From NCBI GenBank assembly GCA_904391645.1, contig CAJFMJ010000002.1:1-43160 (forward strand): a DNA stretch of 43,160 nucleotides. The letters run 5' to 3'. The notes below the pieces were generated by a model. The model saw only the letters and a program-made list of their open reading frames with translations. It made no database searches and was not told the DNA's origin. Positions 1-43,160 of the stretch are shown here, piece by piece. The stretch comes from an uncultured Neglectibacter sp. Lineage in GTDB: Bacteria > Bacillota > Clostridia > Oscillospirales > Acutalibacteraceae. Positions within the stretch are counted from its first letter, which is position 1. Every line of letters begins with the position of its first letter. Made by a program: the position numbers and the translations under genes.

Positions 1-1083
1 TATATCCACCACTACAACTTCCCCTCCTACTCCGTGGGCGAAACCAAGCCCAGCCGGGGCCCCGGCCGCCGGGAGATCGGCCACGGCGCTTTGGCCGAGC
101 GCGCCCTGGTGCCTGTGATCCCCAGCGTGGAGGAGTTCCCCTACACCCTGCGTCTGGTCAGCGAAGTGCTGTCCTCCAACGGCTCCACCTCCCAGGCTTC
201 CATCTGCGGCTCCACCCTGGCCCTGATGGACGCCGGTGTGCCCATCAAGGCCCCTGTGGCCGGCATCTCCTGCGGCCTGATCACCGAGGGCGACCGCTGG
301 ATGACCATGGTGGACATCCAGGGCATTGAGGACTTCTTCGGCGACATGGACTTCAAGGTGGGCGGCACCAAGAAGGGTATCACCGCCATCCAGATGGACC
401 TGAAGATCCACGGCCTGACCCCCGCCATGGTGAAGGAGGCCCTGGAGAAGACCCACAAGGCCCGGAACTATATCATCGATGAAATCATTCTGAAGGCCAT
501 CCCCGAAGTGCGGCCTCAGCTTTCCAAGTATGCCCCCAAGATGCTGTCCACCGTGATTCCCGTGGACAAGATCCGGGAGGTCATCGGCAGCGGCGGCAAG
601 GTGATCCAGAAGATCTGCGCCGAGTGCGAAGTGAAAATGGACGTGGAAGAGGACGGCCATGTGTTCATCTCCGGCCTGGATCTGGAGAAGTGCCAGCGGG
701 CCTTGGACATTGTGGACACCATTGTCAACGATCCCGAGCCCGGCTCTTACTACAACGGCCGTGTCACCCGGCTGATGGACTTTGGCGCCTTTGTGGAGAT
801 CGCCCCCGGCAAGGAAGGCCTGGTGCACATCTCCCGCCTGGACATCAAGCGCACCGAGAAGGTCACCGACGTGGTGAACGTGGGGGATATTGTCAAGGTG
901 AAAGTGCTGGAGATCGACGACAAGGGTCGGCTGAACCTTTCCCGCCGGGACGCCCTCATCGACCTGGACGGCGCCGTGCCGGAGAACGACATCTCCTCCG
1001 AAAGCCGCCCGCCCCGCCGGGAGCATGGGGACCGTGACCGCAACCGCGACCGCCGTCCCAGAAGGGACCATCACGAACACTAA
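1..1083 (+). CDS. pnp: Polyribonucleotide nucleotidyltransferase, C-terminal part (5' end outside window)
   Basis: The reading frame is open from base 1, so the gene is cut by the left edge; 360 codons remain. PNPase degrades RNA 3'->5' by phosphorolysis and is part of the RNA turnover machinery in the cytoplasm. The fragment holds the second RNase PH-like domain (motifs [18 protein letters not shown] and DLKIHGL, whose acidic residues belong to the active site), then a KH domain at about fragment residues 184-245 with the GSGGK loop, then an S1 RNA-binding domain at about 247-318 ([18 protein letters not shown]). The tail is very rich in Arg, Asp and His ([12 protein letters not shown]), typical of PNPase ends that add RNA affinity. 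A GC-rich hairpin follows the stop codon. The identity is clear; only the true start is missing. Confidence 0.97.
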
Positions 1084-1116
1084 TCCCCTGGTTTCAGGGT
1101 TGGAAACATGACAAAA

Positions 1117-1170
1117 GGGCCAGCGGTGGCTCCAGCGGAAAAGCTGGGCTCCGCTGGCCCTGGTTGGTTT
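1117..1170 (+). terminator. Probable terminator of pnp
   Basis: GGGCCAGCGG (1117-1126) pairs perfectly with CCGCTGGCCC (1151-1160), and a second small stem CCAGC/GCTGG is nested inside. The bases after it (TGGTTGGTTTT) are only moderately T-rich, so it is a probable rather than textbook terminator. Confidence 0.6.
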
Positions 1171-1235
1171 TATGGGCCGCTGGGGGCCACGAAACTTTCC
1201 CAGGGGACCGGCGCTTTTTCTGTGCAACCTTTCCA

Positions 1236-1265
1236 TTGCTTTTTACCAGTTTACTGTGGTAACAT
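1236..1265 (+). promoter_or_regulatory. Weak sigma-A-like promoter before the SCP2-mnmA-proBA operon
   Basis: TTGCTT (1236-1241) and TAACAT (1260-1265) are 18 bases apart. Both hexamers match only partly, so this is a suggestion; it is the best pair between the pnp terminator and the next gene. Confidence 0.3.
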
Positions 1266-1301
1266 ACAAGTTAAATGAACCCTTTTGAAAGGAGCTTTTC
1301 C

Positions 1302-1622
1302 ATGACGTTTCAGGAATATTTTCAGCAGGTGAAAGACCGTTTTCTAGACGCAGACATCTCCCAGGTGGCGGACCCCACCCGCATCCAGATCAACATCACC
1401 GGCCAGGCTGCCGGCACCTTCTATGTGGAGATCAAAGGCGGGAAGCTGTCCATCGAGCCCTATGAGTACCACGACCGGGATGTGGAGATCACGGTTTCCG
1501 ACGAGAACTTCTGGAAGATCGCCACGGGCAAGCTGGACCCGGTGATGGCCTTCACCTTTGGCAAGCTGAAAGCCCAAGGGGACCTGGGCAAGGCCCTGGA
1601 ACTGAAAAAGCTGATCCGATGA
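1302..1622 (+). CDS. SCP2 sterol-binding-domain-like protein
   Basis: A 106-residue cytoplasmic protein made of one SCP2-like fold. The pattern QINITGQAAGTFYVEIKGG, then a strand with DVEITVSD, then FWKIATGKLDPVMAF and GKLKAQGDLGKAL is the usual signature of this family (a DPMKAFMTGKLKVEGD-type helix-loop). SCP2 domains bind lipids or other hydrophobic ligands; the ligand here is unknown. ATG 1302 is chosen because GAAAGGAG (1287-1294) sits 7 bases before it; the in-frame ATG at 1275 has no ribosome site. The stop overlaps the mnmA start (ATGA at 1619-1622), so the two are translationally coupled. A link to tRNA thiolation is not known. Confidence 0.8.
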   Translation: MTFQEYFQQVKDRFLDADISQVADPTRIQINITGQAAGTFYVEIKGGKLSIEPYEYHDRDVEITVSDENFWKIATGKLDPVMAFTFGKLKAQGDLGKALELKKLIR

Positions 1623-2743
1623 GCAGGGAGAACCTTTTGAACGCCCCGACCCAGCGGAAAGCCATCATCGCCATGAGCGGCGGGGTGGATTCCTCTGTGG
1701 CGGCCCTGCTGTGCCAGCGGCAGGGGTTTGACTGCATGGGCGTCACCTTAAAACTGTATGACAACCAGGACGCGGGCCTGGGGGAGGCATCCTTCCCCGG
1801 GGAGAAGACCTGCTGCTCGGTGGACGACGTGGCCGATGCCCGCAGCGTGGCCTTCCGGCTGGGGATGCCCTTTTACGTGTTCAACTTCAAGGAGGCCTTC
1901 CGCCGGGAAGTGATGGACCGGTTTGCCGCCGCCTACCAGCATGGGGAAACCCCCAACCCCTGCGTGGACTGCAACCGGTATATCAAGTTTGAGAAGCTCA
2001 TGCGCCGGGGGGAGGAGATCGGCTACCCCTATGTGGCCACAGGCCACTACGCCCGGGTGGAACGGGATGAAACCACGGGCCGCTGGCTGCTGAAAAAAGG
2101 CCTGGATGAGAACAAGGACCAGAGCTATATGCTCTACTCCCTGACCCAGTGGGAGCTTTCCCGGCTGCTGCTGCCCCTGGGGGGGCTGACCAAAGACCAG
2201 ACCCGGGCCTTGGCCGAGGAGAACGGCTTTGTCAACGCTCGCAAGCGGGACAGCCAGGACATCTGCTTTGTGCCCGACGGGGACTACGCTGCCTTTATCC
2301 GCCGCTGGACTGGCCAGGAGTTCCCTCCCGGGGAGTTCGTGGGCACCCACGGGGAGGTGTACGGCACCCATAAGGGGATCATCCACTACACCGTGGGCCA
2401 GCGGAAGGGCCTGGGGCTTTCCTTCCCCCAGCCCATGTTCGTCAAAGAGATCGACACGGAAAAGAACCAGGTGGTGCTGGCCAAGGCCGAGGAGCTGTTC
2501 TCCCAGGAGGTCACCGCCCGGGACATCAACTTGATCTCCGTGGGGAGCATCCCCCAGCCCATGGAGGTGAAAGCCCGGGTGCGCTACCGCCAAAAGGAGC
2601 AGCCTGCCACCGTGGTGCAGACAGGCACCGACGAGCTGAAAGTGGTGTTCCACCAGCCCCAGCGGGCCATCACCCCCGGCCAGGCCCTGGTGCTCTACCA
2701 GGGGGACACCGTGGTGGGCGGCGGAAAGATTGTGGGAAATTAA
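1619..2743 (+). CDS. mnmA: tRNA-specific 2-thiouridylase MnmA
   Basis: MnmA puts sulfur on C2 of U34 in tRNA-Lys, -Glu and -Gln, using ATP and a persulfide donor. The 374-residue protein has the PP-loop SGGVDSS at residues 20-26, the first catalytic cysteine C115 in NPCVDCN, and the second, C216, in SQDICFVPDGDY; the tRNA-binding central domain and C-terminal beta-barrel (YHQPQRAITPGQALVLYQGD-like end) follow. Length fits the family (about 360-375). It starts inside the stop codon of the SCP2 gene and lies 34 bases before proB, all on one strand. A free-standing cysteine desulfurase, often next to mnmA, is not in the window. Confidence 0.97.
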   Translation: MSRENLLNAPTQRKAIIAMSGGVDSSVAALLCQRQGFDCMGVTLKLYDNQDAGLGEASFPGEKTCCSVDDVADARSVAFRLGMPFYVFNFKEAFRREVMDRFAAAYQHGETPNPCVDCNRYIKFEKLMRRGEEIGYPYVATGHYARVERDETTGRWLLKKGLDENKDQSYMLYSLTQWELSRLLLPLGGLTKDQTRALAEENGFVNARKRDSQDICFVPDGDYAAFIRRWTGQEFPPGEFVGTHGEVYGTHKGIIHYTVGQRKGLGLSFPQPMFVKEIDTEKNQVVLAKAEELFSQEVTARDINLISVGSIPQPMEVKARVRYRQKEQPATVVQTGTDELKVVFHQPQRAITPGQALVLYQGDTVVGGGKIVGN

Positions 2744-2777
2744 AGAGAAAGGGACGGGGCCAGGCCCCGAGGTCACT

Positions 2778-3566
2778 ATGGAACTGAAAGACGCAGAGAT
2801 CCTTGTGGTGAAGGTGGGCACCTCCACCCTCACCTATGAAAACGGGAAAGTCAACCTGCGGCGGCTGGAAGAGCTGTGCCGTACCCTGGCGGATTTGCAA
2901 AACGCCGGGCGCAAGCTGGTGCTGGTTTCCTCCGGCGCCATCGGCGTGGGCATGGGCAAGCTGGGGCTTCCCAGCCGCCCGGAGGAAACAGAGAAAAAGC
3001 AGGCGCTGGCAGCCATTGGCCAGTGCGAGCTGATGTTTTTGTATGACAAATTTTTTGGGGAGTACAACCACACCGTGGCCCAGCTGCTGCTCACCGCAGA
3101 CGTGGTGGACTTCCCCCGGGGACGGGAAAACGTCCAGAACACCTTCCGGGAGCTGCTTTCCATGGGGGTCATCCCGGTGGTCAACGAAAACGACACCGTG
3201 GAAACCCAGGAGTTGGAAGGCAAGAACTTCGGCGACAACGACACCTTGTCCGCGGTGGTGGCAGGGCTGTGCGGCGCCCAGGGGTTGGTGATCCTCACCG
3301 ACATCGACGGCCTGTACACCGGCGACCCCCGGAAAGATCCCAGCGCCCAGCGCATCCCCCGGGTGGAGGAGATCACCCAGGAGGTGGAGGCCTTGGCCGG
3401 CGGGGCCGGCTCCAACCGGGGCACCGGGGGCATGGCCACCAAGCTGAAGGCCGCCAAATTGGCCAAAAGCCAGGGCATCTCCATGGCCATCCTCTCCGGC
3501 AGCGACCTGCCCAGCCTCTACCGCCTGATGGAGGGGGAGAGTGTGGGCACTCTGTTCCCGGCATGA
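2778..3566 (+). CDS. proB: Glutamate 5-kinase, short form without PUA domain
   Basis: First step of proline synthesis: ATP-dependent phosphorylation of glutamate to gamma-glutamyl phosphate, which is handed to ProA. The 262-residue protein carries the amino-acid-kinase fold: VVKVGTSTLT near the start, LVSSGAIGVG, PVVNENDTV, FGDNDTLSA, ILTDIDGLYTGDPRKDP and GTGGMATKLKAAKLA. It ends right after the kinase domain, so the C-terminal PUA domain of the E. coli type (about 367 residues) is absent; short forms of this length are known in other Firmicutes, so it is not read as truncated. ATG 2778 has GAGG (2769-2772) before it and fits the family; an upstream in-frame TTG at 2730 would overlap mnmA and lacks homologous residues. 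Confidence 0.95.
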   Translation: MELKDAEILVVKVGTSTLTYENGKVNLRRLEELCRTLADLQNAGRKLVLVSSGAIGVGMGKLGLPSRPEETEKKQALAAIGQCELMFLYDKFFGEYNHTVAQLLLTADVVDFPRGRENVQNTFRELLSMGVIPVVNENDTVETQELEGKNFGDNDTLSAVVAGLCGAQGLVILTDIDGLYTGDPRKDPSAQRIPRVEEITQEVEALAGGAGSNRGTGGMATKLKAAKLAKSQGISMAILSGSDLPSLYRLMEGESVGTLFPA

Positions 3567-3613
3567 CTCCCTGCCGGGCTGCCAACCATTCTGTTGAAAA
3601 AGGAGGAATCCCT

Positions 3614-4852
3614 ATGACCATCACCGAAATGGGCGCACGGGCCAAAGAGGCCGCCCGGGTCCTTGCCACCGCAGGGGCCTTGAAAGAGGCCGCCTTGCTC
3701 CACGCTGCCCACGCCCTTTGGAGCCGCCGGGAGGAGATCCTGGCAGCCAACGCCCAAGATCTGGAAGCCGGGAAAGCAGCGGGCTTGTCCCAGGCGCTGT
3801 TAGACCGGCTGGCCCTGACGGAGGGCCGCATCCAGGACATGAAGACCGCCGTGGAGGAGGTGGCCAAAGCTGCTGACCCGGTGGGCCGCATCCTGTCCGG
3901 GGAAACCCGCCCCAACGGCCTGCGGATTGAAAAGGTCACCGTGCCCCTGGGGGTCATCGGCATCATCTACGAGGCCCGGCCCAACGTCACCAGCGACGCC
4001 GCTGCCCTGTGCTTGAAAGCGGGCAACGTGGTGATCCTCCGGGGCGGGAAAGAGGCCATCCACTCCAACAAGGCCGTGGCCGGGGTGCTGCGGGACGCCT
4101 TGGAGGAGGCGGGCCTGCCTGCGGACTGCGTCCAGCTGGTGGAGGACACCAGCCGCCAGTCCGCCCAGGAGCTGATGGGCCTGACCCAGTACCTGGATGT
4201 GCTCATCCCCCGGGGCGGCGCCGGGCTGATCCGCTCGGTGAAGGAGAACGCCCGGGTGCCGGTGATCGAAACCGGGGTGGGCAACTGCCACGTGTATGTG
4301 GACGCTTCCGCCGACCTGGACATGGCCGCGGAGATCATTTACAACGGCAAGTGTTCCCGGCCCTCGGTGTGCAACGCCATTGAAACCATTTTGGTGCACC
4401 AGGACGTGGCGAAGGCGGCCCTGCCCAAGATCAAGGCCCGGCTGGACGAAAAGCAGGTGGAGCTGCGGGGCTGTGACCGGGCAAGGGCCATCCTGCCGGG
4501 GATCACCCCCGCTGTGGAAGAGGACTGGGCCACCGAGTACCTGGACTACATCCTGGCGGTGAAGGTGGTGGACTCCCTGGAGGATGCCCTGGGCCACATC
4601 GCCCGGTATTCCACCGGCCACAGCGAGTGCATCGTCACCCAGGACTACACCGCTGCCCAGCGGTTTTTAAACGAGGTGGACGCCGCTGCCGTGTATGTAA
4701 ATGCCTCCACCCGGTTTACAGATGGAGGCCAGTTTGGTTTGGGCGCGGAGATCGGCATTTCCACCCAGAAGCTTCACGCCCGGGGCCCCATGGGCCTGGA
4801 GCAGCTGGTGAGCTATAAATTCCTCATCCGGGGCAGCGGCCAGGTGCGGTAA
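3614..4852 (+). CDS. proA: Glutamate-5-semialdehyde dehydrogenase (gamma-glutamyl phosphate reductase)
   Basis: Second step of proline synthesis: NADPH reduction of gamma-glutamyl phosphate to glutamate semialdehyde, which cyclises to pyrroline-5-carboxylate. The protein has 412 residues, the usual size. It has the aldehyde dehydrogenase fold with PLGVIGIIYEARPNVTSDAA, NVVILRGGKEAIHSN, VIETGVGNCHVYVD, and the catalytic cysteine C253 in RPSVCNA; the end GPMGLEQL and SYKFLIRGSGQVR is typical. Start ATG 3614 follows AGGAGG (3601-3606). An upstream extension of the frame exists but runs through proB. It lies 47 bases after proB. No proC is present here. Confidence 0.97.
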   Translation: MTITEMGARAKEAARVLATAGALKEAALLHAAHALWSRREEILAANAQDLEAGKAAGLSQALLDRLALTEGRIQDMKTAVEEVAKAADPVGRILSGETRPNGLRIEKVTVPLGVIGIIYEARPNVTSDAAALCLKAGNVVILRGGKEAIHSNKAVAGVLRDALEEAGLPADCVQLVEDTSRQSAQELMGLTQYLDVLIPRGGAGLIRSVKENARVPVIETGVGNCHVYVDASADLDMAAEIIYNGKCSRPSVCNAIETILVHQDVAKAALPKIKARLDEKQVELRGCDRARAILPGITPAVEEDWATEYLDYILAVKVVDSLEDALGHIARYSTGHSECIVTQDYTAAQRFLNEVDAAAVYVNASTRFTDGGQFGLGAEIGISTQKLHARGPMGLEQLVSYKFLIRGSGQVR

Positions 4853-4877
4853 ACCGTGATGTTGGGCCGGTTTGTGC

Positions 4878-5180
4878 CTAAAGCAGCAAAAACATCAGGG
4901 CAAACAGCAGCTCGTTGTTTTTTTCGTCCCCGCTGAGCAGGAGCAGCAGCGCCAAAATGATGGTGCGCTCCTTGTCTTTGAAAAAGGCGTTCAGCAGGCT
5001 GCCTTCCTCCTGGGCAGGCTGCATCTGCACCTGGTTTTGGGGCTGGGGGGCCTGCTTTGGCTGGGAAGGCGGGTCGACCTGCTGTTTCCGGGGCTGGGGG
5101 ATGTGGGCCCGGGCCTGCATTTCCCGGGCCCTGCGGGCGGCTTCCTCCCGCAGCTTGTTCATATCCAAGTCTTGGGCCAT
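4878..5180 (-). CDS. Small protein of unknown function with two hydrophobic C-terminal helices
   Basis: I do not recognise a characterised family. The 100 residues divide in three: a charged N-terminal helix (MNKLREEAARRAREMQARA), a Pro/Gln linker (about residues 27-57), and a C-terminal part with KDKERTIILALLLLL and NELLFALMFLLL, two short hydrophobic runs split by a charged SGDEKNN turn. That looks like a small amphipathic or membrane hairpin rather than a normal transmembrane helix pair. The start has AGGGAGGTG at a good distance. It is the last gene of a three-gene operon with 5193-5630 and 5656-5907, 12 bases behind the gene before it. Similar short 'ERTLILALLLLL' tails occur, from memory, in small hypothetical proteins of Clostridia. 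Confidence 0.7.
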   Translation of the reverse strand: MAQDLDMNKLREEAARRAREMQARAHIPQPRKQQVDPPSQPKQAPQPQNQVQMQPAQEEGSLLNAFFKDKERTIILALLLLLSGDEKNNELLFALMFLLL

Positions 5181-5192
5181 GGGGGCACCTCC

Positions 5193-5630
5193 CTACAGCA
5201 GCCCGGACAACAGCCCGGAAAATACGCCGCTCTCTTTCAGCAAGGGGAGCAGCCGCAGCATTTGCAAGATCTGGACGGCTTCGTCCACCTTTTTCTGCCG
5301 GGACTCCCCCAAAAGGGGGCGCAGGGCCCGCAGCAGCCGGGTGGCGTCGTCCTCCCGGTTGGCCTGGGAGAGCAGCGGCCCCAGCCGGGTCATCAGGGAG
5401 AGGGTCTGGGGGGTGATGCCCCCCAAAGAAGGCCCGGTTTCCTGGGGGGCGTTCCCCCCGGAAAGCGCCCCCAGCAGGGAGCTGAGATCCGGGGTGGAAG
5501 GGGCCGGGGTGGCTGCTTTTTGGGCAGGCTCCTCCTGGCCGCTTCCCAGGGATTGGAGCATCCCTTGAATCTGCCCCATGGCCTGGGGGTCTGACAGGAT
5601 CTTTTGGAGCTGCTGGCTCAAGTCGTCCAT
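5193..5630 (-). CDS. Small hypothetical protein with an N-terminal SDP-A helix and a Leu/Arg-rich C-terminal helix bundle
   Basis: A 145-residue protein without a signal peptide or membrane segment. It begins with LSQQLQKILSDPQAMGQIQG, close in pattern to LQKVLSDPEAAKKLL in the neighbouring gene 5656-5907. A flexible Ser/Pro/Gly stretch follows (about residues 30-75), then a helical segment with RLGPLLSQANREDDATRLLR and ALRPLLGESRQKKVDEAVQI. The ATG at 5630 is preferred over GTG 5639 because AAAGGGG lies about 8 bases before the ATG but directly touches the GTG. The operon order and close spacing suggest that the three proteins work together. Function unknown; the DP-containing helices recall STI1/HOP-type DP motifs only loosely. 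Confidence 0.7.
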   Translation of the reverse strand: MDDLSQQLQKILSDPQAMGQIQGMLQSLGSGQEEPAQKAATPAPSTPDLSSLLGALSGGNAPQETGPSLGGITPQTLSLMTRLGPLLSQANREDDATRLLRALRPLLGESRQKKVDEAVQILQMLRLLPLLKESGVFSGLLSGLL

Positions 5631-5655
5631 GGGGTCCACCCCTTTCTACAAAGGT

Positions 5656-5907
5656 TTATTTGCCCTGGTTCCCAAACATCTGGAACAGTTTTTGGGCCTG
5701 GGGCGTGGACAGCAGCTTTTTGGCCGCCTCCGGGTCAGAGAGCACTTTTTGCAGGGCAGCGGCGTCTTGGCCGCTGGAGCCTGCCACCAGGGAGGAGAGA
5801 TCCCCCCGCTGGGCGGCAGCTTTCAAGGCCTGGGGCGTGGTGCCCATGCGCTGGGCCGCCACTTTTAACAGGGCTTCCAACTGGTTTTGGTTGGGTGCTT
5901 GACTCAT
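5656..5907 (-). CDS. Small hypothetical protein with SDP-A helix
   Basis: First gene of the three-gene minus-strand operon; 83 residues, soluble, Ala/Gln/Lys-rich and predicted by eye to be all helical. It has two related helices: LLKVAAQRMGTTPQALKAAA near the start and LQKVLSDPEAAKKLLS near the end, then QKLFQMFGNQGK. The SDP-A motif is shared with the next gene. Start ATG 5907 follows GAAAGGGGG at about 9 bases; longer upstream frames have no ribosome site. Its promoter must lie in 5908-6043, shared with the divergent phosphoesterase gene, but I could not fix it. Function unknown. Confidence 0.7.
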   Translation of the reverse strand: MSQAPNQNQLEALLKVAAQRMGTTPQALKAAAQRGDLSSLVAGSSGQDAAALQKVLSDPEAAKKLLSTPQAQKLFQMFGNQGK

Positions 5908-6043
5908 GGTTTGCGTTCCCCCTTTCGCGGTGGGATGGCCAGTCACAGGACCGGCTCTATTCCCATAGTATGCGGCAAAGGGGAAAAAATGCCCCGGACA
6001 GCGGGGAGGGGAGATGTATTTTGGAAAGGAAGGATCTGATACA

Positions 6044-6511
6044 ATGCGAATTTTAGTGGTATCCGATTCCCACGGCAACGATGCCAACCTGCGCCGGGCC
6101 ATTTTGGCCCAGCCCACAGCGGAAGTGGTCATCCACCTGGGGGATGGGGAAGAGGAGTTACAGCGGGCCAAGCACTCGTTCCCGGAGAAGATGTTTTTGG
6201 CGGTGCGGGGCAACTGCGACATGGCCTCGTCCCTGCCGCCGGTGGGGGAATATGAGGCCCAGGGGGTGCGGATTTTCTACACCCACGGCCATTTGTACGG
6301 GGTGAAGTCGGGACAGTATACCATTGTGTGCGCCGCCCGGGAGAAGAAGGCCCAGGTGCTTTTGTACGGCCACACCCACCAGGCTTTCACCGACTATGAG
6401 GACGGGCTTTACATGATGAACCCCGGCTCTTTGAACAGCTGGGAGCCCACCTACGGCACTTTGGATATCACCCCCCAAGGGATTGTGACCAATGTGGTAA
6501 AACTGCCTTGA
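6044..6511 (+). CDS. YfcE/MJ0936-type metallophosphoesterase
   Basis: A 155-residue calcineurin-like phosphoesterase. All metal-site motifs of the small YfcE/MJ0936 group are present in order: SDSHGN near residue 8, HLGDGEEE, VRGNCD, THGHLYGV, and YGHTHQ, followed by the NPGS turn (MMNPGSLNSW). Members hydrolyse phosphodiesters with Mn2+ or similar metals; the natural substrate is generally unknown. Start ATG 6044 follows GGAAAGGAAGG. In many Firmicutes this gene sits next to the rdgB/rph nucleotide-pool genes; here it instead precedes a phosphohexomutase that has its own promoter. Confidence 0.92.
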   Translation: MRILVVSDSHGNDANLRRAILAQPTAEVVIHLGDGEEELQRAKHSFPEKMFLAVRGNCDMASSLPPVGEYEAQGVRIFYTHGHLYGVKSGQYTIVCAAREKKAQVLLYGHTHQAFTDYEDGLYMMNPGSLNSWEPTYGTLDITPQGIVTNVVKLP

Positions 6512-6527
6512 GGCCCCTTGTTTCGAG

Positions 6528-6556
6528 TTGACAGGGCAACCAAAAAATGGTAATCT
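6528..6556 (+). promoter_or_regulatory. Sigma-A promoter of the phosphohexomutase gene
   Basis: Perfect TTGACA (6528-6533), 17-base spacer, then TAATCT (6551-6556). It lies just past the phosphoesterase stop codon and gives a leader of about 70 bases. Confidence 0.65.
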
Positions 6557-6632
6557 TACAGATAGAAAACCTACAAAAAAATGGGCGCCCTCATGCTGCT
6601 TCGGCGCTCTCAACAGAAGGGAAGGTTTCCAT

Positions 6633-8330
6633 ATGACGGAATACGAAAGATGGCTGCAACAGCCTTTGGATGACCCCGACCTCACGGAAGAGCTGCGCTC
6701 CATCCAAGGCAACGAGGAAGAGATCAACGACCGCTTTTACATGGACCTGGAGTTCGGCACCGCAGGCCTGCGTGGCGTGATCGGTGCGGGTATCAATCGG
6801 ATGAACGTGTACACCGTGCGCAAGGCGACCCAGGGCCTTTCCAACTACCTGTTAAAACACGCCCAGGGCAAGCCCCAGTCCGTGGCCATTGCCTACGACA
6901 GCCGCAACAAAGGCGTGCTGTTCTCCCAGCAGTCGGCGGCTGTGCTGGCTGCCAACGGCATCAAAGCCTATATCTATCCCCAGCTGATGCCCACCCCCTC
7001 CCTGTCCTACGCGGTGCGCCACCTGCATTGCGACGCGGGCATCTGCGTCACTGCCAGCCACAACCCCGCCAAGTACAACGGCTACAAGGCTTACGGCAGC
7101 GACGGCTGCCAGGTCACCGCGGAAATGGCCGACGGTATCACCCAGGAGATCAAGTCCCTGGACATTTTCGCCGATGTGAAGAAGATGGACTTTGAAGAGG
7201 GCATCCGGCAGGGGCTGATCGAGTATATCGGCGAGGAAACGGTGGACGCCTTCCTGGACGACGTGTACAAGGAAAGCCTCATCGATGACGCCAGCAACCT
7301 GAAGCTGGTGTACACCCCCTTAAACGGCGCCGGCAAGGTGTGCGTCACCCGCATCCTGGAGCGCATTGGCATCCAGGACGTCACCGTGGTGCCTGAACAG
7401 GCCGAGCCTGACGGCAATTTCCCCACCTGCCCCTACCCCAACCCCGAATTCCGGGAGGCGCTGCAAAAGGGCCTGGAGCTGTGCGAGAAGGTCCAGCCCG
7501 ACCTGCTGCTGGCCACCGACCCCGACAGCGACCGTGTGGGCATTGCCGTGAACCAGAACGGGGAGTTTGTGCTGATGACCGGCAACGAAGTGGGCGTGCT
7601 GCTGCTGAACTTCATCGCCAAGGTGAAGCAGGAGCAGGGCAAGCTGCCCGCCCATCCTGTGGCGGTGACCACCATTGTTTCCACGGATATGGTGGACCCT
7701 GTGGCCCAGCATTACGGCGTGGAGCTGCGCCGCTGCCTGACGGGCTTTAAGTACATCGGCGACATCATTGCCGACCTGGAGCAGAAAGAGGGCAGCGACG
7801 AGAGCTTCCTGCTGGGCTTTGAAGAGAGCTATGGCTACCTGCCCGGGGGCTATGTCCGGGACAAGGACGCCGTGGCCGCCAGTATGCTCATCTGCCAGAT
7901 GGCTTCTTACTACAAGCGCCAGGGCAAGACCCTGGTGGACGTGATGAACGACCTGTATGAGGACTATGGGTACTACCAGAACGTCACCTTGAACTTTGCT
8001 TTCGAGGGCGAGGACGGCATGAAGACCATGGCCCGCATCATGACCACCCTGCGGGAGCAGCCCCCGGTGGACATCGCAGGCACCAAGGTCATTGGCCGCA
8101 GCGACTACCAGCTGTCCCAGTCCTATGGGGACAAGGAGGGCGTCATCGACCTGCCCAAGTCCAATGTGCTGGAGTACCGCTTGGAGAACGGCTGCAAGTT
8201 CATTGTCCGTCCCTCCGGCACCGAGCCCAAGATCAAGATCTACCTCTCCGGGAAGGGCGCCACCATGGAAGAGTCCCTCCAGGAGATCGAAAAGATGAAG
8301 GCCGCCGCCCCCGGCGTTTTGGGGATGTAA
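6633..8330 (+). CDS. Phosphoglucomutase/phosphomannomutase family protein
   Basis: Alpha-D-phosphohexomutase, interconverting hexose 1- and 6-phosphates in the cytoplasm. The 565 residues carry the four domain signatures: the phosphoserine loop TASHNPAKYNGYKAYG with catalytic S142, the metal loop DPDSDRVGIAV, the sugar loop GFEESYGYLPG, and the phosphate loop RPSGTEPKIKIYL. Length and N-terminal FGTAGLRGVIG match the PgcA-type enzymes of Firmicutes (about 570-580), which use glucose phosphate for glycogen and glycolipid synthesis; mannose phosphate is an alternative substrate. ATG 6633 follows AGAAGGGAAGG; codons upstream are in frame but do not look like protein. A strong bidirectional terminator follows. 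Confidence 0.95.
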   Translation: MTEYERWLQQPLDDPDLTEELRSIQGNEEEINDRFYMDLEFGTAGLRGVIGAGINRMNVYTVRKATQGLSNYLLKHAQGKPQSVAIAYDSRNKGVLFSQQSAAVLAANGIKAYIYPQLMPTPSLSYAVRHLHCDAGICVTASHNPAKYNGYKAYGSDGCQVTAEMADGITQEIKSLDIFADVKKMDFEEGIRQGLIEYIGEETVDAFLDDVYKESLIDDASNLKLVYTPLNGAGKVCVTRILERIGIQDVTVVPEQAEPDGNFPTCPYPNPEFREALQKGLELCEKVQPDLLLATDPDSDRVGIAVNQNGEFVLMTGNEVGVLLLNFIAKVKQEQGKLPAHPVAVTTIVSTDMVDPVAQHYGVELRRCLTGFKYIGDIIADLEQKEGSDESFLLGFEESYGYLPGGYVRDKDAVAASMLICQMASYYKRQGKTLVDVMNDLYEDYGYYQNVTLNFAFEGEDGMKTMARIMTTLREQPPVDIAGTKVIGRSDYQLSQSYGDKEGVIDLPKSNVLEYRLENGCKFIVRPSGTEPKIKIYLSGKGATMEESLQEIEKMKAAAPGVLGM

Positions 8331-8358
8331 CAGCAGCGCCTTCGCTATACAACACAGC

Positions 8359-8397
8359 AAAAAAGGACGCCCAAGGATTCCCTTGGGTGTCCTTTTT
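8359..8397. terminator. Bidirectional rho-independent terminator
   Basis: AAAAAGGACGCCCAAGG and CCTTGGGTGTCCTTTTT form a 17-base stem with one mismatch and a short loop. T runs occur on both strands, so it can end both the mutase transcript (+) and the MATE transcript (-). Confidence 0.9.
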
Positions 8398-8481
8398 GTG
8401 TGGAAAAAGTGGGATTGTGCGGGGCCCTTTGAAACCCGCGCACCAGCCTTGCGATACGTAAGGCCGGGGGAAAGAAGGGCG

Positions 8482-9819
8482 TTACCGGCCATTTTGGCGG
8501 GCGTGCTGGACCACTTTCCGGTAAGCGGGGATCAGGAAGCAGTCTGCGAAGATCCAGGCGGCGGGGCTGGCAAAGCAGGCCATGATGAACCCGAAGCGGG
8601 GTACCAAAAACAGGCCAAAGGTGCCCCGGGCCACCATCTCAAAGAACCCGGCAAACACCGCCACCTTGCTGTAGCCCATGCCCTGGATCAGCAGGCGGAA
8701 CACGTTCACCCCGGCCAGGGGGATGAAAAACGCCGCCTGGATGACGATGAATTGATAGGCTTGGTCAATGATGAGGGTTTCGCTGCTGTCCACAAAGAGC
8801 AGGGTCAGGGGGCGGCCAAAGAGGGCCAGCACCGCCAGGGCCAGCAGGGAGTAGACACTGCCAATGGTCATGCCGGCCCGCAGCCCGGGGAAGATCCGGT
8901 CCACCCGGCGGGCACCGATGTTCTGGCCCCCATAGGTGGACATGGCGACGCCCAGGGCGTCAAAGACGCTGCCGAACAGCTGGTACAGCTTGTTGGCGGC
9001 GGTGACAGCTGCCACGACCGCAGACCCCAGCCCGTTGACGGAGGCCTGCAGCAAAATGCTGCCAATGGCGGTGATGGAAAATTGCAGCCCCATGGGCAGG
9101 CCCATGGACAGCAGCCGCTGGGCGTATTCCGGGCGGAAGTGGAGGTCGTCCCGGGTGACGTGGAGCAGGGGGAACTTCTTCCAGATGAAGGCCAGGCAGG
9201 CCAGGCCGGAAATCCCCTGGGAGATCACCGTGGCCCAGGCGGCTCCCGCCACCCCCATGGGGATGACCAGGATCAAAAACAGGTCCAGGCCGATGTTCAG
9301 CAGGGAGGAGAGCACCAAAAACACCACCGGGGTGCGGCTGTCCCCCAGGGCCCGCAACAGGCTTGCCAGGATGTTGTATAACACAATGGTGGGGATGCCC
9401 AAAAAGATCACCACGATGTAGTGGTAGGCGTCGTCAATGATGTCGGCAGGGGTGTCCATCCACTCCAGGATGGGGCGGCACAGGGCCACCGTCAGCACGG
9501 TGATGAGCAGGGTGAAGCCCACCGCCAGCCACAGGATGTTCCCCACAAAGCGGCGCAGGTCCTTGTAGTCTTTGGCGCCGTAGCTTTGGGACACGGGGAT
9601 GGAAAACCCGGAGCAGATCCCCAGGCAGAACCCCAGGATCAAAAAGTTGATGGAGCCGGTGGAGCCCACGGCGGCCAGGGGCCCGGTGCCCAAAAAGCGG
9701 CCCACCATGATGGTGTCCACCATGGAGTAGAATTGCTGAAACAGGTTGCCGAACATCAGGGGCACAGCAAAGCCCAAAACCAGCTTCATAGGGGAGCCGG
9801 TGGTCATGTCTTTGGTCAT
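8482..9819 (-). CDS. MATE family efflux transporter
   Basis: A 445-residue inner-membrane exporter of the MATE (DinF/NorM-like) superfamily, which couples drug or metabolite export to Na+ or H+ entry. The start is typical: MTTGSPMKLVLGFAVPLMFG then FQQFYSMVDTIMVGRFLG, followed by SINFLILGFCLGICSGFSIP and QSYGAKD; about twelve hydrophobic segments can be counted. The second half repeats the pattern (GLPMGLQFSITAIGSILLQ, GGQNIGARR). ATG 9819 has AAGGAGG 8 bases upstream and was chosen over a longer frame start. The gene is alone, with its own promoter and with terminators on both sides. Substrate cannot be told from sequence. Confidence 0.95.
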   Translation of the reverse strand: MTKDMTTGSPMKLVLGFAVPLMFGNLFQQFYSMVDTIMVGRFLGTGPLAAVGSTGSINFLILGFCLGICSGFSIPVSQSYGAKDYKDLRRFVGNILWLAVGFTLLITVLTVALCRPILEWMDTPADIIDDAYHYIVVIFLGIPTIVLYNILASLLRALGDSRTPVVFLVLSSLLNIGLDLFLILVIPMGVAGAAWATVISQGISGLACLAFIWKKFPLLHVTRDDLHFRPEYAQRLLSMGLPMGLQFSITAIGSILLQASVNGLGSAVVAAVTAANKLYQLFGSVFDALGVAMSTYGGQNIGARRVDRIFPGLRAGMTIGSVYSLLALAVLALFGRPLTLLFVDSSETLIIDQAYQFIVIQAAFFIPLAGVNVFRLLIQGMGYSKVAVFAGFFEMVARGTFGLFLVPRFGFIMACFASPAAWIFADCFLIPAYRKVVQHARQNGR

Positions 9820-9862
9820 GGGAACATCCTCCTTGGGAGATAGAAAATGAGGAACGTAACGC

Positions 9863-9891
9863 ATCTTACACCATGGCCTTCCAAAGTGCAA
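9863..9891 (-). promoter_or_regulatory. Sigma-A promoter of the MATE gene
   Basis: On the minus strand TTGCAC (9886-9891), 17-base spacer, TAAGAT (9863-9868). It lies 44 bases before the MATE start. Confidence 0.5.
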
Positions 9892-9972
9892 TGGGCTTTT
9901 TCCAATTTGCGGGGGATTTTAACATTTTCAGCGTTTTTCGCAAAACCAGGGGGGCGTTCCCACCACTTTTTC

Positions 9973-10009
9973 AGAAAAGAAAACCGTGCCCCGGTTTCCC
10001 GGGACACGG
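9973..10009 (-). terminator. Rho-independent terminator of the GH27 gene
   Basis: On the minus strand CCGTGTCCCGG and CCGGGGCACGG close on a short AAA loop (one mismatch) and are followed by TTTTCTTTT. It lies directly after the glycosidase stop codon. Confidence 0.85.
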
Positions 10010-10025
10010 TGGTTGGGTTGCTTGT

Positions 10026-11351
10026 TTATTTCTCCAGCTTGTACACGGCAGAACCGTGGGGCGGCAGCACTGCGGCCACACGTCCTTCCAGGACGCCGGC
10101 GTCCTGGTGGGCCCACAGATCCCGGGCGGCATGGGGGCCGGAGAGCCCCAGTTCCTCCCAGCAGGCGGACACTTCCCGCTGCTGATCGCTCAAATTGAAC
10201 AGCGCCACATAGGTCCCGCAGTCCCGGGTGTCCACACTGCGCCAGGCGCAGGTTTCCTCGGTGCGGTACACCTGGTGGGCGCCCTCCCCGAACCGGTGCA
10301 TTTCCAGGATCTCCCGGTTGGTGAGCAGCTGCAGGGTGAACTCGTCGTTGTCCCGCATCTCGCTGCTGATCATCAGGGGCGACCGGAAGATGCACCACAG
10401 GCTCATCATGGTGACCTGCTCTGTTTCCGTCAGCTGGGTCCAGTCGCTGACCTCCTCAAATTTCTGCTTGTTCAGCCGCAGCCGCCCCAGGGGCAGCATA
10501 TCGCAGTCCGGCCAGCAGCCAGGGGACACCTGCCGCTCCCACACCTCGCAGCGCTCGAACATGGGCAGCAGCAGCTCCCAGCGGTCCCAGAAGTCGTCGG
10601 TCACCCGCCACATATTGGCGTTTTGCCGCAGGTGCCAGGCCTTTTCAATCACCGCCGGCCCCGGGGACAGGCTGAGCACCATGTCACGGCCGCAGTGGTC
10701 GATAGCCTTGCGGATCAGCTCGATCTCCTTCTCCGCGGAGTAGGGGTTGTCCGGGTAGGCGTTGGTGTTGCAGATGTCGTCCACCTTGACAAAGTCCACC
10801 CCCCAGGAGGCGTACAGCTCAAAAATGGAGTCGTAATAGGCCTGGGCGCCTTCCCGGGCGGCGTCCACTCCGTACATATCCGTGTTCCACCAGCAGATGG
10901 ACCGGTTGGAAGCGATTTTGTCGCAGGTGGTGTTGGTGCCCTTCACCGGCAGGTGTTGGTGCACTGCCAGACGGGGCACGCCCCGCATGATGTGGATGCC
11001 GAACTTCAGCCCCATGCTGTGGATCTTCTCCGCAATGGGGCCAAAGCCCTTGCCCCCCGCTGCCGAGGGGAACCGCTCCACCGCAGGGAGCTGCCGGCCG
11101 TATTCGTCCATGGTGATCCAGGCAAAGGGCACGTAGTCCGAGGGCACATAGTCCAGCAGCGGCTGCTGCCCGGCGTTGGGCTCGCTCCACTGGATGTCGC
11201 ACACCACGTACTCCCAGCCAAATTCCTTCAAATGGTCCGCCATATATTGGGCGTTGCCCAACAGCTGTTCCTCGTTCACCGAGGGCCCGTAGACGTCCCA
11301 GCTGTTCCACCCCATGGGCGGGGTGAGGGCCACTGCATTTTTATCTCTCAT
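10026..11351 (-). CDS. GH27 family glycosidase (alpha-galactosidase-like)
   Basis: A 441-residue cytoplasmic (no signal peptide) retaining glycosidase of clan GH-D. The N-terminal LTPPMGWNSWDVYG, the CDIQWSEP strand, then DFVKVDDIC with predicted nucleophile D191, and WRVTDDFWDRW with predicted acid/base D253 follow the GH27 order in the (beta/alpha)8 barrel; a small beta domain with GSAVYKLEK closes it. Most GH27 enzymes remove alpha-galactose; a few act on beta-L-arabinopyranose, and the AraR-like repressor gene next door makes that a fair alternative. ATG 11351 follows GGAGG. It is 49 bases behind the regulator gene on the same strand and probably in its transcript. No transporter for the sugar is adjacent. 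Confidence 0.88.
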   Translation of the reverse strand: MRDKNAVALTPPMGWNSWDVYGPSVNEEQLLGNAQYMADHLKEFGWEYVVCDIQWSEPNAGQQPLLDYVPSDYVPFAWITMDEYGRQLPAVERFPSAAGGKGFGPIAEKIHSMGLKFGIHIMRGVPRLAVHQHLPVKGTNTTCDKIASNRSICWWNTDMYGVDAAREGAQAYYDSIFELYASWGVDFVKVDDICNTNAYPDNPYSAEKEIELIRKAIDHCGRDMVLSLSPGPAVIEKAWHLRQNANMWRVTDDFWDRWELLLPMFERCEVWERQVSPGCWPDCDMLPLGRLRLNKQKFEEVSDWTQLTETEQVTMMSLWCIFRSPLMISSEMRDNDEFTLQLLTNREILEMHRFGEGAHQVYRTEETCAWRSVDTRDCGTYVALFNLSDQQREVSACWEELGLSGPHAARDLWAHQDAGVLEGRVAAVLPPHGSAVYKLEK

Positions 11352-11400
11352 GGGAAATGCCTCCAAATAATAAGAATGATCCATGGGGGAAGGCCATGCC

Positions 11401-12471
11401 TTACACAGACTCCCGTTCTACCAGCCCCCAGTTGAGCACCACGCTCTGTTCCTCCCGGCCCTCCATCATGCCGATGAGCTTCCGGGCGGCGCAGGCCCCC
11501 AGGCTCTCTTTGGGGTGGTCGAAGGAAGTCAGCCCCACGCCGGCAAGCTCCCCCAGCTGGCTGTTGTCAAAACTGATCAGCGCCACGTCCTGGGGCACCC
11601 GGATCCCCCGGGAGAGCAGGGCCTTTTCCAGTTTCACCGCCACCTCGTCGTTGTAGCACACCACGGCGGTGCAGGAGGACAGCTGGTCCAGCACCAGGGA
11701 GATGCCGTAGTCGTCGGTGAGCAGGGCGTCCCGGCTTTCCGAGGTGAACCACACCACCCACTGGTCCTGAAGGGGCAGCCCGTGTTCCACTAGGCCCCGG
11801 GTATAGCCGTCGTACCGGCCCAGGCCCTGCATATCGTCGCCTTTAAAGATGCCGCCGATCTTCCGGTGGCCCCGGGCCACCAGGTACTCCACGGCTTCAA
11901 AGCCCCCTTGCCGGTCGTCCATGGTCACGGATACGCTTCCCGGCAGGGCAGGGTAATACCCGTTGAAAAACACCACCGGGATGTCCATTTTCCGCAGCTT
12001 TTCATACAGGGGCAAATTGGGGTTGGGCAGGGCGCTTTTGGTGCCCTCCACAATGAGGCCGTCCACTTTTTTGCCGATGTATTCCTCCAGCAGGCGGCGT
12101 TCGTTGTCCACCCGGTTCTTGGTGGCGGAAAGCAGGGGGAAGAACCCCTCTTCGGAAAGTTCCCCTTCAATGCCCCGGAGGATGGAGGGGAAGATGTACT
12201 CGCTGATGTAGGTGGCAATGATGCCCACGTTCCAGCTGTGTTTGGGCCGGGGTACCGGCCGGTGAACGTAGGTGCCGCTGCCCTGCCGCCGCTGGATCAA
12301 GTGCTCCTGCTCCAGCAGGGCCAGGGCCTGGCGGACGGTCTGGCGGCTCATGGAGAACTCTTGGGCCATTTCGTTTTCCCCGGGAAGGCGCTGGCCATTT
12401 TGGTAGACCCCTTGGAAAATATCTTTTTTCAGCTGTTCGAACAGCTGGTAATACTTGGCCTTTTCTTTCAT
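11401..12471 (-). CDS. GntR/LacI-type repressor (AraR-like)
   Basis: A 356-residue regulator with two parts: a GntR winged helix-turn-helix at about residues 6-72 (YYQLFEQLKKDIFQG, GENEMAQEFSMSRQTVRQAL, RRQGSGTYV) and a LacI/periplasmic-binding-like ligand domain (WNVGIIATYISEYIFPSILRG, DRQGGFEAVEYLVARGHRKI, TAVVCYNDEVAVKLEKAL, GVGLTSFDHPKESLG). This architecture is that of AraR of Bacillus, whose DNA binding is released by arabinose; the inducer here is unknown. ATG 12471 follows GAGAGGAGAGG. The gene heads an operon with the GH27 glycosidase, and its promoter overlaps a palindrome (12540-12557), so self-repression is likely. Confidence 0.9.
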   Translation of the reverse strand: MKEKAKYYQLFEQLKKDIFQGVYQNGQRLPGENEMAQEFSMSRQTVRQALALLEQEHLIQRRQGSGTYVHRPVPRPKHSWNVGIIATYISEYIFPSILRGIEGELSEEGFFPLLSATKNRVDNERRLLEEYIGKKVDGLIVEGTKSALPNPNLPLYEKLRKMDIPVVFFNGYYPALPGSVSVTMDDRQGGFEAVEYLVARGHRKIGGIFKGDDMQGLGRYDGYTRGLVEHGLPLQDQWVVWFTSESRDALLTDDYGISLVLDQLSSCTAVVCYNDEVAVKLEKALLSRGIRVPQDVALISFDNSQLGELAGVGLTSFDHPKESLGACAARKLIGMMEGREEQSVVLNWGLVERESV

Positions 12472-12539
12472 GGATGATCCTCTCCTCTCAGAAGCAGAGA
12501 ATCCCGCTTTCTTTGGCAGGAATTGACTGTATTCTCTCC

Positions 12540-12557
12540 AATTTGTATTTACATTTT
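12540..12557. promoter_or_regulatory. Candidate operator of the AraR-like repressor
   Basis: AATTTGTATTTACATTTT contains the exact inverted repeat TGTA-TT-TACA (12544-12553) and covers the end of the -10 box and the likely start of transcription. It resembles the AraR operator ATTTGTACGTACAAAT from memory: seven of seven in the left half, five of seven in the right. Confidence 0.5.
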
Positions 12558-12581
12558 AAGAAATATTTCCAAAAATGTCAA
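12553..12581 (-). promoter_or_regulatory. Strong sigma-A promoter of the AraR-like/GH27 operon
   Basis: On the minus strand TTGACA (12576-12581), 17-base spacer, TAAAAT (12553-12558). The spacer is AT-rich. Confidence 0.75.
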
Positions 12582-12631
12582 GGTAAATGGGGAGAAGCGG
12601 CGCCAGGATTTCCCAAGAAAAATTGGACATT

Positions 12632-13063
12632 TTAACGAACAGTCCCCTCTCCCAGGGTTTCCAGGATCTTCTGGTGGAAGTCGGGGCAGGCTTTTTTCAG
12701 GGAAACCGGCCGCCCGCCGGGGCCGATGAAGCAGTGTTGGGTGCGGCCCACGCAGCGGAGCACCCCCGTGGCCTTGTCCCGCACTTGGTAGGAAAAGGCG
12801 ATCCGGGTGCCGGTGTAGTCCTCAATGGCGGTTTCGATCTCCACCGTTTCCCCAAAGCGGGTCATGGTGCGGTATTCCGCCTGGGCTTTCAGCACCGGGC
12901 TCATCACCCCCAGGGCCTCCATCTGGGCGTAGCCAAAGCCAAAACAGTCCATCAGGTGGGTGCGGGCCTCTTCAAACCAGCGGATGTAGTTGGAGTGATG
13001 GACACAGTCCATTTTGTCGGTTTCATAGTAATGCACAGTGTGGGTGTAGAACACAGGCTCCAT
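12632..13063 (-). CDS. Acyl-CoA thioesterase, YbgC/FadM hotdog family
   Basis: A 143-residue single hotdog-domain protein. The signature VHYYETDKMDCVHHSNYIRWFEEAR (given here in two parts: VHYYETDKMDCVHHSNY at about residues 10-26, then IRWFEEAR) is that of 4HBT-type thioesterases of the YbgC group, which hydrolyse short- or medium-chain acyl-CoA. The later FGETVEIETAIEDYTGTR and SYQVRD strands fit too. ATG 13063 follows GAAGGGAAG, and the promoter -10 box lies 29 bases upstream of it, so the longer in-frame start further upstream is excluded. It is transcribed away from the acyl-CoA dehydratase activase gene, an interesting CoA-related neighbour. Substrate unknown. Confidence 0.88.
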   Translation of the reverse strand: MEPVFYTHTVHYYETDKMDCVHHSNYIRWFEEARTHLMDCFGFGYAQMEALGVMSPVLKAQAEYRTMTRFGETVEIETAIEDYTGTRIAFSYQVRDKATGVLRCVGRTQHCFIGPGGRPVSLKKACPDFHQKILETLGEGTVR

Positions 13064-13395
13064 AATGGTCTTCCCTTCGGCGTTTTTGTCCATTATAGCA
13101 CAGCCGGAAAAAAACGGAAGCCGCTGGGGAAGATTTCCCCGCCCGGCGGGTTTTTCCAACGGTTTGGGCCGGGATGAATATTGATTTTTTTGACGAAAAA
13201 TGCTAGTATAATTTATACAGAATCTCAACAAATGGCTTGCAGAACAGATAATAAGAAAAGTTCTCAAAAATTGAAAGGGATTTTAGATCTTTCTAGGATT
13301 TTTGATAAAGGCGCCCCAGAAGGGACAGGGGTTCCCCCTTTTGGCCGGGAAAAAATCTCTTTGTTGCCCCAGATGGAAAGGATGAGCGAACGCAT
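13064..13395. other. Divergent intergenic region with a long leader
   Basis: This 332-base gap holds the thioesterase promoter and, for the plus strand, TTGACG (13190-13195) with TATAAT (13207-13212) and TTATAC (13213-13218) below it; only the latter is at a normal 17-base distance. The activase transcript would then have a leader of about 170 bases that is AT-rich at first. It has a weak hairpin (AAGGG 13320-13324 with CCCTT 13336-13340, then TTTT) that might attenuate. I see no known riboswitch or gene in it. Confidence 0.4.
13092..13101 (-). promoter_or_regulatory. Extended -10 promoter of the thioesterase gene
   Basis: On the minus strand TGTGCTATAAT, an extended -10 with exact TATAAT (13092-13097). 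The -35 hexamer at the 17-base distance (CTTCCG) is poor, as is common with extended -10 promoters. Confidence 0.55.
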
Positions 13396-16320
13396 ATGAA
13401 AATTGGTTTGGACGTAGGCTCTACCACCCTGAAATGTATGGTCTACGACCGGCAGGACCAGCCGGTGTATCAGGAGTACGAGCGGCACTATTCCCAAATT
13501 GCCGAAAAGGCTTCGGGGATGCTTGCCCGTATCCAGGAGAAGTTCCCCCAGGAAAAACTGGCCAGCCTGTGTGTGTCAGGTTCGGCGGGCATGGGCCTGG
13601 CGGAGGACTTGGACATCCCCTTTGTCCAGGAGGTGTACGCCACCCGGGCTGCTGTGAAGAAGTACATACCCGACGCCGATGTGGTCATCGAGCTGGGCGG
13701 CGAGGACGCCAAGATCCTGTTCCTCACCGGCTCTATGGAAGTGCGGATGAACGGCTCCTGCGCCGGCGGCACCGGGGCCTTTATCGACCAGATGGCCACC
13801 CTGCTGTCTATCACCCCCACCGAATTAAACGACATTGCCGGGCAAAGCCAGCGGTCTTACAGCATCGCCTCCCGGTGCGGCGTGTTTGCCAAGAGCGATA
13901 TCCAGGCCCTTTTGAACCAGGGCGCCCAAAAGGATGACATCGCCGCCAGCATCCTCACCGCCGTGGTGAACCAGACCATTGCCGGCCTGGCCCAGGGCCG
14001 GGAGATCGAGGGCAAGGTGGTGTACCTGGGCGGCCCGCTGACCTTCTTCTCCCAGCTGCGGGCGGCCTTTGACCGGATCTTGGGCGTGGAGGGCGTGTGC
14101 CCGGAAAACTCCCTGTACTATGTGGCCGCCGGTGCGGCCCTGGCCGGCACTGGGGAGGAGTTCGACCTGGCTGAGATCACCCAGCGCATTGCCAACTACA
14201 GCTCCAGCCACCATTACCAGAGCAGCGCGGCCCTGTTCCACGACCAGGAGGAGTACCAGGAGTTTGTGGAGCGCCACCAAAAGGACTCCGTCCCCACCGA
14301 CGCCCCCTTGGGGGAGGACAAGGTGGCCTACGTGGGCATCGACGCCGGCTCCACCACGGTGAAGGCCGTGGCCATCAACTCCCAGGAGGAGATCATCTAC
14401 TCCCGGTATTTGCCCAATTCCGGCAACCCGGTGCCCCTGGCCCGGGATTTCCTTACGGACCTGTACGAGAAGTTCCCCGGCATCCAGATCCGCTCCTCCG
14501 CCTCCACCGGCTACGGCGAGGAGATTATCAAGAACGCTTTCGGCCTGGACATGGGCGTGGTGGAAACCATCGCCCACTTCACCGCTGCCAAGAAATTCGA
14601 GCCCCAGGTGGACTTCATCATCGACATCGGCGGCCAGGACATCAAGTGCTTTAAAATCAAAAACGGCACCATCGACAACATCTTCTTGAACGAGGCTTGT
14701 TCCTCCGGCTGCGGCAGCTTTTTGCAGACCTTCGCCGGCGCTCTGGGCTACCAGATGGCGGACTTCTCCAAGCTGGGCCTCTTTGCCGACAGCCCCGTGG
14801 ATTTGGGTTCCCGGTGTACCGTGTTTATGAATTCCTCGGTGAAGCAGGCCCAGAAGGACGGCGCCTCCATTGAGAACATCTCCGCGGGCCTGTCCATGAG
14901 CGTGGTGAAAAACGCCCTGTACAAGGTCATCCGCGTCACCGACGCCAAGAGCCTGGGGGACCACATCGTGGTCCAGGGCGGCACCTTCTTGAACGACGCT
15001 GTGCTGCGGGCTTTTGAGAAGGAGATTGGCAAGAATGTGACCCGGCCTTCCGTGTCCGGCCTGATGGGCGCCTATGGCGCCGCCCTGTACGCCAAGGAAA
15101 AAGGCCGGGGGGAGAGCACCATCATCGGGCTGGAAGGGCTGAAGAACTTTACCCACGAGGTGAAGGCCATCACCTGCAACGGCTGCGAGAACCACTGCCG
15201 CCTGACGGTGAACACCTTCGCAAACGGCGCCCGGTACATCGCCGGCAACCGCTGCGACAAGCCCTTGAAGCGCCACAGCCCCACCGAGGACTACAACCTT
15301 TACGACTACAAGAAGCAGCTGCTGGAATCCTACCAGCCCTGCGACGGCCCCCGGGGCACCATCGGCATCCCCATGGGCCTGAATATGTTCGAGCTGTACC
15401 CCTTCTGGTACACCTTCTTCACCAAGCTGGGCTTTGGGGTGGTCCATTCCCCGGCCTCCGACCGGAAGCTGTACTTTAAGGGCCAACACACCATCCCCTC
15501 GGATACGGTGTGCTACCCCGCCAAGCTGATGCACGGCCACATTGAGGCCCTGCTGGAGATGAAGCCCGACGCCATCTTCTACCCCTGCATGAGCTACAAC
15601 CTGGATGAGCACCTGGGCGACAACCATTACAACTGCCCGGTGGTGGCCTATTATCCCGAGGTGTTGGACGCCAACATCACCGCCTTGGAGGACACCACCT
15701 TTATCTACGACTACGTGGGCCTGCACCGGCGGAAGGACTTCCCCGGGAAGATGACCAACATCCTGGCCCGTTACTTTGACCCCATCCCGGAGAAGGAAGT
15801 GAAAGCCGCTTCCGACGCCGCCTATGAGGAATATTACGCCCACATGGAGCGTATCCACAAAAAGGGACAGGAGTACCTGGCCCTGGCCAAAGAGAAGGAC
15901 TTGCCGGTGATCGTGCTGTCCGGCCGGCCCTACCATCTGGACCCGGAGATCAACCACGGCATTGACAAGCTGATCTGCGAGTGCGGCGCCGTGGTGGTGA
16001 CCGAGGACTCCGTCAGCGAGCTGGAGCAGAAGTTCCCCACCCATGTGCTGAACCAGTGGACTTACCACGCCCGGCTGTACGCTGCCGCCAAATTCGTGGC
16101 GGACTCCGGCGACAAGCGGATCAACCTGGTGCAGCTGGTGTCCTTTGGCTGCGGTGTGGACGCCATCACCGGCGACGAGGTCCGCTCCATTCTGGAGGAG
16201 GGCGACCGGATCTACACCCAGATCAAGATCGATGAGATCACCAACCTGGGCGCGGTGCGCATCCGTTTGCGCAGCCTCTTTGCCGCCCTGGGCTTGGGCA
16301 GCGAGGCAACGCCCAACTGA
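13396..16320 (+). CDS. Double acyl-CoA dehydratase activase with DUF2229 domain
   Basis: A 974-residue protein related to the ATP-dependent activators (HgdC type) of 2-hydroxyacyl-CoA dehydratases, which pass a high-energy electron from a [4Fe-4S] cluster. It holds two ASKHA activase units in tandem. The first begins GLDVGSTTLK and has C122 (GSCAGGTGAF) and C161 (SRCGVFAKSD); the second begins GIDAGSTTVK near residue 314 and has C435 (ACSSGCGSF) and C474 (SRCTVFMNSS). In both the spacing is 39, the same as between the cluster ligands of HgdC. Then come CNGCENHC and a DUF2229 region (GIPMGLNMFELYPFWYTFF, SDTVCYPAKLMHGH, FYPCMSYN). In many Clostridia this is fused to the next gene product in one chain of about 1400 residues. 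The physiological substrate is unknown. GAAAGGATG lies before ATG 13396. Confidence 0.9.
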   Translation: MKIGLDVGSTTLKCMVYDRQDQPVYQEYERHYSQIAEKASGMLARIQEKFPQEKLASLCVSGSAGMGLAEDLDIPFVQEVYATRAAVKKYIPDADVVIELGGEDAKILFLTGSMEVRMNGSCAGGTGAFIDQMATLLSITPTELNDIAGQSQRSYSIASRCGVFAKSDIQALLNQGAQKDDIAASILTAVVNQTIAGLAQGREIEGKVVYLGGPLTFFSQLRAAFDRILGVEGVCPENSLYYVAAGAALAGTGEEFDLAEITQRIANYSSSHHYQSSAALFHDQEEYQEFVERHQKDSVPTDAPLGEDKVAYVGIDAGSTTVKAVAINSQEEIIYSRYLPNSGNPVPLARDFLTDLYEKFPGIQIRSSASTGYGEEIIKNAFGLDMGVVETIAHFTAAKKFEPQVDFIIDIGGQDIKCFKIKNGTIDNIFLNEACSSGCGSFLQTFAGALGYQMADFSKLGLFADSPVDLGSRCTVFMNSSVKQAQKDGASIENISAGLSMSVVKNALYKVIRVTDAKSLGDHIVVQGGTFLNDAVLRAFEKEIGKNVTRPSVSGLMGAYGAALYAKEKGRGESTIIGLEGLKNFTHEVKAITCNGCENHCRLTVNTFANGARYIAGNRCDKPLKRHSPTEDYNLYDYKKQLLESYQPCDGPRGTIGIPMGLNMFELYPFWYTFFTKLGFGVVHSPASDRKLYFKGQHTIPSDTVCYPAKLMHGHIEALLEMKPDAIFYPCMSYNLDEHLGDNHYNCPVVAYYPEVLDANITALEDTTFIYDYVGLHRRKDFPGKMTNILARYFDPIPEKEVKAASDAAYEEYYAHMERIHKKGQEYLALAKEKDLPVIVLSGRPYHLDPEINHGIDKLICECGAVVVTEDSVSELEQKFPTHVLNQWTYHARLYAAAKFVADSGDKRINLVQLVSFGCGVDAITGDEVRSILEEGDRIYTQIKIDEITNLGAVRIRLRSLFAALGLGSEATPN

Positions 16321-16346
16321 GTCGGAGAAAGGAGATGTGATTCCCT

Positions 16347-17654
16347 GTGTCAGATAACCAGAACCGGGTGGAATTTACCCGGGAAATGAAAAAAGATTAC
16401 ACCATCCTCACGCCCAATATGGCGCCCATCCACTTTGAGCTGGTGAAAAACGTGCTGGAGAGCTTTGGGTTCCACATTGAGCTGCTGCGCACCACCGGCC
16501 GGGAGATTGTGGACGAGGGCCTGAAATATGTCCATAACGACACTTGCTATCCGGCGCTGCTCTCCATTGGGCAGCTGATGCACGCCCTGCACAGCGGCAA
16601 GTACGACCTGCACAAGGTGGCTCTCATCATGTCTCAGACCGGCGGCGGGTGCCGGGCCTCCAACTACATCCACCTGCTGCGGAAGGCCCTGAAAAAGGAC
16701 GGCCTGGAGTTTATCCCCGTGATCTCCGTGAACTTGTCCGGGTTGGAGTCCAACCCCGGGTTCAAGATCACCCTGCCCATGATCCGCCGGGCCATTGCCG
16801 CCCTGACCTACGGCGACCTGCTGATGCTTCTCAAAAACCAGACCAAGCCCTACGAGGTCACCCCCGGGGAAAGCGACGCCCTGGTGGACAGCTGGATCCA
16901 GAAGCTGACCCGTCTGTTCGAAGAGGGCAAGGCCTTCTCCCAGCGGGAAGTGCGGGAATATTTCGACCAGATCACCCAGTCCTTTGCGGACATCCAGCGT
17001 CGGGACGTGGAGAAGATCAAAGTGGGCGTGGTGGGCGAGATCTATGTGAAATACTCTCCCCTGGCCAACAACGACCTGGAGCAGTTCCTGTTTGAGCAGG
17101 GCTGCGAGGTGATGGTGCCGGGCATCCTGTCCTTTATGATCTTCAAGGTGGATAACCGGCTGGAGGACATCCAGCTTTACGGTGGGAACCAGGCCAAAAA
17201 GCAGGTGTGCACCTTGCTGAAATGGTATTTCACCAAATATGAAACCGACCTGATCGCCGCCGTGAAGAAGTTCCCCCAGTTCACCGCGCCCTCCCCCTAT
17301 TCCCACTTGAAAGCCCTGGCCGGGAAGGTCATTGGCTACGGCTGCAAAATGGGCGAGGGTTGGCTGCTCACTGCCGAGGCCATGGAGCTGGTGGAAAGCG
17401 GTTACGGCAACGTGGTGTGCGCCCAGCCCTTTGGCTGCCTGCCCAACCACATTGTGGGCAAGGGCATGATCCGCAAGGTGAAGCGGCTCTATCCCCAGGC
17501 CAACATTGTCCCCATTGACTACGACCCTTCGGCCACCCAGGTGAACCAGGAAAACCGCATCAAGCTGATGCTGGCTGTGGCCAAAGAGCAGCAGCGGGAC
17601 CGGGAAGAAGCGGCTCAGGCTGGCTCCGCAGCCCCGGCGCCGGCCAAGGCGTAA
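16347..17654 (+). CDS. 2-hydroxyacyl-CoA dehydratase D-component-like protein (COG3581 type)
   Basis: A 435-residue partner of the activase encoded 26 bases upstream. It has the conserved cysteine spots of the family: NDTCYPALLSIGQ, TGGGCRASNYIHLLRKAL, YGCKMGEGWLLTAEA, and CAQPFGCLPNHIVGKGM, followed by NIVPIDYDPSATQVNQENR. The end (AAQAGSAAPAPAKA) is a flexible tail. In related genomes this region is the C-terminal part of a single large protein, so here it is a split version; it probably forms a complex with 13396-16320. Start GTG 16347 has AAAGGAG 12 bases upstream, a rather long distance; an ATG 39 bases further on (16386) is an alternative. The reaction catalysed is not established for this branch. 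Confidence 0.87.
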   Translation: MSDNQNRVEFTREMKKDYTILTPNMAPIHFELVKNVLESFGFHIELLRTTGREIVDEGLKYVHNDTCYPALLSIGQLMHALHSGKYDLHKVALIMSQTGGGCRASNYIHLLRKALKKDGLEFIPVISVNLSGLESNPGFKITLPMIRRAIAALTYGDLLMLLKNQTKPYEVTPGESDALVDSWIQKLTRLFEEGKAFSQREVREYFDQITQSFADIQRRDVEKIKVGVVGEIYVKYSPLANNDLEQFLFEQGCEVMVPGILSFMIFKVDNRLEDIQLYGGNQAKKQVCTLLKWYFTKYETDLIAAVKKFPQFTAPSPYSHLKALAGKVIGYGCKMGEGWLLTAEAMELVESGYGNVVCAQPFGCLPNHIVGKGMIRKVKRLYPQANIVPIDYDPSATQVNQENRIKLMLAVAKEQQRDREEAAQAGSAAPAPAKA

Positions 17655-17680
17655 GGCCGGCCGGGTAGGAAAGAGCCCCA

Positions 17681-17696
17681 GCAGGGGCGCCCCTGC
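17681..17696. repeat. 16-base perfect palindrome GCAGGGGCGCCCCTGC
   Basis: A GC-only palindrome in the 118-base gap between the dehydratase-like gene and the DegV gene. It has no T tract, so it is more likely an RNA processing or stability element than a terminator. Confidence 0.5.
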
Positions 17697-17772
17697 GCCG
17701 GACGCCGGCAGCGGGAAGGAGAAACTATCTTTTGGGAAGTCCCCTTTGGGGGAAAAGGAGAGGAAGTCAGAA

Positions 17773-18633
17773 ATGGCACAGCGGAAAGTGATTTTAAGCG
17801 CCGACAGCACTTGCGACTTGGGCGAGGAGCTGAAGGCACGGTACGACGTGCAGTATTACCCCTTCCACATCATTCTGGAAGGGAAACAGTACCAGGACAA
17901 CGTGGATATCCACGTCCAGGAGATTTACCAAGCCTATTACGACCGGAAGGCCCTGCCTGCCACGGCGGCCATCAATGTGGCAGAGTATGTGGAGTATTTC
18001 AAGCCCTGGGTGGACCAGGGGTACGACGTGATCCACTTCTGTTTGGGCGGGGCGCTTTCCAGCTCCCAGCGCAACTGCGTGTTGGCTGCCCGGGAACTGG
18101 GAGGCCACGTGTTCCCCATTGACAGCTGCAACTTGTCCACTGGCATTGCCCTGCAGATCATCGAGGCTGGGGAGCGCATCCAGGCCGGGATGCCTGCGGT
18201 GGAGATTGCAAAGGCCATGGAGGGCATCATCCCCCACTGCCATGCAAGTTTCATCCTGGACACCCTGGAGTTTATGAAGGCCGGCGGGCGGTGCTCCGCG
18301 GTGGTGGCCTTTGGGGCCAACCTGCTGTCCTTGAAGCCCTGCATCGAGGTGAACAACGCCGACGGCTCCATGCACGTGGGGAAAAAATACCGGGGCACCC
18401 TGAAAAAAGTGCTGCCCCAGTATGTGAAGGACCAGCTTTCCCAGTATCCCAACATCAAGCGGGACCATCTGTTCATCACCTATTCCACCATTGACCCCTC
18501 CTATGTGGAGCTGGTGCGCAAAGCCGTGGAGCAGGAGATGGACTTCCGGGAGATCCATGTGACCACGGCCAGCTGGACCATTGCCAGCCACTGCGGGCCC
18601 AATACCCTGGGCATCCTGTTCGAAACGGAATGA
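17773..18633 (+). CDS. DegV family fatty-acid-binding protein
   Basis: A 286-residue protein with the DegV fold: VILSADSTCDLGEEL at the start, then FHIILEGKQYQDNVDI, the ligand loop GGALSSSQRNCV, DSCNLSTGIALQIIEAG, TLEFMKAGGRCSAVVAF and IEVNNADGSMHVGKKYRG. DegV proteins bind a fatty acid between two domains; in Firmicutes the FakB members present it to the kinase FakA. No fakA (DAK2 protein) is in the window, so a FakB role is not shown. ATG 17773 follows GGAGAGGAAG. The gene is in line with the activase pair and may share its transcript. A terminator follows. Confidence 0.93.
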   Translation: MAQRKVILSADSTCDLGEELKARYDVQYYPFHIILEGKQYQDNVDIHVQEIYQAYYDRKALPATAAINVAEYVEYFKPWVDQGYDVIHFCLGGALSSSQRNCVLAARELGGHVFPIDSCNLSTGIALQIIEAGERIQAGMPAVEIAKAMEGIIPHCHASFILDTLEFMKAGGRCSAVVAFGANLLSLKPCIEVNNADGSMHVGKKYRGTLKKVLPQYVKDQLSQYPNIKRDHLFITYSTIDPSYVELVRKAVEQEMDFREIHVTTASWTIASHCGPNTLGILFETE

Positions 18634-18643
18634 ACCCACGAAA

Positions 18644-18679
18644 AACCGCTCCCCCTTTTTGGGAGAGCGGTTCTTTTTT
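18644..18679 (+). terminator. Rho-independent terminator after the DegV gene
   Basis: AACCGCTCCCCC and GGGAGAGCGGTT pair with one mismatch around TTTTT, followed by CTTTTTT. The complementary side has AAAAA/T runs as well, so it may also serve the convergent ROK gene. Confidence 0.85.
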
Positions 18680-18697
18680 GTATTTGGAAAAAATAAA

Positions 18698-19645
18698 TTA
18701 GAATAACAGCTCTGCTGCGCCTAAAATGCCCACGTCCTGCCCACACTGGGCAAAGAGGAACTCCACCGGTTCCTCCGTGTGGCAGAAGGAGTCGAAGGCT
18801 TTGCGCACCCGGTCAAACAGCAGGGGGCCCATTTTTGTCAGCCCGCCGCCAAACACAAAGCAGTCGATGTTCAGGGTCATATACAGGTTAAACACCCACA
18901 CCCCCAGGTACAGGGCCATCTGGTCCAGGGCGCGCAGGGCCATGGGATCCCCGGCCCGGGCGGCCTGCTCGATGTGCCGGGCGTCAATTTTCTCCGGGGA
19001 GCCGGCCAGGTCCACCATCAAGGTGGGTTCCCCCTGGGCGATCCACTGGCGGATGTGCTGGACGATCATCCCGCCGGAGGAGTAGGACTGGGCACAGCCT
19101 TGGTTGCCGCAGCCGCAGGGCAGCCCCTGCCCCGGGGTGAGGACGGTGTGGCCGCTCTCGCCGGCAAAGCCGTTGCTGCCCCGGAACAGCTGGCCGTGAA
19201 TGATGATGGCCGAGGAAAGCCCGGTGCTCACCGGGCAGTAGAGCATATGGGGCCGGCCCACACCGGCCCCCTGGCGGGATTCCGCCAAGGCGGCGCAGTG
19301 GGCATCGTTGTCCACTTCCACAGCCACCCCGGGGAGCAGCTGCTGCAAAAAGGCTTTCACCCCAAAGCCGTTGAGGTTGGGCAGGGCGGCGCACAGCACC
19401 ACAGACCCTTCCGGGTACCGCACCAAAGAGGGCACCCCCACCCCCACGCCTTTCAGGTCTTCCCAGGGAAGGGAAAGTTCCTCCATTAGCTGCCGCAGGG
19501 TATCCACCGTTTGCCGGAAAAAGTCTTGGGCAGACAGGGTGGGGTCCGAAGGGTATTTCGCCTTCCCCAGCAGGGTTTTGTCTTCGCCGAAAACGCCCAG
19601 GGCCACCTTGGTCCCTCCAACGTCAATGCCAGCGGTATAGTCCAT
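18698..19645 (-). CDS. ROK family sugar kinase (glucokinase-like)
   Basis: A 315-residue ROK protein. GIDVGGTKVALGVFG is the phosphate-binding start; VEVDNDAHCAALAE carries the catalytic aspartate; GESGHTVLTPGQG with CGCGNQGCAQ is the zinc-binding ROK signature, with Gln where most have Glu after the last Cys. ROK kinases phosphorylate glucose, N-acetylmannosamine, N-acetylglucosamine or fructose; which one cannot be said. There is no helix-turn-helix, so it is a kinase, not a repressor. ATG 19645 is chosen because AGAAAGG lies before it and because the promoter would leave ATG 19660 (five codons earlier) almost without leader. It is alone on its strand. Confidence 0.9.
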   Translation of the reverse strand: MDYTAGIDVGGTKVALGVFGEDKTLLGKAKYPSDPTLSAQDFFRQTVDTLRQLMEELSLPWEDLKGVGVGVPSLVRYPEGSVVLCAALPNLNGFGVKAFLQQLLPGVAVEVDNDAHCAALAESRQGAGVGRPHMLYCPVSTGLSSAIIIHGQLFRGSNGFAGESGHTVLTPGQGLPCGCGNQGCAQSYSSGGMIVQHIRQWIAQGEPTLMVDLAGSPEKIDARHIEQAARAGDPMALRALDQMALYLGVWVFNLYMTLNIDCFVFGGGLTKMGPLLFDRVRKAFDSFCHTEEPVEFLFAQCGQDVGILGAAELLF

Positions 19646-19675
19646 GGTTTTGTCCACCATCCTTTCTTCTGTCTT

Positions 19676-19704
19676 ATGATACGGGCTTTTGCGGGAAAAT
19701 ACAA
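19676..19704 (-). promoter_or_regulatory. Sigma-A promoter of the ROK kinase gene
   Basis: On the minus strand TTGTAT (19699-19704), 17-base spacer, TATCAT (19676-19681). Confidence 0.65.
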
Positions 19705-19778
19705 CCCCCGGGCTGGCTTTTTTCTCCCCTGCCAGAGAGCGGAATAGAGAAAAAATTCAAATTCACCAGACCTCTCCA

Positions 19779-19808
19779 TTGACGCGCACTGGAAAAAAAT
19801 GGTATAAT
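19779..19808 (+). promoter_or_regulatory. Sigma-A promoter of the MarR gene
   Basis: TTGACG (19779-19784), 18-base spacer, exact TATAAT (19803-19808), with TGG in front giving an extended -10. Confidence 0.75.
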
Positions 19809-19810
19809 TA

Positions 19811-19829
19811 TTTGAAAATGGTTCAAAAT
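19811..19829. promoter_or_regulatory. Candidate MarR operator
   Basis: TTGAA (19812-19816) and TTCAA (19822-19826) form an inverted repeat around AATGG, with further partial symmetry outside (ATTT/AAAT). It sits just after the -10 box of the marR promoter, at the expected start of transcription, as for self-controlling MarR proteins. Confidence 0.5.
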
Positions 19830-19874
19830 GAAACTATTTTTTCCGTTGTTTTCCTTGGGAAAGGGGCCTTTGCG

Positions 19875-20354
19875 ATGGAGAGGGGAAAAAAGCTGGTAGG
19901 CATGGAGGAAAACCTGGCAGTGGTGATGATGCGGGTGCGGCGCAGTGTGCGCACGGCCTTGCGGGATGCTGTGCGGGAAGTGGGCCTGACGCAAAACGAG
20001 ATCGAGGTGCTCTTGTTCCTGGCCCAGGGCAAGTGTAACACGGCCCGGGACATCAGCCAGGTGCGGGGGATGCCCCGGTCGTTGGTGAGCAAAGCGGTGG
20101 ACCAGCTGGTGCGCCGGGGGTATGTCCACACACAACAGGACCAAATGGACCGGCGGGTGGTGCGGTTGAAATTGCAGCCCACAGCCCAGGCCATTGTGGA
20201 GCGGCTGCTCCAGGCCCGCAAGGACTACTTTGCCCGCCTGTGCCAGGGGGTCACCCAGGAAGAGGCCACGGTGTTTTACGCCATGGTGGAAAAAATGGTG
20301 AAAAATTTAGACGCGTGGGAGCGCCTGATGGAAAAGGGTTCCCGCGCAGTGTAG
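19875..20354 (+). CDS. MarR family transcriptional regulator
   Basis: A 159-residue winged-helix dimer protein. N-terminal helix ENLAVVMMRVRRSVRTALRD, then GLTQNEIEVLLFLAQG, recognition helix region TARDISQVRGMPRSLVSKAVDQLVRRGYV, and the wing with DQMDRRVVRLKLQPTAQAIV (last part of MarR signature D-R-R). Such proteins repress nearby genes until a small ligand or oxidation releases them. ATG 19875 has GAAAGGGG 7 bases upstream. It is 58 bases ahead of a lipid kinase gene on the same strand, which is the likely target besides itself; a small hairpin (CCCCTT/AAGGGG) lies in that gap. Ligand unknown. Confidence 0.92.
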   Translation: MERGKKLVGMEENLAVVMMRVRRSVRTALRDAVREVGLTQNEIEVLLFLAQGKCNTARDISQVRGMPRSLVSKAVDQLVRRGYVHTQQDQMDRRVVRLKLQPTAQAIVERLLQARKDYFARLCQGVTQEEATVFYAMVEKMVKNLDAWERLMEKGSRAV

Positions 20355-20412
20355 GCCTGCCGGCAGCCCGTCCCCTTGGGGAAGGGGTGCGCCGGCAAGG
20401 GAGGTGTTGCAG

Positions 20413-21294
20413 ATGGAAGTCTGGATATTGGCGAATACTCGGGCGGGGAAACACAGGGCCCGGCAGGAGGGGGAAAGCGTCCGGCGGGTGTTTGCCCTGG
20501 GGGGCGCCCGTGTGCGGATGGCCTATACCGGTTCGCTGGAGGAGGCGGAGGGCTTTTTGCAGCGGGCGGCAGCCCAAAAGCCGGACCTACTGGTGTGCTG
20601 CGGCGGGGACGGCACCTTGAGCCACGCCGTGGGCTTTTTGGGGGAGCTGGGCGCCCCCATGCCCCTGGGGTTTGTGCCCATAGGCACCACCAACGACTTT
20701 GCCAATTCCCTGGGGATGCCCAAGGAGCCTGCCCGGGCAGCGGAGCAGATCCTCCATGGGGAAAGCCACCGGCTGGACCTGGGCAGCTTTGAGGGGCGGC
20801 GGTTTTTGTATGTGGCCTCCTTTGGGGCCTTTACCCAGTCCTCTTATAAGGCGCCCCCCCAGGTGAAGGCTACCCTGGGCCACCTGGCCTATGTGCTGGA
20901 AAGCGCCAGGGAGCTGCCTTTTTTGCAAGCCATCCCCCTGGAGGCGGAGGTGGACGGGGACCTGGTCCAAGGGGAGTTCCTCTTCGGGGCGGTGAGCAAC
21001 GCCACCTCTTTGGGCGGGGTGATGAAGCTTTCTCCGGAACAGGTCCAGCTGGACGACGGCTTTTTCGAGCTGACCTTGATCCGCAAGCCCCAAACCCCTG
21101 TGGAGCTGGGGCAGATTGTCCAGCTGCTGCACCACGGCCGCCAGGACGGTTCCCTGGTGATGCGCCGGCCTGTGACCCGGTGCGTGTTCCGCGGCCAGGA
21201 GGGCTTGGACTGGTCCCTGGACGGGGAGTGTGTCCCCGGGGGCGCCCAGGCGGGCGTGGAGGTCCTGTCCCAGGCGTTGGAGCTGGTGTACTGA
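20413..21294 (+). CDS. Diacylglycerol kinase-like lipid kinase (YegS/DagK family)
   Basis: A 293-residue soluble lipid kinase. WILANTRAGKHRAR at the N terminus, CCGGDGTLSHAV (the GGDGT nucleotide loop at about residues 61-65), VPIGTTNDFANSLGMP and the all-beta second domain with GAVSNATSLGGVMKLSPEQV and LDDGFFELTLIRKP fit the family, as does the final SLDGE. These enzymes phosphorylate diacylglycerol or related lipids, recycling it to phosphatidate. ATG 20413 has GGGAGGTG upstream at 7-8 bases. It follows the MarR gene and ends before a terminator that reaches into the opposite symporter gene. The exact lipid is not certain. Confidence 0.9.
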   Translation: MEVWILANTRAGKHRARQEGESVRRVFALGGARVRMAYTGSLEEAEGFLQRAAAQKPDLLVCCGGDGTLSHAVGFLGELGAPMPLGFVPIGTTNDFANSLGMPKEPARAAEQILHGESHRLDLGSFEGRRFLYVASFGAFTQSSYKAPPQVKATLGHLAYVLESARELPFLQAIPLEAEVDGDLVQGEFLFGAVSNATSLGGVMKLSPEQVQLDDGFFELTLIRKPQTPVELGQIVQLLHHGRQDGSLVMRRPVTRCVFRGQEGLDWSLDGECVPGGAQAGVEVLSQALELVY

Positions 21295-21324
21295 GGCCAA
21301 GGGGAGCTGCGCCCTTTCCCCAGC

Positions 21325-21360
21325 AAAAAAACGGGCCTGCCGCAACACGCAGCAGACCCG
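21325..21360 (-). terminator. Terminator of the symporter gene (minus strand)
   Basis: On the minus strand CGGGTCTGC pairs with GCAGGCCCG (one G-T pair) and is followed by TTTTTTTG. Confidence 0.75.
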
Positions 21361-21367
21361 GTTTCCC

Positions 21368-21392
21368 AGGAGGCTTTAAGCCTCCTTTTTTT
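21368..21392 (+). terminator. Terminator of the lipid kinase gene, inside the 3' end of the symporter gene
   Basis: AGGAGGC-TTTAA-GCCTCCT is a perfect 7-base stem followed by TTTTTT on the plus strand. The loop contains the symporter stop codon (21376-21378, minus strand), so the two convergent transcripts overlap here. Confidence 0.8.
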
Positions 21393-22872
21393 GGTAGAAG
21401 GCCAGATTGCTTTGGCCGGAAGGCCATCCCAGCTTCCGGGCCAGGTGGGAAACCACCCCGCACAGCAGGAAGGATACCCCCATGGCCAGGCAGGCGTACA
21501 GGGGGCCGTTGGGGGTGGTGAACCCGGATGCCGCCGCAGGCAGGAAGGCGGTGAGGAAGCCTCCCAGCATCCCGGCCCAGGCCCCGGCCCGGTTCAGCTT
21601 CTTCCAATAGAGGGTCAGCACATAGGGCGCCAGGAAGGAGCCGGACAGGATCCCCCAGGAGTAGGACATCATCTCCAGGATGGGGGTGGGGTAGTTGGCG
21701 ATGAGGTAGCTCAAGACCACAAAGGCCAGGCACAAAAACCGGGTGACCGTGGCCAGGGTCCGCTCCCCCAGGCCCTTGAGCCAGCTGGCCTTGATGAGGT
21801 CCATGGACACGGTGGAGCAGGCGGTGAGGGTGATGCTGGACAGGGTGGACACCGAGGCGGAGATCAGCAGCACCAGGATGACGCCGATGAGCAGGTTGGG
21901 CAGCCCGGCGGTGTTGAGCATGATGGGCACCAGGAAGTCGGTGCCGCCCTCCGGCATGGTTTCCCCGAAAAACAGGTGGGAGAAGGAGCCGATGAAATAG
22001 CCGCCGCCCGCCACCAGCAGGGAGAAGAAGGTGGAGATGACCACACCCCGGCGGACTTCCCGCTTGTCCCGGATGCCGTAGTATTTGTGCACCATCTGGG
22101 GCAGGCCCCAGGTGCCGAAGCTGGTCATCAGGATGGTGGAGATCAGCGCCAGCGCCGAGGACCCGGACAGGGGCATCATCTCGTGGGCTTTCATGTAGTC
22201 CACCATCCGGGAGAGGCCGGTGGTGAGGCCCCCCACCTGGGAGGAACGCACCACCAGCACAATCAGGGCCGTCACACCCACCATCATCACAAAGCCCTGG
22301 ACAAAGTCGGCCTTCAGGGTGGCCATATAGCCCCCCAGTACCAGCACCAGGGCCGAGGCGATGGCAATGATGATCATGCAGGCTTGCTCATCAATGTCCA
22401 GAATCACCGAGCACACGCTGGTCAGCCCCTTGTACACCGAGGCGGAGTAGGGGATGAGGAACAGGAAGATCACCACCGTGGCAAACAGCCGCATCCCCGG
22501 GCTTTGGAAACGCTTCTCAAACAGCTGGGGCATGGATTTGATGTCGTGGCGGCGGGTCAGGTCCCGGGTGCGGTTGGCCAGCACCAGCCAGGCCAGCAGC
22601 GTGCCGAACACCGCGTTGCCCAGGCCCACCAGGCCGCTCCACAGGCCGTAGTTCCAGCCGGAGCCGCCGGAATAGCCGATGAACATCACCGCGGAAAAGT
22701 ACGCCGCACCGTAAGAGAGGGCCGAGATCCAGGCCCCGGCGCTGCGTCCGCCTACGGTAAAGCCCGCCATGTCTGTGCCTTTGCGGGAATACCAAATGCC
22801 GATCCCCAGCATAAACAGGGCGTATATCCCAATGACTACCCAAATGGTCACTTCCTTGCTCAATGTTGCCAC
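21376..22872 (-). CDS. Sodium:solute symporter (SSS family)
   Basis: A 498-residue inner-membrane Na+-coupled importer with about thirteen hydrophobic segments. VVIGIYALFMLGIGIWYSR, GGRSAGAWISALSYGAAYFS, GYSGGSGWNYGLWSGL, RRHDIKSMPQLFEKRF and ISASVSTLSSITLTACSTV are in the places where SSS proteins (PutP, PanF, sugar carriers) have conserved helices; the Ser/Thr-rich last one is the helix that usually holds Na+ ligands. The substrate is not clear. The start is uncertain: GTG 22872 is only one base after AAAGGA, while TTG 22863 is at the normal 10-base distance and may be the true start. The control region upstream holds three 16-base repeats. Confidence 0.92.
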   Translation of the reverse strand: MATLSKEVTIWVVIGIYALFMLGIGIWYSRKGTDMAGFTVGGRSAGAWISALSYGAAYFSAVMFIGYSGGSGWNYGLWSGLVGLGNAVFGTLLAWLVLANRTRDLTRRHDIKSMPQLFEKRFQSPGMRLFATVVIFLFLIPYSASVYKGLTSVCSVILDIDEQACMIIIAIASALVLVLGGYMATLKADFVQGFVMMVGVTALIVLVVRSSQVGGLTTGLSRMVDYMKAHEMMPLSGSSALALISTILMTSFGTWGLPQMVHKYYGIRDKREVRRGVVISTFFSLLVAGGGYFIGSFSHLFFGETMPEGGTDFLVPIMLNTAGLPNLLIGVILVLLISASVSTLSSITLTACSTVSMDLIKASWLKGLGERTLATVTRFLCLAFVVLSYLIANYPTPILEMMSYSWGILSGSFLAPYVLTLYWKKLNRAGAWAGMLGGFLTAFLPAAASGFTTPNGPLYACLAMGVSFLLCGVVSHLARKLGWPSGQSNLAFYQKKEA

Positions 22873-22885
22873 ATCCTTTAACTGG

Positions 22886-22928
22886 TTGCTTTAGCGCTTA
22901 TATGCTTTAAAGCTGACATGCTTTAAAG
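22886..22928. repeat. Three 16-base-spaced GCTTTA(AAG) repeats upstream of the symporter
   Basis: TTGCTTTA at 22886-22893, ATGCTTTAAAG at 22902-22912 and ATGCTTTAAAG at 22918-22928 are each 16 bases apart. The two right-hand copies contain the palindrome CTTTAAAG. They lie right after the symporter promoter, so they are likely binding sites for a regulator. Confidence 0.6.
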
Positions 22929-22935
22929 TGATAAA

Positions 22936-22964
22936 ATTTTAGCATAGATGCGGGAAAAAAACAA
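22936..22964 (-). promoter_or_regulatory. Sigma-A promoter of the symporter gene
   Basis: On the minus strand TTGTTT (22959-22964), 17-base spacer, TAAAAT (22936-22941). The expected start of transcription falls at the edge of the 16-base repeats. Confidence 0.65.
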
Positions 22965-23139
22965 GCCTAAATCCACAAAGTTTCCCCAGTTTTTGCAAAA
23001 GGGCAAGGGGCCCTGTGGAAAGCCTGAGCACCGTGAGGGCTTCGTCCCAGGGGGGAGGGGCCTTTGGGGAAGGAGCACACCAGGGTCGGGCAGGTGCTCC
23101 CGGCAGGTGCGGGCTTCATAGAATATTCACCTCTTTTTC

Positions 23140-23168
23140 TTGCTTTTGCCACAGTTACCGGGTACAAT
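23140..23168 (+). promoter_or_regulatory. Sigma-A promoter of the response regulator-kinase-HtrA operon
   Basis: TTGCTT (23140-23145), 17-base spacer, TACAAT (23163-23168). The leader is about 60 bases. Confidence 0.6.
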
Positions 23169-23232
23169 AAATTTACATTGGGGAAAAGCACCCAGGAGAG
23201 AGAACTTTCGGAAAAAAGGGAGGGCCTGTTTT

Positions 23233-23928
23233 ATGGCGTCTGGAAAGATCCTGATTGTGGACGACGATACCAATATCTGCGAGCTGTTGCGGCTCTATAT
23301 AGAAAAGGAGGGCTTTGAGGCCTCCATTGCCAACGATGGGGAAGCTGCTTTGAAAATGTTCGACACAGTAAACCCCGACCTGATCCTGTTGGACATCATG
23401 CTCCCCGGCCTGGACGGCTGGCAGGTGTGCCGGGAGATCCGGAAAAAATCCGACCGGCCCATCATCATGCTCACCGCCAAGGGCGAGGTGTTCGACAAGG
23501 TGCTGGGACTGGAGCTGGGAGCCGATGACTATGTGGTGAAGCCCTTTGAAACAAAAGAGGTGATCGCCCGGATCAACGCCGTGCTGCGCCGCAGCGGCAA
23601 GCACAGCGAGGACAAGGACGAAAACAAGGTGGTCACCTATGAAAACCTGTCCATCAACCTGACCAACTACGAGCTGAAGGTAAACGGCGTCCAGGTGGAC
23701 ACGCCCCCCAAGGAGATGGAGCTGATCTATCACTTGGCGTCCAACCCCAACCGGGTGTTCACCCGGGACCAGCTGCTGGACGAGGTGTGGGGCTTTGACT
23801 ACTACGGCGACAGTCGCACGGTGGACGTCCACGTAAAGCGGCTGCGGGAAAAGCTGGAAGGCGCATCGGACAAGTGGGCCCTGAAGACCGTGTGGGGCGT
23901 GGGATATAAATTTGAGGTAAAAGAATGA
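23233..23928 (+). CDS. OmpR/PhoB-type response regulator
   Basis: A 231-residue DNA-binding response regulator. The receiver domain (about 5-118) has the acidic pocket VDDD, phosphorylation site D54 (LILLDIMLPGLDG), MLTAKG and the KPF lysine motif (YVVKPFETKEV). The winged-helix domain follows from about 135 with TPPKEMELIYHLASNPNRVF, DQLLDEVWGFDYYGDSRTVD and VHVKRLREKL, ending in TVWGVGYKFEVKE. ATG 23233 has AAAGGGAGG at 9 bases. It is 30 bases before its kinase gene and heads a four-gene operon that includes the HtrA protease, so envelope stress is a likely signal, as in CssRS or CpxRA systems. Confidence 0.96.
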   Translation: MASGKILIVDDDTNICELLRLYIEKEGFEASIANDGEAALKMFDTVNPDLILLDIMLPGLDGWQVCREIRKKSDRPIIMLTAKGEVFDKVLGLELGADDYVVKPFETKEVIARINAVLRRSGKHSEDKDENKVVTYENLSINLTNYELKVNGVQVDTPPKEMELIYHLASNPNRVFTRDQLLDEVWGFDYYGDSRTVDVHVKRLREKLEGASDKWALKTVWGVGYKFEVKE

Positions 23929-23958
23929 CCAGCTTTTAGTGGCTGAGAAAGGCGAGCC

Positions 23959-25513
23959 ATGCAAAAGAGTATTTTTACAAGGGTGTTGAGCCTGACCATG
24001 GGGATCGTGGTGCTCAGCTTTATCATGCTGGGCGGGGTGATGATGGCCTTTTTCGGCCAGTATTGGCAGACGGAAAAGAAAGAGCTGCTCACCCAAAACG
24101 CCAACTCCATCTCCAAAATGTCCAGCGTGTTCCTGGCCCGCTCCGGCGAGGGCAGCTACACCCTGGAAACTTCGGTGCTCAAGGGCTTTATCGACACCTA
24201 TTCCGCCAGCATTGACGCGGATATCTTCATCACCGACCTGGAGGGGAAAGTCCTTTTGGGCAATTATCCCAACAGCAACCTTACCGCCCCCCAGGCGGTG
24301 CCCCAGCAGATCGTCACCCAAGCCTCCCAGGGGCTGTATGAGGGACGGGGCACCTTTGGCGGGCTGTATCAAAAGCAGTTTTACATCATCGGCGTGCCCA
24401 TGTATGCCGACAGCGCAAAGGAAGTCTGCGTGGGGGTTGTGTTCGCCTCCACCAGCGTCAGCTCGGTAAACGCCTTCCAGGGGGAGGCGCTGCAGATGTT
24501 CCTGGTGGCTGCCGCCGCGGCCCTGGGCGTCACCTTCTGTGTGGTGGGCGCCTTTGCCTACCGGCTGGTGAAGCCCCTGCGGCAGATGTCCGCCGCGGCC
24601 CGCAGCTTTGGCGGCGGGGACTTCTCCGTGCGGGTGCCGGTGACCAGCGCCGACGAGCTGGGCCAGCTGGCCATCTCCTTTAACAACATGGCCAATTCCC
24701 TGTCCAACTCCGAGGGGACCCGGCGCAGCTTTATCGCCAACGTGTCCCACGAGCTGAAGACCCCCATGACCACCATTGCCGGGTTTATCGACGGCATTTT
24801 AGACGGCACCATCCCCCCCGAGCAGCAGGGCAAATACCTGCACATCGTGTCCGACGAGGTGAAGCGCCTGTCGAGGCTTGTGAAGTCCATGCTGGACCTG
24901 TCCCGGATCGACAGCGGGGAGATGAAGCTGCATCCCACCCAGTTTGACATCACCCAGACCTTGGTGACCACCCTGCTGACCTTTGAGCAGAAGATCGACG
25001 AGAAAGGGATCGAGATCCGGGGGTTGGAGGAAACCTCCCCGCAAATGGTGCTGGGCGACCAGGACCTGTTGCACCAGGTGGTGTATAACCTCATTGAAAA
25101 TGCGGTAAAATTTACAAATCAGGATGGCTACATCAAGGTGCAGGTCACCGACGGCATTGACCGCACCACCGTGGTCATTGAGAACAGCGGCCCTGGCATC
25201 GCCCCGGAGGAGCTGCCCATGATCTTCGAGCGGTTCTACAAAACGGACAAGTCCCGCAGCCGGGATAAGAACGGTATGGGCCTGGGGCTGTACATTGTGC
25301 GGACCATCTTGAAGCTCCACGGCGGGGATATCACCGTTTCTTCGGCGGTGGGGGAATTTTGCCGGTTCGAGTTTACCATCCCCAAGCCCCAGGAGGCTCC
25401 CAAGCTGAAGGACACCGGGTCTTTTAAATTGAAAGAATCCTCCACCCGTGGGAAAGGGAAAGAGAAGAAAGAGTCACGCCACGAGAAGGCGGCGCCTGAA
25501 AGGAGCAAGGACG

Positions 25514-25536
<23 letters not shown>
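23959..25536 (+). CDS. Membrane sensor histidine kinase
   Basis: A 525-residue kinase of the HAMP class. Two membrane helices (about 9-36 and 175-203) flank an extracytoplasmic sensor domain of about 140 residues. Then come HAMP (KPLRQMSAAARSFGGGDFSV), the HisKA helix with H264 in NVSHELKTPMTT, and the ATPase domain with NLIENAVKFT (N box), ENSGPGI (G1), FERFYKTDKSRS (F) and GMGLGLYIV (G2). After the normal end (RFEFTIPKP) there is a tail of about 55 charged residues rich in Lys, Glu and Ser, not part of the catalytic core. The last 23 bases overlap the htrA gene. The signal sensed is unknown, but the operon points to protein stress at the membrane. Confidence 0.95.
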
Positions 25537-27147
<1,611 letters not shown>

Positions 27148-27148
<1 letters not shown>

Positions 27149-27636
27149 TGGCAAAGGACAAACTGGAAAAGACAAACGCCCTGCGGCTGTTGGACCGGAT
27201 GAAGATCCCTTACGAGGCCTATACCTACCCGTGCGAGGAGTTTACCGACGGCCTGGAGGTGGCCCAGCAGTTGGGTTTGAACCCGGCGGATGTGTGCAAA
27301 ACCCTGGTCACCGTGGGGAAAAACGGCGGCCACTATGTGTTTGTGCTGCCGGTAAACCAGGAGCTGGACCGGAAAAAAGCTGCCTCTCTGGTGGGGGAAA
27401 AGTCCCTGGAGATGCTCCATGTGAAAGACCTGCTCTCCACCACCGGGTATATCCGGGGCGGTTGCACAGCCCTGGGGATGAAAAAGCGGTTCCCCACGGT
27501 GGTGGACCAGAGCGTCCGGGAGAAAGAGGCCATCTATGTCAGCGGCGGCAAGCGGGGCTTGCAGCTGAAGCTGGCCCCGGCGGACTTGGTGAAAGCAGCC
27601 AGCGCCATGTGGGGCGACGTGATCGTGAAAGGCTGA
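27148..27636 (+). CDS. ybaK: YbaK/EbsC-type aminoacyl-tRNA deacylase
   Basis: A 162-residue editing protein that removes wrongly attached amino acid; the YbaK type acts on Cys-tRNA-Pro. Signature: LDRMKIPYEAYTYP at the N terminus, NPADVCKTLVTVG with the conserved lysine K51, KLAPADLVKAA at the end, and YIRGGCTALGMKKRFPTVV in the core, typical of YbaK rather than of ProX or the INS domain. Its start overlaps the HtrA stop codon (TAATG), with GGGGG upstream. The presence of a translation-fidelity enzyme at the end of an envelope-stress operon is unusual in my experience. A terminator follows. Confidence 0.93.
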
Positions 27637-27682
27637 ACGCCCAAGGGCCCAGGCAGAGGAAGTGGCCCTTCCAAAGAGCATG

Positions 27683-27726
27683 AAAAAAGGACACCCGAGC
27701 GGGAATGCTCAGGTGCCCTTTTTTTA
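27683..27726 (+). terminator. Terminator of the two-component/HtrA/YbaK operon
   Basis: GGACACCCGAGC pairs with GCTCAGGTGCCC (two mismatches) around GGGAAT, flanked by AAAAAA and TTTTTTT. Confidence 0.85.
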
Positions 27727-27732
27727 GCTGCG

Positions 27733-27766
27733 AAGAAAGGGCGCCCCGGTTTGGCCGGAGCGCCCT
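27733..27766 (-). terminator. Terminator of the EF-G-like gene
   Basis: On the minus strand GGGCGCTCCGG pairs with CCGGGGCGCCC (one mismatch) around CCAAA, followed by TTTCTT. Confidence 0.75.
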
Positions 27767-27786
27767 GTTGGTTTTAAGAAGAAGGT

Positions 27787-29856
27787 TTATTCGGCGTTTT
27801 CCGCCTTGGATTCCTCGATCACCTTCTGCGCCACGTTCTGGGGAGCTTCCTCATAGCGCTCGAACTCAAAGGTGAAGCTGCCACGGCCCTGGGTGACCTG
27901 GCGGATGAAGGTGGTGAAGTCGTGCATCTCGGCCATGGGGACTTCTGCCTCCACGGTCTGGCGGCCCTCGCCTGCGGGCTCCATGCCCAGCACGCGGCCG
28001 CGGCGCTTGTTCACCTCGCCCATCACGTCGCCCATGTTGCCGTCGGGCACCGTGGCCTTCAGGTGGCCAATGGGCTCCAAAAGCACAGGGTTCGCCTGGG
28101 GCATACCGGCCTTGTAGGCCAGGGTGGCTGCCATCTTAAAGGACATTTCCGAGGAGTCCACCGGGTGGTAGCTGCCGTCGTACAGCACGGCGGACAGGCC
28201 CACTACAGGATACCCAGCCAGGGGCCCCTTCAGGATGCACTCCCGCAGGCCCTTTTCCACCGCGGGGAAGAAGCCCTTGGGCACGGAGCCGCCCACCACG
28301 CGCTCGCCAAACTCCAGGCCTTCGCTGTCGCAGGGGGAGAACTCGATCCACACGTCGCCGAACTGGCCGTGGCCGCCGGTCTGCTTCTTGTGACGGCCCT
28401 GGACCTGCACGGTCTTGCGGATGGTTTCACGGTAGGGCACCTTGGGCTTTTTCAAGGTGATATCCACGCCAAACTTGCTCTTCAGCTTGGAAACAGCCAC
28501 ATCCAGGTGCTGCTCGCCCAAGCCGCTGATGATCATTTCGTGGGTTTCGTTGTTGGTGGAGAACTGCAGGGTGGGATCCTCTTCGGAGAGCCGCATCATG
28601 CCCTGGGCGATCTTGTCTTCCTCGCCCTTCTTGGCGGGGACAATGGCCATGCTCAAAGTGGGGTTGGGATACTCCACGCCTTCCAGGGTGACTTTCCGGG
28701 TGGGGGAGCACAGGGTGTCGCCGGTGTTGGTGGCGGACAGCTTGGGAATGGCGCCAATGTCACCGGCCCCAATGTACTTCACATCCACCTGCTTCTTGCC
28801 CACCATCATCACGGTCTTGCCGATGCGCTCGGTGGCGCCGGTGCGCATATTCACCAGCTGGGAGTCGGTGGACAGCTTGCCGGAAACCACTTTCACATAG
28901 GACAGCTTGCCGATGAAGGGGTCAGCCACAGTCTTGAAGACGATGGCCGCTGCTGCGCCGTCCTCGTTGACAGCCAGCTCTACCGGGTTGCCGTCCACGT
29001 CCAGGCCCACTTCGGCGGCCTTCTCCTCTGCGGAGGGGGCCAGCCAGCAGAGGCCGTCCAGGAACTGCTCCATGCCCCGCATCAGCAGCGCGTCGCCGCA
29101 GAACACCGGGGTGATGGTGCCGGCCTTCACGCCCTTGCTCACGCCCACGATGACTTCTTCGGGGGTGAAGGGTTCGCCGGCAAAATATTTCTCAAAGAGC
29201 TCGTCGTCGGTTTCGGCAACGGCTTCGTAAATAGCGGTGCGCAGGCCTTCCAGACGGTCGCCCATGTCCGGCATGGGGACAGCCACCGGCTTGCCGCCGG
29301 AGTAATCGTAGGCCTTGTACTCCAACAGGTTGATGTAGATGTTTGCCTGGCCGTCCTGGATGAAGGGCACCACCACAGGGCACACCGAGGGGCCAAAGCT
29401 GGCTTTCAGGTCTTCAAACACCCGATAGAACCGGGCGCTCTCGTCGCACAGGCCGTTGACAAAGAAGATCTTGGCAAGGCCGTTTTTCTCGGCGGCGGCA
29501 AAGGCCTTTTCCGTGCCCACGGCCACGCCGTCCCGGCCGGAAACCACCACCAGAACCGTGTCAGCGGCCCGCATGGCTTCGCAGGTGCCGCCCTCAAAGT
29601 CGAACAGTCCGGGGGCGTCCAGCAGGTTGATCTTTTTATTCTTCCACTCCAGAGGGGCCACCGCTGCGGAAATGGAAGCCTTCCGGCGGATCTCCTCGGG
29701 GTCGTAGTCGCACACAGTGTTGCCGTCGCCCACCTTGCCCCGGCGGTCGGAAACCCCAGAGAGGTACAGCATGGCCTCCGCCAAGGAGGTCTTGCCCGCG
29801 CCGCCATGGCCGGTCACCGCCAGGTTGATGATATTTTTAGCCTGATATTGGTTCAT
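27787..29856 (-). CDS. EF-G-like translational GTPase paralogue with degenerate G4 motif
   Basis: A 689-residue protein of the EF-G family, branch 'elongation factor G-like' of Clostridia, separate from the ribosomal fusA. G1 is GHGGAGKT (16-23), G3 is DAPG (80-83) in place of DTPG. The G4 motif, normally NKxD in FVNKMD, reads FVNGLCDE: aligned without gaps, the lysine is G135 and the aspartate is C137. Domains II-V follow (VTLEGVEYPNPTLSMAI, FSTNNETHEMIISGLGEQHL, FSPCDSEGLEFG, LEPIGHLKATVPDGNMG). The family role is not settled (a ribosome-linked factor is likely). ATG 29856 follows GGAAGGAG. It has its own promoter and terminator. The reading frame is intact throughout, so it is not a decaying gene. 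Confidence 0.93.
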   Translation of the reverse strand: MNQYQAKNIINLAVTGHGGAGKTSLAEAMLYLSGVSDRRGKVGDGNTVCDYDPEEIRRKASISAAVAPLEWKNKKINLLDAPGLFDFEGGTCEAMRAADTVLVVVSGRDGVAVGTEKAFAAAEKNGLAKIFFVNGLCDESARFYRVFEDLKASFGPSVCPVVVPFIQDGQANIYINLLEYKAYDYSGGKPVAVPMPDMGDRLEGLRTAIYEAVAETDDELFEKYFAGEPFTPEEVIVGVSKGVKAGTITPVFCGDALLMRGMEQFLDGLCWLAPSAEEKAAEVGLDVDGNPVELAVNEDGAAAAIVFKTVADPFIGKLSYVKVVSGKLSTDSQLVNMRTGATERIGKTVMMVGKKQVDVKYIGAGDIGAIPKLSATNTGDTLCSPTRKVTLEGVEYPNPTLSMAIVPAKKGEEDKIAQGMMRLSEEDPTLQFSTNNETHEMIISGLGEQHLDVAVSKLKSKFGVDITLKKPKVPYRETIRKTVQVQGRHKKQTGGHGQFGDVWIEFSPCDSEGLEFGERVVGGSVPKGFFPAVEKGLRECILKGPLAGYPVVGLSAVLYDGSYHPVDSSEMSFKMAATLAYKAGMPQANPVLLEPIGHLKATVPDGNMGDVMGEVNKRRGRVLGMEPAGEGRQTVEAEVPMAEMHDFTTFIRQVTQGRGSFTFEFERYEEAPQNVAQKVIEESKAENAE

Positions 29857-29954
29857 AACAAACGAAGCTCCTTCCACTGCAAAAATAGCGGCCTTTACCG
29901 CGTTGCCTAGCAATTCCCTGTTTTGTACAAGTTTACTGTCACAAGGCATAGCTA

Positions 29955-29983
29955 ATTATATATCAATCTCCGAAAGAATACAA
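29955..29983 (-). promoter_or_regulatory. Sigma-A promoter of the EF-G-like gene
   Basis: On the minus strand TTGTAT (29978-29983), 17-base spacer, exact TATAAT (29955-29960). The leader is about 90 bases. Confidence 0.75.
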
Positions 29984-30100
29984 TGGGGAAACCAAAAATA
30001 CTATGAATTTACCGTTATATTGAAATTGTTTTTGGAGGAAGTGCCCAAAAGATGCCGGGCTGCCCCCGGGCAGAAAGGGCTGTCCCAAGGGGAAGGGGGG

Positions 30101-30131
30101 AAAAGAAACGAGCGCAGGGATTCCTGCGCTC
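30101..30131 (-). terminator. Terminator of the rlmB/pseudo-ATPase transcript
   Basis: On the minus strand GAGCGCAGG-AATC-CCTGCGCTC is a perfect 9-base stem followed by GTTTCTTTT. Confidence 0.85.
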
Positions 30132-30163
30132 GGAAGATAGTTCAACGATATGAGAAAAGGTAT

Positions 30164-33100
30164 TTACCTGCGCAGCTTGGGCAGCAGGATGGTCACCGCC
30201 AGCCAGAACAGCTGGAACAGGAACAGCACCAGGGAAGAGAGCTGCCCCATGGCGCCGAAGCAGGCCAGGAAAGCCACCAATACAAAGCACAGCACCATGG
30301 CTGCATTCTGGATGGCCACCACCAAGCTGATGGTGCGTTTTTCCTCCACACAGGCGGAGATGACGCTCATCATGGATTCCATGCGGCCCTTGGTGGCCAC
30401 CAGGGCGTCGGCCCGGGGAATCTGGGATTTGACCAGCTTGCGGTACTCGTCGCCCAGGCGGTTGTCCAGCACGCCCACAGAGGCAGCGTCGATGCCAAAC
30501 AGCCGGCTGATCAGCTGAGGCGTCACGTTGGGATCGGTGGTGCGCACGATGATGCTGATGCCGCTGTCCTCCAGCCGCTGCAGCTCGTTCTTCCGGCGGC
30601 GGTCGGCGGTGTAGGTCAACACCAGCAGGGCAGCCACTTCGCTGTCCACCCCAATGTACACCACTTGCTGGTTGCCGGAGGCGTACTGGGCTTCCTCTTC
30701 CCGGGGCGGCACTTGCAGCCTGTGGTTGATCAGCAACGAGCGGTCGCCGATGAGGATGGTCTTGCCGTCCACCTTGCCCACAATGCCGCCGCCGTCCTCA
30801 TAGGAGAAGTCCTGCACCTGGGGCAGGGCATCCTCGTTTTCGCTGATAACCTGGTCGAACACGCCGGACAGGGGGCCGCCCACCTCTTTCATCAGGGCGG
30901 AGGCGGCCATCACGGCGTCCTCGGCAGCGGCCCGGCCGCCGAAGGTGCGGATGCCGTTGAGCACCACGGTGCCCCGGGGGAACAGGTCCTCCGCGTCCAC
31001 CATGACGGCGTTGACGTTGCCCAGCTGTTCCACGCCCTCATAGCCCACCACCATGGCGCCGGCGCGGCGGGCCGTGCGGCACAGGCGGCTGATGGGCAGG
31101 TTCACCGACAGCATATTGGACACCGCCACGCTGGCACAGCAGGCGGCTGCCAAGGCGCTGACAGCAGTGGGTACGCTCTTGGTGATCAGCAGGGAGGCGA
31201 TGCACAGCACCAGGCTGGCGATCAGGCCGATGGGGGCCATCAGCTGGGAAGCAGACTCCGAGGGGTCGGGCTTGTAAGAGAGCTCTAAGAACCGCTTTAA
31301 GAACCCGGCGCGGCACTGGTAGGCGATCACGGGGGATTCGGAAACGCAGTCTTTGGCCATTTTCAAAGCGGTGTTGTGGTCTTCAAAGAGGCGCACGCTG
31401 TACTTTTCCTCCCGGGAGGTGACAAACCGGAAGTTGGAGTGGATGCGGCGGATCATGGTCAGTTTGCCTGCGGCGTTCAGGAACAGCGTGGCAGCCAGGA
31501 TCACCGCGTACAGGTGAAGTTCCCCGTTGATCAGGTCGTCCTGGAAGAAGGCGGCTGCCACTGCCTGGACAGTCACCGCCACCGCCGCCACCGCCGCAGC
31601 GGAGTCGGAGTTGGCGTTAAAGGAGAACAGGGCCTTCAAGCCGTTGGCAATGGTGCGGTAGCAGATCCCCACCACCACGGCCAAGAACACCAGGGTCAGC
31701 ACCACGTACACCACCGGCAGGGAGCCGGGGTCGGCCACGCCGCCAAACTGGGCGCCAAAGATCACGTTCACCAGGGCCAGCAGCACCGTACACACGCCGG
31801 TGATCATCATCCGCAGGGTCAGCTCCCGCATTTCGCCACGCAGCTCGTGGGAGATGGACTTGGCATCCTCGGGGCCGGTGTAGTCGTCGATGGACTCCCC
31901 GGTGTCCGCATCGGGAATGGGGGGCTCCTCCGGGGCGGGATTTTCCAGTTTCTTGTTGCGCACCCGGCGTTTGGGGGCGTTTTTGCGCTCTTGGCGCTCG
32001 GCCGCCTGGCGCAGCTCTTCCGATTCAGAGAGCAGGGCGCTTTGCAGCACTTCTGCGTGGATGATGTGGGTGGGCACGCTCCGGGGCCGGTATTGGTAAA
32101 TGCTGGCCACCTGGGGAGGCTCTGTGACCGGCCGGTTGAGCACCACGGTCTTTTCCTCCACAGGGGGCTGTGCGGGAGCCGGTGCGGCGGGCACCTGGGG
32201 AACAGGCATGGCCTGGGTGGGGGCTTCCACCACAGGGGCAGCCGGGGCAGGTGCTTCCGGAACGGGCGCCTGCTGGGCCATGGGAGCCTCTGCCGGGTCG
32301 GGCTCTTCCACAGGGGCTTGGGGAGTGGGCTCCTCCGGGGCGGCAGGCGCCTGGGAGGCCAGGTCTTCAAAGGAAAGCTGCTGCTCCACCGGCTGGGAAG
32401 GCTCTGCCTGTTCCCGTGCCGGGGCGGCTTCCTGGAGTTGTTCTTTGGGCTGGTACAGCCGGATAGGCTCCTCCACAGCGGGCTCTTCCTGAGGCGGGAG
32501 TTCCTCCACAGGCTGCAGGGCCTCTGCCGGGGCGGGTGTTTCCACCGGGGCGGGGACCTCCGCCGGTGCCTCCTGGGGCGGGAGCTGTTCCACGGGCTCC
32601 AGGGGGGCGTGGGACTCCAACACCCGGTTGATGGCCTCATCGGAAACGGGGGCCTGCTGGCCCACCCGCTGGAGCTCCACCGTGTCGTTGAGCACGTTCA
32701 GCTTGATCTCCATGGTCTGGTGGTCGGAGGATTCCAACATGGCCTTTTGCAGGTCGGACACCTGCTTGCTGCCCTCCACGCCAATGCCGTGCTGGCGGGC
32801 ATAGGGGTCGGCTGCAAAGGAGGTCACCGGCATGGGGGCCACCACGCCAAACTCGTCGGCGATCTGTTCCTCGTCCACCCCGGCGGTCTGGACCGCTTCT
32901 GCCACCCGGCGGCGGCGTTCCTTCTGCAGCCGCTGGAAGTTCTGTTCCACCTCGTCGTCAATGGCCTTTTTGGAGTCATCAAACAGGGCTTTATAGGTTT
33001 CTTCCTCGCTGGTCAGCTCCCCTGCCGGGTCGTAACCCATGCGGTACTCGTCGATGGGCTTCAGCTGGATGCCGTAATACAGGTCGTCCTCGTTCTCGTC

Positions 33101-33559
33101 AAAGTCGGGCACCCGCTTTTTCCGGCCAAACAGCCCCCGGCGCTTCTTTTTCTTCTCTTTTTTGTCCTTTTTCCCAGAAGCCTCTTCCACCACTTCCCGG
33201 CGGTCCTCCTCCCGCAGGGGGAGTTCCACCGTGCCCGTGGCATAGGCGTTCAGGTCTGCCTGGGCCTCTTGCCGGGGCTTTGCCGGCTGCTGCCCTTGAG
33301 GCTGAGGCTGGGCCGCCTGGGGCTGCTGCCCCTGAGGCTGCGCCTGTTGGGGTTGGGTGGGCTGCTGGCTTTGGGGAGCAGCGGGACGGGGGGCAGGCTG
33401 GCCTGCCGGGCGCTGGGGAGGCCTTGCCCCGGGCTGACGGGACTGCCTTTCCTGCGCAAGGTCTTTCCGGGCGGCCTGCTGGGCGGCTTCCACTTCCCGT
33501 TTGGCCCGCTCTTCCGCCAGGATATCCTCCAGGGTAAATTCCTTGTTGTCCTGTGACAT
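30164..33559 (-). CDS. Large membrane protein resembling a P1B-type ATPase without catalytic motifs
   Basis: An 1131-residue protein in two parts. Residues 1 to about 575 are cytoplasmic and mostly disordered: a helical start (FTLEDILAEERAKREVEAA), a Gln/Pro/Ala tract, a lysine-rich patch (GKKDKKEKKKKRRGLFGRKK), and long Glu/Pro/Ala repeats. From about 578 the layout follows heavy-metal P-type ATPases: four membrane helices, a short loop, two helices, a large loop, two helices. The large loop aligns as RAGAMVVGYEGVEQLGNVNA then VMVDAEDLF where DKTGT is expected (D855 is followed by AEDL), GDRSLL in the nucleotide-domain place, and TTDP (1007-1010) for TGD. GDGxND, TGE and the CPC metal motif (here VNLPIS) are absent. 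It cannot work as a normal pump; it may be a scaffold or sensor. It lies 18 bases behind rlmB. Confidence 0.85.
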   Translation of the reverse strand: MSQDNKEFTLEDILAEERAKREVEAAQQAARKDLAQERQSRQPGARPPQRPAGQPAPRPAAPQSQQPTQPQQAQPQGQQPQAAQPQPQGQQPAKPRQEAQADLNAYATGTVELPLREEDRREVVEEASGKKDKKEKKKKRRGLFGRKKRVPDFDENEDDLYYGIQLKPIDEYRMGYDPAGELTSEEETYKALFDDSKKAIDDEVEQNFQRLQKERRRRVAEAVQTAGVDEEQIADEFGVVAPMPVTSFAADPYARQHGIGVEGSKQVSDLQKAMLESSDHQTMEIKLNVLNDTVELQRVGQQAPVSDEAINRVLESHAPLEPVEQLPPQEAPAEVPAPVETPAPAEALQPVEELPPQEEPAVEEPIRLYQPKEQLQEAAPAREQAEPSQPVEQQLSFEDLASQAPAAPEEPTPQAPVEEPDPAEAPMAQQAPVPEAPAPAAPVVEAPTQAMPVPQVPAAPAPAQPPVEEKTVVLNRPVTEPPQVASIYQYRPRSVPTHIIHAEVLQSALLSESEELRQAAERQERKNAPKRRVRNKKLENPAPEEPPIPDADTGESIDDYTGPEDAKSISHELRGEMRELTLRMMITGVCTVLLALVNVIFGAQFGGVADPGSLPVVYVVLTLVFLAVVVGICYRTIANGLKALFSFNANSDSAAAVAAVAVTVQAVAAAFFQDDLINGELHLYAVILAATLFLNAAGKLTMIRRIHSNFRFVTSREEKYSVRLFEDHNTALKMAKDCVSESPVIAYQCRAGFLKRFLELSYKPDPSESASQLMAPIGLIASLVLCIASLLITKSVPTAVSALAAACCASVAVSNMLSVNLPISRLCRTARRAGAMVVGYEGVEQLGNVNAVMVDAEDLFPRGTVVLNGIRTFGGRAAAEDAVMAASALMKEVGGPLSGVFDQVISENEDALPQVQDFSYEDGGGIVGKVDGKTILIGDRSLLINHRLQVPPREEEAQYASGNQQVVYIGVDSEVAALLVLTYTADRRRKNELQRLEDSGISIIVRTTDPNVTPQLISRLFGIDAASVGVLDNRLGDEYRKLVKSQIPRADALVATKGRMESMMSVISACVEEKRTISLVVAIQNAAMVLCFVLVAFLACFGAMGQLSSLVLFLFQLFWLAVTILLPKLRR

Positions 33560-33577
33560 AGGCTGAAAATCCTCCTT

Positions 33578-34366
33578 TTACGGATTGACCGCTTTCAAGC
33601 CGCTGCGCTGGCGGGAAACCTCATAGCAGAGGATGCCGGCCGCCACCGATGCGTTCAGCGAGTTTATGTTTCCTTTTAATGGCAGGGATACCACAAAGTC
33701 GGCTTTTTCCTTGACCAACCGGCCCACGCCCTTGCCCTCGGAGCCGATGACCAGGGCCACCGGGCCGGTGAAGTCCGTCTGGCACCAGGGGGCGCCGTCC
33801 ATGTCGGCGGCGTAGACCCACAGGCCCCGCTGTTTCAGTTCCTCCAGCAGGGAGGCCAGGTTGTTCACCCGGGCCACCGGCAGGTGTTCCACCGCTCCGG
33901 CGGAGGCCTTCCCCACCGCGTAGGTCAAGCCCACGCTGCGCCGCTTGGGGACGATCACCCCGTGGGCCCCGGCGCATTCCGCCGTGCGGATCACCGCGCC
34001 CAGGTTGTGGGGGTCCTCCAGCTCGTCGCAGATGACAAAGAAGGGGGGCTCGCCCCGCTCCTGTGCCCGCTGGAACAGGTCTTCCACCGTGGCGTATTCC
34101 TTCACTGCGGCCACTGCCACCACCCCTTGGTGGTTGGCCCCGCCGCACAGGTGTTCCAATTTTTTGGGGTCCGCCTCTTTGATGGTGGCCCCGGCCTCTT
34201 TGGCTTTGGCAATCAGCGCCTGCAGCCCGCCGGAGCGCTCGCCCCGCTGGACGTAAAGGCTGTCAATGGCCCGTCCGGCTTTGAGCGCCTCGGTCACCGC
34301 GTTGCGTCCGGCGATGATGTCCGTGCCCCGGGGGGCTTCCCGGCGATTGTTTGGGTGTTTTTCCAT
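33578..34366 (-). CDS. rlmB: 23S rRNA 2'-O-methyltransferase RlmB (TrmH/SpoU family)
   Basis: A 262-residue SPOUT methyltransferase that methylates a ribose in the peptidyl-transferase region of 23S rRNA (Gm2251 in E. coli). N-terminal substrate-binding domain from about 15 (DIIAGRNAVTEALKAGRAID), then the knotted domain with motif 1 DELEDPHNLGAVIRTAECAG, motif 2 ALVIGSEGKGVGRLV and motif 3 LPLKGNINSLNASVAAGI. ATG 34366 follows AAAGAGGA; a longer frame start lies beyond the promoter and is excluded. It is the first gene of a two-gene transcript with the pseudo-P-type ATPase. Family assignment is firm; the exact rRNA site is inferred. Confidence 0.94.
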   Translation of the reverse strand: MEKHPNNRREAPRGTDIIAGRNAVTEALKAGRAIDSLYVQRGERSGGLQALIAKAKEAGATIKEADPKKLEHLCGGANHQGVVAVAAVKEYATVEDLFQRAQERGEPPFFVICDELEDPHNLGAVIRTAECAGAHGVIVPKRRSVGLTYAVGKASAGAVEHLPVARVNNLASLLEELKQRGLWVYAADMDGAPWCQTDFTGPVALVIGSEGKGVGRLVKEKADFVVSLPLKGNINSLNASVAAGILCYEVSRQRSGLKAVNP

Positions 34367-34443
34367 GGTGAGTCCTCTTTCTGCGGCCCGGCCCATTGGC
34401 GGGGCCCCGGGCGTTTTCCCGGCGATAGACATACTTTGCAACC

Positions 34444-34472
34444 ATTATAGCACAGTCCCTTGGAAATCTCAA
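34444..34472 (-). promoter_or_regulatory. Sigma-A promoter of rlmB
   Basis: On the minus strand TTGAGA (34467-34472), 17-base spacer, exact TATAAT (34444-34449) within the extended form TGTGCTATAAT. Confidence 0.8.
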
Positions 34473-34598
34473 ATAAAAAAGCGGGAAAAATGGGGCTTTT
34501 CCCAGGAGGCGGCCAGCTTGGCAAGGGGATCCATTTTTTCGGTATACTTTTCCAAAGAATGCAAGAAAATTCTTTTTTCTATGCCCCCGCGAAAGGAT

Positions 34599-35017
34599 TT
34601 TTCCACAGAGATGCCCGGTGTAACCTGTGTTTCCCACCGGGAATGTGGAAAACTCTGTGGAAACTGTGAAAAACCCTTGTCCCTATGCGGTTTTCAACTT
34701 TCCCCCGTTTCCACCAGGGAACTTTTTTATGTAAACAAACCCTTTCATTTTTCCTTTTTGAAACAAAAAACGCTATTTTTCAAGATTGGAAAATGCCCCA
34801 ATATACAGAAAAAACGGGAAAGCTGTCCGCCCTATCTTGTGTCAAGTGGAAACGGGAAAAATCTTTTCCCACAAACTGTCCACAGGGATTTAACATACAT
34901 TTCACCAAGGGGAGTTAGCCGGGGCTTTTCGGGCTTTCCACAAGAAAAGGCTATGCTTTTCCCCGGTTTTGTGGTATACTAGCGGCAAAACAAGGGGGAT
35001 TCCGGCTTGTTTCCACA
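34599..35017. promoter_or_regulatory. Cluster of DnaA-box-like nonamers
   Basis: Exact matches to TTWTNCACA: TTTTCCACA at 34599-34607 (+), TGTGGAAAA at 34644-34652 (-), TGTGAAAAA at 34665-34673 (-). One mismatch: TGTGGAAAC 34656-34664 (-), CTTTCCACA 34934-34942 (+), GTTTCCACA 35009-35017 (+). Weaker: TTTCCCACA 34865-34873 and CTGTCCACA 34876-34884. Three of them follow each other at 12- and 9-base steps on one strand. Confidence 0.55.
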
Positions 35018-35109
35018 AAAAGCCCCTCCCATCGCAGGGATTTTTCAAAAAAACCTGGATGAATATTTATACGCGAATTTTGTCGAATAACCATTTTGGA
35101 GGTTTTACC

Positions 35110-35823
35110 ATGCGGGAAGATATCTGTTCCATCCCTGTAAACGACGTATTTATGCCCAAAGACGGCTGCCCTTTCTGCCGGATGCGGGATATGCTGGAGG
35201 ACCGGATGGCCACCTACATCACCGGCGCGGCCATGATGGAGCCTGACGTGCGGGTGGAAACCAACCGGCTGGGCTTTTGCACCGAGCACTTCAACCAGAT
35301 CCTGGCCCGGGGCAGCCGGCTTTCGGTGGCGCTGATCTTAGAAAGCCTGTTGGCCACGGTGAAGGACGAGGTGTTCCCCCAGGGGAAGACCGCCCCCAAG
35401 AAGGTGGTTGCGGCAGTGAAGTCCCGGCAGCAGCACTGCTTTATCTGCGAGAACATTGAAAAAAACACCGCCCACCTGCTGGACAGCACCTTGAAGCTGT
35501 GGCAGACCGACCCGGATTTCCGGGAGCTGTACAGCCAGCAGCCCTATATCTGCCTGCCCCACTACGGCCAGGTGATGGAGGCGGCCATGAAGATGCCCAA
35601 AAAGAACTTCCAGGTGTTCCAGCAGGAAACGGACCGGCTGGCCAAAAAGTACCTGGAAGAGTTAAACGGCGACGTGACCCACTTCTGCCGGATGTTCGAC
35701 TACCGCAATGCCGGCGGGGACTGGGGCAACTCCAAGGATGCCATTGAGCGGGCCATCCAGTACCTCACCGCCCGGGTGCCGGAGGACCGCCAGAAGGCCG
35801 ATGAAAAGAACCGTGCCTTTTAA
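35110..35823 (+). CDS. DUF6062-like protein with two C-x2-C...C-x2-H metal sites
   Basis: A 237-residue cytoplasmic protein of a family that, to my knowledge, has no known function (DUF6062). It has a clear internal duplication: C20-x2-C23 (CPFCRMRD) with C57-x2-H60 (GFCTEHF), then C110-x2-C113 (CFICENIEKN) with C148-x2-H151 (ICLPHYGQ). The gap between the two halves of each site is 33 and 34 residues. A further H191-x-C193 (HFCRMFDYRN) closes it. Two structural zinc sites are likely. ATG 35110 has GGAGG at 8 bases. Its last 23 bases overlap the glycosylase gene, so the two are coupled, which suggests a role near DNA or oxidative damage; this is inference only. Confidence 0.85.
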   Translation: MREDICSIPVNDVFMPKDGCPFCRMRDMLEDRMATYITGAAMMEPDVRVETNRLGFCTEHFNQILARGSRLSVALILESLLATVKDEVFPQGKTAPKKVVAAVKSRQQHCFICENIEKNTAHLLDSTLKLWQTDPDFRELYSQQPYICLPHYGQVMEAAMKMPKKNFQVFQQETDRLAKKYLEELNGDVTHFCRMFDYRNAGGDWGNSKDAIERAIQYLTARVPEDRQKADEKNRAF

Positions 35824-36658
35824 CAACTCCCCGGAGAAGGGCAGGCTGCCCTGCGCTGTCCCCTTTGATTTGGCCCAGACATTGGATTGCGGTCAGGCCT
35901 TCCGCTGGCGGGAGGTTTCCCCGGGACGGTGGGAAGGGGTGGCCTTCGGGAAGGTGCTTGCCCTGGAGCAGCAGGGGGAACAGGTCTGGTTCCTCTGCAC
36001 TCAGGAGGACTTGGAGGCCACCTGGCAGTCCTATTTCGACCTGGAGGCGGACTACGGCTCCAAGCGGGCAGCCCTTTCCCAAATGAGCCCGGCGCTGAAG
36101 GAGGCGGCGGACTTTGCCCCGGGCATCCGCATTTTGCGCCAAGAGCCCTGGGAGGCTTTGTGCTCTTTCATCATTTCCCAAAACAACCACATCCCCCGGA
36201 TCAAGGGGATCATTGAGCGGCTGTGCGTCCAGCTGGGAGAGCCCATTCCAGGCACAGGGTGGGCGGCCTTCCCGGCCCCGGAGCGCCTGGCTGCCTGCAC
36301 CCTGGAGGACCTGGCCCCGCTGCGGGCGGGGTTCCGGGCCAAGTACTTGCTGGACGCCGCCAGGAAGGTGGTTTCCGGAGAGGTGGACTTGGAGAGAGTG
36401 GCGGCTTCCCCTGTGGAGGAGGGGCGGCAAGAGCTGCAAAAGATCTTTGGGGTGGGGCCGAAAGTGGCGGAGTGCGCGCTGCTGTACGGGTTCCACAAGA
36501 CCCAGTGTTTCCCCCTGGACGTGTGGATGAAGCGGGCCATGGCCACCCTGCTGCCCGGCCACAGCCCCCAGGAGTTTGGGGAAAACGCAGGCTTGGCCCA
36601 GCAGTACCTGTTCCACTACAGCCGGCTGCACCCGGAGCTGTTTGGGGAAAAAGGGTGA
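35801..36658 (+). CDS. OGG-type 8-oxoguanine DNA glycosylase/AP lyase
   Basis: A 285-residue HhH-GPD repair enzyme close to eukaryotic OGG1, as found in Clostridia. N-terminal domain FDLAQTLDCGQAFRWRE (Ogg_N signature), then SQNNHIPRIKGIIERLC (family hallmark), the helix-hairpin-helix FGVGPKVAECALL with catalytic lysine K221, and PLDVWMKRA with D240, 19 residues on, the same spacing as K249/D268 of human OGG1. It removes oxidised guanine opposite C and cuts the backbone. ATG 35801 overlaps the end of the DUF6062 gene; AGAAGG lies upstream. The operon ends with a perfect terminator. Confidence 0.93.
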   Translation: MKRTVPFNNSPEKGRLPCAVPFDLAQTLDCGQAFRWREVSPGRWEGVAFGKVLALEQQGEQVWFLCTQEDLEATWQSYFDLEADYGSKRAALSQMSPALKEAADFAPGIRILRQEPWEALCSFIISQNNHIPRIKGIIERLCVQLGEPIPGTGWAAFPAPERLAACTLEDLAPLRAGFRAKYLLDAARKVVSGEVDLERVAASPVEEGRQELQKIFGVGPKVAECALLYGFHKTQCFPLDVWMKRAMATLLPGHSPQEFGENAGLAQQYLFHYSRLHPELFGEKG

Positions 36659-36751
36659 CGGGTGGGCCCCAGGGGCAAGCTGCCCTTCCGTTTGCGGCAG
36701 GGCTGCCGCCTCCCATGTGCCCCCAGGGCCCTCGGATGGGTTGCCCATAGC

Positions 36752-36790
36752 AAAAGGACATCCAAGCGCAGAGCTTGGATGTCCTTTTTT
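36752..36790. terminator. Bidirectional terminator between the glycosylase and hemW
   Basis: AAAAGGACATCCAAGC and GCTTGGATGTCCTTTT form a perfect 16-base stem around GCAGA; T runs are present on both strands. Confidence 0.92.
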
Positions 36791-36796
36791 GTGTGT

Positions 36797-37906
36797 TTAC
36801 AGTTCCTCTCCCAGAAGCCGCACCAGCAGGGCGTTGGAAACCAGGAACCCCTCCGGCGTGAAAGAGAGGCAACCCTCCTCCTGCCGCAGCAGCTGGGGCG
36901 GGCACCGCCGGGCGTTTTCCAGCACCTCTTCAAACAGGGAGGCGCCTGCCAAACCAAAGCGGGCCAGGCAGTCCTGGCGCCGCAGGCCCCGGGTCAGCCG
37001 CAGGTTCAGCATGGCAAACTCTCCAAAATCCCCGCCGGGGCCGTCGTCCACCGGGGTGTTCCCCTGGAGGAACCCTTCCAAGTCCCGGGGGTAGTAGAAC
37101 CGCCGTCCCTCGAAAAAGGAGTGCGCCCCCGGCCCAAAGCCCAGGTACTCCTCCCCCCGCCAGTACAGCAGGTTGTGACGGCTTTCCCTTCCCGGTCGGG
37201 CGAAGTTGCTGATCTCATATTGGGCGTATCCCAGCTTGCCCAGCTCCTCCACCAGGAGCAGGTACTGCTGGGAGGTTTCCTCGTCATCAGGCAGCTGGAC
37301 TCCCCGGGCGGCAAAGGGCGTGCCCGGCTCCACTTTTAAGATATAGGAGGAGATGTGCTCCACGCCCAGCCCCGCGGCAAAGGCGATGGAGCCTTTCAGC
37401 GTTTCCCAAGAGCCTCCCGGCAGGCCCAGCATCAGGTCCAGGGAGATGTTTGTAAAGCCGGCAGCCCGGGCGTTTTCCACAGCCAGGGCGGCGTCCTGGG
37501 GGGAATGGGCACGGCCCAGCAGCCGCAGCTGGGCTGGGTCGGCGGATTGCAGCCCCATGGAAAGCCGGTTGAACCCGGCTTCCCGCACCTCTTTAAAAAA
37601 GTTCCGATCCACATGGGTGGGGTTGGCTTCCAGGGTGATCTCCGCTGTGGGGGACAGGGAAAAGCCCTCTTTCACCCCCTGGAGGAGGGCTCCCAGCCGG
37701 GCGGCCCCCAAAAGACTGGGGGTTCCCCCGCCAAAGTAGACCGTGGCAAGTTCCCGGTTTCTGAGCTTGTCCCGCCAGGGGGCCAGGGAGGTGAGAACAG
37801 CCTGTACATAGGCGTCCATATTCTCCTGGGAATCGGGGAGGGAGTAGAAGTCACAGTAAGGGCATTTGCCGTGGCAGAAGGGGACGTGAAAGTAAAAGCC
37901 TAACAT
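36797..37906 (-). CDS. hemW: HemW, radical SAM heme chaperone (coproporphyrinogen oxidase-like)
   Basis: A 369-residue radical SAM protein. The cluster motif is C11-x3-C15-x2-C18 (CHGKCPYCDFYS), followed by YFGGGTPSLL, EITLEANPTHVD, RLSMGLQSADPAQLRLLGR and SLDLMLGLPG; the C-terminal HemN-like domain ends with SFTPEGFLVSNALL. True HemN has a further N-terminal stretch with an extra cysteine (CxxxCxxC-x-C); here the residue after the third Cys is D-F, as in HemW, which carries heme rather than making it. It follows lepA as in many Firmicutes. ATG 37906 has only a weak GGTGG ribosome site. Repeats lie between it and lepA. Confidence 0.93.
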   Translation of the reverse strand: MLGFYFHVPFCHGKCPYCDFYSLPDSQENMDAYVQAVLTSLAPWRDKLRNRELATVYFGGGTPSLLGAARLGALLQGVKEGFSLSPTAEITLEANPTHVDRNFFKEVREAGFNRLSMGLQSADPAQLRLLGRAHSPQDAALAVENARAAGFTNISLDLMLGLPGGSWETLKGSIAFAAGLGVEHISSYILKVEPGTPFAARGVQLPDDEETSQQYLLLVEELGKLGYAQYEISNFARPGRESRHNLLYWRGEEYLGFGPGAHSFFEGRRFYYPRDLEGFLQGNTPVDDGPGGDFGEFAMLNLRLTRGLRRQDCLARFGLAGASLFEEVLENARRCPPQLLRQEEGCLSFTPEGFLVSNALLVRLLGEEL

Positions 37907-37945
37907 GGAGTCACCACCAATGGATAAATAGGAAGCGCGGAGTTC

Positions 37946-37995
37946 GCCCGAGCGCAGCGAGCGGCTCCAAAGCGCGGAGTGCGTCCAGGCGCAGC
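37946..37995. repeat. 50-base direct repeat, copy 1
   Basis: Begins GCCCGAGCGCAGCGAGCGGC and ends GTCCAGGCGCAGC. The other copy is at 38064-38113, 118 bases on, with one difference (GCGCGGAG here, GCGCGAAG there). It contains the small inverted motif CGAGCGCAGCGAGCG. It is in the non-coding gap between lepA and hemW. Confidence 0.9.
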
Positions 37996-38063
37996 AATGG
38001 CAACGGAAAGGCCAAAGCTTGTGTTTGCTTTCGGCGCGGACGATCCAGCCGCCTTACCCGCAA

Positions 38064-38113
38064 GCCCGAGCGCAGCGAGCGGCTCCAAAGCGCGAAGTGC
38101 GTCCAGGCGCAGC
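38064..38113. repeat. 50-base direct repeat, copy 2
   Basis: Same as the copy at 37946-37995 except one base. It ends four bases from the lepA stop codon. Confidence 0.9.
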
Positions 38114-38117
38114 CTGG

Positions 38118-39929
38118 TCATTCATCCAGCTTCAGCACGGACATAAACGCCTCCTGGGGCACTTCCACCGTGCCCAGCTGGCGCATCCGCTTTTTGCCTT
38201 CCTTCTGTTTCTCCAGCAGCTTCTTCTTCCGGGTGATGTCGCCGCCGTAGCACTTGGCCAGCACGTCCTTGCGCAGGGCCTTCACCGTTTCCCGGGCAAT
38301 GATCTTCCCGCCGATGCAGGCCTGGATGGGCACCTCGAACAGCTGGCGGGGGATCTTCTCCTTGAGCTTTTCCGCCATCTTTCTGGCCCGGCCGTAGGCC
38401 TTGTCCGCATGGATGATGAAGGAGAGGGCGTCCACGATCTCCCCGTTGAGCATGATGTCCAGCTTCACCAGCTTGCTGGCCTGGTAGCCCATCAGCTCGT
38501 AGTCAAAGGAGGCGTAGCCCCGGGTGCGGGACTTCAGCGCGTCGAAAAAGTCATAGACAATCTCGTTTAAAGGCAGCTCGTAGTGGATGTCCACCCGGTC
38601 GGTGTCCAGGTACTTCATGTCTTTGAATACCCCCCGGCGCTCTTGGCACAGCTCCATAATGTTCCCCACGTACTCCGAAGGGGAGTAGATGTGGGCGTTG
38701 CAGATGGGCTCCTCGGCGCTGGCAATCAGGGTGGGGTCCGGGTAGTTGGTGGGGTTGTCGATGGTGATGGTGCTGCCGTCAGTGAGCTTTAATTTGTACA
38801 CCACGCTGGGGGCGGTGGTGATCAGATCCAGGTCGTACTCCCGCTCCAGCCGCTCCTGGATGATCTCCATGTGCAACAGCCCCAAGAAGCCGCACCGGAA
38901 GCCAAAGCCCAGGGCCACGGAGGTTTCCGGCTCGAAGGTGAGGGAGGCGTCGTTTAATTGCAATTTTTCCAGGGCGTCCCGCAGGTCGGTGTAGTGGGCG
39001 CCGTCGGCGGGGTAGATGCCGCAGAACACCATGGGCTGTACCGCCCGGTACCCCTCCAGGGGCTCGGCGGCGGGGCGGTCCTTCAGGGTGACGGTGTCGC
39101 CCACCCGGGCCTGGCGCACGTCCTTGATGGAGGCGGCAATGTAGCCCACTTCCCCGGCGTACAGGGCGTCGGCAGGCTCCAGGGAGGTGGCCCTCAAAAA
39201 GCCGCACTCCACCACGGTGAATTCCCCGCCGGTGGCCATCATGCGGATGGTGTCCCCGGGACGCACAGTGCCGTCCTTGATCCGCACGTACACGATGACG
39301 CCCCGGTAGGAGTCGTAGTAGGAGTCGAAGATCAGCGCCCGCAGGGGGTCGTCCTCGTTGCCCACAGGGGCGGGAATGTCGGTGACAATGCGCTCCATCA
39401 CCTCTTCCACGTTCTGGCCGGTCTTGGCGGAGATCCGGGGGGCGTCCATGGCGGGAATGCCGATCACGTCCTCGATCTCGTGGCAGACCCGTTCCGGGTC
39501 GGCGCTGGGCAGGTCGATCTTGTTCACCACCGGGACGATCTCCAGCCCGGCGTCCACGGCCAGGTAGGTGTTGGCCAGGGTCTGGGCCTCGATGCCCTGG
39601 GAGGCGTCCACCACCAGCACCGCCCCCTCACAGGCGGCCAGGGACCGGGAAACCTCGTAGTTGAAGTCCACGTGTCCGGGGGTGTCGATGAGGTTGAACA
39701 CATAGTCCTGGCCGTCCTTGGCGGTGTAGACCAGGGTGACAGCGTGGGCCTTGATGGTGATGCCCCGCTCCCGTTCCAGGTCCATGTTGTCCAAAAGCTG
39801 GTTTTCCATCTCCCGCAGGGGGACGGACTTGGTCAGCTCCAGGATGCGGTCAGCCAGGGTGGATTTGCCGTGGTCGATGTGGGCCACAATGCTGAAATTG
39901 CGAATGTTGCTACGATCCATTCTATCCAT
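38118..39929 (-). CDS. lepA: Elongation factor 4 (LepA), translational GTPase
   Basis: A 603-residue GTPase that acts on the ribosome during stress or assembly. G motifs: AHIDHGKST (G1), DTPGHVDF (G3), NKIDLPSA (G4); all intact. The LepA-specific features follow: [38 protein letters not shown] and the C-terminal domain with [20 protein letters not shown] and [20 protein letters not shown]. Length is normal. ATG 39929 has GGAGAG 7 bases before it; the second ATG (39920) has none. It probably shares a transcript with hemW downstream, although 211 bases with repeats lie between. Useful contrast with the nearby EF-G-like protein, whose G4 is lost. Confidence 0.97.
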
Positions 39930-39963
39930 AAGGGACTCTCCGTTACAAAAAGTATATCAATTT

Positions 39964-39972
39964 ATTATAGCA
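39964..39972 (-). promoter_or_regulatory. Extended -10 promoter of lepA
   Basis: On the minus strand TGCTATAAT, exact TATAAT at 39964-39969; the -35 position is poor (TTTTCT). A second box, TATACT, lies a few bases downstream. Confidence 0.5.
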
Positions 39973-40059
39973 GAAAAGGGAGAAAAAGAAAACCGGGGGG
40001 CGGGGTAAAAGTTTGATCAAAACTTTTCAGCGGCTTTGGGGCGAAATTCCCCGTTTTTC

Positions 40060-40089
40060 TTGCAATCCCGCCCCAGCTTGTGCTACAAT
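40060..40089 (+). promoter_or_regulatory. Sigma-A promoter of glycyl-tRNA synthetase gene
   Basis: TTGCAA (40060-40065), 18-base spacer, TACAAT (40084-40089) as TTGTGCTACAAT with extended -10. The leader is about 40 bases, too short for a T-box. Confidence 0.7.
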
Positions 40090-40132
40090 AAGCCCCAGTA
40101 TGCGATGTGAAATCGAGAAAGGCGGGTACGCA

Positions 40133-41542
40133 ATGAAAGCTACCGAAAAAACCATGGATACCATCGTCAATCTCTGCAAGACCCGGGGCTTTATCTTCCC
40201 CGGCAGCGAGATCTACGGCGGCCTTTCCAACTCTTGGGACTACGGCCCCTTGGGCGTGGAATTTAAAAACAACGTGAAAAAAGCCTGGTGGAAGAAGTTC
40301 GTCCAGGAATCCCCCTACAATGTGGGCGTGGACGCCGCCATTTTGATGAACCCCCAGGTGTGGGTGGCCACCGGCCATGTGGGCGGCTTCTCCGACCCCC
40401 TCATGGACTGCAAGGACTGCAAGACCCGCCACCGTGCCGACAAGCTCATTGAGGACTTCACCGGCGAGTCCGCCGACGGCTGGGACAACCAGAAGATGAC
40501 CGACTTCATCAAGGAAAACCACATCAAGTGCCCCAACTGCGGCAGTGAGAACTTCACCGAGATCCGCCAGTTCAACCTGATGTTCAAAACTTTCCAGGGC
40601 GTTACCGAAGACGCCAAGAGCGAGATCTACCTGCGCCCCGAAACTGCCCAGGGCATCTTTGTCAACTTCCCCAGTGTGCAGCGCACCACCCGGAAGAAGC
40701 TGCCCTTCGGCATCGCCCAGGTGGGCAAGAGCTTCCGGAATGAGATCACCCCCGGCAACTTCACCTTCCGCACCCGGGAGTTCGAGCAGATGGAGCTGGA
40801 GTTCTTCTGCAAGCCCGACACCGACCTGGAGTGGTTTGCCTATTGGAAGGAGTTCTGCCGCAACTGGCTATTCAGCCTGGGCATGACGGAAGAAAACCTG
40901 CGCTTTAGGGACCACCGCCCCGAGGAGCTGTCCTTCTACTCCAAGGCAACCACTGACGTGGAATACCTGTTCCCCTTTGGCTGGGGCGAGCTGTGGGGCA
41001 TTGCCGACCGCACCGACTATGACCTGAAGCGCCATCAGGAGCATTCCGGCAAAGACCTGACCTACTTTGACCAGGAAACCAATGAGCACTACATCCCCTA
41101 TGTGGTGGAGCCCTCTCTGGGTGCCGACCGCATGGCCCTGGCCTTCCTGTGCGACGCCTACGACGAGGAAGTGGTGGGCCAGGATAAGAACGGCAAGGAC
41201 GACATCCGTGTGGTGCTGCGGCTCCATCCCGCCCTGGCGCCCTTCAAGGCCGCGGTGCTGCCCCTGTCCAAAAAGCTGGGGCCCAAGGCCCAGGAAGTCC
41301 ATCAGATGCTGTCCAAGTACTTTATGGTGGACTACGACGAGGCCGGTTCCATCGGCAAGCGGTACCGCCGTCAGGACGAGATCGGCACGCCTCTGTGCAT
41401 CACCATCGACTTCGACACCGTGGGCGACGGGGAGAAAGAGCCCGACAACTGCGTCACCATCCGGGACCGGGACACCATGGAACAGGTGCGCCTGCCCATC
41501 GACCAGCTGAAGGCCTACATCGAGGAGAAGATCGCTTTCTAA
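40133..41542 (+). CDS. glyS: Glycyl-tRNA synthetase, alpha2 type
   Basis: A 469-residue class II synthetase that charges tRNA-Gly; the single-chain form of Gram-positive bacteria, archaea and eukaryotes (some databases name it glyQS). [20 protein letters not shown] at the start, the zinc-type inserts [11 protein letters not shown] and CPNCGSENF, motif 2 around [20 protein letters not shown], and motif 3 in [15 protein letters not shown]. The anticodon domain follows ([24 protein letters not shown]). Length fits. ATG 40133 follows GAAAGGCGGG. No glyQ/glyS pair exists here. It has its own promoter and is followed by a GC-rich hairpin. Confidence 0.97.
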
Positions 41543-41573
41543 AAGGCAGCGAAAAGGGAAACCGTCTTGTAGA

Positions 41574-41603
41574 AGGGCGCGCCGGGATCTGGCGCGCCCT
41601 TTG
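41574..41603 (+). terminator. Probable terminator of glycyl-tRNA synthetase gene
   Basis: AGGGCGCGCC (41574-41583) and GGCGCGCCCT (41591-41600) form a perfect 10-base stem; the T tract after it is short and broken (TTTGGCGGCTTTT). Confidence 0.65.
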
Positions 41604-41649
41604 GCGGCTTTTGGGGCAGTAGGCTTTTCCCGGGTTTGCGGGGAAACCC

Positions 41650-41678
41650 ATTGAACAATGGGATGCTTTGTGCTACAA
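41650..41678 (+). promoter_or_regulatory. Sigma-A promoter of the Ser-rich membrane protein gene
   Basis: TTGAAC (41650-41655), 17-base spacer, TACAAT (41673-41678). The sequence TTGTGCTACAAT (41667-41678) is the same as in the glycyl-tRNA synthetase promoter. Confidence 0.75.
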
Positions 41679-41723
41679 TTAACTGATATGAAACGCGATG
41701 ATCCCACCAGCAGGAGGAAGCAT

Positions 41724-42971
41724 ATGAAAGAAAAACGCCGTTTTGCGGCTTTGCTGGCAGCGGCGGCTTTGGCCGTCAACCTGGTAGCCGTCCCTGTCCT
41801 GGCCACGGAGGCCACCGAACAGGTTTCCCCTTTGACAGGGGTGATCCAGCCCGATCCCCCGGAGGAGGATCTGCCCAACCCCGACCCGCCTCCGGAGCAG
41901 TCTTCCAGCAGCTCTTCTTCCGAGCCCAGCTCTTCTTCACAGCCCCCGGAAGAGAGCTCCAGCAGCTCTTCCTCAGAGCCCAGCTCCTCTTCGGAGAGCT
42001 CCTCTTCGTCAGAGGGCTCTTCCTCCCAGGAAAGCAGCCAAGAGCCGTCCTCGGAAGAGCCGGAAGACCCCAGCAGCTCCTGGGAAGAGCCTTCAGAGGA
42101 ACCCTCTGAAACAGAGAGCCAGTGGGAAAACCAGTCCTCCCAGCAGGACAACGACGTCCAGGTGCCCACCTATAACGAGCCGGAAACCATTGCCACCCCC
42201 CGGCCGGCAGTGGAACGCCCCTCGGTTTCCCTGAATACCGGCAGTTCCTCTTCCCAAGCGGAGGAGGACTCCGGCCCCAATTACGTCACCTTTGCCACGT
42301 TGAACGTCCGGGGCAACTCCATGGCGGCCACCCTGTTTTACAGCGGCTTAGGCTTTATTGCCGTGGGTGTCCTTGGCCTGGTGACGGTGCTTGTGCTGTA
42401 TATCCATGGCCGCCGCCGGTATGCCGCCACAGAGCAGATTTTGGAGGAGATCCACCAGGCGGAGGTGCGCCAGCAGCCCGGGCCGGCAGCGGCTTCCCAA
42501 GAGTTTGCCCGGCCTGCGGCCCCCGTGGCGCCCCCTGCCCCCGCGCCCTATGCACCTCCTCCCAACGCCCTGGTGCCGGAAGAGGCCTCCCTCTACACCG
42601 AGGAGTTTGCCCTGCCGCCCCAGGACCAGGCTTACGGCCCCTATGAGGACGAGGTGTACCAGGAGGAGGACTACGGCGAGTCCTATGGCCAGTCGTCCTA
42701 TGGGCAAGACGGCTATTACGACAGCGACTATTACGACGATTACGAAGACTATGGCCCCTACCAGGAGGAGGAAGGGTATCAGGAGGACGCCGGCTACCAG
42801 GAGCCTCCCTATGAACCCCAGCCCCCTGCCCGGCAGGTGGCGCCCCCGCCGGCGGATCCTGCGCCCGACTGGGGGGCTACCCGGCAGTTTGACACCGAGG
42901 AGATCCTCCGGGAAGCCTTGCGTTACACCGATGAGGATTACCGGGAGGACAACTACGACAGCTACCAGTAA
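41724..42971 (+). CDS. Single-pass membrane protein with Ser-rich extracellular stalk and acidic Tyr-rich cytoplasmic tail
   Basis: No known family is recognised. The 415 residues start with a signal peptide (KEKRRFAALLAAAALAVNLV, likely cut near VLA-TEA at about residue 27). An extracellular stretch follows of Ser, Glu and Pro with repeats such as SSSSSSEPSSSSQPPEES (about 60-140), then a short region with TFATLNVRGNSM, a membrane helix at about 203-228 and RRRY as inside anchor. The cytoplasmic tail is Pro/Ala-rich and then full of Tyr, Asp and Glu (DGYYDSDYYDDYEDYGPY). ATG 41724 has AGGAGGAAG; two earlier ATGs have no ribosome site. Low complexity makes homology searches unreliable; a cell-surface or signalling anchor is a guess. 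Confidence 0.85.
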   Translation: MKEKRRFAALLAAAALAVNLVAVPVLATEATEQVSPLTGVIQPDPPEEDLPNPDPPPEQSSSSSSSEPSSSSQPPEESSSSSSSEPSSSSESSSSSEGSSSQESSQEPSSEEPEDPSSSWEEPSEEPSETESQWENQSSQQDNDVQVPTYNEPETIATPRPAVERPSVSLNTGSSSSQAEEDSGPNYVTFATLNVRGNSMAATLFYSGLGFIAVGVLGLVTVLVLYIHGRRRYAATEQILEEIHQAEVRQQPGPAAASQEFARPAAPVAPPAPAPYAPPPNALVPEEASLYTEEFALPPQDQAYGPYEDEVYQEEDYGESYGQSSYGQDGYYDSDYYDDYEDYGPYQEEEGYQEDAGYQEPPYEPQPPARQVAPPPADPAPDWGATRQFDTEEILREALRYTDEDYREDNYDSYQ

Positions 42972-43071
42972 CTGGTGAGGAAGGGATCACGCGAAACCCG
43001 TCAAGAGCAGCTTTGGCTGTGCCCAGCACAGCAGGGCAGCGAAGAGGGGCTGTTGCATTTTGCAACTGCAC

Positions 43072-43160
43072 TTGTCAAGAGAAAGTAGACACTAAAAAGA
43101 ATATTTATCAGAAGCCCCGTTCGGTTTTGAACTGAACGGGGCTTCTGTAGCCCAAGGCAG
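43072..43160. mobile_element. Possible end of an insertion sequence (IS3-like) at window edge
   Basis: TTGTCAAGAGAAAGTAGACACT (in two parts: TTGTCAAGAGAAAG, TAGACACT) at 43072-43093 resembles, from memory, terminal repeats of IS3-group elements that read TGTCTACTTT on the other strand. Next to it is a long hairpin (43111-43145): GAAGCCCCGTTC pairs exactly with GAACGGGGCTTC, as often found after a transposase gene. If right, a transposase gene would end on the minus strand beyond 43160. The change to AT-rich sequence supports a border, but no transposase is visible here. Confidence 0.3.

Follow-up and report, generated by a model that had tools for sequence, protein, structure and literature searches.

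The window analyzed here is a stretch of 43,160 nucleotides of contig CAJFMJ010000002.1 (assembly GCA_904391645.1) from an uncultured Neglectibacter sp. of the order Oscillospirales. Its minus strand carries a gene for a protein with the build of a heavy-metal (P1B) ATPase, located immediately behind rlmB. The following features were assigned, with residue numbers referring to the encoded protein:

34444..34472, minus strand: sigma-70-like promoter ahead of rlmB, TTGAGA-17-TATAAT, 11/12
33578..34441, minus strand: rlmB, 23S rRNA (guanosine-2251) 2'-O-methyltransferase, directly upstream of the pseudo-ATPase gene with a gap of 18 nt
33570..33577, minus strand: ribosome binding site AAGGAGGA, between the rlmB stop and the ATG of the pseudo-ATPase gene
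30164..33559, minus strand: gene for the pseudo-P1B-ATPase, 1131 aa; the coordinates take in the stop codon
31838..33559, minus strand: cytoplasmic head, residues 1-574, largely disordered but containing short conserved motifs
33513..33538, minus strand: N-terminal motif FTLEDILAE, residues 8-16, opening a predicted helix at 10-39
30167..31837, minus strand: P-type ATPase-like core, residues 575-1131, from the predicted model and fold search
31268..31414, minus strand: shrunken actuator (A) domain without TGE, residues 716-764, from model and alignment
30977..30997, minus strand: DAEDLFP replacing DKTGT, residues 855-861; family pattern x-x-x-[DE]-[LIV]-[FY]-P
30608..30973, minus strand: N domain (nucleotide-binding) fold, residues 863-984, with GP for HP and invariant Gly925 and Gly938
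30521..30535, minus strand: DPNVT replacing TGD, residues 1009-1013, from aligned columns
30109..30132, minus strand: terminator-like hairpin of 10 pairs, just past the pseudo-ATPase stop

The reading frame, described earlier as intact over 1131 codons, was found to be so. The upstream gene was identified as rlmB by TIGR00186 (244.5 bits against a cut-off of 160.15), and its true start likely lies at 34366. A promoter scan of the region found 2 sites where 1.1 were expected, with no promoter between rlmB and the pseudo-ATPase gene, and a hairpin scan found 15 sites where 8.1 were expected. Judged from the nucleotide sequence, the layout of promoter, ribosome site and terminator fits a single transcript of rlmB and the pseudo-ATPase gene.

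The core was modeled with a pLDDT of 87.2 and a pTM of 0.81; it contains a reduced A domain, a P domain, an N domain and eight predicted membrane helices, which, read from the helix list, stand in the P1B order MA, MB, M1-M6. For the full-length protein the model had a mean pLDDT of 58.3 and a pTM of 0.50; in it, residues 717-751 of the actuator stretch and 1034-1051 fell under pLDDT 50, and both were better modeled in the core-only model. Fold search with residues 575-1131 returned the P-type ATPase fold along the full length, with a Foldseek match to 4bbj (2.3e-18) and general fold matches to KdpB and other P-type ATPases; a second search listed 50 matches, and the absence of TMEM94 or other folds among these is no evidence on those folds. 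By sequence, the window protein matched the NCBIfam CopA model (E=2.9e-16, 58.8 bits) and TIGR01525 (E=1.2e-13, 50.8 bits), each below its curated cut-off (1316 and 346.25, respectively), and LpCopA 3rfu at 5.4e-15. The CopA model was also matched by 56 of 83 members of the family, the best at 3.1e-17. Pfam gave no match to the window protein and essentially nothing over the 83 members (E1-E2_ATPase in 1/83). Furthermore, the genome's own true CopA-type ATPase carries GLLIKSAESLENLHNVDTV, with which AGAMVVGYEGVEQLGNVNAV of the window protein aligns, so that the alignable stretch before the phosphorylation site, noted in the preliminary description, is genuine. The likeness to CopA, TIGR01525, 3rfu and 4bbj is far beyond chance and upholds the P1B architecture proposed there; a chance resemblance of folds is ruled out by the LpCopA match and the fold searches. 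Sequence and model together indicate that the family would descend from a P1B ATPase of the copper/zinc type, of which it has kept the eight helices, the N domain and the P domain's first half.

Loss of motifs was scored by aligned columns in 106 fetched members, because regular expressions run on whole proteins gave stray matches to TGE, HP, TGD or CPC anywhere in the chain. The 106 leave out the window itself (L001, L035), copies of L059, L088 and L105 (L053-L055), fragments (L022, L024), a member with an in-frame stop (L050) and the true ATPases L002, L056-L058 and L064, and a few of the rows kept are incomplete (L062, L086, and L003, which has unread bases). A TGE string at residues 553-555 of the window protein lies in the head and is unrelated to the A domain. 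The TGE and GDGxND columns were empty in all 106 members. Neither the Lys nor the last Thr of DKTGT occurred in any (0/106 each), the window copy reading DAEDL; at the HP motif of the N domain, the His was found in 0/106 and the Pro in 68/106. The first Cys of CPC was present in 3/106 and the M6 Met in 2/106, and the M5 Tyr and Asn were not among the residues listed, which cover 102/106 and 100/106 members. In the window copy the metal-ligand positions read V-A-V in M4, Ala and Met in M5, and Phe, Ala and Val in M6. Two shortenings were shared as well: the actuator loop has at most 65 residues in 106/106 members (54 in the window) against 112 for P1B-type ATPases, and the P-domain end at most 54 (52 in the window) against 83, whereas the length of the N domain is unchanged. 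The earlier statement that no catalytic motif is left thus holds for the motifs DKTGT, TGE, GDGxND and CPC but not for every residue, since DAEDL and TTDP each retain an Asp.

The Asp of the phosphorylation position (Asp855 in the window) is kept in 57/106 members and that of TGD (Asp1009, within TTDP) in 101/106, as would be expected if the protein were an active ATPase with unusual chemistry via Asp855; with 49/106 members devoid of the phosphorylation Asp, and the Lys, TGE, GDGxND and the His of HP missing from 106/106, such activity is highly improbable. Transport might instead persist apart from the ATPase cycle, for example by letting lipids or ions leak through the pump-like helices, all eight of which are kept in the model. 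The M4 proline remains in 70/106 members, though it is Ala in the window copy, and a lipid-shaped density was seen in the related-looking human TMEM94 (PMC12134183). The metal ligands of M4, M5 and M6 are however mostly replaced and an energy source is absent, which makes residual transport very unlikely.

Conserved residues concentrate around the former active site of the 106 members. Gly925 and Gly938 are each found in 106/106, Phe/Tyr860 in 102/106, Asp/Glu858 in 93/106, Asn1011 in 91/106 and Pro861 in 88/106, and mean conservation is highest in the core for the P1 segment (1.60) and the N segment (1.47). These residues could have a purely structural role. The distribution of conservation also bears on a role as regulatory partner, in which the protein would pair or compete with an active P-type ATPase and tune that pump. 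Pseudo-enzymes often regulate their active kin, and the same genome has five true P-type ATPases with DKTGT. These five sit on other contigs of the assembly, P1B pumps mostly act as single chains, and conservation of the membrane helices overall does not exceed that of the P1 and N segments; tuning of a partner pump is accordingly an unlikely function.

A wide profile matched 137 of 147 sampled genomes of the order, once per genome (112 of 117 when restricted to better genomes). A comparable match was absent from 279 further genomes of the class and 392 further genomes of the phylum. Of the hits, many in the 137 genomes and almost all from outside the order are known by profile score alone. 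A narrow profile (A1) matched 111/147, missing members that the wide one recovers, and an earlier search of 120 genomes gave 109 matches including one true ATPase (G090, identical to L064), leaving 108/120. In a tree that sampled 42 of the 83 A2 members, the 42 formed one clade with 100/100 support against 8 true ATPases. Among the fetched loci no orthologue with intact DKTGT was found: of the profile hits read, DKTGT was carried only by L002, L056-L058 and L064, no rlmB was found in their loci, and those placed in the tree fell outside the pseudo-ATPase clade. In 13 pairs, dN/dS was 0.11-0.35 for the core and 0.13-0.39 for the head, rough values with synonymous change near saturation in several pairs, and indicates purifying selection. 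Order-wide conservation and dN/dS below 0.4 in the 13 pairs rule out a recent mutant or decaying copy, in agreement with the proposal that this is a kept protein.

The motif loss and the rlmB link both extend across the order, beyond close kin. Where the flank is long enough to judge, rlmB lies directly upstream of the pseudo-ATPase gene in 84 of 87 loci; this count omits L024, the window together with its copies, and 20 loci whose flank is too short. Of the exceptions, L028 has a frame break and rlmB further upstream, L003 starts inside the head so that rlmB would lie beyond its edge, and in L050, with an in-frame stop, rlmB adjoins the first piece. When 89 loci were clustered, after removal of overlapping frames and antisense shadows and with far loci covering about 2.5 kb downstream, no other same-strand neighbor cluster occurred in more than 27 loci. 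EF-G follows the pseudo-ATPase gene in many close relatives. The association could reflect a role in ribosome assembly or translation, in which the protein anchors RlmB or ribosomes close to the membrane. Consistent with this, rlmB reached full score in 2 of 12 genomes chosen for having no match (7 of the 10 that the wide profile missed and 5 of the 11 missed in the 120-genome search), one of the two being cut by a contig end. But an assembly gap would take out both neighbors together, rlmB is widespread outside the order (10 of 14 controls exceeded the cut-off) whereas the pseudo-ATPase was not found in the class and phylum genomes searched there, and G093 has rlmB with no pseudo-ATPase copy behind it. 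The gene therefore seems dispensable in G093 and not strictly tied to rlmB; an anchoring role is improbable, and the link may be mere gene order.

The head, claimed to be some 575 disordered residues, is mostly of low confidence (545 of 1131 residues under pLDDT 50 in the full-length model, mostly in the head), but it includes a moderately confident N-terminal helix at 10-39 and several conserved short stretches. The N-terminal motif has the family consensus [FY][ST][LIV][DE][DE]IL-x-E, and its loose form was found in 34/86 members, compared with an expectation of 0.02 from shuffles and with 0/44 for mid-head controls. By regular expression it was not found in 52/86. These 52 include every Ruminococcus-type member whose N-terminus was tested (six: L025, L026, L028, L031, L032 and L033, of which L028 has a broken frame) as well as the headless members L082-L084, of about 550 aa. 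Since headless members exist, the family can do without the head, and with the motif missing from these members too, a scaffold built on the head cannot account for the function in full. The strict motif occurs once in the genome of the window and 28 times in 79 genomes of the order, against 4 for the reversed pattern. Of the 28 matches, 14 were assigned by position to heads of the family; the other 14 were all fetched, and L140 and L141 are likely family heads cut by contig ends while 12 sit within unrelated frames, 3 of them EF-Ts. At the strict form, these counts rule out a signal common to many proteins.

Based on these findings, the family is best read, with a probability of roughly 0.55, as an order-wide, one-copy pseudo-P1B-ATPase that lost catalysis anciently and was reused as a membrane scaffold or ligand-reading adaptor. 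Most simply, the catalytic machinery would have been lost once, before the order radiated, leaving a protein that presumably is neither phosphorylated nor dephosphorylated and carries no metal ions. The old phosphorylation and nucleotide cleft may have been rebuilt as a new site, probably for a small ligand, in which [DE]-[LIV]-[FY]-P faces D-P-N-[IV]-T together with Gly925 and Gly938. The long cytoplasmic chain would present short binding motifs, foremost the N-terminal helix, to cytosolic partners, and the fixed rlmB link suggests a partner or signal within translation or growth control. The role of scaffold, sensor or regulator put forward in the preliminary description is thus plausible. 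A more specific proposal, tentative and rather doubtful, joins the pseudo-pump with catalysis cut once, the ligand-reading cleft, the co-expressed rlmB and the disordered arm into a membrane-to-translation signaling device, for which no counterpart was found in the open-licence literature.

With P1B heavy-metal ATPases (CopA, ZntA; TIGR01525) the family shares the eight-helix layout, the P and N folds, the loop order and detectable homology. Unlike them, it is without DKTGT, TGE, GDGxND, HP and the metal ligands, its A domain is halved, its P domain is 31 residues shorter at the end, and it has a long head instead of metal-binding domains and a fixed rlmB neighbor. Pseudo-enzymes are well known among kinases. 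No bacterial pseudo-P-type ATPase was found in print in the open-licence literature, and the passages seen of a JBC review mention no inactive bacterial P-type ATPase (PMC10654040). The human TMEM94/ERMA has a P-type fold without TGES and ten membrane helices, is most like SPCA, and bound AMPPCP at micromolar levels although one group measured no ATPase activity (PMC12134183); its status is reported to be disputed (PMC13322241). Compared by description only, the present family differs from this eukaryotic protein in being P1B-like with eight helices in the model.

In conclusion, a pump fold has been retained in nearly all sampled genomes of a major gut order despite its lost chemistry. Annotation as a copper-exporting ATPase from matches as weak as those found would be wrong here. 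The losses are identical across 106 members and the protein marks its order, gut bacteria related to Ruminococcus, so that the family offers an opening to ask what a pump fold does without pumping.

The pseudo-ATPase frame (30164-33559, minus strand), previously described as intact, was found open for 1131 codons. A Pfam search of it returned no match; the NCBIfam CopA model (residues 795-1042, 2.9e-16) and TIGR01525 (1.2e-13) matched far below their cut-offs, and a search of solved structures aligned residues 575-1131 with LpCopA (3rfu, 5.4e-15). Structure prediction and these matches point firmly to a pump fold. In its own genome it matches just one other protein, a true ATPase of the CopA type (20 percent identity), and all five true P-type ATPases there carry DKTGT.

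A scan of contigs with the pseudo-ATPase gave 32 loci, 22 of them from Acutalibacter, Neglectibacter and kin (61-87 percent identity) and ten with 31-34 percent identity, most of whose titles read uncultured Ruminococcus or Clostridiales. A narrow profile matched 109 of 120 genomes of the same family, one of these being a true ATPase. A wider profile matched 137 of 147 genomes of the sampled order, which we take from named kin to be Oscillospirales (GTDB), once each and with E up to 1e-48, including a few partial matches (e.g. G130, G182 and G197); among better-quality genomes the count was 112 of 117. This order-wide retention argues for a family rather than a lone mutant. With the wide profile, all 12 order genomes in a class draw scored at least 392 bits; the top score in the 279 others was 148 bits, confined to positions 212-485, and three low-scoring outsiders, when read, were ordinary ATPases. 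In a phylum draw, 1e-45 was reached by 6/6 order genomes and 0/392 others. The family, order, class and phylum draws overlap. In the latter two the first look with the wide profile was limited to 3 or 4 scored candidates from each genome, so an outsider that has diverged strongly could escape them. In a tree, 42 members formed one clade against eight true ATPases (support 100/100), within which branching order is unsure because branches are long.

The preliminary description held that no catalytic motif was left. Among 106 members compared by aligned column, this stood for the motifs (TGE and GDGxND columns empty in all, Lys and last Thr of DKTGT in none) but not for every residue: the aspartate of DKTGT is kept in 57 and that of TGD in 101. 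The HP histidine occurs in none, the CPC position holds its first Cys in 3 and Pro in 70, and the M5 and M6 metal ligands are substituted in nearly all. The glutamate that contributes to holding adenine in P1B pumps such as ATP7B is absent from the residues listed at its column, which account for 95 of the 106. Gly925 and Gly938 are present in every member, with Asn adjoining the latter in 39. The actuator loop measures 54 residues in the window (family median 54, range 1-65) versus 112-113 in four true pumps, and TGD-to-M5 52 (median 52, range 0-54) versus 83; DKTGT-to-TGD is 155 (median 154, range 97-164) versus 155-161. The low ends presumably reflect incomplete or poorly aligned rows. Across the family, therefore, what was excised is half of the actuator and the P domain's magnesium-binding end, whereas the N domain and the first P-domain half escaped.

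The most conserved columns of an 83-member alignment include Trp1119, Tyr983, Tyr968, Phe860, Asp1009, Gly938, Gly925 and Asn1011. The old phosphorylation Asp is now trailed by [DE]-[LIV]-[FY]-P, and D-P-N-[IV]-T stands at the TGD place. Since the DKTGT and TGD loops are opposed at the phosphorylation site of P-type pumps, a rebuilt site is plausible, and it may bind something.

The cytoplasmic head (residues 1-574) is mostly predicted at pLDDT below 50, with putative helices at 10-39 (74-78 across 11-30, 60 across 31-40) and 197-225 (71-77 across 201-220). An N-terminal motif recurs across the order, in 34 of 86 members by a loose pattern (0.02 in shuffles) and 26 by a strict one (0.0), and in 0/44 mid-head controls. 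L071 carries two copies by regular expression, and L070 and L073 additional variants by eye; some of the 52 members unmatched by the loose pattern hold looser look-alikes by eye. Other stretches seem, by eye, shared between close and distant clades; three, within 31838-33559 (minus), have weak counterparts in the Ruminococcus-type clade:
residues about 130-170, a Lys-rich stretch with GLFGRKK-PDFDE-ED-YYG
residues about 275-300, a QTMEIKLNVLN stretch
residues about 488-512, a YQYRPRSVPTHIIHAEVLQSALLSE stretch
Three headless members of about 550 aa (L082, L083 and L084, all in one family of the order, f10) still lie directly downstream of rlmB.

Conservation of the rlmB link, put forward as a check in the preliminary description, was borne out: rlmB adjoins the pseudo-ATPase in 84 of 87 loci with sufficient flank. 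In the window rlmB (TIGR00186, above cut-off) lies directly upstream, 18 nt containing AAGGAGGA separating its end from the ATG. The layout is consistent with a two-gene operon: there is a promoter-like site ahead of rlmB, and after the pseudo-ATPase comes a hairpin whose tail is rich in T. Of 12 genomes chosen for having no pseudo-ATPase match, just two had full-score rlmB; assembly gaps may lie behind its absence in the other ten. In G146 the contig stops within an apparent pseudo-ATPase head. The 1.1-Mb genome G093 (locus L151) retains rlmB with unrelated frames downstream; no pseudo-ATPase relative was found in the following 4.7 kb, nor genome-wide with the narrow profile. Other genes nearby include:
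23140-27636, plus strand, consecutive WalRK/YycF-like two-component pair, HtrA-like protease and YbaK-type Cys-tRNA(Pro) deacylase
27787-29949, minus strand, EF-G paralogue, best NCBIfam match the NF009381 subfamily (867.6 bits)
34969-35823, plus strand, 284-aa protein, divergent from rlmB
The EF-G paralogue, at 584 bits against the canonical EF-G model TIGR00484 (cut-off 659.4), lies downstream of the pseudo-ATPase in the window and many close relatives. The kinase-protease-deacylase order is shared by loci L003, L023 and L024. The 284-aa protein, with no NCBIfam match at 1e-10, is kept around the same place in many close relatives.

The nearest precedent found is human TMEM94, which likewise has a P-type fold without TGE(S). 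It has ten helices and most resembles SPCA, and its ATPase activity was undetectable despite micromolar AMPPCP affinity, a question the study leaves undecided (PMC12134183); another group describes it as a Mg pump of the ER (PMC13322241). Text searches of open-licence literature showed no bacterial pseudo-P-type ATPase.

In conclusion, the protein is a pseudo-ATPase with a probability of about 0.95, and we infer that it does no pumping. A scaffold or sensor role is slightly favoured: most likely it would be a membrane-fixed pseudo-enzyme, in which a ligand may be read at the rebuilt cleft, and/or the long arm may present binding motifs.
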